From Longispora albida DSM 44784 (GTDB taxonomy: Bacteria; Actinomycetota; Actinomycetes; Mycobacteriales; Micromonosporaceae): DNA of 45,800 nucleotides. This document shows, piece after piece, positions 1 to 45,800 of this stretch. Position 1 is the first letter of the stretch. The number at the start of each line of letters is the position of its first letter. The notes below the pieces were generated by a model. It was not told where the DNA came from, did not search any database, and saw only the letters and a program-made list of their open reading frames with translations. The stretch is from the NCBI RefSeq assembly GCF_000379825.1, contig NZ_KB903813.1:1-45800 (forward strand), given 5' to 3'. The translations under genes and the position numbers were made by a program.

Positions 1-249
1 ATACCGGTCGGACCGAGACGGCAAACGCGCGGCCGCCCGCGCGGTATGCGCGGGCGGCCGAAACGGCTTCTTCCGTCCTTCCGGGCGCCCGTTGCTCCAC
101 TCCTGCCCGGTCCGCCTGTTGACGCCGACGATCCGGCACGCCTCTCGAACGCTGAAGCCCTGCTGCATGAGCCGGAAGTATTCCTCCCGCTCCGCGACCA
201 GCTTCTTGCGTCCCTGAGGCACCCGACCCTCACGAACCTCGAAATCCAT
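1..249 (-). CDS. IS30-family transposase, N-terminal part (cut by window edge)
   Basis: The minus strand is open from an ATG at 249 to base 1, giving 83 codons without a stop. The peptide has the N-terminal helix-turn-helix typical of actinobacterial IS30 transposases: a GRKKLVAEREEYFRLMQQG stretch followed by REACRIVGVNRRTGQEW, then a basic linker ending SRSDRY, where family members go on to the second HTH and the DDE domain. A purine-rich CAGGGG precedes the ATG. The rest of the protein, including the catalytic DDE residues, lies outside the window, so I cannot tell whether the element is intact. A plus-strand reading of 46-261 is its shadow. Confidence 0.72.
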   Translation of the reverse strand, partial: MDFEVREGRVPQGRKKLVAEREEYFRLMQQGFSVREACRIVGVNRRTGQEWSNGRPEGRKKPFRPPAHTARAAARLPSRSDRY

Positions 250-264
250 CGCATCCCCTGAACT

Positions 265-292
265 GGGGTGTTGCGACGACCACTAGAACTCA
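265..292. repeat. Probable terminal inverted repeat of the IS30 element
   Basis: Just upstream of the transposase start there is GGGGTGTTGCGACGACC followed by a less GC-rich stretch. GGGGTGTTGC at the element edge resembles terminal repeats I recall from actinobacterial IS30 insertions. The other end is not in the window, so the exact boundary and the target duplication cannot be seen. Treat as tentative. Confidence 0.35.
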
Positions 293-334
293 AGTGTACT
301 CCGGGGCGGGGCTTCCGTGTGAGCCGCGCTCGTC

Positions 335-1435
335 CTACTTCTTGGCCGGCTTGAGGCAGAGCACCTTCTCCGGCTTGTTCTTGGTCTCCAGGATGACGAC
401 CGGCTGCTGCGGGTCGCACTTGTCCTGCGCGTCCACCGACTTGGTGATCACGTAGGCACCCTTGGCGTCACAGCTCGACGGCTCGGCCTTCTCGCCCTTC
501 TGCACGATGCACGACTCGACCTCGTACTTCTTACCGCCAAAGGCGAAGTACCCGATGCCGGCCGCGCCCACGCCCGCCAGCACGACGGCGACGAGCAGCA
601 GCGCGATGATCAGGCCCTTGCGGGACTTCTTCGCCGGAGCGGCACCCGGGAACGGCGGCAGCGAAGCCCCGCCACCCTCCGGCGTGACCGGAACCGGGGG
701 CACCGGCGGGCCAGCCGGCGGCGGCACCTGGGCGTGACCGGTCGGCACGGGCGCTGTCGGCGTCCCGTACACGGCGGGGATCGCCGGAGCGGGCACGACA
801 GCAGTGGCGTCCTCGACCGGAGGCTGCATGACCGGGGCCTGCGGAGCCGGGGTCACCGGAGCAGCGGGCGGCGCCGGAACGTACGGCGGCGGGGTCGGAG
901 GCATCGCGACCTGAGACGTCACGGTCTCGGGCTCGGCAGGAGCCGCAGGAACGACCGGCGGAGCAGGAGCAACCGGCGGCACCGGAGCAGCAGCGTCGAC
1001 AACCGGAGCGACCGGAGCCGGAGCAGCGGGCGGTACCGGCGCGGGAGCAACGGGCTCTGTGGACACTGCCGGGGCAGCGGGGGCAGCCGGAACGACCTCG
1101 GTGACCGGCTCGGCAACCGCTTCCGTGACAGGCTCGGCCGGGGCCGGAGCGGCGGCAGACGCAGATTCCGTCGCCGGCTCGACGGCGGCCGGCGCCGCGA
1201 CAGGCTCGGCGACCGGGGCAGTGACGGGCTCGGCAGCTGCGACCGCCTCGGTCGCGGGCTCTGCCGCCGGCGCCGGTTCCGCTGCGGGGGCCGGGACCGC
1301 TGCCGGCTGCACCGCTGTCGGTTCCTCAGTGGACGCCGCGGGCACAGCAGGCTGGGGGGTGACCGGCTGGGCTGGGGCCGTCGCGGGCTCGTCCGCGGCC
1401 GGCGCCTTGGCCGAGGCGGGGTCCTCGGACGTCAT
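335..1435 (-). CDS. LppU/SCO3897-family membrane protein with long Pro/Ala-rich cytoplasmic region
   Basis: Protein of 366 aa. Residues about 1-260 are a low-complexity Pro/Ala/Glu/Val region. A basic patch (AKKSRKG) leads into one membrane segment (LIIALLLVAVVLAGVGAAG), followed by a roughly 75-aa extracytoplasmic domain with four Cys (VESCIVQ, PSSCDAK, QDKCDP, EKVLCL) that matches the LppU/SCO3897 family. I chose the ATG at 1435 because AAGGAG lies 6 nt before it; the longer reading to 1468 lacks such a site. Function is unknown in the family; the topology suggests a surface-exposed Cys-rich domain on a disordered stalk. The very GC-rich repetitive region explains the large antisense open frames over it. 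Confidence 0.8.
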   Translation of the reverse strand: MTSEDPASAKAPAADEPATAPAQPVTPQPAVPAASTEEPTAVQPAAVPAPAAEPAPAAEPATEAVAAAEPVTAPVAEPVAAPAAVEPATESASAAAPAPAEPVTEAVAEPVTEVVPAAPAAPAVSTEPVAPAPVPPAAPAPVAPVVDAAAPVPPVAPAPPVVPAAPAEPETVTSQVAMPPTPPPYVPAPPAAPVTPAPQAPVMQPPVEDATAVVPAPAIPAVYGTPTAPVPTGHAQVPPPAGPPVPPVPVTPEGGGASLPPFPGAAPAKKSRKGLIIALLLVAVVLAGVGAAGIGYFAFGGKKYEVESCIVQKGEKAEPSSCDAKGAYVITKSVDAQDKCDPQQPVVILETKNKPEKVLCLKPAKK

Positions 1436-1548
1436 GAAAGTCTCCTTGAGTCGGCGGTCCGGTCGCACCGGCAGGTCCGCCGATGACAGTAGCCGAGAGC
1501 AGGACGCTGCGAGATCGCGAAACCGGATACCTCGCTTTATACACTGCG

Positions 1549-1579
1549 AAGCCCCGGCGGGCTGTGCCTGCCGGGGCTT
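1549..1579 (-). terminator. Hairpin between the 44-aa gene and the LppU-like gene
   Basis: The arms at 1549-1561 and 1567-1579 (AAGCCCCGGC core) pair over 12 of 13 bases around a 5-nt loop. It lies about 35 nt after the stop of the 44-aa minus-strand gene. A TATAAAG-like sequence just beyond it on the minus strand could be the -10 element of the next gene. Confidence 0.6.
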
Positions 1580-1612
1580 GCGAAGTGTGGAGCCGGGGAT
1601 CCGGCTGGGAGA

Positions 1613-1747
1613 TTAGTAGCGGTTCGCGATGGTCAGCAGCTCGTCGCGGAGGGACTGCGACGGGCAGTTCTGCAGTGCACGCTCGATGGCCCGAGCCCGC
1701 CGGTGCGCGGCGCGCCGGTTACGGAACTTGTCCATGAGGTTGCTCAT
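1613..1747 (-). CDS. Small basic conserved actinobacterial protein (44 aa)
   Basis: The minus strand from an ATG at 1747 encodes 44 aa, beginning MSNLMDKFRNRRAAHRRARA and ending IANRY, then TAA. A GAGGCGA motif 6 nt upstream is a usable ribosome binding site, and a hairpin follows the stop. The first half is strongly basic (Arg/His/Lys), and the second half (LRDELLTIAN) looks helical. I recall similar short proteins of this pattern in related actinomycetes, with unknown function. It could bind nucleic acid, but nothing in the sequence proves this. A divergent, AT-richer gap (1748-1904) separates it from the glycosyltransferase gene. Confidence 0.62.
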   Translation of the reverse strand: MSNLMDKFRNRRAAHRRARAIERALQNCPSQSLRDELLTIANRY

Positions 1748-1904
1748 CTTCACTCGCCTCTTCTGCGTAGCGCGTCTTTGTTGTATCTCTATTTAACTCC
1801 CTCAGACCCCCTCTTCGCCAGCGAATCAAAGGTGTGCTCCCTCACGCTGCCTACGAATCGGAGGTGTCGCGCAGGCGACAGAGTGGTTTCGAAAGGGGCT
1901 AGCG

Positions 1905-3737
1905 TTGGCTGGCATGGCCGCACTGCTGATGCTTCTCGCGTACCCGCTGATCGCGGCCGCCGCGTTTCCCGGGCCGGGGCGGCAGGCTCCGGTGCGGCTG
2001 GCGCTGCTGCGCGCGGCCGTGATCACGGGTGGCTACGCCGTGCTCAGCACCGAACTGCTCTCCTGGTACAAGATGATAGGCCTTCTGGGGTTTTGCCTGG
2101 TTTGGCTGGTGGCTATCGTGATCGCGGCAGCCGTGCTCGCCTGGCGTCGTCAGAAGATCAATATCGTCGTGTACTGGCGGCATCCTGTGGTCTGGGCGCT
2201 CGGGGCGCTCGCGCTCGGCACGTTCGTGCTCGCGATCGGGTACCGGCCGAACAACTTCGACTCCATGACCTACCACCTGCCCAGGATCGAGCACTGGCTG
2301 CGGCAGGGCACTGTGGACCTGTTCGCCGTGCGGATCCACAGGCAGGTGACGTTCCCGCCCGGGGCGGAGTACGTGCTGCTTCACCTGCGTGTGCTCAGCG
2401 GAGGCGACGCGCTGCTGAACCTGCCGCAGTGGTTCGCGGCTGTCGGGTGCGTGCTCGCCGCCAGCCGGATCACCCTGCAACTCGGCGGCGGCCGGACAGC
2501 GCAGCTCCTCACAGCCGTCGTGGCCGGCAGCGCGCCGATCGTGCTCCTGGAGGCCAGCAGCACGCAGAACGACCTGATCACCGCCCTGTGGGTGGCCTCG
2601 CTGGCCACGATCCTGCTCGACTTCCGGCTGGCCGACGCGCCACTGCTGGGCCTGGCAACCGGCCTGATCGCCGTCACCAAGATGACCGCGCTGTTCGCCG
2701 CCGCGCCGCTGCTGCTGTGGTGGGGAATCCGGCTGGTACGCGAGCGGCCGTGGTGGACCGTCGCGGCCACGGGCGGGCTGCTCGGGCTGGCCGCCTCGCT
2801 GTGCACACCGTTCCTGCTGCGGATCTACGCGGAGTGGGGGAACCCGCTCGGGCCGGAGTACCTGGGCGACTCCGTCACCATGCAACGCCACGACCCGGCC
2901 GCGATCCTGGTGAACGGGCTCAAGATCGGGCAGGGCATCTTCGACCTTCCCGTACTCGGGCCGCTGGCCGCAGCAGCCGTCCGGGGCGTGGCGGGCCTGC
3001 TCGGAGTGGGCATGAACGACCCGGCCGCGAACTTCGGGCCGGCCTTCCCGCAGACCCTCTGGTACCCGGACGAGGACCGCGCCTCCTACCCCCTCCAGGC
3101 CGCGCTGATCCTGGCCGGCCTCGCCTACTGCGTCCTCCGCCGCCGGATCCACCTCTACCCCGCCTGCTTCGCCGGGGCGATCCTCCTGCACGTCTCCATG
3201 CTCAAGTGGCAGATGTGGGGCAACAGGCTGACCGTGTACCTGCTGATCCTCGGCGCTCCGCTGGCCGGTCTCCTCCTCGCAGCCCTCGCCCGGAGATGGC
3301 GGCGCACCACGGCTGCCCTGGTGGCGGTGATGCTGCTGGTCGGCGGGGCGACCGTCGCGTACGGCTGGCCGCGCCGGCTGGCCGGGCCGCAGTCACTGTT
3401 CACACTGGACGAGATGGGCGAGCGCTTCGCCCGGCGGCCAGCGTGGGAGGCCGACTTCCGCTGGGCGGCCGGTGCGGTCGGCGGGGCACGGAAGATCGGG
3501 CTGGCGCAGGCGAACGACTCGTGGGAGTACCCGTGGTGGGTGCTGCTGGGCGACCGCGACTGGTACGCGCTCCAGACGATGGTCGCCAGCCGCCCGGCGG
3601 CCGACCCGCTGAGCATGGACGCGATCGTGTGCATGGTGGAACCAGTCACCGCGTGCGCCAACTACCAGCCGCCGGGGTGGAGCCGGCAGACACACGGCAG
3701 GGTGGCGGTGATACTGCCACCGGGCCTCGCTCGTTGA
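1905..3737 (+). CDS. GT-C-type integral membrane glycosyltransferase (PMT-like)
   Basis: Protein of 610 aa with about a dozen hydrophobic segments spread over its length. The first large extracytoplasmic loop carries NNFDSMTYHLPRIEHWL; an acidic D in this loop followed by YHLPR is characteristic of polyprenyl-phosphate-sugar dependent GT-C enzymes (PMT/ArnT-like superfamily). A soluble C-terminal part (about 500-610) faces outside. I chose the TTG at 1905 because AAGGGG sits 7 nt before it; the ATG at 1914 is 16 nt away. The acceptor and donor sugar cannot be read from sequence. It ends 21 bp from the convergent Nudix gene. Confidence 0.7.
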   Translation: MAGMAALLMLLAYPLIAAAAFPGPGRQAPVRLALLRAAVITGGYAVLSTELLSWYKMIGLLGFCLVWLVAIVIAAAVLAWRRQKINIVVYWRHPVVWALGALALGTFVLAIGYRPNNFDSMTYHLPRIEHWLRQGTVDLFAVRIHRQVTFPPGAEYVLLHLRVLSGGDALLNLPQWFAAVGCVLAASRITLQLGGGRTAQLLTAVVAGSAPIVLLEASSTQNDLITALWVASLATILLDFRLADAPLLGLATGLIAVTKMTALFAAAPLLLWWGIRLVRERPWWTVAATGGLLGLAASLCTPFLLRIYAEWGNPLGPEYLGDSVTMQRHDPAAILVNGLKIGQGIFDLPVLGPLAAAAVRGVAGLLGVGMNDPAANFGPAFPQTLWYPDEDRASYPLQAALILAGLAYCVLRRRIHLYPACFAGAILLHVSMLKWQMWGNRLTVYLLILGAPLAGLLLAALARRWRRTTAALVAVMLLVGGATVAYGWPRRLAGPQSLFTLDEMGERFARRPAWEADFRWAAGAVGGARKIGLAQANDSWEYPWWVLLGDRDWYALQTMVASRPAADPLSMDAIVCMVEPVTACANYQPPGWSRQTHGRVAVILPPGLAR

Positions 3738-3758
3738 GCCTGCGGCGGCGCTTCGCGG

Positions 3759-4226
3759 TCACTTGAACCAGGGTGTGGCTTCCGGGTCGAGGGCGAGAGC
3801 CACGTACCGGGCATGACGCGATGGCAGCTCGGGCATCGCCTCCGGCGCGAACCACGCGACTTCCAGGGACTCGTCGTCGCCGACCCGCGCGGCACCGCCA
3901 GCGGCCCGGCAACGGAATGCCGTGTCGAGCCAGTAGACCTGGTCGCCGTTGGGGCACACCACCAGGTCGAGTGCCTCCACGCCGAGCAGGCTCTCCACGA
4001 CAGCCTCGACGGCCGTCTCCTCGGCGATCTCGCGCAGCGCCCCGGCCGCGGGCTGCTCACCCGGCTCCAGGCACCCGGTGACCAGCGCCCACTGGCCATT
4101 GTCGGACCGGCGGACCAGCAGCACCCGGTCATCGTCGTCGAGCACCACCGCCGTCACACCCGGCAACGGCAGCGGATCACGACCAACTTTCGCCCGCAGG
4201 GCGAGCACGAACTCCGGGATAGCCAT
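3759..4226 (-). CDS. Nudix hydrolase
   Basis: Protein of 155 aa. The Nudix box lies at residues 51-73: G51, E57, R65-E66 and E69-E70 are in place for metal-dependent hydrolysis of nucleoside diphosphate-linked substrates. The glycine that usually follows in REUXEEXGU is replaced by Ala (EETAV). The N-terminal part (GVTAVVLDDDDRVLLVRR) is the standard first strand pair. The transcript looks leaderless: TAGTGT, then exactly six bases, then ATG, with no Shine-Dalgarno. The substrate cannot be assigned. It lies downstream of bkdC in the same direction but is separated from it by the large hairpin at 4309-4405. Confidence 0.85.
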   Translation of the reverse strand: MAIPEFVLALRAKVGRDPLPLPGVTAVVLDDDDRVLLVRRSDNGQWALVTGCLEPGEQPAAGALREIAEETAVEAVVESLLGVEALDLVVCPNGDQVYWLDTAFRCRAAGGAARVGDDESLEVAWFAPEAMPELPSRHARYVALALDPEATPWFK

Positions 4227-4308
4227 CCGGCGACACTACTCGGGCGGGCGGCTCACCCGGGTACCCACAAATGATCTTGATCTTGGTTCTTGATCTAACG
4301 CGCGGTGG

Positions 4309-4405
4309 CCCGCTGAGGGCGGATCTGGCAAGCATCAGGGCTTCCCTCGTACCGGTGTTGTACGTGGGAAGCCCTGATGCGCAGTCCAGATTCGTTCTCA
4401 GCGGG
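4309..4405. repeat. Two-tier long hairpin element, copy A
   Basis: This is a 97-nt inverted repeat. Outer stem: 4309-4328 pairs with 4386-4405 (20 pairs, three of them G-U when read on the plus strand). Internal loop: CAA (4329-4331) against GCAGT (4381-4385). Inner stem: 4332-4352 with 4360-4380 (21 positions, one T-T mismatch). Loop: CGGTGTT. It ends 10 nt from the bkdC stop codon. The same architecture occurs at 23049-23145 and 34385-34479 with different stem sequences. The left flank (GATCTTGATCT, then GGTGG) and right flank (GTCGGCACTAC) are shared with copy C. Likely a terminator or structured RNA; a mobile hairpin is the alternative. Confidence 0.9.
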
Positions 4406-4415
4406 TCGGCACTAC

Positions 4416-5762
4416 CTACCAGCCGAGGAGAGCGGTTTCTGGGTCCTCGAGGAACGCGCCGATGTCGGCCAGGAACTTCGAGCCCAGCTCGCCATCGATG
4501 ATCCGGTGGTCGAACGACAGGCCCAGCGTCGTGACCTGACGCGGCTTGACCTTGCCCTTGTGTACCCAGGCCTGCTCGCGGATCGCGCCGAACGCGAGGA
4601 TCGCGGACTCGCCCGGAGGCAGGATCGGGGTACCGGTGTCGACGCCGTAGACGCCGACGTTGGTGATCGTGAACGTGCCGCCGGTCATGTCGGCCGGGGA
4701 CGTCTTGCCGTCGCGTGCCGTGCCGACCAGCGTGGTGAGCGCGTCGGCCAGCTCACGGAACGACAGCGAGCCGGCGTCCTTGATGTTCGGCACGATCAGC
4801 CCGCGCGGGGTGGCGGCGGCGATGCCCAGGTTCACGTAGTCCTTGACCACGATCTCCTGAGCGGCCTCGTCCCAGGACGAGTTCACCATCGGGTGCCGCT
4901 TGAGGGCGGCGGTGGCCGCCTTCATCACCAGCAGCAGCGGGGAGATCCGCACGTCACGCCACTCGCGCTTCGCCTTCAGCCTGTCGAGGGCCTTGACGCC
5001 ACGGGTCACGTCGATCGTCAGGAACTCGGTGACGTGCGGCGCGGTGAACGCCGACTGCACCATGTTCGCGGCGGTCAGCTTCCGCACACCCTTGATCGGG
5101 ATGCGGGTCTCGCCACCGGTCGTGACGACGCGGACCGGCGCGGCAGCCGCCGGGGCCGCCACGGCCGCGTGCACGTCCTCGCGGGTGATCGAGCCCTGCG
5201 GGCCGGTACCGACGAGGCCGGCCAGCGAGACGCCGAGGTCCTTGGCGAGCTTGCGTACCGGCGGCTTCGCCAGCACGTGCGCCGCGACCGGGGCCACGGG
5301 CTCTGCCACCACGACGGGAGCCGGAGCAGCGACGACCGGAGCCGGAGCGGGGGCAGCGACGACCGGAGCCGGGGCACCGCCCTTGCGGGCCCGGCGGGTC
5401 GCCGTGCCCTGGCGGGGGCCGTAGCCGACCAGGTTCGCCTCGCGCTTCGGCGCCTCGGCCGAGGCCGGAGCGGCAGCCGGGGTCTCGACCGGCGAGGCCG
5501 GCAGCTCACCGGCCGTCGGGTCGGTGTCGTACTCGATGATCGGCGCGCCGACCTCGACCGTCGTGTTCGGCTCGAAGAACAGCTTCGTCACGACGCCGAT
5601 GTACGGCGAGGGGATCTCGACGGCGGCCTTGGCCGTCTCGACCTCGACGATCGGCTGGTTGAGCTCGACGTGGTCGCCGACCTTGACCAGCCACTGCAGG
5701 ATCTCGCCCTCGGTGAGGCCCTCGCCGAGGTCGGGGAGCTTGAACTGCTTGATCCGCGACAT
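4416..5762 (-). CDS. bkdC: Branched-chain 2-oxoacid dehydrogenase E2 (dihydrolipoamide acyltransferase)
   Basis: Protein of 448 aa. It has an N-terminal lipoyl domain with the lipoylated Lys at about residue 45 (VETAKAAVEIP), an Ala/Pro-rich linker, an E3-binding domain at about 168-202 (PPVRKLAKDLGVSL...TREDVHAAV), and the CAT-like acyltransferase core ending with the catalytic DHRIIDGE motif. E2 transfers the acyl group from lipoate to CoA. The ATG at 5762 lies two bases after the E1-beta stop, so it is the last gene of a bkdA-bkdB-bkdC operon. The E1 pair and the VETAKAAVEIPSPY motif favour branched-chain substrates over pyruvate, but pyruvate cannot be excluded. No E3 gene is in the window. 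Confidence 0.9.
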   Translation of the reverse strand: MSRIKQFKLPDLGEGLTEGEILQWLVKVGDHVELNQPIVEVETAKAAVEIPSPYIGVVTKLFFEPNTTVEVGAPIIEYDTDPTAGELPASPVETPAAAPASAEAPKREANLVGYGPRQGTATRRARKGGAPAPVVAAPAPAPVVAAPAPVVVAEPVAPVAAHVLAKPPVRKLAKDLGVSLAGLVGTGPQGSITREDVHAAVAAPAAAAPVRVVTTGGETRIPIKGVRKLTAANMVQSAFTAPHVTEFLTIDVTRGVKALDRLKAKREWRDVRISPLLLVMKAATAALKRHPMVNSSWDEAAQEIVVKDYVNLGIAAATPRGLIVPNIKDAGSLSFRELADALTTLVGTARDGKTSPADMTGGTFTITNVGVYGVDTGTPILPPGESAILAFGAIREQAWVHKGKVKPRQVTTLGLSFDHRIIDGELGSKFLADIGAFLEDPETALLGW

Positions 5763-5764
5763 GC

Positions 5765-6745
5765 TCACCACCCGAAGGACTTGTCGACGGCGTCCAGGAC
5801 CCGGTCGAGGTCCGGCAGGAACTCCTCCTCGACCCGGGAGGCCGGGTAGGGGATGTCGTAGCCGGTGACCCGCTGGACCGGGGCCTCCAGGGAGTAGAAG
5901 CACTCCTCGGTGACCCGGGCGGAGACCTCCGCGCCGATGCCGAGGTTCTTGGAGGCCTCGTGCACGACGACCAGGCGGCCGGTCTTGCGGACCGAGGCGA
6001 AGATCGGCGCGTAGTCCACCGGGGACAGGCTGCGCATGTCGATCACCTCGATCGAGCGGCCGTCCTCCTCCGCTGCCGCGGCGGACTCCAGCGCGACCTT
6101 GACCATCGGGCCGTAGGCCACGATCGTCGCGTCCGAGCCCTCACGGAGCACGGCGGACGTGAAGAGGCTGCCCGGCTTGACCGACAGGTCGACCGAGGCC
6201 TTCTCGTAGTAGCGCCGCTTGGGCTCCATGAAGACGATCGGGTCGTCGCTGGCGATCGCTTCCTGGATCATCCAGTACGCGTCGGCCGGGTTCGAGCAGG
6301 AGACGACCTTGAGGCCCGCGGTGTGCGCGAAGTACGCCTCCGGGGACTCCGAGTGGTGCTCGACCGCGCCGATGCCGCCGCCGAACGGGATCCGGATGAC
6401 GACCGGCAGCTTCAGCTTGCCGCGCGAGCGGTAGTGCATCTTGGCGAGCTGGGAGACGATCTGGTCGTACGCCGGGTACACGAACCCGTCGAACTGGATC
6501 TCCACCACCGGCCGGTAGCCACGGATGGCCAGGCCGATCGCGGTGCCGACGATGCCGGACTCCGCGAGCGGGGTGTCGATGACCCGGTTCTCGCCGAAGT
6601 CCTTCTGGAGACCGTCGGTGATCCGGAAGACACCGCCGAGCTTGCCGATGTCCTCACCCATGAGCACGACCTTCGGGTCGTCCTCCATCGCCTTGCGAAG
6701 CCCGTTGTTGAGGGCCTTGGCCAGGGTCAGCGTTTCAGCGGCCAT
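5765..6745 (-). CDS. bkdB: Branched-chain 2-oxoacid dehydrogenase E1 beta subunit
   Basis: Protein of 326 aa and full length for E1-beta. Typical blocks are MGEDIGKLGGVFRIT near the N-terminus, DTPLAESGIVGTAIGLA, the HHSESPEAYFAHTAGLKVV segment that contributes to the active site, and a C-terminal transketolase-like domain (VTGYDIPYPA). Together with E1-alpha it binds thiamine diphosphate and decarboxylates branched-chain 2-oxoacids. Its ATG at 6745 shares one base with the E1-alpha stop (TGATG), indicating translational coupling; the longer open frame upstream is a shadow of E1-alpha. Confidence 0.92.
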   Translation of the reverse strand: MAAETLTLAKALNNGLRKAMEDDPKVVLMGEDIGKLGGVFRITDGLQKDFGENRVIDTPLAESGIVGTAIGLAIRGYRPVVEIQFDGFVYPAYDQIVSQLAKMHYRSRGKLKLPVVIRIPFGGGIGAVEHHSESPEAYFAHTAGLKVVSCSNPADAYWMIQEAIASDDPIVFMEPKRRYYEKASVDLSVKPGSLFTSAVLREGSDATIVAYGPMVKVALESAAAAEEDGRSIEVIDMRSLSPVDYAPIFASVRKTGRLVVVHEASKNLGIGAEVSARVTEECFYSLEAPVQRVTGYDIPYPASRVEEEFLPDLDRVLDAVDKSFGW

Positions 6746-7884
6746 CAGTGGGCACCTCCCTCGAACGTTGCCTCGTACGCGACGAACTCCGCGCGCTGCG
6801 CGTCCAGGTGGTGCGAGCCACCCGCGTAGACGTGGTCGAACATGGACTCCGGTGCCGGGTTCGGCAGGGAGAGCACCCGCTCGCGCAGGCTCACGGCCTC
6901 GACGCCGGCCTGCTTCTCGACGTCGGCGAGGAACGTCTCGTCCGCCAGGCCCTGATTGTTGAGGTACGCGCCGAGCCGGGCGATCGGGTCCTTCGCCTTC
7001 CACTCCTCGACCTCGGCGGACTGCCGGTAGCGGGTCGGGTCGTCGGAGGTGGTGTGCGGGGCCATCCGGTACGTGTAGGCCTCGATCATCGTCGGGCCGT
7101 TGCCGCGCCGGGCGTTGTCCATCGCCGCCTTGGTCACGGCGTAGACGGCCAGCACGTCGTTGCCGTCCACCCGGATGCCGGGGAAGCCGAAGCCCTGCGC
7201 GCGCTGGTACAGCGGGACGCGGGTCTGGCGGGCCACGGGCTCGGAGATGGCGTACTGGTTGTTCTGGCAGAAGAACACGATCGGCGAGTTGTACGCGGCG
7301 GCGAACACCATCGACTCGTTCACGTCGCCCTGGCTGCTCGCGCCGTCACCGAAGAACGCGATCACGGCCTCGCCGTTGTCGTCGCCGACGGCGCCGTCGT
7401 TCTGGATGCCCATCGCGTACCCGGCGGCGTGCAGCGTCTGGGCGCCGATCACGATCGTGTACATGTTGAACTTGAACTCGTTCGGGTCCCACGCACCCTG
7501 GTCGACGCCCCGGAACAGGCCGAACGGCATGATCGGGTCGATGCCACGGGTGTAGAGGACGCCGTGCTCCCGGTACGTCGGGAATGCCATGTCCTGCGGG
7601 CGCAGTGCGCGGCCCGCGCCGACCTGGGCGGCCTCCTGGCCGAGCAGCCCTGCCCACAGCCCCAGCTCGCCCTGGCGCTGGAGGGCGGTGGCCTCGGCGT
7701 CCAGTCGGCGGACGGTGACCAGGTCGCGGTAGAGGCTCCGGAGCTCGTCGTCGGTGAAGCTGACCGAATACTCGGGATGCTCGACGCGGTCGCCTTCGGG
7801 GGTGAGCAGCTGGACGTACTCGGGCTGGCCGCCGGTCTTGCTGCGGCTGCCGGTCTTGGCCTTGGCCTTGGCCTTCTCGGCCAT
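6745..7884 (-). CDS. bkdA: Branched-chain 2-oxoacid dehydrogenase E1 alpha subunit
   Basis: Protein of 379 aa. The thiamine diphosphate motif is complete: GDG at about 179-181 and NN at about 208-209 (FFCQNNQYAIS). The phosphorylation-loop region carries the usual MAPHTTSDDPTRYR block. The N-terminus (MAEKAKAKAKTGSRSKTGG) is an unusually Lys-rich tail of about 20 residues before the conserved fold. I chose the ATG at 7884, preceded by AGAAGGGA; an in-frame ATG at 7902 is possible. It is the first gene of the bkd operon, with about 460 bp of upstream non-coding DNA. Confidence 0.91.
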   Translation of the reverse strand: MAEKAKAKAKTGSRSKTGGQPEYVQLLTPEGDRVEHPEYSVSFTDDELRSLYRDLVTVRRLDAEATALQRQGELGLWAGLLGQEAAQVGAGRALRPQDMAFPTYREHGVLYTRGIDPIMPFGLFRGVDQGAWDPNEFKFNMYTIVIGAQTLHAAGYAMGIQNDGAVGDDNGEAVIAFFGDGASSQGDVNESMVFAAAYNSPIVFFCQNNQYAISEPVARQTRVPLYQRAQGFGFPGIRVDGNDVLAVYAVTKAAMDNARRGNGPTMIEAYTYRMAPHTTSDDPTRYRQSAEVEEWKAKDPIARLGAYLNNQGLADETFLADVEKQAGVEAVSLRERVLSLPNPAPESMFDHVYAGGSHHLDAQRAEFVAYEATFEGGAH

Positions 7885-8345
7885 GCGGTTTCCCTTCTCC
7901 CTCATCGAGGTGCGCCAGCGCAGGGGTGACGCGCCGGAGCATGACGAAACTGTGCGGCATCCGCCCCGGGTCCGGGGCCTAGTCGCGGGAGCGCCGGCAC
8001 CGGGAGTTCCCCTTCCGCACGGTAGTGCGGTCACGAACACCTGTGCCGTCGCTGTCCAGCATCGCATGACCGGTGAGAGCGGCCACACTCACGGGATCGG
8101 TGGTTTGGCCAGACTCGCCGGTGACTCACGGTTCGAATCCAACTTACGTCGGCAAAAGCCGCAAAATCTCAAGGTCTCGAATCGGCAACGCTCGCGGCCG
8201 GCAATTCGCTTCCTGCCTGGGTGACCGTTTCATCCTTGGTACCCGCAGCGCGGTGTTCACGAAGACTCGCCCGGCGGCGGGTCTCGCCTTGGCGCCAGTC
8301 ATTCGGGCATCCTGGTTGTCCGGGGGATGCTAGGGAGGCTTGGGG
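7885..8345. other. Intergenic region upstream of bkdA and of the Pro-rich exported protein
   Basis: This 461-bp divergent gap has no reading frame that I can support. It must carry the bkd promoter on one side and the promoter of the secreted Pro-rich protein on the other, but I see no clear -35/-10 pair. The AACGATCGTT operator found near the carboxylase genes is not present here. Confidence 0.5.
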
Positions 8346-8903
8346 ATGAAGATCCGGCCACTCGCCGGGCTCGTGGTCGTGGCGTCGTTTGCCGCCGCCG
8401 TCCAGTTCAGCGCCGGCGAGGCCTCCCTGAACCAGGGCAGCAGGCCGAGCGTGTCGCTACCGCAGATCGCCGTGCTGCCGACCGGGCCGGTCGTGGTGAC
8501 CGTGGAGCCCACAGCCCCGGCTGGTACCTCTGGTACCCGGCAGCCGTCGCCGCCCGCCCGCGAGGCCCAGCCCGTCCCGGCCGCACCTCCGCCCGCTCCG
8601 CCCCGGGCCCCGGCACCTCCGCCACAGCCGGTGGCTTCCCCGGTACCAGCAGCGCCAGCCCTCCCGGCCACCTGGCCGTCCCGGCGGCCCGAGGTCGTGC
8701 CGGTCCAGTCGCCGCCGGTCGTGAAGCCCCCGCCCGTCGTCCAGCCGGTACCGAGGCCGGGCCCTCCGGCTGGTGAGCCCGGCCCGTGCGTGCGGATCAA
8801 GGTGCCGTGGCTGGCTCCGCGCATCGCGGTCACCGAGGAGAACGTGCAGATCCGGGTACACCGCGTCACCCACCACAGAGGACGCCTGCCCCGGGTACCG
8901 TAG
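8346..8903 (+). CDS. Exported proline-rich protein of unknown function
   Basis: Protein of 185 aa. It has a basic start (MKIRP) and a hydrophobic stretch (LAGLVVVASFAAAVQFSAG) consistent with a signal peptide or anchor. Residues about 60-140 are a Pro-rich extended region with many PPP/PAP repeats, and the last 45 residues are more ordered with a single Cys (GPCVRIKVPWLAP). The ATG at 8346 has AGGGAGG 7 nt upstream, better placed than for the TTG at 8340. I do not recognise a family. It is followed after 4 nt by a small membrane protein on the same strand, so the two are probably co-transcribed. Confidence 0.55.
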   Translation: MKIRPLAGLVVVASFAAAVQFSAGEASLNQGSRPSVSLPQIAVLPTGPVVVTVEPTAPAGTSGTRQPSPPAREAQPVPAAPPPAPPRAPAPPPQPVASPVPAAPALPATWPSRRPEVVPVQSPPVVKPPPVVQPVPRPGPPAGEPGPCVRIKVPWLAPRIAVTEENVQIRVHRVTHHRGRLPRVP

Positions 8904-8907
8904 GGGC

Positions 8908-9114
8908 ATGACATTCGTCGATGCCCTGATCGGGGCTGGCATCCTGCTCGTCATCGCCGCGTTCGCAGTCCTGGTACCCGCGACCCGGGGCCGGGGCTAT
9001 CCGACACCGGGTCAGGCCCGGCGCGCCATGCGCGTCGCGACGCACTCCGGCCCGTGGATCGTCCGTAACTTCACCGACGGCCCCACCCAGAAGCCGGGAA
9101 TCGACGTCGGCTGA
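8908..9114 (+). CDS. Small single-span membrane protein (68 aa)
   Basis: Protein of 68 aa. It has one N-terminal membrane segment (ALIGAGILLVIAAFAVLVPA) followed by a short basic, cytoplasm-like tail (TRGRGYPTPGQARRAMRVA). An AGGGG ribosome binding site overlaps the stop codon of the upstream Pro-rich gene, supporting coupling. There is no family assignment. Its stop codon lies 4 bp from that of the convergent alpha/beta hydrolase, leaving no room for a terminator. Confidence 0.6.
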   Translation: MTFVDALIGAGILLVIAAFAVLVPATRGRGYPTPGQARRAMRVATHSGPWIVRNFTDGPTQKPGIDVG

Positions 9115-9118
9115 GCCC

Positions 9119-9898
9119 TCAGGTCCTGGTGACCGCTCCGGTGGTCTCCAGGATCGTGCGGGTCACCAGTTCCGGGTCGTCGTACATCGGCAGGTGGCCG
9201 CAGCCCGGCAGCCAGACGTGCCTCGCCTCGGGCAGCCGCTCGCGGGCACGGTCGGCCTGACGGGGGCGCAGGATCCGGTCCTTCGTCCCCCAGGCGACCG
9301 TCACAGGGCTCGCCGGGCTCCCCGTGAACTGGTATCCGATCCCGGCCCTGGCCACGCGTGTGAAGGCCCGGCCGCTCCGCAGCGCCATCATGTCGCTGAA
9401 CAGCACCTCCGGGTCGAGCTGGCCCGGCCTGCCGTAGAACAGCGCCGAGCTGATCCGGCGCAGTCGCGCGGTGCGCAGCGTCCGCCGGATCAGCGCACGC
9501 GGCGCGAAGCTCAGCATCCGGTAGCCGACGAGCACGCCAGCCGTGTACCCGAACTCGAGCCTGCTCCAGAAGCCCGCCGGGTCCAGCGCGGTCGCGCTCG
9601 CGACGTGGCCCGCGGCGGCGAGTTCGAGGGCGAGCGCCCCGCCGAGCGAGTTGCCGGCCACGTGCGGCCGCTCGACGCCGAGTTCCGTGAAGAACTCGGC
9701 GAGCCTGCCGACCACATGACTCATCTCGTACCGGTCGATGCCGGCCGAGGCCCCGAAGCCGGGCAGGTCGATGGCGATCACGTCGTGCCGGGCCGCGAGC
9801 CCGTCGAGCACGGGAGCCCAGGCCTGCCAGTGGTGCCCGATGCCGTGCAGGAGGACGAGCGGGCTGCCGGCGCCCCGCCGTTCGTACACAATCGCCAT
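9119..9898 (-). CDS. Alpha/beta-fold hydrolase
   Basis: Protein of 259 aa with the standard fold: oxyanion-hole LLHGIGHHWQAW, nucleophile elbow GNSLGG (Ser of the catalytic triad), a late Asp in AWGTKDRIL, and the catalytic His in GCGHLPM. The region between strands 6 and 7 (GFWSRLEFGYTAGVLVGYRML) forms a hydrophobic lid, suggesting a lipid-like or aromatic substrate. I chose the ATG at 9898: TACTCT sits exactly six bases before it, matching the leaderless promoter pattern of several neighbours. The upstream extension to 9949 has no ribosome site. The substrate is unknown. Confidence 0.85.
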   Translation of the reverse strand: MAIVYERRGAGSPLVLLHGIGHHWQAWAPVLDGLAARHDVIAIDLPGFGASAGIDRYEMSHVVGRLAEFFTELGVERPHVAGNSLGGALALELAAAGHVASATALDPAGFWSRLEFGYTAGVLVGYRMLSFAPRALIRRTLRTARLRRISSALFYGRPGQLDPEVLFSDMMALRSGRAFTRVARAGIGYQFTGSPASPVTVAWGTKDRILRPRQADRARERLPEARHVWLPGCGHLPMYDDPELVTRTILETTGAVTRT

Positions 9899-9968
9899 TA
9901 CCCGAGAGTAGGGACTGGGGTTACTCAGCGGTAGACCTCGATATGCCAAAACCGGCCGGCTACCCGGA

Positions 9969-11444
9969 TCAGTCGAGCGGCCAGGTGTGCACCGGGGCGT
10001 TCGTGACCGAGTGCCTCCGGTACCGGACCAGCATCTCGCGGAGCGCGTCCGGCCTGGTCAGGCCCGACTTCTCCAGCTTGGCCACCATCACGGTCTGCCA
10101 GGTCGCTCCCGTGCGGCGCAGGGCGCACCGGCGCTCGATGATGCCGAGCAGCCGGTCGCGGATCTCGGGCTCCACGCCGAACCGGTCGAGGCCCTCGTAC
10201 GCCAGCGGCAGCAGCCGGTCGAGGATCAGGTCGGTGAACTTCAGCTCCGACTCGCCCGGCCACTGGCCGACGGCGTCGATCCCGCGCCGGGCCGCCGAGT
10301 AGAAGTTGGCCTCGGCCGCAGTGAAGGGCAGCTTGGTCCACACCGGACGGTCTTCCTCCGCGAGCGCGCGGACGAGGCCGTAGTAGAAAGCCGCGTTGGC
10401 CATCATGTCGACGACCGTCGGGCCTGCCGGGAGGACACGGTTCTCGACGCGCAGGTGCGGGCGGCCGCCCATGACGTCGTAGACCGGCCGGTTCCACCGG
10501 TACACGGTGCCGTTGTGGAGGCGCAGCTCGCCGAGGGTCGGCACGCCGCCGCCGCGCAGCACCTCCAGCGGGTCCTCGTCGTCGAGGAGGGGGAGCAGCG
10601 GCGGGAAGTAGCGGACGTTCTCCTCGAAGAGATCGAAGATCGAGGTGATCCAGCGCTCGCCGAACCACACGCGCGGCCGGACGCCCTGGACCTTGAGCTC
10701 CTCCGGACGCACGTCCGTGGCCTGCGTGAACAGCGCGATCCTCGTCTCGGACCACAGCCGCTTACCGAAGGCGAACGGCGAGTTGGCCCCGACCGCGATC
10801 TGGGCGGCGACGATGGCCTGCGAGGCGTTCCAGTAGGCCGGGAACTGCTCCGGCGACACCTGGAGGTGGAACTGGATGCTCGTGCACGCCGCCTCGGGCG
10901 CGATCGAGTCCATGTCGGCGGAGAACCGCTCCGCCCCCCGGATGTCGATCTCCATGTACTCGCCGCGCTCGGCCATGATCTGGCTGTTCAGCAGGCGGTA
11001 CCTCGGGTTGGCCGAGAGGTTGTCCTCGATCATGTGCTCGGGCCCCAGGGTCGGCAGGATGCCGATCAGCGCGATCCCGGCGTCTGCCTTGGCCGCGCGG
11101 TCGCCGAGCTGGGCGAGGGTGGTCTTCAGCCCGTTCTCGTACGCCGAGAGGCCGTCAGCCCCGATCAGCCGGGGCGGCACGTTGATCTCCAGGTTGAACT
11201 GGCCGAGCTCGGTCTGGAGCAGCGGGCTGGCCATGTACGTGAGGATCTCGGCGTTCTTCATCGCCGGGGCCGCAGCGCCGTCAACAATGTTCAACTCGAT
11301 CTCCAGCCCGGTGAGCGGGTGATCGGAGTCGAACCGCAGCTCGTCGAGCATCAGCGCGAAGACATCGAGGCAGCGCCTCACCTTCTGCCGGTACCGCTGG
11401 CGGTCCTCATGGGTGAACTCACGCTGCTGGACGTCCCTGCCCAT
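9969..11444 (-). CDS. Glutamate-cysteine ligase family (GCS2-like) protein
   Basis: Protein of 491 aa. Recognisable blocks are TGLEIELNIVD near the N-terminus (acidic metal/substrate site), LGQFNLEINVPPR, and CTSIQFHLQV with a wide conserved middle, as in ATP-dependent carboxylate-amine ligases of the glutamate-cysteine ligase group. An AGGAGAG ribosome site lies 4 nt before the ATG. Actinobacteria use gamma-glutamylcysteine for ergothioneine, and many carry extra family members of unknown substrate; no ergothioneine genes adjoin this one, so I leave the product open. Confidence 0.78.
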   Translation of the reverse strand: MGRDVQQREFTHEDRQRYRQKVRRCLDVFALMLDELRFDSDHPLTGLEIELNIVDGAAAPAMKNAEILTYMASPLLQTELGQFNLEINVPPRLIGADGLSAYENGLKTTLAQLGDRAAKADAGIALIGILPTLGPEHMIEDNLSANPRYRLLNSQIMAERGEYMEIDIRGAERFSADMDSIAPEAACTSIQFHLQVSPEQFPAYWNASQAIVAAQIAVGANSPFAFGKRLWSETRIALFTQATDVRPEELKVQGVRPRVWFGERWITSIFDLFEENVRYFPPLLPLLDDEDPLEVLRGGGVPTLGELRLHNGTVYRWNRPVYDVMGGRPHLRVENRVLPAGPTVVDMMANAAFYYGLVRALAEEDRPVWTKLPFTAAEANFYSAARRGIDAVGQWPGESELKFTDLILDRLLPLAYEGLDRFGVEPEIRDRLLGIIERRCALRRTGATWQTVMVAKLEKSGLTRPDALREMLVRYRRHSVTNAPVHTWPLD

Positions 11445-11678
11445 CGACTCTCCTGGATGGTCGTTCGCGGCGGTGAGCTTCCTAGGTTAGGGGTACCGGG
11501 CACCCACGGCTAGTACCCAATCGCATAGCGTATTCACTCATGTCACTCATCGGACAGATCGGCACACCCGGAAACCAGTTCGGACACTGTGGAGCGTGAC
11601 CGGTCGAGCGCCGGAAACCAGCACTAGGGGCGGTCGCGTGCGCGGTCCCCGGTACAGAATAGTGATGTTTGTCAATGC

Positions 11679-11710
11679 CGAGGGGCCGCACCTCACGGCA
11701 CGGCCCCTCG
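11679..11710 (-). terminator. Hairpin after the YceI gene
   Basis: Perfect 10-bp arms (CGAGGGGCCG at 11679-11688, CGGCCCCTCG at 11701-11710) with a 12-nt loop, lying 26 nt beyond the YceI stop codon. There is no strong U-run on the minus side. The rest of the 11445-11735 gap holds no gene that I can support; CGGAAACCAG occurs twice in it. Confidence 0.65.
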
Positions 11711-11735
11711 CGGCAGAGTCTGGTCCTGCGGAGAT

Positions 11736-12308
11736 CTACGCCTGGCGGATGGCCTCGGCCTCGATCTCGATCTTGATCTTCTTGCCGACCAGCACGCCGC
11801 CGGTCTCCAGCGCGGCGTTGAAGGTCATGCCGAAGTCCTCGCGGTCGATCTCGGTGCTCGCAGAGAAGCCGGCGACCTCCTGGCCCCACGGGCTCTTCGC
11901 GAGGCCCTCGAACTCGACGGCCAGCTCGACCTCGCGGGTCACGCCACGGATGGTCAGGTCACCGACCAGGACGAACTCGTTGCCGTCGACGTCCTTGACC
12001 GCCTTGGAGGCGAAGGTCACGACCGGGTGGTTCTCGATGTCGAGGAAGTCGCCGGCCTTGACGTGCGCGTCACGGTCGGCGTTGCCGGTGGTGAAGCTGG
12101 CCGCCTGGATCGTGACGTTCACGGCGGAGTCGAGCGGGTTCTCCCCGACGGTGATCTCCCCGGCGAACTCGCCGAACGAGCCGCGCACCTTGCTCACCAT
12201 CATGTGGCGCGCGAGGAAGCCGACCCGGCTGTGCGCGACATCGAGGGCGAAGGTGCCGGCCGCCGGGATGGCAACGCCGTTGAACTCACGGGTGACGATG
12301 GAGGTCAT
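11736..12308 (-). CDS. YceI-family lipid-binding protein
   Basis: Protein of 190 aa with the YceI beta-barrel pattern: FALDVAHSRVGFLARHMMVSKVRGSFGEF, then a D-HPVVTF block (FLDIENHPVVTF), GDLTIRGVTREVEL, and the DREDFGMTFNAALETGG signature with a C-terminal EIEAEA strand. No signal peptide is seen, so it is probably cytoplasmic, as in many actinobacterial members. The family binds polyisoprenoid or amphipathic ligands in its barrel. An AAAGGAA site precedes the ATG. Divergent from marR with a short shared promoter region, so MarR control is likely. Confidence 0.9.
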   Translation of the reverse strand: MTSIVTREFNGVAIPAAGTFALDVAHSRVGFLARHMMVSKVRGSFGEFAGEITVGENPLDSAVNVTIQAASFTTGNADRDAHVKAGDFLDIENHPVVTFASKAVKDVDGNEFVLVGDLTIRGVTREVELAVEFEGLAKSPWGQEVAGFSASTEIDREDFGMTFNAALETGGVLVGKKIKIEIEAEAIRQA

Positions 12309-12395
12309 GGCTCGTTCCTTTCAGGTTTTGTTGACGACGCAAATATACCCCACGCAACTATCCCGATGTCAACTACTGACTGATAGGGTTGTCAC
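12309..12395. promoter_or_regulatory. Divergent promoter/operator region between yceI and marR
   Basis: On the minus strand TTGACA (12372-12367) and TATATT (12347-12342) are near-consensus -35 and -10 elements for yceI, with 19-nt spacing. On the plus strand TAGGGT (12384-12389) lies six bases before the marR ATG, a leaderless arrangement. An inverted repeat GTTGAC (12330-12335) / GTCAAC (12368-12373) brackets the yceI promoter; GTCAAC covers its -35. A MarR dimer bound here could control both genes, but the operator assignment is inference. Confidence 0.6.
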
Positions 12396-12854
12396 ATGAA
12401 GGCGTACGAGGACCCGAGGATCACCGCATTCGGCCTGCTGACCGAGGTGCACAACGGCCTGGCCATCCGGCTGGGCCAGGCGAGCCCCAACGGGCTGTCC
12501 GCGCCAGAGTTCAGCGTGCTGATCCGGTTGGTACGCAGCCCCGGCTCCCGGCTGCGGCTGTCGGACCTGGCCACGCAGACCACCCTGTCCACCAGCGGCG
12601 TCACCCGGCTCGTCGACCGGCTGGAGCAGCAGGGCCTCGTCGAACGGGAGCCCTGCCCCACCGACCGGCGCAGCTCGTACGCGAAGATCACGGCAGCGGG
12701 CGCCGAGCTGATCGACAGCCTGGCCGCCGACAGCGTGAAGGTGATAGACCGCTGGTTCACCGGGCTGCTCAGCCCCGAGCGGCTGGACGAGTTCCTCGGC
12801 ACCCTGCGGATCATCCGCGACGAGGTGCACCCGGGAGCGACCGCAGGCTCTTAG
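12396..12854 (+). CDS. MarR-family transcriptional regulator
   Basis: Protein of 152 aa. The winged-helix is clear: LSAPEFSVLIRLVRSPGSRLRLSDLA, recognition helix STSGVTRLVDRLEQQGLV, and the wing EPCPTDRRSSYAKITAAG with the conserved D-R-R. Flanking helices form the dimer. The start ATG follows TAGGGT plus six bases, with no upstream ribosome site other than the AGGG inside that motif, so a leaderless mRNA is likely. It is divergent from yceI and ends 7 bp before the convergent phosphotransferase gene. The ligand is unknown. Confidence 0.9.
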   Translation: MKAYEDPRITAFGLLTEVHNGLAIRLGQASPNGLSAPEFSVLIRLVRSPGSRLRLSDLATQTTLSTSGVTRLVDRLEQQGLVEREPCPTDRRSSYAKITAAGAELIDSLAADSVKVIDRWFTGLLSPERLDEFLGTLRIIRDEVHPGATAGS

Positions 12855-12861
12855 TCTCCGG

Positions 12862-13578
12862 TCAGCAGAACTCGTCGAGGAGCCGGAAGAAGGCGATCCT
12901 GCCCGGGTCCGGCTCCGCGCCGTACCGGCTGAGGAAGCGGGCGGCCAGCTCCGGCCCCCACTGCGCGTTCATGTCGCTGGTCAGCGAGCGGGTACAGATC
13001 GCGAGGTCGATCCAGCGGTCGCCGACTCCGAGCCGTTCCACGTCGATCAGCCCGGTCACCTCACACGTCTCCGGGTCGAACAGGACGTTCGGGACGCAGA
13101 GGTCGCCGTGCGTGACGACGAGATCCTCGGTACCCGGCCTTGTCCTGAGCAGCTCGGCCACCAGCTGGTCCCGGGTCCAGCCCGAGCGTTCGGCGTCGAG
13201 GTCTTCGAGGTCGACCTCGTTGCCGAGCGCCTCGGGGATGGTCACCGCGAGCGTCCGGTCGTACGGGCACCCGGCGACCGGCAGCGCGTGCAGCCGGACC
13301 AGCACCTCCGCCAGCGCGTCGATCACCTTCGGGCGCAGCTCGGCAGGCCAGGGCTCGGCGGCCGACCTGCCAGGCACCTCGGCGGTGACCAGCAGGCCGG
13401 GGCGGCAGTCCAGCACCTCGGGCGCCGGGATGCCCTGCCCGCGCAGCCAGGCCAGCCGGGAGCCCTCCGCGACCAGGTCGACGGCCCGGTCGTCGGGGTC
13501 GGCGGTCTTGCGGTAGACGCCACGGGAACGCGCGACGGCAGCACCCGACCTGCCGATCGTGACCTCTTCCCAGCTCAC
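12862..13578 (-). CDS. APH(3')-like aminoglycoside phosphotransferase family protein
   Basis: Protein of 238 aa, about 25 residues shorter than typical APH(3') enzymes. It keeps a candidate ATP-binding Lys (VYRKT, K24), the catalytic loop HGDLCVPN (D159, N164), the metal-binding IDVERLGVGDRW (D179), and the characteristic C-terminus RIAFFRLLDEFC, which closely parallels the RIAFYRLLDEFF tail of classical APH(3'). The GTG at 13578 lies 4 nt after the DUF1707 stop, whose end supplies GAGGTAG as ribosome site; the two are an operon. It may be an intrinsic antibiotic kinase or a small-molecule kinase; activity on aminoglycosides is not shown. Confidence 0.82.
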   Translation of the reverse strand: MSWEEVTIGRSGAAVARSRGVYRKTADPDDRAVDLVAEGSRLAWLRGQGIPAPEVLDCRPGLLVTAEVPGRSAAEPWPAELRPKVIDALAEVLVRLHALPVAGCPYDRTLAVTIPEALGNEVDLEDLDAERSGWTRDQLVAELLRTRPGTEDLVVTHGDLCVPNVLFDPETCEVTGLIDVERLGVGDRWIDLAICTRSLTSDMNAQWGPELAARFLSRYGAEPDPGRIAFFRLLDEFC

Positions 13579-13582
13579 AGCG

Positions 13583-14011
13583 CTACCTCTTCTTCTTCCG
13601 CCCGTGGTCCTTGTCGCTGCCCGGCATGATCGCGGCGGCCAGGATCCAGGCGCCCCAGATGCCGAGCGGCCAGATCGGCCAGAAGTACCGGAACTCGCCG
13701 GACGCGAAGCTCGACACGCCCCAGATCGCGGTGAGGATGACGGCGGTGCCAGCCCAGGTACGCCACTCGTTCATCCAGGCCTTGCGGTCGCTCTCCTTGC
13801 GGGCGACCTCTGCGCTCACGACCGGGGCCGGCAGGTCGGCGGTCAGCGGCACGAGTTCGCTCTGGACAACCGCGCGCAGGCTCAGGTCGAACCGCCGCTC
13901 GTACTCGTTCAGATCCAGCCGGCCCTCCGACAGCGCGATCCGCAGCCGTTCCGCGACAGCAGACCGGTCCGCGTCGGAGACCCGGATATCGGGGGTGTTC
14001 TCGTGATCCAC
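13583..14011 (-). CDS. DUF1707 protein with two C-terminal membrane helices
   Basis: Protein of 142 aa. Residues about 6-57 are a DUF1707 (SHOCT-like) domain: IRVSDADRSAVAERLRIAL, then GRLDLNEYERRFD and a LTADLP end. Two membrane segments follow (TWAGTAVILTAIWGVSSF and FWPIWPLGIWGAWILAAAI), then a Lys/Arg-rich tail. I chose the GTG at 14011: GACAAT lies exactly six bases before it, fitting a leaderless start, while the longer open frame overlaps the divergent LLM gene. Family function is unknown. It is co-transcribed with the APH-like kinase. Confidence 0.8.
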   Translation of the reverse strand: MDHENTPDIRVSDADRSAVAERLRIALSEGRLDLNEYERRFDLSLRAVVQSELVPLTADLPAPVVSAEVARKESDRKAWMNEWRTWAGTAVILTAIWGVSSFASGEFRYFWPIWPLGIWGAWILAAAIMPGSDKDHGRKKKR

Positions 14012-14047
14012 CCAGTGATTGTCACACCCTCGGGCTACGGTCCGGCC

Positions 14048-14890
14048 ATGCGATATGGATTCGTTCTGCCTTATGGTGACGCGCGCCAGGCCGCGGAGCT
14101 GGCGGTGATCGCCGAACAGTCCGGATGGGACGGTTTCTTCGTCTGGGAGCCGGTGTGGGGTGTGGACGCCTGGGTGGCGCTCACCGCGGCCGCGATGCGC
14201 ACCGAGCGCATCAGGCTCGGCACGATGCTCACTCCACTGCCGCGCAGGCGGCCGTGGGAGCTGGCCGGTCAGGTGTCCACTCTCGACAACCTGTCCGGAG
14301 GCCGGGTGATCCTGTCCGTCGGGCTGGGCGCCGTCCACGAGGGCTGGCGGGCCTTCGAGCGCGACGAGGGCCGCCGGGTCAGGGCCGGCAAGCTCGACGA
14401 GGGCCTGGACATCCTGGCTGGCCTGTGGTCAGGGCAGCCGTTCAGCTATCAGGGCGAGCACTACCAGGTCTCGGAAACAGACTTCTTCGTACCGGCGCCG
14501 CCGGTCCAGCGCCCGCGCGTGCCGGTCTGGGTCGTCGGGGCCTGGCCGCGTCCACAGTCGATGCGCCGCTCGGCCCGCTGGGACGGCTGGCTGCCCAACT
14601 ACATCCCGAAGTCCGATGTGGAGCACACCGAGGGCGGCAGGCCGCCGGTGCCGGAGTTCGCGAAGGCCGTGGAGTGGCTGCGCAGGGAGCGGGGCGGGAG
14701 CCTCGACGGGTACGACGTCGTCATGGAGGGCTTCACACCCGCCGATGACCAGCAGGCCGCAGCCGACGAGGTCCGGCCGTGGGCCGAGGCCGGGGCGACC
14801 TGGTGGCTGGAGGCCAACTGGGGCCTGGCGAAGGACGAGGTCTACGCGGCGAGCGTGGCCCGGCTGGAGGCGGGGCCGCCCCAGCTCTGA
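14048..14890 (+). CDS. LLM-class flavin-dependent oxidoreductase
   Basis: Protein of 280 aa with the luciferase-like monooxygenase TIM-barrel pattern: YGFVLPYGDARQAAELAVIAEQSGWDGFFVWE, RIRLGTMLTPLPRRRPWELA, LDNLSGGRVILSVGLG, and the C-terminal GATWWLEANWG. Such enzymes use FMN or F420, the latter being common in actinobacteria; the sequence does not decide between them. TACGGT stands six bases before the ATG and there is no Shine-Dalgarno, so the mRNA is probably leaderless. The long upstream open frame is antisense to neighbours and not part of it. The substrate is unknown. Confidence 0.86.
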   Translation: MRYGFVLPYGDARQAAELAVIAEQSGWDGFFVWEPVWGVDAWVALTAAAMRTERIRLGTMLTPLPRRRPWELAGQVSTLDNLSGGRVILSVGLGAVHEGWRAFERDEGRRVRAGKLDEGLDILAGLWSGQPFSYQGEHYQVSETDFFVPAPPVQRPRVPVWVVGAWPRPQSMRRSARWDGWLPNYIPKSDVEHTEGGRPPVPEFAKAVEWLRRERGGSLDGYDVVMEGFTPADDQQAAADEVRPWAEAGATWWLEANWGLAKDEVYAASVARLEAGPPQL

Positions 14891-14916
14891 TCATCCGCTG
14901 GTGGTAACACATACAC

Positions 14917-15411
14917 ATGCGCGCACCGATCCCGTACGACTACCTGCCGCCCGTCCCGGCCTTCGCGCTGACCAGCGAGTCGATGGCCGACGGCGGCCGG
15001 GTGGCCGACGAGCAGGTCTACGACCGGGGCAACGTCTCGCCGCAGCTGTCCTGGTCCGGCTACCCGGCCCAGACGCTGAGCTTCGCCGTCACCTGCTTCG
15101 ACCCGGACGCGCCGACCGGCAGCGGCTGGTGGCACTGGCTGGTGTTCAACCTGCCGGCCGATGTCACCTCGCTCGCGGCCGGAGCCGCGCTACCTGCCGG
15201 GGCGGTGACATCCCGCAATGACTATGCCGAGTACGGTTACGGCGGCCCGAATCCGCCGCACGGACCAGCACACCGGTACGTGTTCGCGGTGCACGCCCTG
15301 GACACCGCTCGCCTGGATCTCGATCCGGACGCGCCGGCCGCCCAGGTCGGCGGGAGTATCCGCAGGCACACCATCGCCCGCGCGGTACTGACCGCGGAGT
15401 TCGGCTACTAG
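14917..15411 (+). CDS. YbhB/YbcL-family (PEBP-like) protein
   Basis: Protein of 164 aa. Diagnostic blocks are NVSPQLSWSGYP, CFDPDAPTGSGWWHW (the phosphatidylethanolamine-binding-protein pocket with D-P-D-A-P and HW), YGGPNPPHGPAHRYVFAVHAL, and the HTIARAVLTAEFGY end. No signal peptide, so cytoplasmic. It follows the LLM gene by 26 nt on the same strand. A strong hairpin in the following gap (15542-15584) probably ends its transcript. The ligand is unknown. Confidence 0.92.
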   Translation: MRAPIPYDYLPPVPAFALTSESMADGGRVADEQVYDRGNVSPQLSWSGYPAQTLSFAVTCFDPDAPTGSGWWHWLVFNLPADVTSLAAGAALPAGAVTSRNDYAEYGYGGPNPPHGPAHRYVFAVHALDTARLDLDPDAPAAQVGGSIRRHTIARAVLTAEFGY

Positions 15412-15541
15412 GTTTCTCCGGCTTCGGCCCAGCACCACCCCGTCGGCTCGCGAGAAGAGCCACCAGTCGGCTGACGGGCCTGACCCGAGACCACAGGTAC
15501 CAGCACATCCCTACGGGGATCGGGGATGGCCCGGAAGCTCC

Positions 15542-15584
15542 GGCTGGCCCTGGAGATGCCCCCAAGCCGTCTCCAGGACCAGCC
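15542..15584. terminator. Strong hairpin between convergent pebp and STAND-regulator genes
   Basis: Arms 15542-15556 and 15570-15584 pair over 14 of 15 positions (one C-A mismatch) around a 13-nt loop. It lies in the 374-bp gap 15412-15785, which otherwise has no gene that I can support. A 14-bp perfect palindrome GTCGGCTAGCCGAC (15770-15783) abuts the STAND gene stop. A bidirectional terminator is likely. Confidence 0.6.
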
Positions 15585-15785
15585 AGCGGGCATTCCGGTC
15601 GGCGAGTGAAGCCCCCAGCGCTCGGCCGCCCGGCCCCATGTGCTTGCCCTGCCCCGGACACTAGCCGGGTGGTTTGCCGGATTCGCCGGTTAAGTTGCTG
15701 GTCACCGTGCGTCAGGCGGCAGTTCTGCCGCACGTTCTGCCGCTTTCCGGGGCTGCGTGCGCTGACCTGGTCGGCTAGCCGACTT

Positions 15786-18119
15786 TCACAGAAGTCCGGC
15801 CAGGAGCTTCTGCTCCCGTGGCATCAGGCTCATGCCCTGCCGGGCGCGGAGCCGGTCGAGCCTGGCCAGCGCGTCAGAGCGTTCCGCCGAGTCGTCCGTG
15901 CTGACCGCGAGGCCGACCAGGGCTTCGAGGGCGTCGCGGGCGTCGTGCTGCTCGGTCAGCTGCTCGACCGCCTTCGCGAAGCGTTCCGCCGCCCCGCGCC
16001 GGTCGCCGCGGGCCAGGGCGACGCTGGCCTCGATCGCGGTACACAGGCCCCGGACGGCTCGGTTCTTCTCGTAGCCGGGCCGGGCCCGCAGGTCGGCCAG
16101 GATCGCGGTCGCGTCGTCGAGCCGCGCGTCCTGGGCGTAGGCGTGGGCTGCCGTGCACAGCAGCCGCAGGTGCAGCCCGGGCTCGCCCAGCTCGACCAGG
16201 AGCGGCATGGCCTGGCGGGCCACCATGACCGCGTCGGCGTACCGGCAGTCCAGCCTGGCCACCTCGGCCAGGTTGAGCCGGACGACCACGGTCAGCCGGG
16301 TGTCCTCGATCTGCCGGGCGAGCCGTTCCGCGACCTCCAGCCGGTGCCGGGCTGCCGTGAGGTCGCCGACCCGGATGTCGTGCCAGATCAGGTTGTTCTG
16401 GGCGACGACCATGTCCCGTGGCCGTCCGCTGCGCTGGGCGACGGCGACCGCGCCCTGAGCGTGCCGCAGGCCGGTCTCGTAGTCGCCGAGGGCCTGGCAG
16501 AGCCCGGCGGCCATCCCGTGGGCCTGAAGCTCGCCGGAGCTGTCCCCTGCCGTGGCGAAGAGCGCGATGGCCTCGTCGAGCACGTGCAGCCCCGAGTCCT
16601 CCGGATCCTGCGCGCCGATCCGGCCCGGCTCGTGGGCCAGCATCACGACACCGAGGATCGCCCAGGCCTTCGTCAGTGGTTCCACTGTGGTGGCTGCCGG
16701 GTCGGCCATGAGCGCGCGGAGCAGCTGCTCGCCCTCCTCGCTGCGGCCACGGGCCCGCCAGTACCGGGGGAGCCGGGCGGCGATCCGCAGGGCTGCCGCC
16801 GGGTCGTGCTCGGAGCCCCAGACGAGGGCGTAGCGGATCTCGCTGTAGATCTCGGAGAGTCTGGCGATCGCCTGCTTCTGGCCGGCCCCGGTCAGCGCGG
16901 CCGAGATCACCGCGACCTGGTCGGCGACGAGCGCCGCGTGCCGGGCACGGAGCGCTGCGAGTTCCTCGGGGCCGGTGCGCTCGGCAGCGTAGTCGCGTAC
17001 GACGTCGAGCAGGTGGAACCGCAGCTCGGCACCGGGCAGCAGCGTCACGAGCCCGAGAGAGACGAGCCGGTCGACGCTCGGGACGATGTCCTCTTCCGCG
17101 AGGGACTCGGCCAGTTCCATCGACCAGCGGCTCGCGAAGGTCGACAGGAGCCGGAGCACCTTGCGTTCGGTCTCGTCGAGCAGCTGGTAGCTGGAGGCGA
17201 CGGCCGCGCGGAGGCCGGCACCGAGGTCCAGCACGCGGCCGCCGTACCTGGACAGGATCTCCACCACGCTCAGCACCCGGCCCCGCGCCGCGGCCAGTTC
17301 GAGGGCGAGCGGCAGGCCGCCGAGGCGTTCGACCAGTTCGGACAGTGCGTCGCGTTCGTCGTCGGAGACCTCGTGCGCGCGGACGCGGCGGAGCCGGTCG
17401 AGGAACAGTGTCGCGCCGGCTGTGGCGTCGAGGGGGAGCAGTGTGCGCTGGTACTCGCCCTCGATGCCGATCGGGTGCCTGCCGGTCGCGATGACGTGCA
17501 GCCCGGGCAGGCTGGCCCGCAGCTGCGACAGCGCGCCGGCCACGGCGGCGGGGGAGCGCTCGATCGCGTCGACGACGATGAGGGCTGGCTGGGTACGCAG
17601 GTGGTCGATCAGTCCCTCTATCCGCACCACCTGGAACGCCGCGGCGATCGCGCCGAGCAGGTCGGTCTCCCCGGCCGCGTCGGTGACCGGCACCGCGACG
17701 ACGCCGCCCGGGTACCGGGACGCGACCTCGTGCGCGAGGGCGACCGCGAGGCTCGTCTTGCCCACGCCGGCCACGCCGACCAGCGTGATCAGCTCGGCGT
17801 CCGGCAGCAGGTCGCCGAGCTCGGCGAGGATCAGGTCCCGGCCGATGAGCTGCGGGGCCGGCGGGAGGTTGCGGATCGCGCCGTCACCGGGCGGGGTGAC
17901 GACACCCCTGGCGGCGTTGTCGAACTCGACGCGGGTGTTCCCGTTCAGGTTCAGCGCGTCGGCGAGCAGCTCGACGGTGGCGCGCTGCGGGCGGGCGACG
18001 TGGCCGCGTTCGAGGTCGCGGAGGGTACGGATGCCGACGCCGGCCCGGCTGGCCAGTTCGCTCTGGGTCAGGCCGGACGCGCGGCGCAGCAGGCGGAGCC
18101 GTTCGGCGAAACTGATCAC
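15786..18119 (-). CDS. XRE-HTH / NB-ARC (STAND) / TPR transcriptional regulator
   Basis: Protein of 777 aa. Residues about 3-60 are an XRE helix-turn-helix (LRLLRRASGLTQSELASRAG, IRTLRDLERGH). A STAND ATPase follows, with P-loop GVAGVGKTS (about 115-123), Walker B LIVVDAIE (about 180-187) and a winged-helix region; the C-terminal half is TPR-like helical repeats. Such proteins usually act as signal-sensing switches. I chose the GTG at 18119 because GGAGGG lies 6 nt before it and GTGA overlaps the stop of the MMPL gene, so translation is coupled. The extension to 18173 lies inside the transporter gene. Confidence 0.85.
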   Translation of the reverse strand: MISFAERLRLLRRASGLTQSELASRAGVGIRTLRDLERGHVARPQRATVELLADALNLNGNTRVEFDNAARGVVTPPGDGAIRNLPPAPQLIGRDLILAELGDLLPDAELITLVGVAGVGKTSLAVALAHEVASRYPGGVVAVPVTDAAGETDLLGAIAAAFQVVRIEGLIDHLRTQPALIVVDAIERSPAAVAGALSQLRASLPGLHVIATGRHPIGIEGEYQRTLLPLDATAGATLFLDRLRRVRAHEVSDDERDALSELVERLGGLPLALELAAARGRVLSVVEILSRYGGRVLDLGAGLRAAVASSYQLLDETERKVLRLLSTFASRWSMELAESLAEEDIVPSVDRLVSLGLVTLLPGAELRFHLLDVVRDYAAERTGPEELAALRARHAALVADQVAVISAALTGAGQKQAIARLSEIYSEIRYALVWGSEHDPAAALRIAARLPRYWRARGRSEEGEQLLRALMADPAATTVEPLTKAWAILGVVMLAHEPGRIGAQDPEDSGLHVLDEAIALFATAGDSSGELQAHGMAAGLCQALGDYETGLRHAQGAVAVAQRSGRPRDMVVAQNNLIWHDIRVGDLTAARHRLEVAERLARQIEDTRLTVVVRLNLAEVARLDCRYADAVMVARQAMPLLVELGEPGLHLRLLCTAAHAYAQDARLDDATAILADLRARPGYEKNRAVRGLCTAIEASVALARGDRRGAAERFAKAVEQLTEQHDARDALEALVGLAVSTDDSAERSDALARLDRLRARQGMSLMPREQKLLAGLL

Positions 18120-20104
18120 CGGGAACCCTCCAGTGTGGACGATGCCCGCGTGGTCGATGGCCACCAGTTCCACCGGCCGAGGACGGTCATCGAGGCGGGA
18201 AGCAGGAGCCCGCGCACGATCGTGACGTCGATCAGCACGGCGAGCAGCATGCCGACACCCAGCTCACGGACGGCGATCAGCTGCCCGGCGGCGAAGCCGG
18301 CGAAGACGAGGCAGATGCAGACCGCTGCGGCGGTGACGACGCGGCCGGTGCGGGTGATGCCGTCGAGCACGGCCCGGTCGTCGCTCAGGCCGTTCCGCCT
18401 GGCCTCGGTGATCCTGGCGAGCAGGAAGACCTCGTAGTCGGTGGACAGGCCGAAGACGAACACGAACAGCAGTACCGGCGTGGTCAGGTCGAGCGTCCCG
18501 AACAGCAGGCTGAGCAGCCCGAAGCTCGCCCCGGCCGTGAGCAGGTTGAAGACCAGCGCCTTGAGCGGGACGACGAGGGAGCGGGTCAGCCAGAAGAGCA
18601 GCGCGAACGTGGCCAGCAGCACGGCGAGGACCGCGATGGGCAGGCGCTTGGCGACCGAGGACCGGTAGTCGACGACCTCGGCGGCCTCTCCGCCCACGCG
18701 TACCAGGAAGGGGGTTGGCACTTCCCGCACGGCCGTGACGAGATCGCGTGCCTGTGCCCCCGTGGTCTCGCCCTTGGGGGTGAGCTGGATGATCGTCGTG
18801 CCTTCCGGCGCGTCGGAGTCGAGCGCGAGCCGATGCGCGCCGGGCAGCCGCAGCAGCTTGTTCATGTAATCGCGGACCTGCGGCGTCGCGTCGTCGGCCT
18901 CCACGATCACGTCCAGCGGCCGGGCCGCCGAGCCCGTCATCTTCTGGTACGCGTCGTAGGAGCGCCGGGCCTCCTGGCTGGCCGGGAGGGCACGCGCGTC
19001 GGAATTCTGGAGGTCGACGCCGAGGAACGGGACGCTGAGGAGCGCGAGCCCCAGCACCGTCCACAGTGTGACCTGGCCGGCGTTGCGCTGCGCGAAGCCG
19101 GCCAGTTTCGGCAGCAGCCGATCGCTGACCTTGGCCGGTTTGAGCCGGTGACCGGCGACGGCGAGGATCGCGGGCACGAGCGTCACCGCCACGGCCGCCG
19201 AGACCAGCACGACGACACAGCCGCCGAGCGCCATCGACACGAGCAGCGGCTCGTCGAAGAACAGCAGGCCGAGGAGGGACGCGGCGACCGTCAGGCCGGA
19301 GATCACGATGGTCCGGCGGGCCGACCGGCCGTCCTCCCGGAAGCGGGCGACGATCAGCAGCGAGTAGTCCACGGCCAGGCCCAGCCCGAGCAGCGTCACG
19401 ATGTTGACCGTGTACTCGCTGACCGGCGCCACCCCGGCCAGCAGCCGCAACGCCAGCAGGCTGACGAGGATGGACACGACGGCCACGGCCAGCGGGATCG
19501 ACGCGCCGAGTACCGAACCGAAGATCACGAAGAGCGCGACCAGCAGCAGCGCGAAGGCCACGCCCTCGCCGATCGCCAGGTCGCTCATCGCCTGCTCCTG
19601 GAACGCCCGCTCGGTCAGCTCCTTGCCGCCGACCAGTACCTCCGGCGCGCTGATCTGGTGCAGCAGCGTCTTCACCTGGTCCTCGGCGCCGTGCCGCTCG
19701 TCCTCGGACAGGCCGTCGACCAGCTTCACCCGGATGGTCATCGCCAGTTTGTCCCCGCTGACCTGGCCGCCGGGCGAGGAGTACAGGTCGTCGACCTTGG
19801 CGACCGGGCCGAGCTTGCGGACCTGCTCGACGATGCCGGAGACCTGGTCGACGAGCGCCTTGTCGTACACGTCCCGGCCCTTGACGACCGCGATCATCAC
19901 CGGGCCGTCGGGCACGAGCTGGTGCAGCCGGTCCCCGGCCTGCTTCGACTCGGCCCGCGGGCTCAGGGTCGGCGTCTCGCCCAGCCGGTCGAAGACCCCG
20001 CCGCCGAGTACGCCACCGAGCACGGCGACCACCGCCCAGATGGCGAGAACGACGTACCGGAACTTGTACCCGAGGCCTGCTGACACCCCGGCACTAAAGC
20101 ACAC
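18116..20104 (-). CDS. MMPL-family RND transporter
   Basis: Protein of about 662 aa with two six-helix halves. The first membrane segment (YVVLAIWAVVAVLGGVLGGG) precedes an extracytoplasmic loop. The paired conserved Asp-Tyr motifs in helix 4 of each half are present (GLAVDYSLLIVARFRE and GLSTDYEVFLLARI), which carry the proton-relay residues of MMPL proteins. The substrate is unknown; family members export lipids or drugs. The start is uncertain: GTG at 20104 (GAGG very close) or GTG at 20086. It is translationally coupled to the STAND regulator downstream, an unusual order in which the transporter comes first. Confidence 0.85.
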   Translation of the reverse strand: MCFSAGVSAGLGYKFRYVVLAIWAVVAVLGGVLGGGVFDRLGETPTLSPRAESKQAGDRLHQLVPDGPVMIAVVKGRDVYDKALVDQVSGIVEQVRKLGPVAKVDDLYSSPGGQVSGDKLAMTIRVKLVDGLSEDERHGAEDQVKTLLHQISAPEVLVGGKELTERAFQEQAMSDLAIGEGVAFALLLVALFVIFGSVLGASIPLAVAVVSILVSLLALRLLAGVAPVSEYTVNIVTLLGLGLAVDYSLLIVARFREDGRSARRTIVISGLTVAASLLGLLFFDEPLLVSMALGGCVVVLVSAAVAVTLVPAILAVAGHRLKPAKVSDRLLPKLAGFAQRNAGQVTLWTVLGLALLSVPFLGVDLQNSDARALPASQEARRSYDAYQKMTGSAARPLDVIVEADDATPQVRDYMNKLLRLPGAHRLALDSDAPEGTTIIQLTPKGETTGAQARDLVTAVREVPTPFLVRVGGEAAEVVDYRSSVAKRLPIAVLAVLLATFALLFWLTRSLVVPLKALVFNLLTAGASFGLLSLLFGTLDLTTPVLLFVFVFGLSTDYEVFLLARITEARRNGLSDDRAVLDGITRTGRVVTAAAVCICLVFAGFAAGQLIAVRELGVGMLLAVLIDVTIVRGLLLPASMTVLGRWNWWPSTTRASSTLEGSR

Positions 20105-20234
20105 CTCAGCAGCACGGGAAACCCCTCGTCAGGTATAGGACAAGTGCGGCACGGCCGGATGCCGGTTCGCTGTTCCGGTACACGAATGATCTCCTTTGGA
20201 TAGATTTGCCGGAATCACGTGTATGGAGGTGATC

Positions 20235-21263
20235 GTGAAGGTTCTCGTGTCCGCGCTGCTGCTCAGCGCCCTTCTCGTACCGGCCGGTACCGCAGCGGCC
20301 GGTCAGCCGCAGGCCACTCAGGACGGGGTCGTCGCGGCGGCCGCGCAGCAGCTCGCCGGGCCGCCGGTGACGCTGCACTACCCGGGCAGCCAGTACGTCA
20401 TCGCCCAGCTCCTCGTGCCACCCGGCAGCTCGGTCGAGGTCACCGACGCGACCGGCAGGCAACGCCGGACCTACACCGCCTCCGGCTGGACCTACTCAGT
20501 CGAGGGCGACACCATGCTCCTGACCTCCAGCTCAGCCCGGATCGTGCGCACGGCACGCGGCTTCCGTCCCGGCGAGAAGCTCTGCGGCGACGAGGACTTC
20601 CGCAACGTCACCTGCTACGCGAAGTCCCATCCGTGGACCTACGAGCACAGCAAGGCCGTCGCCCGGCTCCGCATGGTCCGGCCGGAAGGCGTCTTCGTCT
20701 GCACGGCCTGGCGGATCGGCGAGGGCGACCGGATGCTCACCAACAACCACTGCTTCTCGACGGAAGACCAGGCCCAGGGCGTCGAGGTCCAGTTCAACTA
20801 CCAGTGCGGCACGTGCGACAGCACGACCGTCGACACCGAACAGGTGATCAAGGTGCGTCCCGCCGGGATCCTCACCACCAGGACAAACCCCGACTTCACC
20901 TTGTACCGGGTGAGCGACCCCGGCACCATCGCCCACTTCGGATACCTCGAACTCGCCACCGGGGCCGCCGACGTCGGCGAACCCGTCTACATCCCCCAGC
21001 ACCCGGCCGGGCGGCCCAAGCAGCTCGCGATCCACGACGACCAGCTCGGCGGGAACCGCTGCGAGATCGGCGGCCGGTCGGCGACCCGGCTCCACTACAC
21101 GTGCGACACGCTCGGCGGCTCGTCAGGCAGCCCGGTACTGTCCCGCAACTCCCACAAGGTCATCGCCCTCCACGCCCTCGGCGCCACCTGCCTCGGCACC
21201 TCGGGCGGCAACTCCGGCTACCGGTCCGACCAGATCCACCCACTGATCGAGGAGTACCTGTAA
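20235..21263 (+). CDS. Secreted trypsin-like serine protease
   Basis: Protein of 342 aa. Signal peptide VKVLVSALLLSALLVPAGTAAAG at 1-23. The catalytic triad is readable: H172 in LTNNHCF, D220 in NPDFTLYRV, and S297 in GGSSGSPV. Paired Cys around the His and Ser loops suggest disulfides, as in secreted S1-family enzymes. About 110 residues between the signal peptide and the protease fold may be a pro-domain. The GTG at 20235 is chosen because GGAGGTGATC, fully complementary to the 16S 3' end, directly precedes it; the in-frame ATG at 20223 overlaps that site. The substrate is unknown. Confidence 0.86.
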   Translation: MKVLVSALLLSALLVPAGTAAAGQPQATQDGVVAAAAQQLAGPPVTLHYPGSQYVIAQLLVPPGSSVEVTDATGRQRRTYTASGWTYSVEGDTMLLTSSSARIVRTARGFRPGEKLCGDEDFRNVTCYAKSHPWTYEHSKAVARLRMVRPEGVFVCTAWRIGEGDRMLTNNHCFSTEDQAQGVEVQFNYQCGTCDSTTVDTEQVIKVRPAGILTTRTNPDFTLYRVSDPGTIAHFGYLELATGAADVGEPVYIPQHPAGRPKQLAIHDDQLGGNRCEIGGRSATRLHYTCDTLGGSSGSPVLSRNSHKVIALHALGATCLGTSGGNSGYRSDQIHPLIEEYL

Positions 21264-21491
21264 GCAGGCTCTGCTGTGGATGAGCGAGCCCCAGCCCGGT
21301 GCCTCTGTCGTGACCGTTCAGCGGCCAGGGGCTGTCGGCAGCGCTGGCACTCGATTCCTGCCTACCCGACCGGACGGGGGACGCTCTAGACACAGAGTCA
21401 CTGGTCAGCCACGATCACTGAAGCACCCAGCTGTCTTCTTCGTGCTTCTTTCTCTGGCATTGGGCGGGTTGGTGATCAACACTTGATCCCG

Positions 21492-22565
21492 ATGGCTGAC
21501 ATGGATGGCGCATCGCTGCGCAGGGCTCGCGAGGAGGCCGGGCTCAGCCTGGCCGGGATGGCTCGCCGGGCCGGCTACAGCCGCAGCCACCTCGGCAACG
21601 TCGAGACCGGCGCGAAGCGAGTGACCACCGATGTCGTGCTGGCCTACGAGCGCGTACTGGGAGATGTGTTGGACCGCCGCGGAGTACTGACCGGCCTGGC
21701 CGCCGGGCTGATCGGACCGGGTGCCGCGTCTGAGCTGATCCGGCACGGGTTCACCTCGGCGCTCGACGGGCGGGGTTCGCCCGATGACTGGGAGCGGCAG
21801 GTCGCCGGGTACGGCCACGACTACATGGTTCTCGGAGCGAGCGAGTTGCAGGCCAAGCTCGCCGGGGACCTGGTCGTGCTCCAGCAGCACGTGGAAAGCC
21901 CGCACCTGTGGGGCCTGGCCGCCCGCGCCATGACCGTGTACGGCAAGACAACGAAGGAACCGGCTGAGGCCATCTCCTGGTACGCACTCGCAGGGAAGGC
22001 CGCTGACCGGTCCGGCGACGAATCCGTACAGGTATGGACGCGGGGCCGGGCCGCGCTGGCACTGGCCTACGAAGGCGCTGCTCTCAACGTCGCGAGCCAG
22101 CTCGCCGAACACGCGTTGCAACTCTCGGACAAGCCCTCACTGGGACGCCTGAACGCCCTGCTCGGGCAGGCCCACGTCCAGGGACTGCGCGGGCAGCGCA
22201 AGGAAGCACAGTCCTCGCTGGACACCGCCCGGCGGGTATTCGACCAGTGCGGTTCCGAGGAACAGATCTCGGACTTCGCCATCCCGGAATGGCGCATGGC
22301 GACGATCAGCAGCCTCCTGCTCTCCCGGGTCGGAGCAGAGGCCCAGGCCGTGAAGGCACAGGAGACAGCGGACACGACCCGCCCGGCCACACTCCCCCGG
22401 TTCGCGACCCACATCGAACTCCACAGAGGACTGATGCTGGCTCGCACGGGTGACCGGACCGGCGGGGCGACCTACGCCCGCGCCGCCCTGGCCAAGCTGC
22501 CAGCCGAGAAGCACAGCCAGTCGCTCCGGCTGATGCTCACCGAGATCGAGCGAACCGGTTCGTGA
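21492..22565 (+). CDS. XRE-family regulator with C-terminal TPR-like domain
   Basis: Protein of about 357 aa. The HTH is at the N-terminus: LRRAREEAGLSLAGMARRAG and SRSHLGNVETGAKRVT. The rest is alpha-helical and TPR-like (repeated WTRGRAALALAYEG, LNALLGQAHVQGL, RRVFDQCG). This HTH plus long helical region is common in actinomycete regulators encoded next to Nudix or effector genes. ATG at 21492 is chosen; TTG 21483 and ATG 21501 are alternatives and no clear ribosome site decides. Its TGA overlaps the GTG of the Nudix gene (GTGA). A GAAGCAC/GTGCTTC inverted repeat (about 21420-21455) lies upstream. Confidence 0.83.
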   Translation: MADMDGASLRRAREEAGLSLAGMARRAGYSRSHLGNVETGAKRVTTDVVLAYERVLGDVLDRRGVLTGLAAGLIGPGAASELIRHGFTSALDGRGSPDDWERQVAGYGHDYMVLGASELQAKLAGDLVVLQQHVESPHLWGLAARAMTVYGKTTKEPAEAISWYALAGKAADRSGDESVQVWTRGRAALALAYEGAALNVASQLAEHALQLSDKPSLGRLNALLGQAHVQGLRGQRKEAQSSLDTARRVFDQCGSEEQISDFAIPEWRMATISSLLLSRVGAEAQAVKAQETADTTRPATLPRFATHIELHRGLMLARTGDRTGGATYARAALAKLPAEKHSQSLRLMLTEIERTGS

Positions 22566-22960
22566 CGCGGATGCCGATCGCGGCGGCCGTCGTCGTCTCG
22601 GACGGGCGGGTTCTGCTGGTCCGCAGGAAACAACGGGAAGGGCAGCTGTCGTGGCAGTTCCCAGCCGGCGAAGTCGAACCAGGGGAGACCGGCACCGACG
22701 CGGCAGTCCGCGAAGCCCACGAAGAAACGGACCTGATCGTCCGGGCGATCGGGACCCTGGGTAACCGGGCGCACCTCGCTACCGGCCGGACGATGATCTA
22801 TGTGGCATGCGAAGTGCTGTCCGGTACGGCTCGCGTCGCCGACGAAGAGGAGCTCGCCGAGGTCGAGTGGTGCGACGGCACCCGGCTGGCCGAGTGCATC
22901 CCCTACCCGTTGTTCGGCCCGGTACGGGCCTACCTCGACGAACACCTCCGGAAATGCTGA
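22562..22960 (+). CDS. Nudix hydrolase
   Basis: Protein of 132 aa and near the minimal Nudix size. The box is at residues 36-58: G36, E42, R50-E51, E54-E55 (GEVEPGETGTDAAVREAHEETDL); the final Gly of the consensus is Asp. It starts with GTG overlapping the regulator's TGA, so the two are translationally coupled and probably function together. It might hydrolyse a nucleotide or sugar-nucleotide signal sensed by the regulator; that is inference. A terminator begins right after the stop. Confidence 0.88.
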   Translation: MTRMPIAAAVVVSDGRVLLVRRKQREGQLSWQFPAGEVEPGETGTDAAVREAHEETDLIVRAIGTLGNRAHLATGRTMIYVACEVLSGTARVADEEELAEVEWCDGTRLAECIPYPLFGPVRAYLDEHLRKC

Positions 22961-22991
22961 GCCCGCGCGGGGAGCAGACCCCCGCGCGGGC
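22961..22991 (+). terminator. GC-rich terminator hairpin of the XRE-Nudix operon
   Basis: Perfect 12-bp arms, GCCCGCGCGGGG (22961-22972) with CCCCGCGCGGGC (22980-22991), begin one base after the Nudix stop codon. Only a weak T-run follows. The repeat element copy B lies 57 nt further on. Confidence 0.75.
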
Positions 22992-23048
22992 GGCTTAGCA
23001 GGTACACCACAAGCTTGTGAACTTTGGTTTGGATCGCACCTGAAGTGG

Positions 23049-23145
23049 CCCGCTGAGGGCGGATCTGGCAAGCCTCGGGGTTCGCCACGTACCGGTGTTG
23101 TACGTGGCGAACCCCGAGGCGCAGTCCAGATTCGTCCTCAGCGGG
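23049..23145. repeat. Two-tier long hairpin element, copy B
   Basis: A 97-nt hairpin with the same plan as copy A. The outer 20-pair stem is 23049-23068 with 23126-23145 (two G-U pairs on the plus strand), the internal loop is CAA against GCAGT, the inner 21-bp stem is perfect (23072-23092 with 23100-23120), and the loop is CGGTGTT. The inner stem sequence differs from copy A at many positions, always with compensating changes. It ends 9 nt from the stop codon of the acyl-CoA dehydrogenase, between convergent genes. The flanks shared by A and C are largely absent here beyond GTGG on the left. Confidence 0.9.
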
Positions 23146-23154
23146 TCCAAACGG

Positions 23155-24312
23155 TCAGGAGAGGAGGTCGCGGGCGATGAGCATGCGCTGGACCTCGCTG
23201 GTGCCCTCGCCGATCTCCAGGATCTTGGCGTCGCGGTAGAAGCGGCCAGCCGGGAACTCGTTCATGAAGCCGTAGCCACCGTGGATCTGGGCGCACTCGC
23301 GGGCGCTGGTGGTGGCGGCTTCCGACGAGTACAGCTTGGCGATGGCCGCCTGGCGCTTGAAGTCCTCGCCGGCCAGCATGCGGGCCGCAGCGTCGTAGTA
23401 GGCGAGGCGGGAGGTGTGGGCCCGCAGCTCCATGTCCGCGATCTTGAACTGGACGGCCTGGTAGTTCGCGATGGGCTGGCCGAAGGCGTGGCGTTCCTTC
23501 GCGTACTTCACCGACTCGTCCACGCAGCCCTGGGCGAGGCCGACCGCGAGCGCCGAGATCGCGATCCGGCCCTCGTCGAGGATCCGGAGGAACTGGGCGT
23601 AGCCACGGCCCTGCTCGCCGACCAGGTTGCCGACCGGCACCCGGACGTTGTCGAACGTCAGCTCGTGGGTGTCGGAGGCGCACCAGCCGACCTTCGAGTA
23701 CCCGGGCGCGACGGTGAAGCCCGGCGTGCCGTGCGGGACGATGATCGAGGAGATCTCCTTCTTGCCGTTCTCCTTGATCCCGGTCACGGCCGTGACGGTC
23801 ACCAGCGTCGAGATGTCGGTACCCGAGTTGGTGATGAACGCCTTCGAGCCGTTGATGATCCACTCGGTGCCGTCCTCCGACAGCTCCGCGCGGGTCATCG
23901 TGCCGCCGGCGTCTGAGCCCGTACCCGGCTCGGTGAGGCCGAAGGCTGCCAGCTTGCGGCCGGACAGCAGATCGGGGAGGTACTGCTTCTTCTGCTCCTC
24001 GGTACCGAACCGGTAGATCGGCATCGCGCCCAGGCTGATCGCGGCCTCCAGCGTGATCGACACGCTGGAGTCGACCCGGGCGATCTCCTCCAGGGCCAGG
24101 CAGAGGGCGAAGTAGTCGCCGCCCATGCCGCCGTACTCCTCCGGGAACGGCAGGCCGAACAGCCCCATCTCGCCCATCTTCGCGATGATCTCGTAGGGGA
24201 AGGCGTGCCGCTCGTAGTAGTCGCCGATGACGGGCGCGATCTCCTTCGCCGCGAACTCGCGGACGGTCTGGCGGAGCGCCTCGTGCTCGTCGCTGAGCTT
24301 GAAGTCAACCAT
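23155..24312 (-). CDS. Acyl-CoA dehydrogenase (branched-chain degradation context)
   Basis: Protein of 385 aa and full length. FAD/substrate signatures: FGLTEPGTGSDAGG and WIINGSKAFITNSG in the middle domain, then QIHGGYGFMNEFPAGRFYRDAKI and IGEGTSEVQR at the C-terminus, where E369 is at the catalytic-base position of short/branched-chain enzymes. Classical isovaleryl-CoA dehydrogenases use a Glu elsewhere, so the substrate may be another short or branched acyl-CoA. The ATG at 24312 has an AAAGGACA site. It is the second gene after the carboxyltransferase, 23 nt downstream, and probably acts with it in leucine or isoleucine/valine degradation. Confidence 0.9.
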   Translation of the reverse strand: MVDFKLSDEHEALRQTVREFAAKEIAPVIGDYYERHAFPYEIIAKMGEMGLFGLPFPEEYGGMGGDYFALCLALEEIARVDSSVSITLEAAISLGAMPIYRFGTEEQKKQYLPDLLSGRKLAAFGLTEPGTGSDAGGTMTRAELSEDGTEWIINGSKAFITNSGTDISTLVTVTAVTGIKENGKKEISSIIVPHGTPGFTVAPGYSKVGWCASDTHELTFDNVRVPVGNLVGEQGRGYAQFLRILDEGRIAISALAVGLAQGCVDESVKYAKERHAFGQPIANYQAVQFKIADMELRAHTSRLAYYDAAARMLAGEDFKRQAAIAKLYSSEAATTSARECAQIHGGYGFMNEFPAGRFYRDAKILEIGEGTSEVQRMLIARDLLS

Positions 24313-24335
24313 GTCGCTGTGTCCTTTGGGGCGTC

Positions 24336-25850
24336 TCAGACGGGGGTCACGCCGTGGCGGCGGCGGGAGAAGGCACGGTCCTTGCCTGCGGCTGCCGCGT
24401 ACCGGCGGATCAGCTCCGCCCGCAGGTCGGCCGGCTCCACGATGGAGTCGATGACCAGCTCGCTGGCGAGCCGGACGATGTCGATGTCCTCTTCGTACTC
24501 CGCGCGCCTGGCGGCGACGAAGTCCTCGCGCTCCTCGGCCGGGAGTGCCGCGATCTTGTTGGCGTACACCGCGTTGACCGCGGCTTCCGCTCCCATCACG
24601 GCGATCTTCGCGGTCGGCAGGGCGATCGTGGCCTCGGGCTCGAAGCCCGGGCCCGCCATCGCGTAGAGCCCGGCGCCGTACGCCTTGCGGACCACGACGC
24701 AGATCTTCGGCACGGTGGCCTCGCTGATCGCGGTGATCATCTTCGCGCCGTGCCGGATGATGCCCTGCTTCTCGACCTGCGTGCCGACCATGAAGCCCGG
24801 CACGTCCGACAGGAAGAGCAGCGGCACGTTGAACGCGTCGCACAGCTGCACGAACCGGCTCGCCTTGTCCGCGGAGTCGACGAACAGCACGCCGCCCTTG
24901 AACATCGAGTTGTTCGCGACGACGCCGATCACCTGGCCGTCGAGCCGGGCGAAGCCGACCGTCAGTTCCCTGGCCCACAGCGCCTGGATCTCGAAGAACG
25001 AGCCCTCGTCGACCAGCCCCTTGATGTACCGGCGCATGTCGAACGCCTGCCGCTCGCTCGGCGGCACCATCGCGGCGAGGTCCACACCGGAGGATTCGGC
25101 TGCCTCGGCGGCCGGGGGCTGCTGGGTCCAGTTGGACGGGAGGTACGACAGGTACCGGCGGATGGCCTCGATCGCCTCCTCCTCCGACTTGCAGAGGAAG
25201 TGGCCGACGCCGGACTCCTTGCAGTGCACCGAGGCACCGCCCATCGCCTCCAGCGTCGTCTTCTCCCCGGTCACCATCTCGACCATGCGGTCGGAGCCCA
25301 GGTACATGGAGGCGTTGCCGTCGACCATCGCGACCACGTCGCAGAAGGCCGGGATGTAGGCGCCACCGGCAGCCGACGGGCCGAACAGCGCGCAGGCCTG
25401 GGGGATCGAGCCGCTCGCCTTGACCTGGTTGTAGAAGATCTTGCCCGCGCCGCGGCGACCGGGGAACAGGTCGACCTGGTCGGTGATCCGGGCTCCGGCG
25501 GAGTCGACGAGATACACCATCGGCGTACCTGTCGCGTACGCCCGCTCGATGATCCGGATGATCTTCTCGACGGTCCGGGCGCCCCAGGAGCCGGCCTTCA
25601 CCGTCGAGTCGTTGGCCATCAGGCACACCGGGCGGCCGTCGACCGTCGCCGTGCCGGTGACGACGCCGTCGGCGGGCAGGCCGTCGGCGAGCGCGTTGGC
25701 ATACATGCCGTCCTCGGTGAAGCTGCCCTCGTCGACGAGGAGCGCCACCCGCTCGCGGGCGAAGAGCTTGCCCTTCGCGGCGTTCGCCGCGTGGTACTTC
25801 TCCGCGCCGCCCGCCTGGATCCGCTTCCGCAGATGCTCCAGACCTTCCAC
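24336..25850 (-). CDS. Acyl-CoA carboxylase carboxyltransferase (beta) subunit, likely methylcrotonyl-CoA type
   Basis: Protein of 504 aa. Both crotonase-like halves are present: VDSAGARITDQVDLFPGRRGAGKIFYNQV (N-terminal CoA site) and GFMVGTQVEKQGIIRHGAKMI with AYGAGLYAMAGPG (C-terminal biotin/acyl site). The QVDLFPGRRGAGKIF and AGLYAMAGPGFEP stretches resemble methylcrotonyl-CoA carboxylase beta subunits more than propionyl-CoA ones. Start: tandem GTGs at 25853 and 25850 follow GCGGAGG; 25850 has the better 6-nt spacing. A 16-bp palindromic operator lies 22 bp upstream of the start. First gene of the operon with the acyl-CoA dehydrogenase. The biotin carboxylase is encoded 6 kb away. Confidence 0.88.
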   Translation of the reverse strand: MEGLEHLRKRIQAGGAEKYHAANAAKGKLFARERVALLVDEGSFTEDGMYANALADGLPADGVVTGTATVDGRPVCLMANDSTVKAGSWGARTVEKIIRIIERAYATGTPMVYLVDSAGARITDQVDLFPGRRGAGKIFYNQVKASGSIPQACALFGPSAAGGAYIPAFCDVVAMVDGNASMYLGSDRMVEMVTGEKTTLEAMGGASVHCKESGVGHFLCKSEEEAIEAIRRYLSYLPSNWTQQPPAAEAAESSGVDLAAMVPPSERQAFDMRRYIKGLVDEGSFFEIQALWARELTVGFARLDGQVIGVVANNSMFKGGVLFVDSADKASRFVQLCDAFNVPLLFLSDVPGFMVGTQVEKQGIIRHGAKMITAISEATVPKICVVVRKAYGAGLYAMAGPGFEPEATIALPTAKIAVMGAEAAVNAVYANKIAALPAEEREDFVAARRAEYEEDIDIVRLASELVIDSIVEPADLRAELIRRYAAAAGKDRAFSRRRHGVTPV

Positions 25851-25871
25851 CACTGTCCTCCGCTGGCCCGA

Positions 25872-25887
25872 CTGAACGATCGTTAGG
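25872..25887. promoter_or_regulatory. Palindromic operator upstream of the carboxyltransferase gene
   Basis: CTGAACGATCGTTAGG, with a perfect AACGATCGTT core, is centred about 29 bp upstream of the carboxyltransferase start. An identical 16-mer is at 33604-33619, upstream of the biotin carboxylase. It resembles a TetR-type operator. The nearby TetR protein (34504-35085) is a candidate regulator, although its own promoter carries a different palindrome. Confidence 0.75.
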
Positions 25888-25910
25888 GCCAGCCTACAAC
25901 CACACACGCG

Positions 25911-25939
25911 AAAGCGGGCCTCCCGGAGGCCCGCTTTTT
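25911..25939. terminator. Rho-independent-type terminator between chaplin and carboxyltransferase genes
   Basis: Perfect 13-bp arms (AAAGCGGGCCTCC at 25911-25923 and its complement at 25925-25937), with five Ts ending at 25939 on the plus strand and a TTT on the minus side. Given the orientation of the genes it most likely ends the small-chaplin transcript, about 80 nt after its stop. Confidence 0.75.
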
Positions 25940-26020
25940 CCCACAGGGTGAACAGCACTCCGCCCCGGCTGGCTGCCGGGGCGGAAACCGTGCTGCTGGG
26001 TGAGATGGGTGAGACTGGGG

Positions 26021-26293
26021 TCAGTGCTGGACGCCGACCGCCACACAGTGGTTGGACGCGCCGATGCCCAGGCCGGCCACGCCGACGCCGTTGCCGCAGA
26101 TGTTCCCGACGATCTGAATCGGGATCGCGATGTTGTTGCCGGTCAGGATGCCCGAGTTGCCGTGCGAGATCTGGACCCAGCCCTCGGTGCGCGGGTCTTC
26201 CGCCGGGCTGGCCTGTGCAGCGGCCCCCGTGACGGCGACAAGGCCGAGGGACAGGGCTCCAACGCTGATGGTCTTCTTGATCCACATGTTCAT
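26021..26293 (-). CDS. Small chaplin (single chaplin domain)
   Basis: Protein of 90 aa. Signal peptide MNMWIKKTISVGALSLGLVAVTGAAAQA. One chaplin domain at about 44-86: HGNSGILTGNN, then C66-GNGVGVAG-LGIGASNHC83, with the usual two Cys 17 residues apart. Chaplins are secreted amyloid-forming proteins that coat aerial hyphae. Start: the leader AAGGTTCT...CTGTC before the ATG is nearly identical to that of the large chaplin at 27980, which fixes the homologous ATG at 26293 rather than the GTG at 26302. Next to the large chaplin, but with its own terminator. Confidence 0.92.
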   Translation of the reverse strand: MNMWIKKTISVGALSLGLVAVTGAAAQASPAEDPRTEGWVQISHGNSGILTGNNIAIPIQIVGNICGNGVGVAGLGIGASNHCVAVGVQH

Positions 26294-26600
26294 GACAGAC
26301 ACAGAACCTTTCTCGGAAGCTCGGACGGAAGGTGCTGAAACCGCTTGCCTTGTGAATTTTTACCCATCTAGCGGCAGTCTGCCCTGATTTCCCCAGAAAA
26401 AGCCCAGGACCTCCCTTTGGGAGGCCCTGGGTGAAAGATCTATGGATACACGCTCCGGGCTGGCGGTCCGGTCGCGAGAGTCTGCTCGGTCACGCGCAAC
26501 TTCTTCGCTGGTACCGGGCGGGCGGGGCGCGGGCCACCACCCACCCGGTACTTCGTGCTTGGAGCTGTCTAGCCGTCTAGCTGCCTAGCGGAAGAGCTGG
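26294..26600. other. Gap between small and large chaplin genes
   Basis: 307 bp with no gene that I can support. It contains the large-chaplin terminator hairpin (26403-26431) and AT-richer DNA (26340-26400) likely to hold the small-chaplin promoter. I see no clear -35/-10 pair. Confidence 0.5.
26403..26431 (-). terminator. Rho-independent terminator of the large chaplin gene
   Basis: Arms 26403-26415 and 26419-26431 pair over 12 of 13 positions with a TTT/AAA loop. On the minus strand the hairpin is followed by CTTTTTC, a proper U-run. It lies 170 nt after the large-chaplin stop codon, so the transcript has a long 3' tail. Confidence 0.78.
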
Positions 26601-27980
26601 TTACGCCTGGTCGGCGACCGCGACACCGGTGTCGGACACGCCGCCACCCGCACCCAGGACGCCCACGCCGTTGCCGTTCACGTTCCCGGCGATGTTCAGC
26701 TTGGCGATGATGTTGTTGCCGGTCAGAACGCCGGAGTTGCTGTCGGAGATCTGCCAGGTCGGGCCGCCGTGACGCGCGGTGCCGGCCTTCGCGGCGGGCG
26801 CGGCCTTGGTCACCTTGGTGGCCTTGGCAGCCTTGGCGGGCTTGGCAGCCTTGGTGGCCTTGTGGCCCTTCTTCGCCTTCTTGCCCTCGGTCATCTCGTC
26901 GGCCGCGACGTCGCCGACGCCCAGGTCACCGACGGGCAGGCCGGCCACGTCCACGCCGTTCTGGCCGCTGTTCAGGTTCGCCGGAACCAGGCCGCCCACG
27001 ACCGGGAGCTTCCCGACCATGTCACCGCCGGGCAGGCCACCGCCGGTCAGCCCGCCCAGGGGCAGGTCGCCCACCAGCGGCAGGGACTCGGTCTTCTTGG
27101 CGTAGTGGTGGCCACCGTTGCCGCCCTGGTCGGCGAAGGCACCGCAGAAGTCGCTGATGCCCAGGCCGAAGCCGCCGCCGCCGACGCCGTTGCCGCACAC
27201 GTTCAGCGCGACGTTCACGGGGACGTACACGTTCTGGCCGGTGCCGACGCCCGAGTTGTCGGACGACATCTGGTTGACGCCGCCCTCCTGGTTGGCGACA
27301 GCCACGCAGGAGTCGCTGATGCCCACGCCGCCGCCGAGGATGCCGACGCCGTTGCCGCAGCCGTTCAGGGCCAGGTTGACCGGGATGTAGACGTTGTTGC
27401 CGGTCAGCAGGCCCGAGTTGCCGTGCGAGACCTGCATGCCGCCAGCGCCGTGGCCGTAGCCCTCGGTCGCCGACTCACGCTTGCCGGACTTGGCGGCCTT
27501 GGCCAGCTTCGCCGGGGAGATCTTGCCGTGCTTGGCGGTCTTGACCGGGGCTGCCATCGGCATGCCCATGTCCTCGCCCTGGTCGGCGCCAGCCGCGCAC
27601 AGGTCGCTGACACCCACGCCAGCGCCGGCGATGCCGACCCCGTTGCCGCAGACGTTCGCCGCGATCTGGCCGACCGCCGCGCCCTGGTTGCCGCTCAGGA
27701 TGCCCGAGTTGTTGTGCGTGGTCTGCACGACCGGGGTCACGTCCTGGTCGGCCCACGACACGCAGGTGTCGCTCACGCCGAGGCCGCCACCGAGGCCGCC
27801 CCCGCCGTTGCCGCAGAAGTTGCCGGAGAGCTGGCCGGCCGCGATCCCGTTGTTGCCGGTACCGACGCCGCTGTTGTCCGATGCGGACTGCACGCTGGCG
27901 GAGGCCGAGCCTGCGGTCAGGAGGATGGCGCCTGCGGCGAGCACACCCACGTTAATCGTCTTGCGAACCCACGTCTTCAT
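26601..27980 (-). CDS. Multi-domain chaplin with five chaplin repeats
   Basis: Protein of 459 aa. Signal peptide at 1-28 (VGVLAAGAILLTAGSASA). Chaplin domains at about 35-78, 90-133, 187-230, 240-284 and 413-457. The first four each have two Cys 17 residues apart (C56/C73, C111/C128, C208/C225, C262/C279). The fifth lacks both Cys (N435, G452). Linkers are Gly/Leu/Pro-rich (about 298-358) and Lys/Ala-rich (KATKAAKPAKAAKATKVTKA, about 374-393), resembling histone H1 tails. There is no LPXTG-like sorting signal or membrane tail at the C-terminus, unlike long Streptomyces chaplins. I chose the ATG at 27980 for the AGGAAGG leader shared with the small chaplin. Confidence 0.93.
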   Translation of the reverse strand: MKTWVRKTINVGVLAAGAILLTAGSASASVQSASDNSGVGTGNNGIAAGQLSGNFCGNGGGGLGGGLGVSDTCVSWADQDVTPVVQTTHNNSGILSGNQGAAVGQIAANVCGNGVGIAGAGVGVSDLCAAGADQGEDMGMPMAAPVKTAKHGKISPAKLAKAAKSGKRESATEGYGHGAGGMQVSHGNSGLLTGNNVYIPVNLALNGCGNGVGILGGGVGISDSCVAVANQEGGVNQMSSDNSGVGTGQNVYVPVNVALNVCGNGVGGGGFGLGISDFCGAFADQGGNGGHHYAKKTESLPLVGDLPLGGLTGGGLPGGDMVGKLPVVGGLVPANLNSGQNGVDVAGLPVGDLGVGDVAADEMTEGKKAKKGHKATKAAKPAKAAKATKVTKAAPAAKAGTARHGGPTWQISDSNSGVLTGNNIIAKLNIAGNVNGNGVGVLGAGGGVSDTGVAVADQA

Positions 27981-28034
27981 GACAGGAGAAGAACCTTCCT
28001 GAAAGGTACTGGGAAAAAGAATTGGTTTTGCTAT

Positions 28035-28064
28035 TGGGAATTGCATGGAATTGCTGGGAAATTC
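28035..28064. promoter_or_regulatory. Three tandem imperfect repeats upstream of the large chaplin
   Basis: TGGGAATTGCA, TGGAATTGC and TGGGAAATTC follow head to tail, 9-11 bp apart, 55-84 bp upstream of the large-chaplin start. The heptamer CAATTCC (minus strand) recurs at about one helical turn. It could be a binding site for an activator, or part of the 5' untranslated leader. Confidence 0.4.
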
Positions 28065-28081
28065 AGCCAAGAGAAATGAAT

Positions 28082-28125
28082 TGCCCGCGCAGCCCTTACC
28101 GCGGAAAAGTCGAGCCGCGCGGGCA
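28082..28125 (-). terminator. Hairpin after the exported protein gene
   Basis: 9-bp arms TGCCCGCGC (28082-28090) and GCGCGGGCA (28117-28125) with a 26-nt loop, starting 5 nt beyond the stop codon of the gene at 28131. Moderate terminator candidate. Confidence 0.5.
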
Positions 28126-28130
28126 GTCCA

Positions 28131-29063
28131 CTAGTCGGGCGAGACCATCGGGTCCGCGGCAGAGTCCCGCGAGATCCCGATGAAGGACGTCACCGGCAGG
28201 ACACCAGAGATGGGTGCACTGTGGATGACGGAACCAGGAACCAGGGCGGCAGAGCCACTGTCCTGGTGGGAGCCGGGCAGGCTGCCCGTGCTTCCCGTGT
28301 TACCCGTGCCCGGGCCGGACGGAACCGGCGAGGCGGGCAGGGGCTTGCGCGGCGCCGCTGGAGTGCTGACGTCGCGAGCAGCCATGACCAGGTCGCGGTC
28401 GAAGCTGCTGCGCTCCGGGGAGACCTCTCCCGTCGGAGCGGCGGCCGGGGGGCCGCTCGTGACACGCGTGCTGCGCTCCTGCGCCTGCACCGTGCCGGGC
28501 ACCGCGGTGACCTGCCGCGGTGATGGGGAACCGGTCCGGTCCACCATCCCGTTGCCCGAAGCCCGGAAAACCGGCTCGGTGAGCTGACGGAGGTCAGTCA
28601 CCGGTGCGATTGCCTTGGCCAGCGGAGTGATGGCGGTGCCGGTCAGCTCGGCGGGAATGACGTCGGTGGCGACCACCGAAATCACGCTCTGCGTGGTCCG
28701 CGCGAGACCCGTTACCACCTGGCCGGTGGTTGCCGGGAGCACCCGATCGGGCACGCCCCCCTGCTCCAGTAGGCCGGACGTGACGCCCAGAACGGGGTCG
28801 GTGACCGCGTTCGTGGTTTGGGCGACCGGCGCCAGCCCGGCGGGAGAGCCGAGGTGCGAAGCCGTGTCGAGCAGACCGCCGAGCGGCGCGGTGGCAACGT
28901 CGGCCACCTGCGCCACGTTCAGCGCGTCCTCAGGAGAATCGCCGGCCTGAGCGGCCGAGCCGGACAGCAACCAGGCCGCCGCGGCGAAACCCGCGATCGT
29001 CAGGGCACGCAGCGCATGGGCACGCCAGGACCGCGCGGTGCGCGTGGTCTGTGACGTGTTCAT
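28131..29063 (-). CDS. Exported protein of unknown function in the chaplin cluster
   Basis: Protein of 310 aa. Basic start (MNTSQTTRTARSWRAHALR), hydrophobic core (LTIAGFAAAAWLLSG) and likely cleavage after SAAQA. The mature part is low in aromatic residues and rich in Ala, Thr, Val, Ser and Pro, with no Cys and no recognisable domain; the C-terminal third (RKPLPASPVPSGPGTGNTG) looks disordered. Position next to two chaplins on the same strand suggests a surface or matrix role; this is inference. I chose the ATG at 29063 (AAGGGA 9 nt upstream); the longer frame into 29702 is antisense to the sigma factor gene. Confidence 0.7.
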   Translation of the reverse strand: MNTSQTTRTARSWRAHALRALTIAGFAAAAWLLSGSAAQAGDSPEDALNVAQVADVATAPLGGLLDTASHLGSPAGLAPVAQTTNAVTDPVLGVTSGLLEQGGVPDRVLPATTGQVVTGLARTTQSVISVVATDVIPAELTGTAITPLAKAIAPVTDLRQLTEPVFRASGNGMVDRTGSPSPRQVTAVPGTVQAQERSTRVTSGPPAAAPTGEVSPERSSFDRDLVMAARDVSTPAAPRKPLPASPVPSGPGTGNTGSTGSLPGSHQDSGSAALVPGSVIHSAPISGVLPVTSFIGISRDSAADPMVSPD

Positions 29064-29249
29064 GGCTGGATCGTCCCTTCGCGGTTTTCCTTGGACATAT
29101 GGGTCAACGAAAGGTCTCTGCCGGCAGTCACGGCTATTGCCGGAGAAATCCGCCGAATTTATTTTCGTGTACCGGCTGACATAGTGAGCTGCCCGCCGGT
29201 GCGTGTATTCCACTGACACGAGGATGGCCGGGAGTACCGGAGGACCGGG

Positions 29250-29765
29250 ATGGACGACGCAGCCGAGCGCGAGTTCCGTGAGTACGTCGCGGCGAGGCAG
29301 GGCGCGCACTACCGGACGGCGTACCTGCTGACCGGGCACCACGAGGACGCGCAGGACCTGGTGCAGGCCGCCCTGACCCGGCTCGCCGCGCACTGGCCCC
29401 GGGTGCAGCGCTCGGGCTCGCCCGACGCCTACGTCCGGCGGATCCTGTACCACCAGCGGGTCAGCTGGTGGCGCCTGCTCCGCAACCGGCGCGAGCACGC
29501 GGCCGCCGAGCTGCCCGACCAGCCGTCCATGGTGGACCCGGCTGCCGACAGCGCGGTCCGGGTGACCCTCGGCGCCGCACTCCGGCAGCTCACCCCGAAG
29601 CAGCGCGCCGTGATCGTCCTCCGGTACTACGAGGACCGGCCGGAAGCCGAGATCGCTGAGATCCTGGGCTGCTCGGTCGGCACGGTGCGCAGCCAGGTGC
29701 ACCGGACTCTGGCCCGCCTTCGTGTGCTGTGCCCCGAACTCGCACTCACCCTGGAGACAGCATGA
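29250..29765 (+). CDS. SigE-family ECF RNA polymerase sigma factor
   Basis: Protein of 171 aa. Region 2 covers FREYVAARQGAHYRTAYLLTGHHEDAQDLVQAALTRLAAHW and the DAYVRRILYHQRVSWWR block that reads the -10 element. Region 4 covers LTPKQRAVIVLRYYEDRPEAEIAEILGCSVGTVRSQVHRTLARLR, the -35 helix-turn-helix. This is the actinobacterial SigE-type ECF layout. A GGAGGACC site precedes the ATG. Divergent from the exported protein of the chaplin cluster; its ATGA overlap with the next gene indicates a sigma/partner unit. Confidence 0.93.
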   Translation: MDDAAEREFREYVAARQGAHYRTAYLLTGHHEDAQDLVQAALTRLAAHWPRVQRSGSPDAYVRRILYHQRVSWWRLLRNRREHAAAELPDQPSMVDPAADSAVRVTLGAALRQLTPKQRAVIVLRYYEDRPEAEIAEILGCSVGTVRSQVHRTLARLRVLCPELALTLETA

Positions 29766-30538
29766 CCATCGACGACGCGCGGCTCAGTTCCGCGCTGCAC
29801 GAGCTGGCCGACACCCCGGCCCCGGCAGGCCTGGCCGACACCGCGCTGGCTGGCGCCCGGCGCAGGCGGCGGGTACGAGCCGCCGTGACCAGTACTTCCG
29901 CGCTGGCCGTGGCGGGGATCCTCGCCGTTCCTTTCCTGTTCAACAGCGGGGCGACGCCGGCCCCGGCCGGGTTCGGTGCCGCGCCGTCCCCGTCACCCAC
30001 GAGCTCCCTGGTCCTGCCAGGTGAACCGGCGAAGTGCCAGCTTCCCATGATCAGGGTGGACGTGAAGGAGGTGCCGCAGGACAAGCGGCCGCCGTACCTG
30101 AAGGGCGTGCTGGAGGCGCTGCCACCGCGCTCCGACTACCAGGTGCAGTCGGGCACGCTGATCTGCGACTTCAACGAGGGCCGGGGCCTGGAGGCATACG
30201 CGGTGATCAACCTCGGCGGCATGACCCGCCCGGGCGGCCACCTCACCGTGTACCTGAACAAGCCGTCGGAGCGCCCGAAGACGTGCGCGGCGTTCGCAGC
30301 CAAGCACCAGTCCGAGAACGTCACGATCACGTCCTGCCAGGAGGCTGACGCCAGCAACCCGCTCCGGGTGACCACGCGCGAGACCCAGGGCACGGTGATG
30401 GCCTTCGCCGTCTACCCCGACCGGGCACTGTGGATGGAGTCACACCCGGCGAAGACCGGCGGGGTCCCGGTGACCAGCGCCGAGCAGCTCATGAAGGTCG
30501 TAACCAGCAAGAACCTGCACGACCAGCTAAACCAGTAG
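29762..30538 (+). CDS. Single-span membrane protein, probable anti-sigma factor or sensor
   Basis: Protein of 258 aa. Cytoplasmic N-terminus of about 38 residues (LSSALHELADTPAPAGLADTALAGARRRRR), membrane segment (AAVTSTSALAVAGILAVPFLF), and a roughly 190-aa outer domain with four Cys (AKCQLP, LICDFN, KTCAAF, TSCQEA) likely to form disulfides. It starts with an ATG overlapping the sigma-factor TGA, the usual place for an anti-sigma factor; I do not see a zinc-binding HXXXCXXC motif, so the assignment rests on context and topology. Its last 12 bp overlap the convergent hydrolase gene. Confidence 0.75.
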   Translation: MTIDDARLSSALHELADTPAPAGLADTALAGARRRRRVRAAVTSTSALAVAGILAVPFLFNSGATPAPAGFGAAPSPSPTSSLVLPGEPAKCQLPMIRVDVKEVPQDKRPPYLKGVLEALPPRSDYQVQSGTLICDFNEGRGLEAYAVINLGGMTRPGGHLTVYLNKPSERPKTCAAFAAKHQSENVTITSCQEADASNPLRVTTRETQGTVMAFAVYPDRALWMESHPAKTGGVPVTSAEQLMKVVTSKNLHDQLNQ

Positions 30539-31300
30539 GAACTCCCGCACCGCCAGCTGCCACAGCTCCGGGCTGTCGAGGTGGACGTCGTGACCACCAC
30601 CCGGGAAGGTCACGGCGCTCGCCAGCGGATGCGTGGCCATCCGCTCGAACTCGGCGGCGTCCAGGAAACCCTTCTCGCCCCTGACCAGCAGCATCGGGCA
30701 GGACACCGAGGCGAACTCCGTCCATCGTGGACCAGACGCCGCTGCGATCGTCGCGACCATGACGTCGGAGTCGAAGGCCGGACGGAGCCCGTCGTCGTGT
30801 ACTTCGAGCCCGGCGGCCCACGCCGCCCCGGCCAGCCCGCCACCCAGATACTCGGCGGCCGTCGCCAGGTCAGGGAACGGCACCGGCCAGCCCGACAGCC
30901 AGCGGTCGATGCCAGCAGCGGTGTCGCCGTCCGGGCCGGCCGGGCCAGCCTCGGCGAGGACGAGCCGGTTCACGAGATCGGGCCGGGCGGCCGCCACCAG
31001 GAAAGCAGTGTGCCCGCCGAGCGACTGGCCGATCACGACGGCTGGGCCGATCTCCTCCAGCGCGAGGACGGCGTCGGCGACGTGCGCAGCACGGGACACG
31101 TCGGCCGGGCGGCGCTCGCTGGCACCGTGACCGCGCGGGTCGAGAGCGTGGACGTGATGCGTACCGGTCAGCCAGGAAGCGGTCGCCGCCCACTCCCGCG
31201 CGTTCCCGCACAACCCCGGCAGCAGGAGTGCCGGCGAACCGGTGCCGCCCAGGTCGTGGAGAGCCAGCCGGGTACCGTCAGCGGCCGTCAGCGTGATCAT
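30527..31300 (-). CDS. Alpha/beta-fold hydrolase
   Basis: Protein of 257 aa. Elements in order: LLLPGLCGNAREW (oxyanion region), HALDPRGHGASERR, nucleophile elbow GQSLGGH, acid-loop candidate LLVRGEKGFLDAAEF, and the catalytic His in GGGHDVHLDSPE. The ATG at 31300 gives the canonical N-terminal strands (MITLTAADGTRLALHDLGG); the extension to 31402 runs into the HMG-CoA lyase gene. A TACGTT motif lies 8 bases upstream. The substrate is unknown. It is separated from the HMG-CoA lyase gene by a hairpin. Confidence 0.86.
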   Translation of the reverse strand: MITLTAADGTRLALHDLGGTGSPALLLPGLCGNAREWAATASWLTGTHHVHALDPRGHGASERRPADVSRAAHVADAVLALEEIGPAVVIGQSLGGHTAFLVAAARPDLVNRLVLAEAGPAGPDGDTAAGIDRWLSGWPVPFPDLATAAEYLGGGLAGAAWAAGLEVHDDGLRPAFDSDVMVATIAAASGPRWTEFASVSCPMLLVRGEKGFLDAAEFERMATHPLASAVTFPGGGHDVHLDSPELWQLAVREFLLV

Positions 31301-31315
31301 GGTTCGGAAACGTAG

Positions 31316-31345
31316 CAGCGGGCCGCCTGTGATGGCAGCCCGCTG
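31316..31345 (-). terminator. Hairpin after the HMG-CoA lyase gene
   Basis: 12-nt arms 31316-31327 and 31334-31345 pair over 11 positions (one C-A mismatch) with a 6-nt loop. It begins 13 nt beyond the lyase stop codon and just upstream of the next gene's start, so it should separate the two transcripts. There is no strong U-run. Confidence 0.6.
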
Positions 31346-31358
31346 GTACAAACAAGAT

Positions 31359-32252
31359 CTAGACCCGAGGCCCCGCACGCAGGACGCCGGACGGCAGCTC
31401 ACGGCCGACGATCTCCTGCGCCAGCTTCGCGACCTCGATCAGTGCCCGCAGGTCGATGCCGGTGTCGATGCCCATGTCTTCCAGCATGTGCACGACCTCC
31501 TCTGTCGCCACGTTGCCGGTCGCACCCGGGGCGTAGGGGCAGCCGCCGAGCCCGCCGACACTCGCGTCGTACTCGGTGATCCCCAGCTCCAGAGCCGTGA
31601 GGATGTTCGCCAGGGCCGTGCCGCGCGTGTTGTGGAAGTGCAGCAGCAGCGGCAGGTCGTGCTTCTCCCGGACCGGCCCGACCACCTCACGCACCCGGCG
31701 CGGCGTACCCATGCCGGTCGTGTCGCCGAAGGCCACCCGGTCCGCGCCGTCTGCGATCACCCGGTCCACAATGGCGTGCACGCGCAACGGGTCGACATCC
31801 CCCTCGTACGGGCAGCCGAACGAGGTCGAGATGATCACCTCGGCCGTCGCGCCGTTACGGTGCAGCAGGTCGATGAGCTGGGCGATGTCGTCCAGCGACT
31901 CGTCCGTGGACCGGTTGACGTTCTTCAGGTTGTGCGTGTTCGACGCGGAGACCACGACCTCGATCTCGGAGAAGCCGGCCGCGAGCGCGCGCTCGGCACC
32001 CTTCGAGTTCGGAATCAGCGCCGAGTAGCTGATCTCCGGGTTCTTGGCCGCTGCCGACCAGACCTCACCCGCGTCGGCCATCTGCGGGATGGCCTTCGGG
32101 TGCACGAAGCTGACCGCCTCGATGCGCTTCACTCCGGTACCCGACAGGGCGTCCAGCAGCCGCACCTTGGCCTCGGTCGAGACCACGGCCTCGTTCTGCA
32201 GGCCGTCGCGCGGTCCGACCTCGCGGATCGAAACAGAGCTGGGCAGGCTCAC
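31359..32252 (-). CDS. Hydroxymethylglutaryl-CoA lyase
   Basis: Protein of 297 aa. N-terminal IREVGPRDGLQNE carries the conserved R-D metal/substrate residues; FGDTTGMGTPRRV is the barrel segment; HFHNTRGTALANILTAL contains the metal-binding HxH; and GGLGGCPYAPGATGNVATEE is the signature loop with the catalytic Cys. It cleaves HMG-CoA to acetyl-CoA and acetoacetate, the last step of leucine degradation. It starts at a GTG (32252) overlapping the TGA of the biotin carboxylase gene, so the two are translationally coupled. Confidence 0.93.
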   Translation of the reverse strand: MSLPSSVSIREVGPRDGLQNEAVVSTEAKVRLLDALSGTGVKRIEAVSFVHPKAIPQMADAGEVWSAAAKNPEISYSALIPNSKGAERALAAGFSEIEVVVSASNTHNLKNVNRSTDESLDDIAQLIDLLHRNGATAEVIISTSFGCPYEGDVDPLRVHAIVDRVIADGADRVAFGDTTGMGTPRRVREVVGPVREKHDLPLLLHFHNTRGTALANILTALELGITEYDASVGGLGGCPYAPGATGNVATEEVVHMLEDMGIDTGIDLRALIEVAKLAQEIVGRELPSGVLRAGPRV

Positions 32253-33571
32253 CTCATCCTCCCGACGATGCCGGTGTCGTAGTCCCCGCTCAGGAACTCC
32301 TCGTTCTCCAATAGTTCCGCGAAGAACGGCAGGTTGCACTTCGGGCCGACGATCGTGAACCCGGCAACGGCGGCCTTGGCCTTCTCGATCGCCTCGGCCC
32401 GGGTCGGGGCGTGCACGATCACCTTCGCCATCAGCGAGTCGTAGAACGGGGTCACGGTCGTGCCGGGGCCGTACCCGGAGTCGACACGCACGCCCTCCGG
32501 CTCCACCCACTCCTTGACGACGCCGGGGCCGGGCAGGAAGCGCTTGGGGTCCTCGGCGTTCACCCGCAGCTCGATCGCGTGGCCACTCGGCGTGGTGGGC
32601 ACCTCGACCGGCAGGCCGGACGCGACCCGCAGCTGGGCCTCGACCAGGTCGATGCCGAACACGGACTCGGTGACCGGGTGCTCGACCTGGAGCCGCGTGT
32701 TCATCTCGAGGAAGTAGAAGTCGCCGGTCGACGGGTCGAGCAGGCACTCGACAGTGCCGGCGTTGCGGTAGTCCACGGCCTCGCCGGCTTTGACGGCTGC
32801 GGCGAGCATCCGCTGGCGGGTCTCCTCGGAGATGCCGGGGGACGGGGACTCCTCGACGAGCTTCTGGTTACGGCGCTGCACGGAGCACTCCCGCTCGCCG
32901 AGCGCGACGACGGTGCCGTCGGCCAGGCCGAGGATCTGCACCTCGACATGCCGGATCCGGGGGAAGTACCGCTCGACGAGCACGCTGCCGTCGCCGAACA
33001 TCCGCTCGGCGAACCCACGAACCTTGTCGTACTCCTTGGCCAGGCTCTCCGGGTCGCCCGCCGGGGCCATGCCCATCCCGCCACCACCGGCCGAAGCCTT
33101 GATCATGACCGGGTACCCGATGCGCTCGGCGGCGGCCAGCGCCTCCTCGACGGTGTCCATCGGATCCGGGGTGCCCGGGGCGACCGGTACGCCGGCGGCG
33201 GCCATCAGGTTCCGTGCGTTGATCTTGTCGCCCATCGCGACGATCGCCTCGGAGGACGGACCGACCCAGATCAGCCCGTTGTCCACGACGGCCTTGGCGA
33301 AGTCGGCGTTCTCGGAGAGGAAGCCGTAGCCGGGGTGGATGGCCTGGGCGCCCGTCGCCTTGGCCGCGGCCAGGACAGCCTCGGTGTTCCGGTACGACTC
33401 GGCGGGGTTGGCCGGCCCGATCAGCACAGCCTCGTCGGCCTCGGTGACGAACGGCATGCCGACGTCGGCCTCGGAGTACACAGCGATGGCCCGGATGCCC
33501 AGTCGTTTCGCGGTGCGGATGACCCGGCGGGCGATCTCACCCCGGTTGGCGACCAGCAGCGACTCGATCAA
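32249..33571 (-). CDS. Biotin carboxylase subunit (no biotin-carrier domain)
   Basis: Protein of 440 aa. IESLLVANRGEIARRVIRTAKRLG start, ATP-grasp loop KASAGGGGMGM, and EMNTRLQVEHPVTE with the catalytic region. It ends right after the biotin-carboxylase C-domain (DTGIVGRMR). Actinobacterial methylcrotonyl-CoA carboxylase alpha chains usually continue for about 200 residues to a biotin-attachment domain with an MKM motif; that part is absent, and no separate carrier gene is in the window. The TTG at 33571 is chosen because CGGAGG lies 6 nt before it; upstream GTG/ATG codons to 33592 lack a site. The AACGATCGTT operator lies 33 bp upstream. Confidence 0.88.
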   Translation of the reverse strand: MIESLLVANRGEIARRVIRTAKRLGIRAIAVYSEADVGMPFVTEADEAVLIGPANPAESYRNTEAVLAAAKATGAQAIHPGYGFLSENADFAKAVVDNGLIWVGPSSEAIVAMGDKINARNLMAAAGVPVAPGTPDPMDTVEEALAAAERIGYPVMIKASAGGGGMGMAPAGDPESLAKEYDKVRGFAERMFGDGSVLVERYFPRIRHVEVQILGLADGTVVALGERECSVQRRNQKLVEESPSPGISEETRQRMLAAAVKAGEAVDYRNAGTVECLLDPSTGDFYFLEMNTRLQVEHPVTESVFGIDLVEAQLRVASGLPVEVPTTPSGHAIELRVNAEDPKRFLPGPGVVKEWVEPEGVRVDSGYGPGTTVTPFYDSLMAKVIVHAPTRAEAIEKAKAAVAGFTIVGPKCNLPFFAELLENEEFLSGDYDTGIVGRMR

Positions 33572-33603
33572 CGTCTTCCTCCGAACCATCACGAACCCAC
33601 GAG

Positions 33604-33619
33604 CTGAACGATCGTTAGG
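33604..33619. promoter_or_regulatory. Palindromic operator upstream of the biotin carboxylase gene
   Basis: CTGAACGATCGTTAGG, identical to the 16-mer at 25872-25887, lies between the biotin carboxylase start and the divergent zinc-ribbon gene. On the minus strand it follows GATAACC and would overlap a promoter there. Two identical copies upstream of the two halves of one enzyme make a common repressor very likely. Confidence 0.78.
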
Positions 33620-33657
33620 TTATCTCAGCCAGCTATAGACCTGCTATACCCAAGGAC

Positions 33658-33993
33658 ATGATCTCGCCCTGCCCCGAGTGTGGCGGCCAGCGGGTGTCCG
33701 CGCCACTGTACGGCGACGCCGCGATCGGACGCGGCACCTGGGCCACCCGGCACGTCACCGACCTGCGCTGCCTGGCCTGCCTCGCCTGCGGATACACCGC
33801 CCTGTACGCCAAGGACCTCGACAAGCTCCGCAACGCGGCCCGCAAGCACCCGAAACAGTTCGGGCTGACCGAAGCCCCGGCCATCCCAGCCCAGCGCGAA
33901 CCAGCCGGCGAGACCTCACCACCCGGGGCCTCGTCACGTGCGGCCTCGTCACCTGGGGACGAGGACACAGCCGAGCACCCGGTCGTGCCGTAG
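33658..33993 (+). CDS. Small zinc-ribbon protein
   Basis: Protein of 111 aa. The first 50 residues hold CPECGG and CLACLACGY, i.e. two Cys pairs that can bind zinc, in a compact ribbon (VSAPLYGDAAIG between). The last 40 residues are Pro/Ala/Ser/Glu-rich and probably disordered. AAGGA sits very close to the ATG, and TGCTATACC about seven bases upstream resembles an extended -10, so a short-leader or leaderless start is likely. Divergent from the biotin carboxylase with the shared operator between, so it could belong to the same regulon. No specific function known. Confidence 0.65.
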   Translation: MISPCPECGGQRVSAPLYGDAAIGRGTWATRHVTDLRCLACLACGYTALYAKDLDKLRNAARKHPKQFGLTEAPAIPAQREPAGETSPPGASSRAASSPGDEDTAEHPVVP

Positions 33994-34120
33994 ACCAGTT
34001 TCCGGCAACCGCCAGACGCCGCCGCCTTTGTCTGATATATCCACATAGTTGCGCTGAGGCCGCTTTGGGTGACCCGGCACTGGCGTGGCGCTCGTCTCTC
34101 AGGCAAAAAAGGGGCACACA

Positions 34121-34333
34121 GTGCACAAGACAATCGGCGTCCTCGTGGCGGCCGCCGCAGGGATGCTGCTGCTGGCCGGGCCGGCACACGCCGACACCAA
34201 CGCCTACAACTCGGGGCTGCTCACCACAGCCGGCGTCGCCGTACTCCCGGTACAGGGCTGCATGAGCCCGATCACGGTACTCACGGCAGGCCTCCCGCTG
34301 GGCCCACCCAGCCAGGACCGCTGCGCCCAGTAA
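34121..34333 (+). CDS. Small secreted two-cysteine protein, chaplin-like in part
   Basis: Protein of 70 aa. Signal peptide VHKTIGVLVAAAAGMLLLAGPAHA. The mature 46 residues contain NAYNSGLLTTAGVAVLPVQGC and a second Cys 21 residues later (C47, C68). NSGLLT followed by a V-x-x-P-V stretch and a Cys is also found in the third domain of the large chaplin, so this may be a diverged chaplin; the GN-rich part is missing. The GTG at 34121 is chosen for AAAAAAGGGG with 6-nt spacing. The hairpin element copy C lies 51 nt after the stop. Confidence 0.62.
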   Translation: MHKTIGVLVAAAAGMLLLAGPAHADTNAYNSGLLTTAGVAVLPVQGCMSPITVLTAGLPLGPPSQDRCAQ

Positions 34334-34384
34334 AACCGGTACTCCCGCCCTTGATCTCGATGATCTTGATCTAAGGCGAGGTGG

Positions 34385-34479
34385 CCCGCTGAGCGGAAAT
34401 CTGACAAGCAACGCGAAAGCCCGTGTACTGGTTGTACACGGGCTTTTGCGTTGCGCAGCTCAGATTTTCGCTCAGCGGG
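34385..34479. repeat. Two-tier long hairpin element, copy C
   Basis: A 95-nt hairpin. The outer 20-pair stem is 34385-34404 with 34460-34479, the internal loop is CAA against GCAGC, the inner 21-pair stem is 34408-34428 with 34434-34454 (one G-U), and the loop is the shorter TGGTT. Both stems differ in sequence from copies A and B but keep the pairing. The left flank GATCTTGATCTAA, then GGTGG is as in copy A. The right flank AGCGGGTCGGCAC is duplicated in tandem (34474-34486 and 34491-34503), and the second copy runs into the tetR stop codon. Confidence 0.9.
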
Positions 34480-34503
34480 TCGGCACGACAAAGCGGGTCG
34501 GCA

Positions 34504-35085
34504 CTACGAAAGGGCGGAGAGGGCGGCTTTGCAGAGGAGCGCGGCCCGGCGGTCGCGGTCGACCTCCCCGCCCAGGAACGGCGTCGAGTTCATCAGGCCG
34601 AAGGCCGCGTGGGCCAGCACCCGGGCCTCGCTCGGCGCCAGCTGGGGCCGCAGCTTCGTCAGTACCCCGACCCACTCCTCCACGTACTGCCGCTGGAGCC
34701 TGCGGATCTCGCGGCGCGGCTCGGCTGGCAGCCGGTCCAGCTCGTGCAGGTGCACGGCGATCACGGCCGGATGCGCGAGCGCGAACTCGACGTGGAAGCT
34801 GACGAGGGCGGCGAGCGCCTTGGCCGGCTCGCCGGAGAACTCCAGAGCCCGCTCCTGACCACCGGCCAGCAGCTGCTCACTGACGGGGGTGAGCGCGGCG
34901 GCCAGCATGGCTTCCTTGCCGGCGAAGTGGTGGTACAGCGCCGGGCCGGTCACCCCGGCAGCCGCGCCGATGTCGTCCATCGAGACGCCGTGATAACCGC
35001 GTTCGGCGAAGAGCTGGACGGCGATGTCCAGGATCTCGTCGCGGCGGGTGCGGCGGCGAGGCGGGGCGGCGAGGTCTTCGGTCAC
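34504..35085 (-). CDS. TetR-family regulator, probable acyl-CoA/branched-chain catabolism control
   Basis: Protein of 193 aa. N-terminal HTH: RRDEILDIAVQLFAERGYHG, VSMDDIGAAAGVTGPALYHHFAGKEAML. The C-terminal domain (FALAHPAVIAVHLHELDRLP, EPRREIRRLQRQYVEEWV) resembles TetR proteins adjacent to acyl-CoA carboxylase genes in actinobacteria. Start GTG 35085: TACCCT lies exactly six bases upstream (leaderless) and overlaps a near-perfect palindrome at 35092-35113, so autoregulation is likely. It lies near the HMG-CoA lyase/biotin carboxylase operon; whether it reads the AACGATCGTT operators or only its own site is open. Confidence 0.88.
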   Translation of the reverse strand: MTEDLAAPPRRRTRRDEILDIAVQLFAERGYHGVSMDDIGAAAGVTGPALYHHFAGKEAMLAAALTPVSEQLLAGGQERALEFSGEPAKALAALVSFHVEFALAHPAVIAVHLHELDRLPAEPRREIRRLQRQYVEEWVGVLTKLRPQLAPSEARVLAHAAFGLMNSTPFLGGEVDRDRRAALLCKAALSALS

Positions 35086-35091
35086 CCGGAC

Positions 35092-35113
35092 AGGGTAACT
35101 CGCGAGTAACCCT
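35092..35113. promoter_or_regulatory. TetR-type operator in the tetR/MOSC divergent region
   Basis: AGGGT-A-ACTCGCGAGT-A-ACCCT is a 22-bp palindrome with a single mismatched pair (35097/35108). It covers the -10 hexamer TACCCT of tetR and lies 25 bp from the MOSC gene start. An autoregulatory site that also affects the MOSC gene is the simplest reading. Confidence 0.8.
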
Positions 35114-35137
35114 CACAGGCTGTGGAAGGCTGGCGGG

Positions 35138-35920
35138 ATGCGGTTGGCGAACCTGACGATCTATCCCATCAAGTCCACTCGTGGCATCGATGTCGAAGCT
35201 GCGCCGGTCGAGCCGTGGGGCCTGGCCGGCGACCGCCGCTGGGTCGTGACCGACCCGGAAGGCGTGCAGGTCACGGCCCGAGAGGCTCACGCCTTGTTGC
35301 AGGTCAGCACGGCACTCGTGCCGGGCGGCCTAGAGATCGAAGGCCTGTTCGTGCCGGAGCCGGAGGGCGGCGAGCTCGTGCCGATCAGGGTCGGCAGGGA
35401 CGACCTGACCGGCGTCGTGGCCTCGGCGGAGGCCGGCGACTGGTTCTCACGGCGGCTCGGCAGGCCCGGCCTCCGCCTCGTCTGGTGCGATGACCCGACC
35501 CGGCGGCGGCTCAAGCCGGCGTTCAGCCAGCCGGGCGACAGCAGCGCGCTGTCCGACGCCTATCCGCTGCTGCTCGCCACGACCGGATCGCTCCAGCAGC
35601 TCAACACGTGGATCGGGCCGGAGTCCGACCTGCCGATGACCCGCTTCCGGCCCAATGTCGTCGTCGACTCGGCCGAACCGTTCGCCGAGGACACCTGGAA
35701 GCGCATCCGGATCGGCGAGGTCGAGTTCCGCGCGGCTGAGCCGTGCAGCAGGTGCGTCATGACCACTGTGGACGCCGAGACGCTGACCACCGGCCCTGAG
35801 CCGATCCGCACCCTCGCGAAACACCGGAGGTGGGACGGCAAGACCTGGTTCGGCATGAACCTGATCCCCGACGGGACCGGCGAGCTGCGGCTCGGCGATC
35901 CCGTCGAGGTGCTCGCCTAG
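35138..35920 (+). CDS. MOSC-domain protein
   Basis: Protein of 260 aa. It has an N-terminal MOSC_N beta-barrel (LTIYPIKSTRGIDVEAAPVEPWGLAGDRRWVVTD) and the MOSC domain with TRFRPNVVVD, CSRCVMTTVD and FGMNLIPD. The Cys in EPCSRC is the conserved molybdenum-cofactor-sulfur site of this family, implying a role in molybdenum-enzyme or N-hydroxylated compound reduction, as in MOSC/mARC proteins. Divergent from tetR and overlapping the convergent TPR gene by 4 bp in a shared CTAG that serves as both stop codons. Confidence 0.88.
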   Translation: MRLANLTIYPIKSTRGIDVEAAPVEPWGLAGDRRWVVTDPEGVQVTAREAHALLQVSTALVPGGLEIEGLFVPEPEGGELVPIRVGRDDLTGVVASAEAGDWFSRRLGRPGLRLVWCDDPTRRRLKPAFSQPGDSSALSDAYPLLLATTGSLQQLNTWIGPESDLPMTRFRPNVVVDSAEPFAEDTWKRIRIGEVEFRAAEPCSRCVMTTVDAETLTTGPEPIRTLAKHRRWDGKTWFGMNLIPDGTGELRLGDPVEVLA

Positions 35921-38532
35921 CCGGCTTCCGTTTCCTCTTTCGCCTCGGCCAGCAGGGCTTCGACCTGCGGGCGCTGCGGAGCCTCCGCTGGCAGCTCGGC
36001 CAGCGCGGCCTCCAGCACCCGCACGGCTTCATCCTGCTGGCCGCTCTGTAGCAGCAGGCGTCCGTGCAGTGTGGACGCCGTCGCCGCCTGGAAACTGGCC
36101 TCGATGCCACGGAACATGTCAGCCACCGGCTCGATCCGGGTCAGCGCGTCGGCCGCCCGGTCGTGGTTGGCCAGGATCCTGGCCGCGTCGTAGCCGAGCA
36201 TGGCCAGCTCCCAGACCGCCTGCGGCTCAGCACTCTCCAGTGTGGATGCCGTCTCATCGGCCACACCCAGCACGGCCAGCGCCTGCCCCGGATCGCCTGC
36301 CCACTGCCACGACAGGGCCGAGCGGCGGCGCGCCCGCAGCTCGTCCAGATCAAGACCCATTTTCTTGTACGCGTCGGCAGCCAGACCGAACTGTGCGGCA
36401 GCCTCGGCGTCCCGGTCGACCATGTCCAGGTGCCCGGCAGCCTCCTCACGGAGCTGGCCCTCACCCGCGTGGTTCTCCTCGGCCGCGCACTCGGCGATCA
36501 CGTCATCGAGCAGCGTGATCGCCTGGTCCGTCTGGCCGAGGTCCGCGTACGCCTTCGACAGGATGAACCGGCACCGGCCGGCCTCCTCGTCGCCGGTGGC
36601 GACCAGGATGGACAGTGCGTCCTCCGCGACCAGTGCTGCCTCGTCCGGCTTGCCGATGTGCAGGTAGATGCCGGCGAGCTCCATGCCGGCACTCGCGGCC
36701 TGCGGCGTACCGGGCAGGCCCGCCATCACCGCGCGATAGTCCGCAGTGGACTCGTCGAGCTCGCCGAAGCTCTGGTGCATCCGGCCACGGAACAGCCGGG
36801 CCAGGCTGAGGTCCTCACCGGCCAGGCCGGGCAGGGCGAGGCCCACCAGCCCGATCGCCTCCCGCAGCCCGTCCTCCGTACCGAGGGCGGCGTTCGCCTG
36901 GGCCAGCCGCATCCGGGCTCCCGCGATCTGCTGAGGCCTGCCCGCCTGCTCAGCCAGCTCCAGCGACCCCGTCAGCACCTCGACCGCCTCGGGAGCCCGG
37001 CCGCTGAGCAGGAACGCGAGGCCGTACCGCCCGCAGGCCGTCGAAGCCTGAGCCGGCGTGCCGTGCGCAGCCATGTACTCGGCTGCCGCCGCCAGCTCCG
37101 CCAGCTGCTCCTCCGACACGCCCCCGGCCTCGATCACCTCGATCGTGACCCGGCCCAGGCATTCCAGCCGTCGTACCTCGTCGCCGGCCTGCGCGAACAA
37201 CTCCGCCGCCCGCGACCAGTGCTTCTGGGCTTCCGCCCGCTCGGCATACCCACGGGCGACGAGCCGCAGCGCCAGCAGCCGGCCCTCCGGCTCGGGGCAG
37301 ACCTCGTCGAACCGGCGCCAGTACCCGGCTTCGAGCACCTCGTCATACGTGCCCTCGGCGAGGTCGGCCAGCTCGGCGGCGGTCAGGGAACTGTCCACTG
37401 TGGGTACAGGATCGGGCTCTGTGACCGGGGCAGGCGGGGCGAGCGGCTGAACGGCGGTGAGCGGCAGATAGTCGATCCACGGCTCTTCCACCAGGCGCTC
37501 CGCGACCCAGTCGCCCTGGTGACTCGTGCCGTTACGCGCGTCGAACCGCGCGCCCAGCGCCGTCGCACGCTCGGACAGCTCCTTGTGCAGCTCAGCCACC
37601 GACCGCTCCGACCGGCCGACGATCACCGCACCGTGACCGAGCCCGGCCAGCCGGCCCAGCAGCAGGCCAGCGGCAGCCGAGAAGGTCATCTCGGCCATCG
37701 GTGACGGCGCGGTCTCCAGCCAGTCGAGGTGGCGGCCGAGCAGTTCCAGCCCGCGCGCCTCGTTGCCGGTCAGGGCACAGAAGGCGATGTGGTCGGCGAT
37801 GTCGTACAGCTCGGCACGGTTGGCCTGGATCAGCCGGTAGGCCTTGCGGTGCGCGTCGCGCGCCTCGGCCAGCCGTCCAGTGCGGACATACGGCTTGAGC
37901 AGCCGGGTCAGGATCGACTGCGGCTGCTCCGTGCAGTCCAGCTGGCCGTTGAGCACCGGCAGCGCCTGGGCGACGGCCTCCTCGTACTCCCCGCGCGAGC
38001 TCAGGTAGCCGACCTGCCCGGCCGGGTCGCAGCCGATGCAGTCGGACATCTCGACCCGCGGCGCGATCTGCCACTGCCGGTACTCCTCGGCAGAGGCTTC
38101 CTCGTCGCCGATGTGCCGGGCCAGCACGTGCTTGTACTTGTGGACGGGCTGCATGCCGTGCCCCGCCAGCTGGTACCGCCGCTCCATGTCGGCCAGCACC
38201 GCCCGCGTCCGGTCCAGCGGGATCTCCGGGAACCGGGTCAGGTTGCCGATCATCCACTTGAAGTGCCAGAACAGGCTGTGGTTGTACCGAGCCTCCGCCT
38301 CACCACGGTCGTAGGCTGCCAGGCACCAGGCGAACGTGACGAAGCTCTTGGACTCCTCCCCGCCGTACTGGTAGGCGTTGGTCGCCAGCATCCGCGCCGC
38401 GTACTGCACATCGGCGTGCCCGCCAGCGTCAGCGTGCCGGATGACCTCCTCGACGGCGGCGATCTGCGCCGAGCCGTACGGCATGCGCCACGCGTCACCC
38501 AGCATGTCCCGCAGTTCGTCGATCGTCCTCAT
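35917..38532 (-). CDS. Large TPR-repeat protein coupled to the Hsp90-family gene
   Basis: Protein of 871 aa, mainly helical. N-terminal half: conserved blocks such as QYAARMLATNAYQYGGEE and a Cys pair (SDCIGCDPAGQ). Residues about 390-870 contain successive TPR-like repeats (e.g. ELAGIYLHIGKPDEAALVAEDAL, SKAYADLGQTDQAITLLDDVI, HGRLLLQSGQQDEAVRVLEAAL). Its ATG overlaps the Hsp90 TGA (ATGA), so translation is coupled. I recall Hsp90-family plus TPR gene pairs in other actinomycetes; function unknown. A co-chaperone or client-adaptor role parallel to eukaryotic TPR/Hsp90 partnerships is inference. The C-terminus ends in the shared CTAG. Confidence 0.8.
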   Translation of the reverse strand: MRTIDELRDMLGDAWRMPYGSAQIAAVEEVIRHADAGGHADVQYAARMLATNAYQYGGEESKSFVTFAWCLAAYDRGEAEARYNHSLFWHFKWMIGNLTRFPEIPLDRTRAVLADMERRYQLAGHGMQPVHKYKHVLARHIGDEEASAEEYRQWQIAPRVEMSDCIGCDPAGQVGYLSSRGEYEEAVAQALPVLNGQLDCTEQPQSILTRLLKPYVRTGRLAEARDAHRKAYRLIQANRAELYDIADHIAFCALTGNEARGLELLGRHLDWLETAPSPMAEMTFSAAAGLLLGRLAGLGHGAVIVGRSERSVAELHKELSERATALGARFDARNGTSHQGDWVAERLVEEPWIDYLPLTAVQPLAPPAPVTEPDPVPTVDSSLTAAELADLAEGTYDEVLEAGYWRRFDEVCPEPEGRLLALRLVARGYAERAEAQKHWSRAAELFAQAGDEVRRLECLGRVTIEVIEAGGVSEEQLAELAAAAEYMAAHGTPAQASTACGRYGLAFLLSGRAPEAVEVLTGSLELAEQAGRPQQIAGARMRLAQANAALGTEDGLREAIGLVGLALPGLAGEDLSLARLFRGRMHQSFGELDESTADYRAVMAGLPGTPQAASAGMELAGIYLHIGKPDEAALVAEDALSILVATGDEEAGRCRFILSKAYADLGQTDQAITLLDDVIAECAAEENHAGEGQLREEAAGHLDMVDRDAEAAAQFGLAADAYKKMGLDLDELRARRRSALSWQWAGDPGQALAVLGVADETASTLESAEPQAVWELAMLGYDAARILANHDRAADALTRIEPVADMFRGIEASFQAATASTLHGRLLLQSGQQDEAVRVLEAALAELPAEAPQRPQVEALLAEAKEETEAG

Positions 38533-40346
38533 GCGACACCCCCCATGGTGTTGCCGTCAGTGCCAGGGACGGCCTGGTTGAGCAGGCCGAGGAACGACCT
38601 GTTGAGCAGCGCGGCGTCGGCCGGCCGGATCGGGTGGTATCCGAGCAGCAGCGCCTGCCCGTACAGCGCCTCGACCGCCAGGCCGACCAGCTCGGCGCTC
38701 TCCAGGCTGGCGATCCGCCGGATGAGCGGGTTGCGGTAGTTGAGCACGAGCTGCGGCCGGTCCTCGGCCGGCTTGTCGAAGGCCGAGAGCACGCCAGCCC
38801 ACAGCTCGTCGGCCCGATCCCGGGTCGCGCGCAGCTCGGCGGCGAAGGCCGCTGAACGGTCCAGCAGGTACAGGGCGGGAAGCGTGGCCGGCTCGAACGA
38901 CCGGAGCACCAGCTCGCAGCCGAGCTTGTCCATGCTGCGCTGAGCCGCGTTCAGGAAGGGGCGCATGGCCAGCTCCACCGACGGCTCCACCGGGTCGAAC
39001 CGGGTGGCCAGGTCGGTCGGGTCCAGCCGTTCGACCTTGATCTCCGGGTCAAGGGACGGCAGCCGCTCGATGATCTCGGAGTCGTACGTGTACCCGCCGT
39101 TGACCAGCGCGATGTCCTGCGCGGCGGCCACCGCGGCCAGCTGCCGGAACTCGTCGGCCGTCGCCGTGTACCGGATGACGCCGTACCGGGTGCGGAACTC
39201 CGCCAGAGTCATCCGCCCGACGTTGGTCTCCACCGGCCACCACTCGTCGACCAGCCGGAGCATGTCGTCGTCGTGCTGGGCGAGCGCCTTGACCCCGAGG
39301 TGGTGCACGCCGAGGAAGTCGCCGAGGCGGCGCGGGTCGGTGCGGGCCAGGCCGACCAGCCAGCCGCGGAGCTGGTCGCCGAGCGCCTCGCGGGTCTCGT
39401 CGAGCAGGCTGTCCGTGTACAGCGCCTCCCGGCTGGCCGTCGGGCGCAGCTCACCGGCGTCGACCACGCAGCGGGCGAAGAACGCCCAGTCGGGGAGCAG
39501 GCCCTCGATGCTCTCGCCGAGCAGCATCCGCTTGAGGTACACGCGGTGGCCGGAGCGCTCCGCCGGATTCGCAGGGAAGGGCAGCACGTACGCGACGCCG
39601 GAAAGGCCGGCCGCCGGGACCTTCAGCTCCACCGCGTCGAACGGCGTGAACCCGAGCGCGTCCTGCGCATACCCCACGAGGTCGGCCTTGCGCTGGTGCT
39701 GCTCCTCGGCAGCCCACGGGAGGCCGGAGCCGGTGACCTGCTCGCCGTTCACCAGGACCCGCAGCGGCAGCATCGAGCCGTACAACCGGGCGAGCTCGAC
39801 GACAGTGGGCGCCTCGAACCACTGCCCGCCACCCGGCCGGGCCACGAGCGTCACGGTCGTGCCGATCTCCGGCCGCTCGGCGGCAGCGGCCCGCACCGAG
39901 TACGTACCGTCGGACCGGCCCAGCCACTCCACGGTCTGCGAGCCCTCGGCCCTGGTCAGCACGTGCACCTCGTCGGCGACCAGGAACGCGGACAGCAGCC
40001 CGATCCCGAACTGGCCCAGGAACTCGTGCCGGGCGAACCCGAGGTCGTCCCGCTTCGAACTGCGGCCGATCGTGGCCAGCAGCTCGTGCACCTGCGCCTC
40101 GGTCAGGCCGACGCCAGGGTCGGCGATCGTCAGCCGGGTGCCGTCCGTTGTGATCTCCACAGTGGACGGATCGGCCTGGGCGGCCAGGCCGCGGGCCGTG
40201 ACGGCGTCCACGGCGTTCTGCAGCAGCTCACGGACATACACCCGCGGGCTGGAGTACAGATGGTGGCTGAGCAGGTCGACGATGCCCCGCAGATCTACCT
40301 GGAAAGTTCGCTCCACGGCAGCCACCGTACCGACCCGGTCCGACAT
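38529..40346 (-). CDS. Hsp90-family ATPase chaperone (divergent, HtpG-like)
   Basis: Protein of 605 aa. GHKL ATPase motifs: E40-LLQNAVDA (N44, D47), D76-PGVG, and G111-QFGIG with the adjacent lid. The middle domain has the Hsp90 CVVDAGELRPTASREAL segment with the catalytic-loop Arg at about 306. The C-terminal dimerisation part is shorter and ends GGVA, without a eukaryotic MEEVD tail. ATG 40346 is the longest start; the GTG at 40316 (VERTFQVDLRG, preceded by TACGGT plus seven bases) fits homologues that begin near TFQVDLRG. Coupled to the TPR gene; VanZ is 71 nt upstream on the same strand. Confidence 0.85.
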   Translation of the reverse strand: MSDRVGTVAAVERTFQVDLRGIVDLLSHHLYSSPRVYVRELLQNAVDAVTARGLAAQADPSTVEITTDGTRLTIADPGVGLTEAQVHELLATIGRSSKRDDLGFARHEFLGQFGIGLLSAFLVADEVHVLTRAEGSQTVEWLGRSDGTYSVRAAAAERPEIGTTVTLVARPGGGQWFEAPTVVELARLYGSMLPLRVLVNGEQVTGSGLPWAAEEQHQRKADLVGYAQDALGFTPFDAVELKVPAAGLSGVAYVLPFPANPAERSGHRVYLKRMLLGESIEGLLPDWAFFARCVVDAGELRPTASREALYTDSLLDETREALGDQLRGWLVGLARTDPRRLGDFLGVHHLGVKALAQHDDDMLRLVDEWWPVETNVGRMTLAEFRTRYGVIRYTATADEFRQLAAVAAAQDIALVNGGYTYDSEIIERLPSLDPEIKVERLDPTDLATRFDPVEPSVELAMRPFLNAAQRSMDKLGCELVLRSFEPATLPALYLLDRSAAFAAELRATRDRADELWAGVLSAFDKPAEDRPQLVLNYRNPLIRRIASLESAELVGLAVEALYGQALLLGYHPIRPADAALLNRSFLGLLNQAVPGTDGNTMGGVA

Positions 40347-40417
40347 TTGCCGTACCTGTTTCCCGCCACTCCGTGATCAACATCCGGCGGGCCCGGCCTG
40401 CGCAGAACAACCCGGTG

Positions 40418-40921
40418 TCAGCTCGCGCGCCAACCGGCCACATACCGGGCACAACAGGCGGCGAGGAAAGCCCCGGCGGCGTTCAGCAGGACGTCGTCGA
40501 TGGAGCTGTGCCTGCCGATCGCCAGCACGTACTGGACGATCTCCACCACGGCCGAACAGCCAGCCGCGATGGCAAGCACACGGAGCGGGGTCAGCGCGGG
40601 CCAGCGGATCGGCAGGCAGAAGCCCAGGGCTGCGAAGACAAGCAGGTTACCGCCGATCTGCTCCATCGGGGACGGACCGCCGAGCTGGTCGGCGAGGTCA
40701 CGGAACGGTACGAGGTTCACGGAACGGCCATGCCCGGCCGGGGTGAGGATCATCCAGAGCCACGGCACCGTACCGGCCACCATCGCCACGTCGCACAGCG
40801 CGGTACGCCACGAGCCCCTGCGCCTGGCCAGCAGCCACACGACCAGCGCGCCCGCAGGTACCAGCGCGACGCTCGCCAGGATCACGCCGCCCCACACCCG
40901 CCAGGTCTCCGCCACCAGCAC
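40418..40921 (-). CDS. VanZ-like membrane protein
   Basis: Protein of about 167 aa with four to five membrane segments (ILASVALVPAGALVVWLLA; AMVAGTVPWLWMIL; LLVFAALGFCLPI; VLAIAAGCSAVVEIVQYVL). VanZ signature elements: NLVPFRDL, GGNLLVFAALGFCLP, and SSIDDVLLNAAGAFLA. Family members act at the cell envelope and have been linked to lipoglycopeptide resistance. Start uncertain: GTG 40921 or 40915. It precedes the Hsp90 gene in the same direction, so a VanZ-Hsp90-TPR operon is possible. Confidence 0.85.
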   Translation of the reverse strand: MLVAETWRVWGGVILASVALVPAGALVVWLLARRRGSWRTALCDVAMVAGTVPWLWMILTPAGHGRSVNLVPFRDLADQLGGPSPMEQIGGNLLVFAALGFCLPIRWPALTPLRVLAIAAGCSAVVEIVQYVLAIGRHSSIDDVLLNAAGAFLAACCARYVAGWRAS

Positions 40922-40978
40922 AGTGTGCCGGTGCCCGTGCCCCTTGTCGGAACAAGCCGGCCGGGGCAGTCTGGGGTA

Positions 40979-41767
40979 ATGGCTCCCCCGAAGCACGCAG
41001 ACGCGTGGCGCCACACGTTCGGTGCCTCTGTCGCCCTCGCTGGCCAGTTCGCCCCGCACGACTGGGGGCGGCCCACCGACTGCCCAGCGTGGACGGTGCA
41101 CGACATCGTCGCCCACCTGATCGGCGCGGAACGGTGGACGATGGGCGAGCCGCTCCCGGACTACCAGCTGCCGGACCTGCCGCACGTCGGCAAGGACTTC
41201 GACCGGTGGACCGAGATCCCGGTGCAGCTCCGCAAGGGCCTGCCGCCAGCGGTGCTGGTCGCGGAGCTCAAGGAGGTGTACGAGCTGCGGTCAGCCCAGA
41301 TCGGCACCCTCGACGGCACAGCGGAGACCTCCTCGCCCTGGGGCTACGACATGGCGGTCGACCAGGCCGTCGCGATCCGCGTGCTGGACTGCTGGGCACA
41401 CGAGCAGGACCTGCGGCGCGCCGTGAACCGGCCGGGCAACCTGGACTCGCCCGCCGCCCGGGTGGCCCGCGCGACGTTCCTGCGTGCGCTGCCGAAGATC
41501 GTGGCCCGGGTCGGCGGGCCGGGTGACGTCGTGCGGTTCGACGTGACCGGCGCGCTGCCGTTCTCCACGGACATCGAGGTCGACGCCGACGGCATGGGCT
41601 TCGCACGGGGCGCGACGGGCCGGCCGGCGGTCACGCTGAGCATGGGCTGGGACACCTTCGCCCGGCTGTGCTGTGGCCGCGTACCGGCGAACCGGGCTCC
41701 CGTCACCTACACCGGCAACGCCGAGCTGGGCCTGCGGGTGGCGATGAAACTCGCCGTGACCCCGTAG
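40979..41767 (+). CDS. Maleylpyruvate isomerase-fold (mycothiol-dependent type) protein
   Basis: Protein of 262 aa. The N-terminal DinB-like four-helix domain has PTDCPAWTVHDIVAHLIGAERW, with His for a metal, and VRVLD-type helix (VAIRVLDCWAHEQDLRRAV). C-terminal SCP2-like part (VTLSMGWDTFARLCCGR). This arrangement is typical of actinobacterial mycothiol-dependent maleylpyruvate isomerase-like proteins. CAGTCT lies exactly six bases before the ATG, matching the leaderless pattern. The substrate is unknown. It ends 3 bp before the convergent SGNH hydrolase stop. Confidence 0.85.
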   Translation: MAPPKHADAWRHTFGASVALAGQFAPHDWGRPTDCPAWTVHDIVAHLIGAERWTMGEPLPDYQLPDLPHVGKDFDRWTEIPVQLRKGLPPAVLVAELKEVYELRSAQIGTLDGTAETSSPWGYDMAVDQAVAIRVLDCWAHEQDLRRAVNRPGNLDSPAARVARATFLRALPKIVARVGGPGDVVRFDVTGALPFSTDIEVDADGMGFARGATGRPAVTLSMGWDTFARLCCGRVPANRAPVTYTGNAELGLRVAMKLAVTP

Positions 41768-41770
41768 TCC

Positions 41771-42541
41771 CTAGAACTCGTCCAGGATCAGCTTCGTCAG
41801 CTCGGGGCGCTTCGCGGTGAGCCCGTCGCCGGAGGAGCGGCCGGTGAGACGGCGGCCGACCCACGGTACGAGATGGTTCCTGGCCCACTGGGCGTCGGCG
41901 CGGCGGCGGGCCAGCCACGGCGCGGGCTCGGCTGGCGGCAGGTCGGCCGACCAGCTGGGCTCAGCCGGTACACCCAGAGCAGTGAGAACCTTGGCAGCGA
42001 CCCGGCGGTGGCCGGCGGCGTTGAGGTGCAGCCGGTCGATGCTCCACAGCCGAGGGTCGTGGAACGCCTGGTCGTTGTAGAGGTCGATCAGGTAGGCGCC
42101 GTGCCGCTCCGCAGTCTCGGCGACCTTGATGTTCATGGCCTCTGTCCGGGCCTTGACCAGGGACTTCCCCGGCATCCGCGGCGTGATGTCGGCGAACTGG
42201 AACAGGACGACGTCAGCGCCGCTGGCCCGCAGCATCCGCACGATCTCGTCGAACCTGGCCACCAGCGCCGGCACGTCGACCTTGCGGCGCAGCACGTCGT
42301 TGCCCCCGGCCGCGAAGCTGACCAGGTCGGGAGCCATCCGCAGCGTCGCGGGCACCTGCTCCTCGACCACGGCGTCGAACTTCTTGCCGCGGATCGCGAG
42401 ATTGGCGTAGCTGAGGGTGGCCTCGGCGGCGAGCCGGTTGGCGACCAGGTCGGCCCAGCCCCGGAAGACGCCGCTGGGCAGGGCGTCGTCCATGCCTTCC
42501 GTGAAACTGTCGCCGAGCGCGACGTAGCTGGACCAGCGCAT
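41771..42541 (-). CDS. SGNH/GDSL hydrolase
   Basis: Protein of 256 aa. Block [13 protein letters not shown] (nucleophile Ser), block [14 protein letters not shown] (oxyanion Asn), block [12 protein letters not shown] (Asp-His pair). No signal peptide, so cytoplasmic or at least not classically exported. The C-terminal tail after about residue 205 is a Trp/Arg-rich extension ([22 protein letters not shown]). The ATG at 42541 is chosen because block I begins 8 residues later; the longer frame is antisense to proS upstream DNA. Acyl-ester substrate unknown. Confidence 0.88.
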
Positions 42542-42679
42542 AACGACAGTTGTACAACGAGCGTGCGCGCGCACGCTAATTCGCCCGGCATGACCTCGAT
42601 TACAGCTCCGGCGCGCGCCGTCGGCCCGGCCGGTAACTCGGTCGCGGGCGGGCCCGGAACCAGCCCATACTCTCTGGGC

Positions 42680-44383
42680 ATGGCGATACGAATGTCGACT
42701 TTGTTCCTCCGGACCCTGCGTGAAGACCCCGCGGATGCCGAGGTGCCCAGCCACCGGTTGCTGCTGCGTGGCGGCTACATCAGAAGGTCATCTCCCGGCG
42801 TCTACTCCTGGCTTCCGCTCGGCAGGCTGCTCCTCGACCAGGTCAACCGGGTGATCCGCGAGGAGATGGCCGCGACCGGCGCGCAGGAGGTCTCGCTGCC
42901 ATCGCTGCTGCCCCGCGACGTGTTCGACGAGTCGGGCCGGTGGACGGAGTACGGCGAGGAGATGTTCCGCCTGCGGGACCGGCGCGGCGGCGACTACCTC
43001 CTCGGCCCCACCCACGAGGAGATGTTCACGCTGCTGGTGAAGGACCTCTACTCCTCGTACCGCGACTATCCCGTGACGCTGTTCCAGATCGGCACCAAGT
43101 TCCGCGACGAGAAGCGGCCCCGCGCCGGGCTGCTGCGCGGCCGCGAGTTCCTGATGAAGGACGCGTACTCCTTCGACCTGACGAGGGAGGGGCTGGACGC
43201 CTCCTACGCCGCCCAGCGCGCCGCCTACATCCGCGTCTTCGCCCGCCTCGGGCTGACCTACGAGATCGTCACGGCGGTCTCCGGCCCGATGGGCGGCTCG
43301 GCCTCTGAGGAGTTCCTGGCCAGGGCTGCCGTCGGCGAGGACACCTACGCCGGCTGCTCCGCCTGCGGCTACGCGGCGAACGTCGAAGCCGTCGTCACCC
43401 CCGCACCCGCAGCCCAGCCCGTCACCGCGCCCGCGATGACCGTGGTCGACACCCCCGACACCCCCACGATCGAGTCCCTGGTCAAGGTCATCGGTGAGCT
43501 CGGCCGCGACATCACCGCCGCTCAGACCCTGAAGAACGTCGTCTTTTTCGTACGGGAGCCCGACGGCACCGGTGCGCCCCTGATCGTCGGCGTCCCCGGA
43601 GACCGGGACGTCGACCAGAAGCGCCTCGAAGCCGTGCTCTACCCCGCCACGGTCAGCATCTTCGAGGACTTCGCCGCGTACCCCCAGCTCGTCCCCGGCT
43701 ACATCGGGCCGCAGGGGCTCGAAGGCGTGCGGTACCTGGCCGACCCCCGCGTCACCGACGGGACGGCCTGGGTGACCGGGGCCAACGCCGAAGGCAAGCA
43801 CGCCCTGGACGTCGTGTGCGGGCGGGACTTCACGCCCGACGGGACCATCGAGGCCGCCACGGTCCGCGAGGGCGACCCCTGCCCCGGCTGCGGGAACGGG
43901 CTGAGCATGGAACGCGGCATCGAGATCGCGCACATCTTCCAGCTCGGGACCCGGTACACGGACGTGTACGGGCTCGACGCCCTCGACGCCAGCGGCGAGC
44001 TGACCCGGATCCTCATGGGCTCCTACGGCATCGGCGTCTCCCGCGCGATCGCCTCGATCGCCGAGCAGCACCACGACGAGCACGGCCTGATGTGGCCTGC
44101 CGAGATCGCGCCGGCCCAGGTGCACGTGGTCGCGCTGGGCAATGTGGACGCCGCCCTCGACCTCGCCGCTTCCCTGGAATCCGCAGGGCTGCGCGTGATG
44201 GTCGACGACCGGGCGGGGATCTCGGCCGGGGTGAGGTTCGCCGACGCCGACCTGCTGGGCGCGCCGCACATCGTCGTGGTCGGCCGGCGCTACCCCGACG
44301 GCTACGTGGAACTGAAAACACGCGCCACCGGGAACCGTGAGGACGTACAGCTGGACGCGCTCACCTCCCGGCTCGCGCGCTGA
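42680..44383 (+). CDS. proS: Prolyl-tRNA synthetase (bacterial type, with editing domain)
   Basis: Protein of 567 aa. Class II motifs: [20 protein letters not shown] near the N-terminus, [14 protein letters not shown] (motif 2 side), [26 protein letters not shown], and [17 protein letters not shown] (motif 3). The insertion (about 230-385, [13 protein letters not shown]...) is the editing domain of bacterial ProRS. The ATG at 42680 is preceded by TACTCT plus six bases, consistent with leaderless translation; the frame upstream lies antisense to the SGNH gene. It charges tRNA-Pro. It ends before a gene-free DnaA-box region. Confidence 0.95.
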
Positions 44384-44439
44384 CCCCTCCGGTCGTCCTC
44401 CCGAGCCCTGCCGGGCTCACGGCCGCCCTCCGGGCTCAC

Positions 44440-44479
44440 GGGTGGGGGCTCCCGGCGCTACCGCGCCACGCCCCCACCC
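44440..44479 (+). terminator. Hairpin downstream of proS
   Basis: Perfect 10-bp arms GGGTGGGGGC (44440-44449) and GCCCCCACCC (44470-44479), with a secondary GGCGC/GCGCC stem inside, followed by a T/C-rich stretch ending in TTTTT (about 44507-44513). It lies 57 nt after the proS stop. The remaining 44384-45216 has no gene that I can support and holds the DnaA-box region described separately. Confidence 0.62.
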
Positions 44480-44678
44480 TCCTCTGTCTCCGCTCGTCTC
44501 TGCTTTTTCTCCAGGTCCGTCCGCGTCCGACCGCGCTCGACCCGCAAACACCCGTACCCCTGAATACCCGGCTGACCTCGGGCTCCCGCATCTCGGGCAC
44601 CGTCACGAACCGGCAGTACCTTCACGAGCCCAGAAAACTGCCCCGCGAGACGGCATAGCCCCGCCCCGCCATCCCTCG

Positions 44679-45094
44679 TTATCCACACGGCAGCGCCGAA
44701 CCCGCGAACCCGCGCCTCACGTTCCGTGACTCCCATTCTCGACGCCCTGTGATCTTCGGCAAGTTATGCACAGGCTCGGCCCGGGGTTATACACAGCCCA
44801 CAGGCCCCAGAGTTATCCACAGGCCGACCCGCCAACAGCGGGCAGGGCGCCCCACATCAGACACGAGATCCACAAGCTCACAATCGGCGAATTCCGGGCC
44901 GATGAGCTCAGCAGTCCCGTTGTTTCACGTGAAACCACCCCGCAGGACGGTCATATCTGCCTAAAGTGGTCAGGGCGGAGGCGACAAGCCGTCCCCAGAA
45001 CTTATCCACAGCCTGTGGATAAGTATGTGTGTAAGAAGAAGCACCCTGGGTCTGTCCACAGGGTGCAGTGGAGTTATCCACAGGGTTGTCCACA
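44679..45094. promoter_or_regulatory. Cluster of nine DnaA-box-like sites
   Basis: Matches to TT(A/G)TCCACA: 44679 (exact), 44764 (TTATGCACA), 44787 (TTATACACA), 44813 (exact), 45002 (exact), 45014 (minus strand, exact), 45052 (CTGTCCACA), 45074 (exact) and 45086 (TTGTCCACA). Eight of the nine face the same way. Exact 9-mers this dense are not expected by chance in GC-rich DNA. dnaA and dnaN are not nearby (proS on one side, a tRNA-Ala fragment on the other), so this looks like a DnaA-titrating or regulatory cluster rather than oriC; oriC itself cannot be ruled out from one side only. Confidence 0.82.
44921..44936. promoter_or_regulatory. parS centromere-like site
   Basis: TGTTTCACGTGAAACC contains the perfect 14-bp palindrome GTTTCACGTGAAAC, the ParB-binding core known from Streptomyces and, with one flank base changed, the general bacterial parS 16-mer. 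It is in the middle of the DnaA-box cluster. ParB loading sites are usually near oriC, which suggests this region lies in the origin-proximal part of the chromosome. Confidence 0.88.
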
Positions 45095-45216
45095 GGCTGT
45101 GTGAAGTAACACCTCATGCGCCGCCGCCTCGGAACTCCCGCCGAAGACTCACTCACAGTGAGCCGGCTCGCGTGCCGAACCTCGGACTCGACCCACGTGC
45201 CGAAGATCGTCCTACC

Positions 45217-45266
45217 TGGTGGAGACGAGGGGAATCGAACCCCTAACCCCCGCCTTGCAAAGGCGA
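45217..45266 (-). pseudogene. 3' half of a tRNA-Ala(TGC) gene; attachment-site scar candidate
   Basis: On the minus strand a complete anticodon stem-loop (TCGCC-TTTGCAA-GGCGG, anticodon TGC), a 5-nt variable loop, T-arm (AGGGG-TTCGATT-CCCCT), the acceptor 3' strand CGTCTCC, discriminator A and encoded CCA are all present. The third acceptor position from the end gives U70 of the alanine G3-U70 identity pair. Upstream I find no D-arm and no matching 5' acceptor strand (GGGGACG or GGAGACG), so this is not a whole tRNA. A 3'-half copy is what integration into a tRNA gene leaves at the far end of the element. Confidence 0.72.
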
Positions 45267-45800
45267 CGGCAAAGCATACGACAGTGTCGGCTGGCGTCTG
45301 ACGCTGGGGTACCGGCCTCGGTGATGCCGCTCGATGTCGGCCATTGTCGGATGCCTTGGCTACAGAATTGGCTACAGCTACCGGCCTGTCCAGTTTCGCT
45401 CTGCATCAAGATCGACCTGCGTTGCAGCCTGTGAGGTTCGCCCTCACGGGCCGCAACGGGTTTGATCTTTGCCCTGCACAAGGAGGGGCCTTTCAGCCAT
45501 CCCGTCGCCTCGTCCCACACGTAGTGCGATCGGGCCTGCCCCTCCCTGGCGCAGGTGGAGCGCCCCACTGGACGAACGACCTGTGCCAGGGAGGGGCGGG
45601 TCTGATAGGGCTTTGCCTGGGTCGTGGCGTCGGGATGGCTGACAGAGCACCGACGACCGAGAGTCCACCGCTCTGCCCAGCCATCCCGGAGCTGAGGCCC
45701 CCGCCGGAGGCGTGCTCTTGACCTTCCCCGCTCACCACCAGGTCGTCACGCTCGATCGGTGCGAGGTCTGGCCTGAGCCACAACCAGACGACCCGGCACG
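45267..45800. other. Gene-free right edge with dense inverted repeats
   Basis: I find no reading frame here that I can support. It contains hairpin 45421-45457 (GTTGC/GCAAC and GTGAGG/CCTCAC tiers). It also has a 150-nt imperfect palindrome 45493-45642: 25-nt outer arms with three T-T mismatches, 17-nt linkers on both sides, 21-bp inner arms 45535-45555/45580-45600 with two G-U pairs, and a 24-nt loop. A third arm copy, CAGCCATCCCG, lies at 45678-45688. It could be structured RNA, a recombination or transfer site, or a decayed insertion. If the tRNA fragment marks an element end, this lies inside the element. Confidence 0.65.

Follow-up and report, generated by a model that had tools for sequence, protein, structure and literature searches.

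The hairpin at positions 4309-4405 of the Longispora albida stretch analysed here, whose full 45,800 nucleotides we call the window, raises the question of what keeps a long palindrome folded at the end of a gene while its stem differs from copy to copy. A sequence-only reading had described three such hairpins in the window, and each was found where it had been placed, with the arms and loops assigned to it. The answer developed below begins with these three hairpins and ends with the known systems that they resemble.

Three window hairpins and their family

Copy A (4309..4405, plus strand) is a 97-nt two-tier hairpin with outer arms at 4309-4328 and 4386-4405, inner arms at 4332-4352 and 4360-4380 and a loop at 4353-4359, and its covariance match covers 4285-4416 on the plus strand. 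Its 5' flank, GGTAC...AATGATCTTGATCTTGGTTCTTGATCTAACGCGCGGTGG (4260..4308, plus strand, outer limit by eye), is matched on the other side by a 3' flank, TCGGCACTAC (4406..4415, plus strand), which adjoins the stop codon (CTA, or TAG, at 4416-4418) of a minus-strand open reading frame for a 2-oxoacid dehydrogenase acyltransferase (E2; 4416..5903; PF00198, PF00364 and PF02817). Copy B (23049..23145, plus strand) is a 97-nt hairpin in which all 21 inner-stem positions pair. It lies between a 5' flank of AGGTACACC...TTTGGATCGCACCTGAAGTGG (23000..23048, plus strand, outer limit by eye) and a second 3' flank haplotype, TCCAAACGG (23146..23154, plus strand), which adjoins the stop codon (TCA, or TGA, at 23155-23157) of a minus-strand acyl-CoA dehydrogenase gene, given here by its 3' part as a scanned stretch rather than from a set gene start (23155..23901; PF00441 and PF02770). 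Copy C (34385..34479, plus strand) is a 95-nt hairpin of the CTGGTT-loop subtype, preceded by a GGTACTCC...CTTGATCTCGATGATCTTGATCTAAGGCGAGGTGG flank (34338..34384, plus strand, outer limit by eye) and followed by its 3' flank and then a further, incomplete copy of that flank (GCGGGTCGGCACTACG; 34480..34508, plus strand), which holds the stop codon (CTA, or TAG, at 34504-34506) of a minus-strand open reading frame for a TetR-family regulator (34504..35085; PF00440). According to the domain search, the E2, the acyl-CoA dehydrogenase and the TetR regulator have no apparent common function.

The inner arms of A, B and C are complementary at 95%, 100% and 95% of positions and the outer arms at 85%, 90% and 95%, respectively. 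On the plus strand all three form one two-tier hairpin (-78.1, -88.0 and -78.3 kcal/mol for A, B and C), and 0 of 200 shuffles folded as stably. The pairing details of the sequence-only reading were reproduced as well, the wobbles of these copies being G-U on the plus strand and copy A carrying one T-T. The conserved unit is larger than 4309-4405: a TTGATCTAA-type flank adjoins one end, and either TCGGCACTAC or TCCAAACGG the other. The window also holds an inverted repeat at 45007-45101 containing TGTGGATAA and TTATCCACA, which we take to be DnaA-box-like, and a 76-nt imperfect inverted repeat at 45490-45645, close to the window end.

These hairpins belong to a large dispersed family of small palindromic DNA repeats. 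The ends CCCGCTGAG and CTCAGCGGG, separated by 60-90 nt, occur at 60 places in the 6.8-Mb own genome (G000) and the reversed pattern at none, and a covariance model built from 48 copies gave 149 matches there, many of them the same palindrome on its other strand, with at least 95 matches of 100 bits or more. The family behind the claim of three copies is thus real, but it has far more members, at 60 exact-end places and at least 95 covariance-model places. The search of related genomes with the model likewise found further copies in the same genus, at least 44 matches of 75 bits or more in a second genome (G001), and in the same family. Counts for the own genome, G001 and another genome, G013, are lower bounds, as up to 150 candidates were scored per genome. 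The copies aligned for the model were chosen by their exact 9-bp ends: 50 of the 60 places were listed and gave 51 element records, which became 49 on removal of L133 (at a contig end) and L148 (an exact duplicate) and 48 on removal of L142 (an N in the flank). Hairpin limits are model positions except for those 51 records, and errors of 1-3 nt are possible, mostly in G001.

By rough motifs the 95 own copies fall into three main hairpin subtypes (39, 30 and 14 copies) and 12 others, and a fixed interval at the inner 5' arm holds 71 distinct sequences. An inner stem that begins GC and ends GTAC is therefore a property of the three window copies but not of the family, other members having GGC...ATAC or CAT...GTAC. 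The outermost nine base pairs, fixed in the 48-copy set by the way it was selected, are variable in the full set, where 87 of 95 copies pair them perfectly. Two enlarged hairpins, L330 and L334 (G000 contigs C23 and C20), give model matches of 157-158 bases and have additional sequence in the 5' arm. Contig C9 ends exactly where the hairpin of L133 ends and the flank of L142 carries an N; family palindromes may break assemblies at such places. Two sets of identical hairpins occur at different loci, one of them including the contig end and the N-bearing flank, and these identities may be assembly artefacts.

The stems change in a compensated manner. Over the 48 distinct copies 96.2% of cells hold a pair, two-sided changes are found in 24 of 41 pairs (shuffled mean 18.9, with 24 reached by 1 of 500 shuffles), and the covariation score is 0.491, compared with 0.154 for shuffled and at most 0.119 for slid controls, which bears out the compensatory changes first proposed from three copies. 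Inner stems pair at 95.7% with their own arm and at a mean of 69.1% when arms are swapped between copies. Chance origin was rejected on the absence of the reversed end pattern and on these shuffled and slid controls. With a possible guide-like use of the inner stems in view, nine of 190 inner-stem 14-mers were seen to recur elsewhere in 415,736 bases (about 6% of the own genome), compared with one when each copy was shuffled once, and variant elements may account for the additional sites.

Gene ends and the preferred strand

Read in gene sense, the unit runs from a stop codon through TAGTGCCGA or CCGTTTGGA (the commonest of several sequences) into the hairpin, and on through CCACCTCGCGTTAGATCAAGA into a purine-rich tail. 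With genes taken from a codon-usage caller trained on these loci, 80 of the 95 own copies and 33 of the 44 G001 copies have a same-direction gene that ends within 24 nt before the hairpin, with the element in one orientation. No stop lies within 24 nt of 15 of the 95 and 11 of the 44 copies, and at 7 and 8 copies, respectively, only the far-side gene ends toward the element. Among the 80 stop-adjacent own copies, 33 have the stop codon inside the element (17 in the hairpin foot and 16 in TAGTGCCGA), and 13 of the 80 proteins have an element-encoded ...PTR terminus. Of the 84 own genes that end on that side, 49 stop with TAG, 32 with TGA and 3 with TAA, compared with 91, 184 and 28 for genes away from elements at the same loci, where overlap of loci means that control genes are partly counted twice. 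Neighbouring genes converge on 51 of the 95 copies, compared with 42 of the 259 gene pairs used as controls (loci that overlap enter these counts repeatedly). Both neighbours are antisense to the plus strand at 32 of 95. As a separate observation, a C-terminal tail ...(L/V)PTR encoded by the element is common to unrelated proteins at L113, L121, L126, L140, L169, L267, L270, L271 and other loci, because their reading frames enter the hairpin foot.

Such a position is what would be expected of a gene-sense 3'-end device, whether a terminator, an mRNA 3' stabiliser or an RNase site, kept for the benefit of the gene. Besides the single orientation within 24 nt of the stop, this explanation is favoured by the spacing of same-direction genes beyond the element, which start 55-736 nt on in the 30 stop-adjacent own copies that have one, by a TTAGATCAA-like tail (at most one mismatch) in 88 of 95 own and 40 of 44 G001 copies, and by six gene ends that bear the element in both species. 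The gene-sense strand, however, is the poorer folder (mean RNA energy -70.2 kcal/mol vs -76.8 for the plus strand), no T-tract directly follows the hairpin, the own-genome gene-sense consensus there being CCACCTCGCGTTAGATCAAGA, a terminator scan around the three window copies returned 0 hits, and the reading frame enters the hairpin foot at 17 own copies. We regard a device of this kind as unlikely. From position alone, a passive transcription barrier between neighbouring genes is plausible.

The two strands are not equivalent. Across the 48 copies the outer stem has 64 G-T or T-G pairs and 0 A-C or C-A pairs on the plus strand, whereas the inner stem has 16 and 9 over all pairs, or 15 and 3 over columns 51-68, which omit the first three pairs, where one subtype is misaligned. 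The claimed G-U polarity of the wobbles on the plus strand is supported for the outer stem and is weaker for the inner one. Over all copies, outer-stem wobbles number 125 G-T and 5 A-C in G000 and 70 and 5 in G001. The plus strand, antisense to the gene ending at the hairpin, is the more stable as RNA in 94 of 95 own copies and 44 of 44 in G001; among loop-anchored hairpins taken from 15 other sources the same is true of 38 of 39 (a tally confined to hairpins with a stated loop motif and a plus-strand energy below -35 kcal/mol). DNA parameters again make it the more stable in 92 of the 95 and 43 of the 44, in support of the earlier preference for the plus strand. The same direction recurs across many genera, with the proviso that these counts are not independent events, as copies share ancestry; strand-biased mutation could lie behind part of the polarity. 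The polarity data do not tell RNA from single-stranded DNA.

This last point bears on the sequence-only reading, which had taken the hairpin most simply for a plus-strand RNA or a single-strand DNA hairpin. A structured RNA, small or antisense 3'-end, could be transcribed opposite to the gene next to it, or could form the 3' UTR of a convergent gene, and the G-U wobbles on the plus strand, its better RNA fold and the unpaired apical and internal loop motifs, which recur across genera, all agree with it. A plus-strand RNA as the simplest interpretation was not supported: 80 of the 95 copies have the plus strand antisense to the gene that ends there, DNA energies are polarised in the same direction, related cores in other genomes lie within elements bounded by terminal inverted repeats, and versions of the flanks exist that have no hairpin. 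At the 32 of 95 copies with both neighbours antisense, moreover, a plus-strand RNA would need its own promoter, and a simple sigma-70 scan around the three window copies, covering one promoter type, found none. Known RNA families were rejected as candidates, which fits the earlier remark that no named element of this design is known; Rfam models at gathering score gave 0 matches in the window, and at 12 loci only tmRNA and tRNA reached that score, away from the hairpins, with sub-threshold microRNA matches on the hairpins at E 0.033 and above. On balance a plus-strand RNA appears improbable, to about the same degree as the 3'-end device.

Turnover, source of the covariation and favoured reading

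Comparison of the two species shows elements that share sites and differ in sequence. The flanks of the 51 own elements were compared with 30 of the 44 G001 loci, and the six gene ends that bear an element in both genomes have gene identities of 77-92% and hairpins that are unlike; at the convergent pair L130/L222 (G000/G001) the elements lie in opposite orientation. A third genus, represented by G018, carries an element too, at the end of a gene that matches the one at L118. Among 20 stretches picked for flank variants, the same flanks also occur with the hairpin absent, reduced to its outer stem, swapped for a different palindrome or enlarged. Hairpin subtypes, as assigned by rough motifs, combine with both flank haplotypes, and the two halves of the flank are linked: CCAAAC goes together with AA before GTGG (17 of 18 copies) and CGGCAC with either AG or CG (66 of 67), while 10 copies remained unassigned.

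All 44 G001 matches lie in 4.65-8.61 Mb of contig C1 (loci L189-L242 in part and L304-L317), in one half of the chromosome (8.68 Mb in all), the origin-proximal one, dnaA being at 6.312 Mb; a few weaker matches fall outside that half, for example one of 43.9 bits at 3.61 Mb (150 of 6751 candidates scored). An orientation set by the replication strand was rejected for G001, a hand tally of 16 plus and 14 minus to the right of dnaA and 9 plus and 5 minus to the left revealing no clear bias.

Our favoured explanation, held with slightly better than even confidence, is a dispersed non-autonomous palindromic element of the MITE/REP-like kind. The family is short, multi-copy and palindromic in the manner of MITEs, and terminal inverted repeats were recognised by eye around the cores of 10 of 14 other genomes; within the own genus no terminal repeat or target-site duplication was recognised, and no autonomous partner or transposase for the element was found. 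It would have spread as a miniature transposable element, its folded plus strand, as single-stranded DNA or, less likely, as RNA, being recognised by a putative mobilising enzyme, and such recognition would keep the fold under selection while the sequence drifts. Gene ends might be tolerated or preferred partly because the element carries stop codons facing in. Once in place it would probably form a passive transcription barrier between neighbouring, often convergent, genes, and copies may be homogenised further by recombination between elements and by template-switch palindrome correction. Since the G001 copies occupy one origin-proximal half and several sites are shared between the species, the family may be old and immobile here. 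Another proposal, which we rate as unlikely, is a stop-codon-targeting mobile palindrome, attC-like and integrase-independent, in which a putative enzyme would read the folded DNA strand antisense to the preceding gene, so that only the fold and short loop motifs were constrained and the stem was free to differ in each copy.

A neutral origin of the covariation, mainly by intra-molecular template switching or gene conversion with no selection on the fold, would account for some of the same data. One copy, L114, has made its normally asymmetric internal loop symmetric, and two copies, L154 (with the usual outer stem) and L296 (with another outer stem), have inverted apical loops, suggesting that some of the change arises at the DNA level by template switching or conversion; inner-stem wobbles are also few and weakly polarised. 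Neutral change predicts no strand preference, however, and both G000 and G001 show a strong polarity in the outer stem; the asymmetric internal loop is kept in most aligned copies. We consider a mainly neutral origin quite improbable, although part of the covariation may come from DNA-level palindrome correction. The earlier argument for selection on the folded molecule is retained to that extent, supported by the two-sided stem changes and qualified by this second possible source.

Returning to the favoured explanation, the hairpins probably represent a new family of putatively mobile, non-autonomous palindromic elements, gene-end-anchored in the own genus. They offer an unusually clear natural experiment, with many paralogous hairpins of differing stems sharing one fold and one preferred strand. 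Because so many differing stems keep the same fold, what keeps repetitive palindromes folded, be it enzyme recognition, RNA function or DNA-level correction, becomes directly testable. A repeat of this kind can also rewrite the stop codons and protein C-termini of unrelated genes.

Relatives in other genera and comparison with known systems

Model matches were obtained in at least 16 of 41 relatives (own genome included, 82 candidates scored per genome), in at least 64 of 150 family genomes and at least 20 of 44 genera (22 candidates scored per genome) and in at least 2 of 396 phylum genomes (own included, 8 candidates scored per genome), which indicates a family concentrated in one family-level group. 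The related cores between terminal inverted repeats, many of which carry a TACCGGTGTTGTA apex, we take to be IS5/IS427-like miniature elements. Their position relative to genes is not fixed, as judged from a rough gene call at few loci and from an orientation set by rough motifs, which proved wrong at some G001 loci. Paired repeats lie 41-183 bp apart in G036 and G022, where no IS-sized pair was noticed (one motif, at most one mismatch); the reversed-pattern control gave 4+5 in G022 and 0+1 in G036.

Several of these genomes merit separate mention. At least 25 model matches were found in G013, and the six that were read (L194, L206, L243, L248, L253 and L258) are near-identical palindromic miniature elements with GGTCCTGACAGAAAGG-type ends, perhaps a recent burst. 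The stop-adjacent form, with a TTTAGATCAA tail, was recognised by eye at L029 and L084 of the MAG 'Actinomycetes bacterium', from a pattern scan with at least two clear relatives among the matches listed (96 stretches, 33 of them inspected). Palindromes of 84-85 nt that start with CCCGCTGAGAGC or CCCGCTGAGAAC and end with CTCAGCGGG were seen at L026, L031, L060, L110 and L111 (Asanoa, Micromonospora, Salinispora and Catenuloplanes), some of them flanked by AACGG/CCGTT; they seem to form a distinct repeat family that shares the outer nonamer.

No published description of this repeat family was found in the open-licence PMC literature. A survey of stem-loop families (PMC2267715) comprises, in its excerpted text, Corynebacterium diphtheriae and two Mycobacterium species as its high-GC Firmicutes. 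Among described repeats, the REP/RAYT system is similar in its dispersed intergenic palindromes and in the stop codon supplied to neighbouring ORFs, GTAG REPs often giving a TAG stop to flanking ORFs according to excerpts of PMC3733652. REPs measure 20-40 bp, in contrast to about 97 nt here. GTAG occurs within 14 nt before the hairpin in 34 of 95 own and 8 of 44 G001 copies. The Y1 domain PF01797 (IS200/IS605-type transposase) was not found in G000, G001, G036, G013 and G005 and occurs in two of the seven genomes, as a full match in G022 and a partial match in G018. Membership of REP/RAYT was rejected because the GTAG tag marks a minority of copies and a Y1 transposase domain was found in neither G000 nor G001.

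ERIC and other bacterial MITEs are likewise palindromic, multi-copy and mostly intergenic, and 3'-end ERIC insertions affect transcripts, as summarised in excerpts of a review of MITEs (PMC10969869). The present family differs, in a comparison of features rather than of sequences, in that its inner stem varies yet still pairs and one strand consistently folds better. In the portion of PMC3053210 that describes it, attC is a variable-sequence palindrome downstream of a gene whose bottom strand is folded and bound, and it resembles the family in position, strand choice and freedom of sequence. An integron attC-like site for single-strand-specific site-specific recombination, folded antisense to the gene, is nevertheless extremely improbable. 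GTTRRRY follows the hairpin within 22 nt in 29 of the 95 and 13 of the 44 copies, but RYYYAAC precedes it, and both core sites occur together, in 0 of 95 and 0 of 44. None of seven genomes has a match to the integron integrase TIGR02249 above the cut-off, although all seven, like all 14 controls, have matches below it, and the copies read are scattered rather than arrayed. Integron attC membership was rejected on the missing RYYYAAC core and the lack of an integrase above cut-off in those seven genomes. The resemblance to IS5/IS427-like elements is found in the TACCGGTGTTGTA apex, or close variants of it, between terminal inverted repeats such as TAGGCCGTGTCCTGC in G036; own-genus elements, by comparison, have no recognised terminal inverted repeats and are mostly fixed in their orientation to the adjacent gene.
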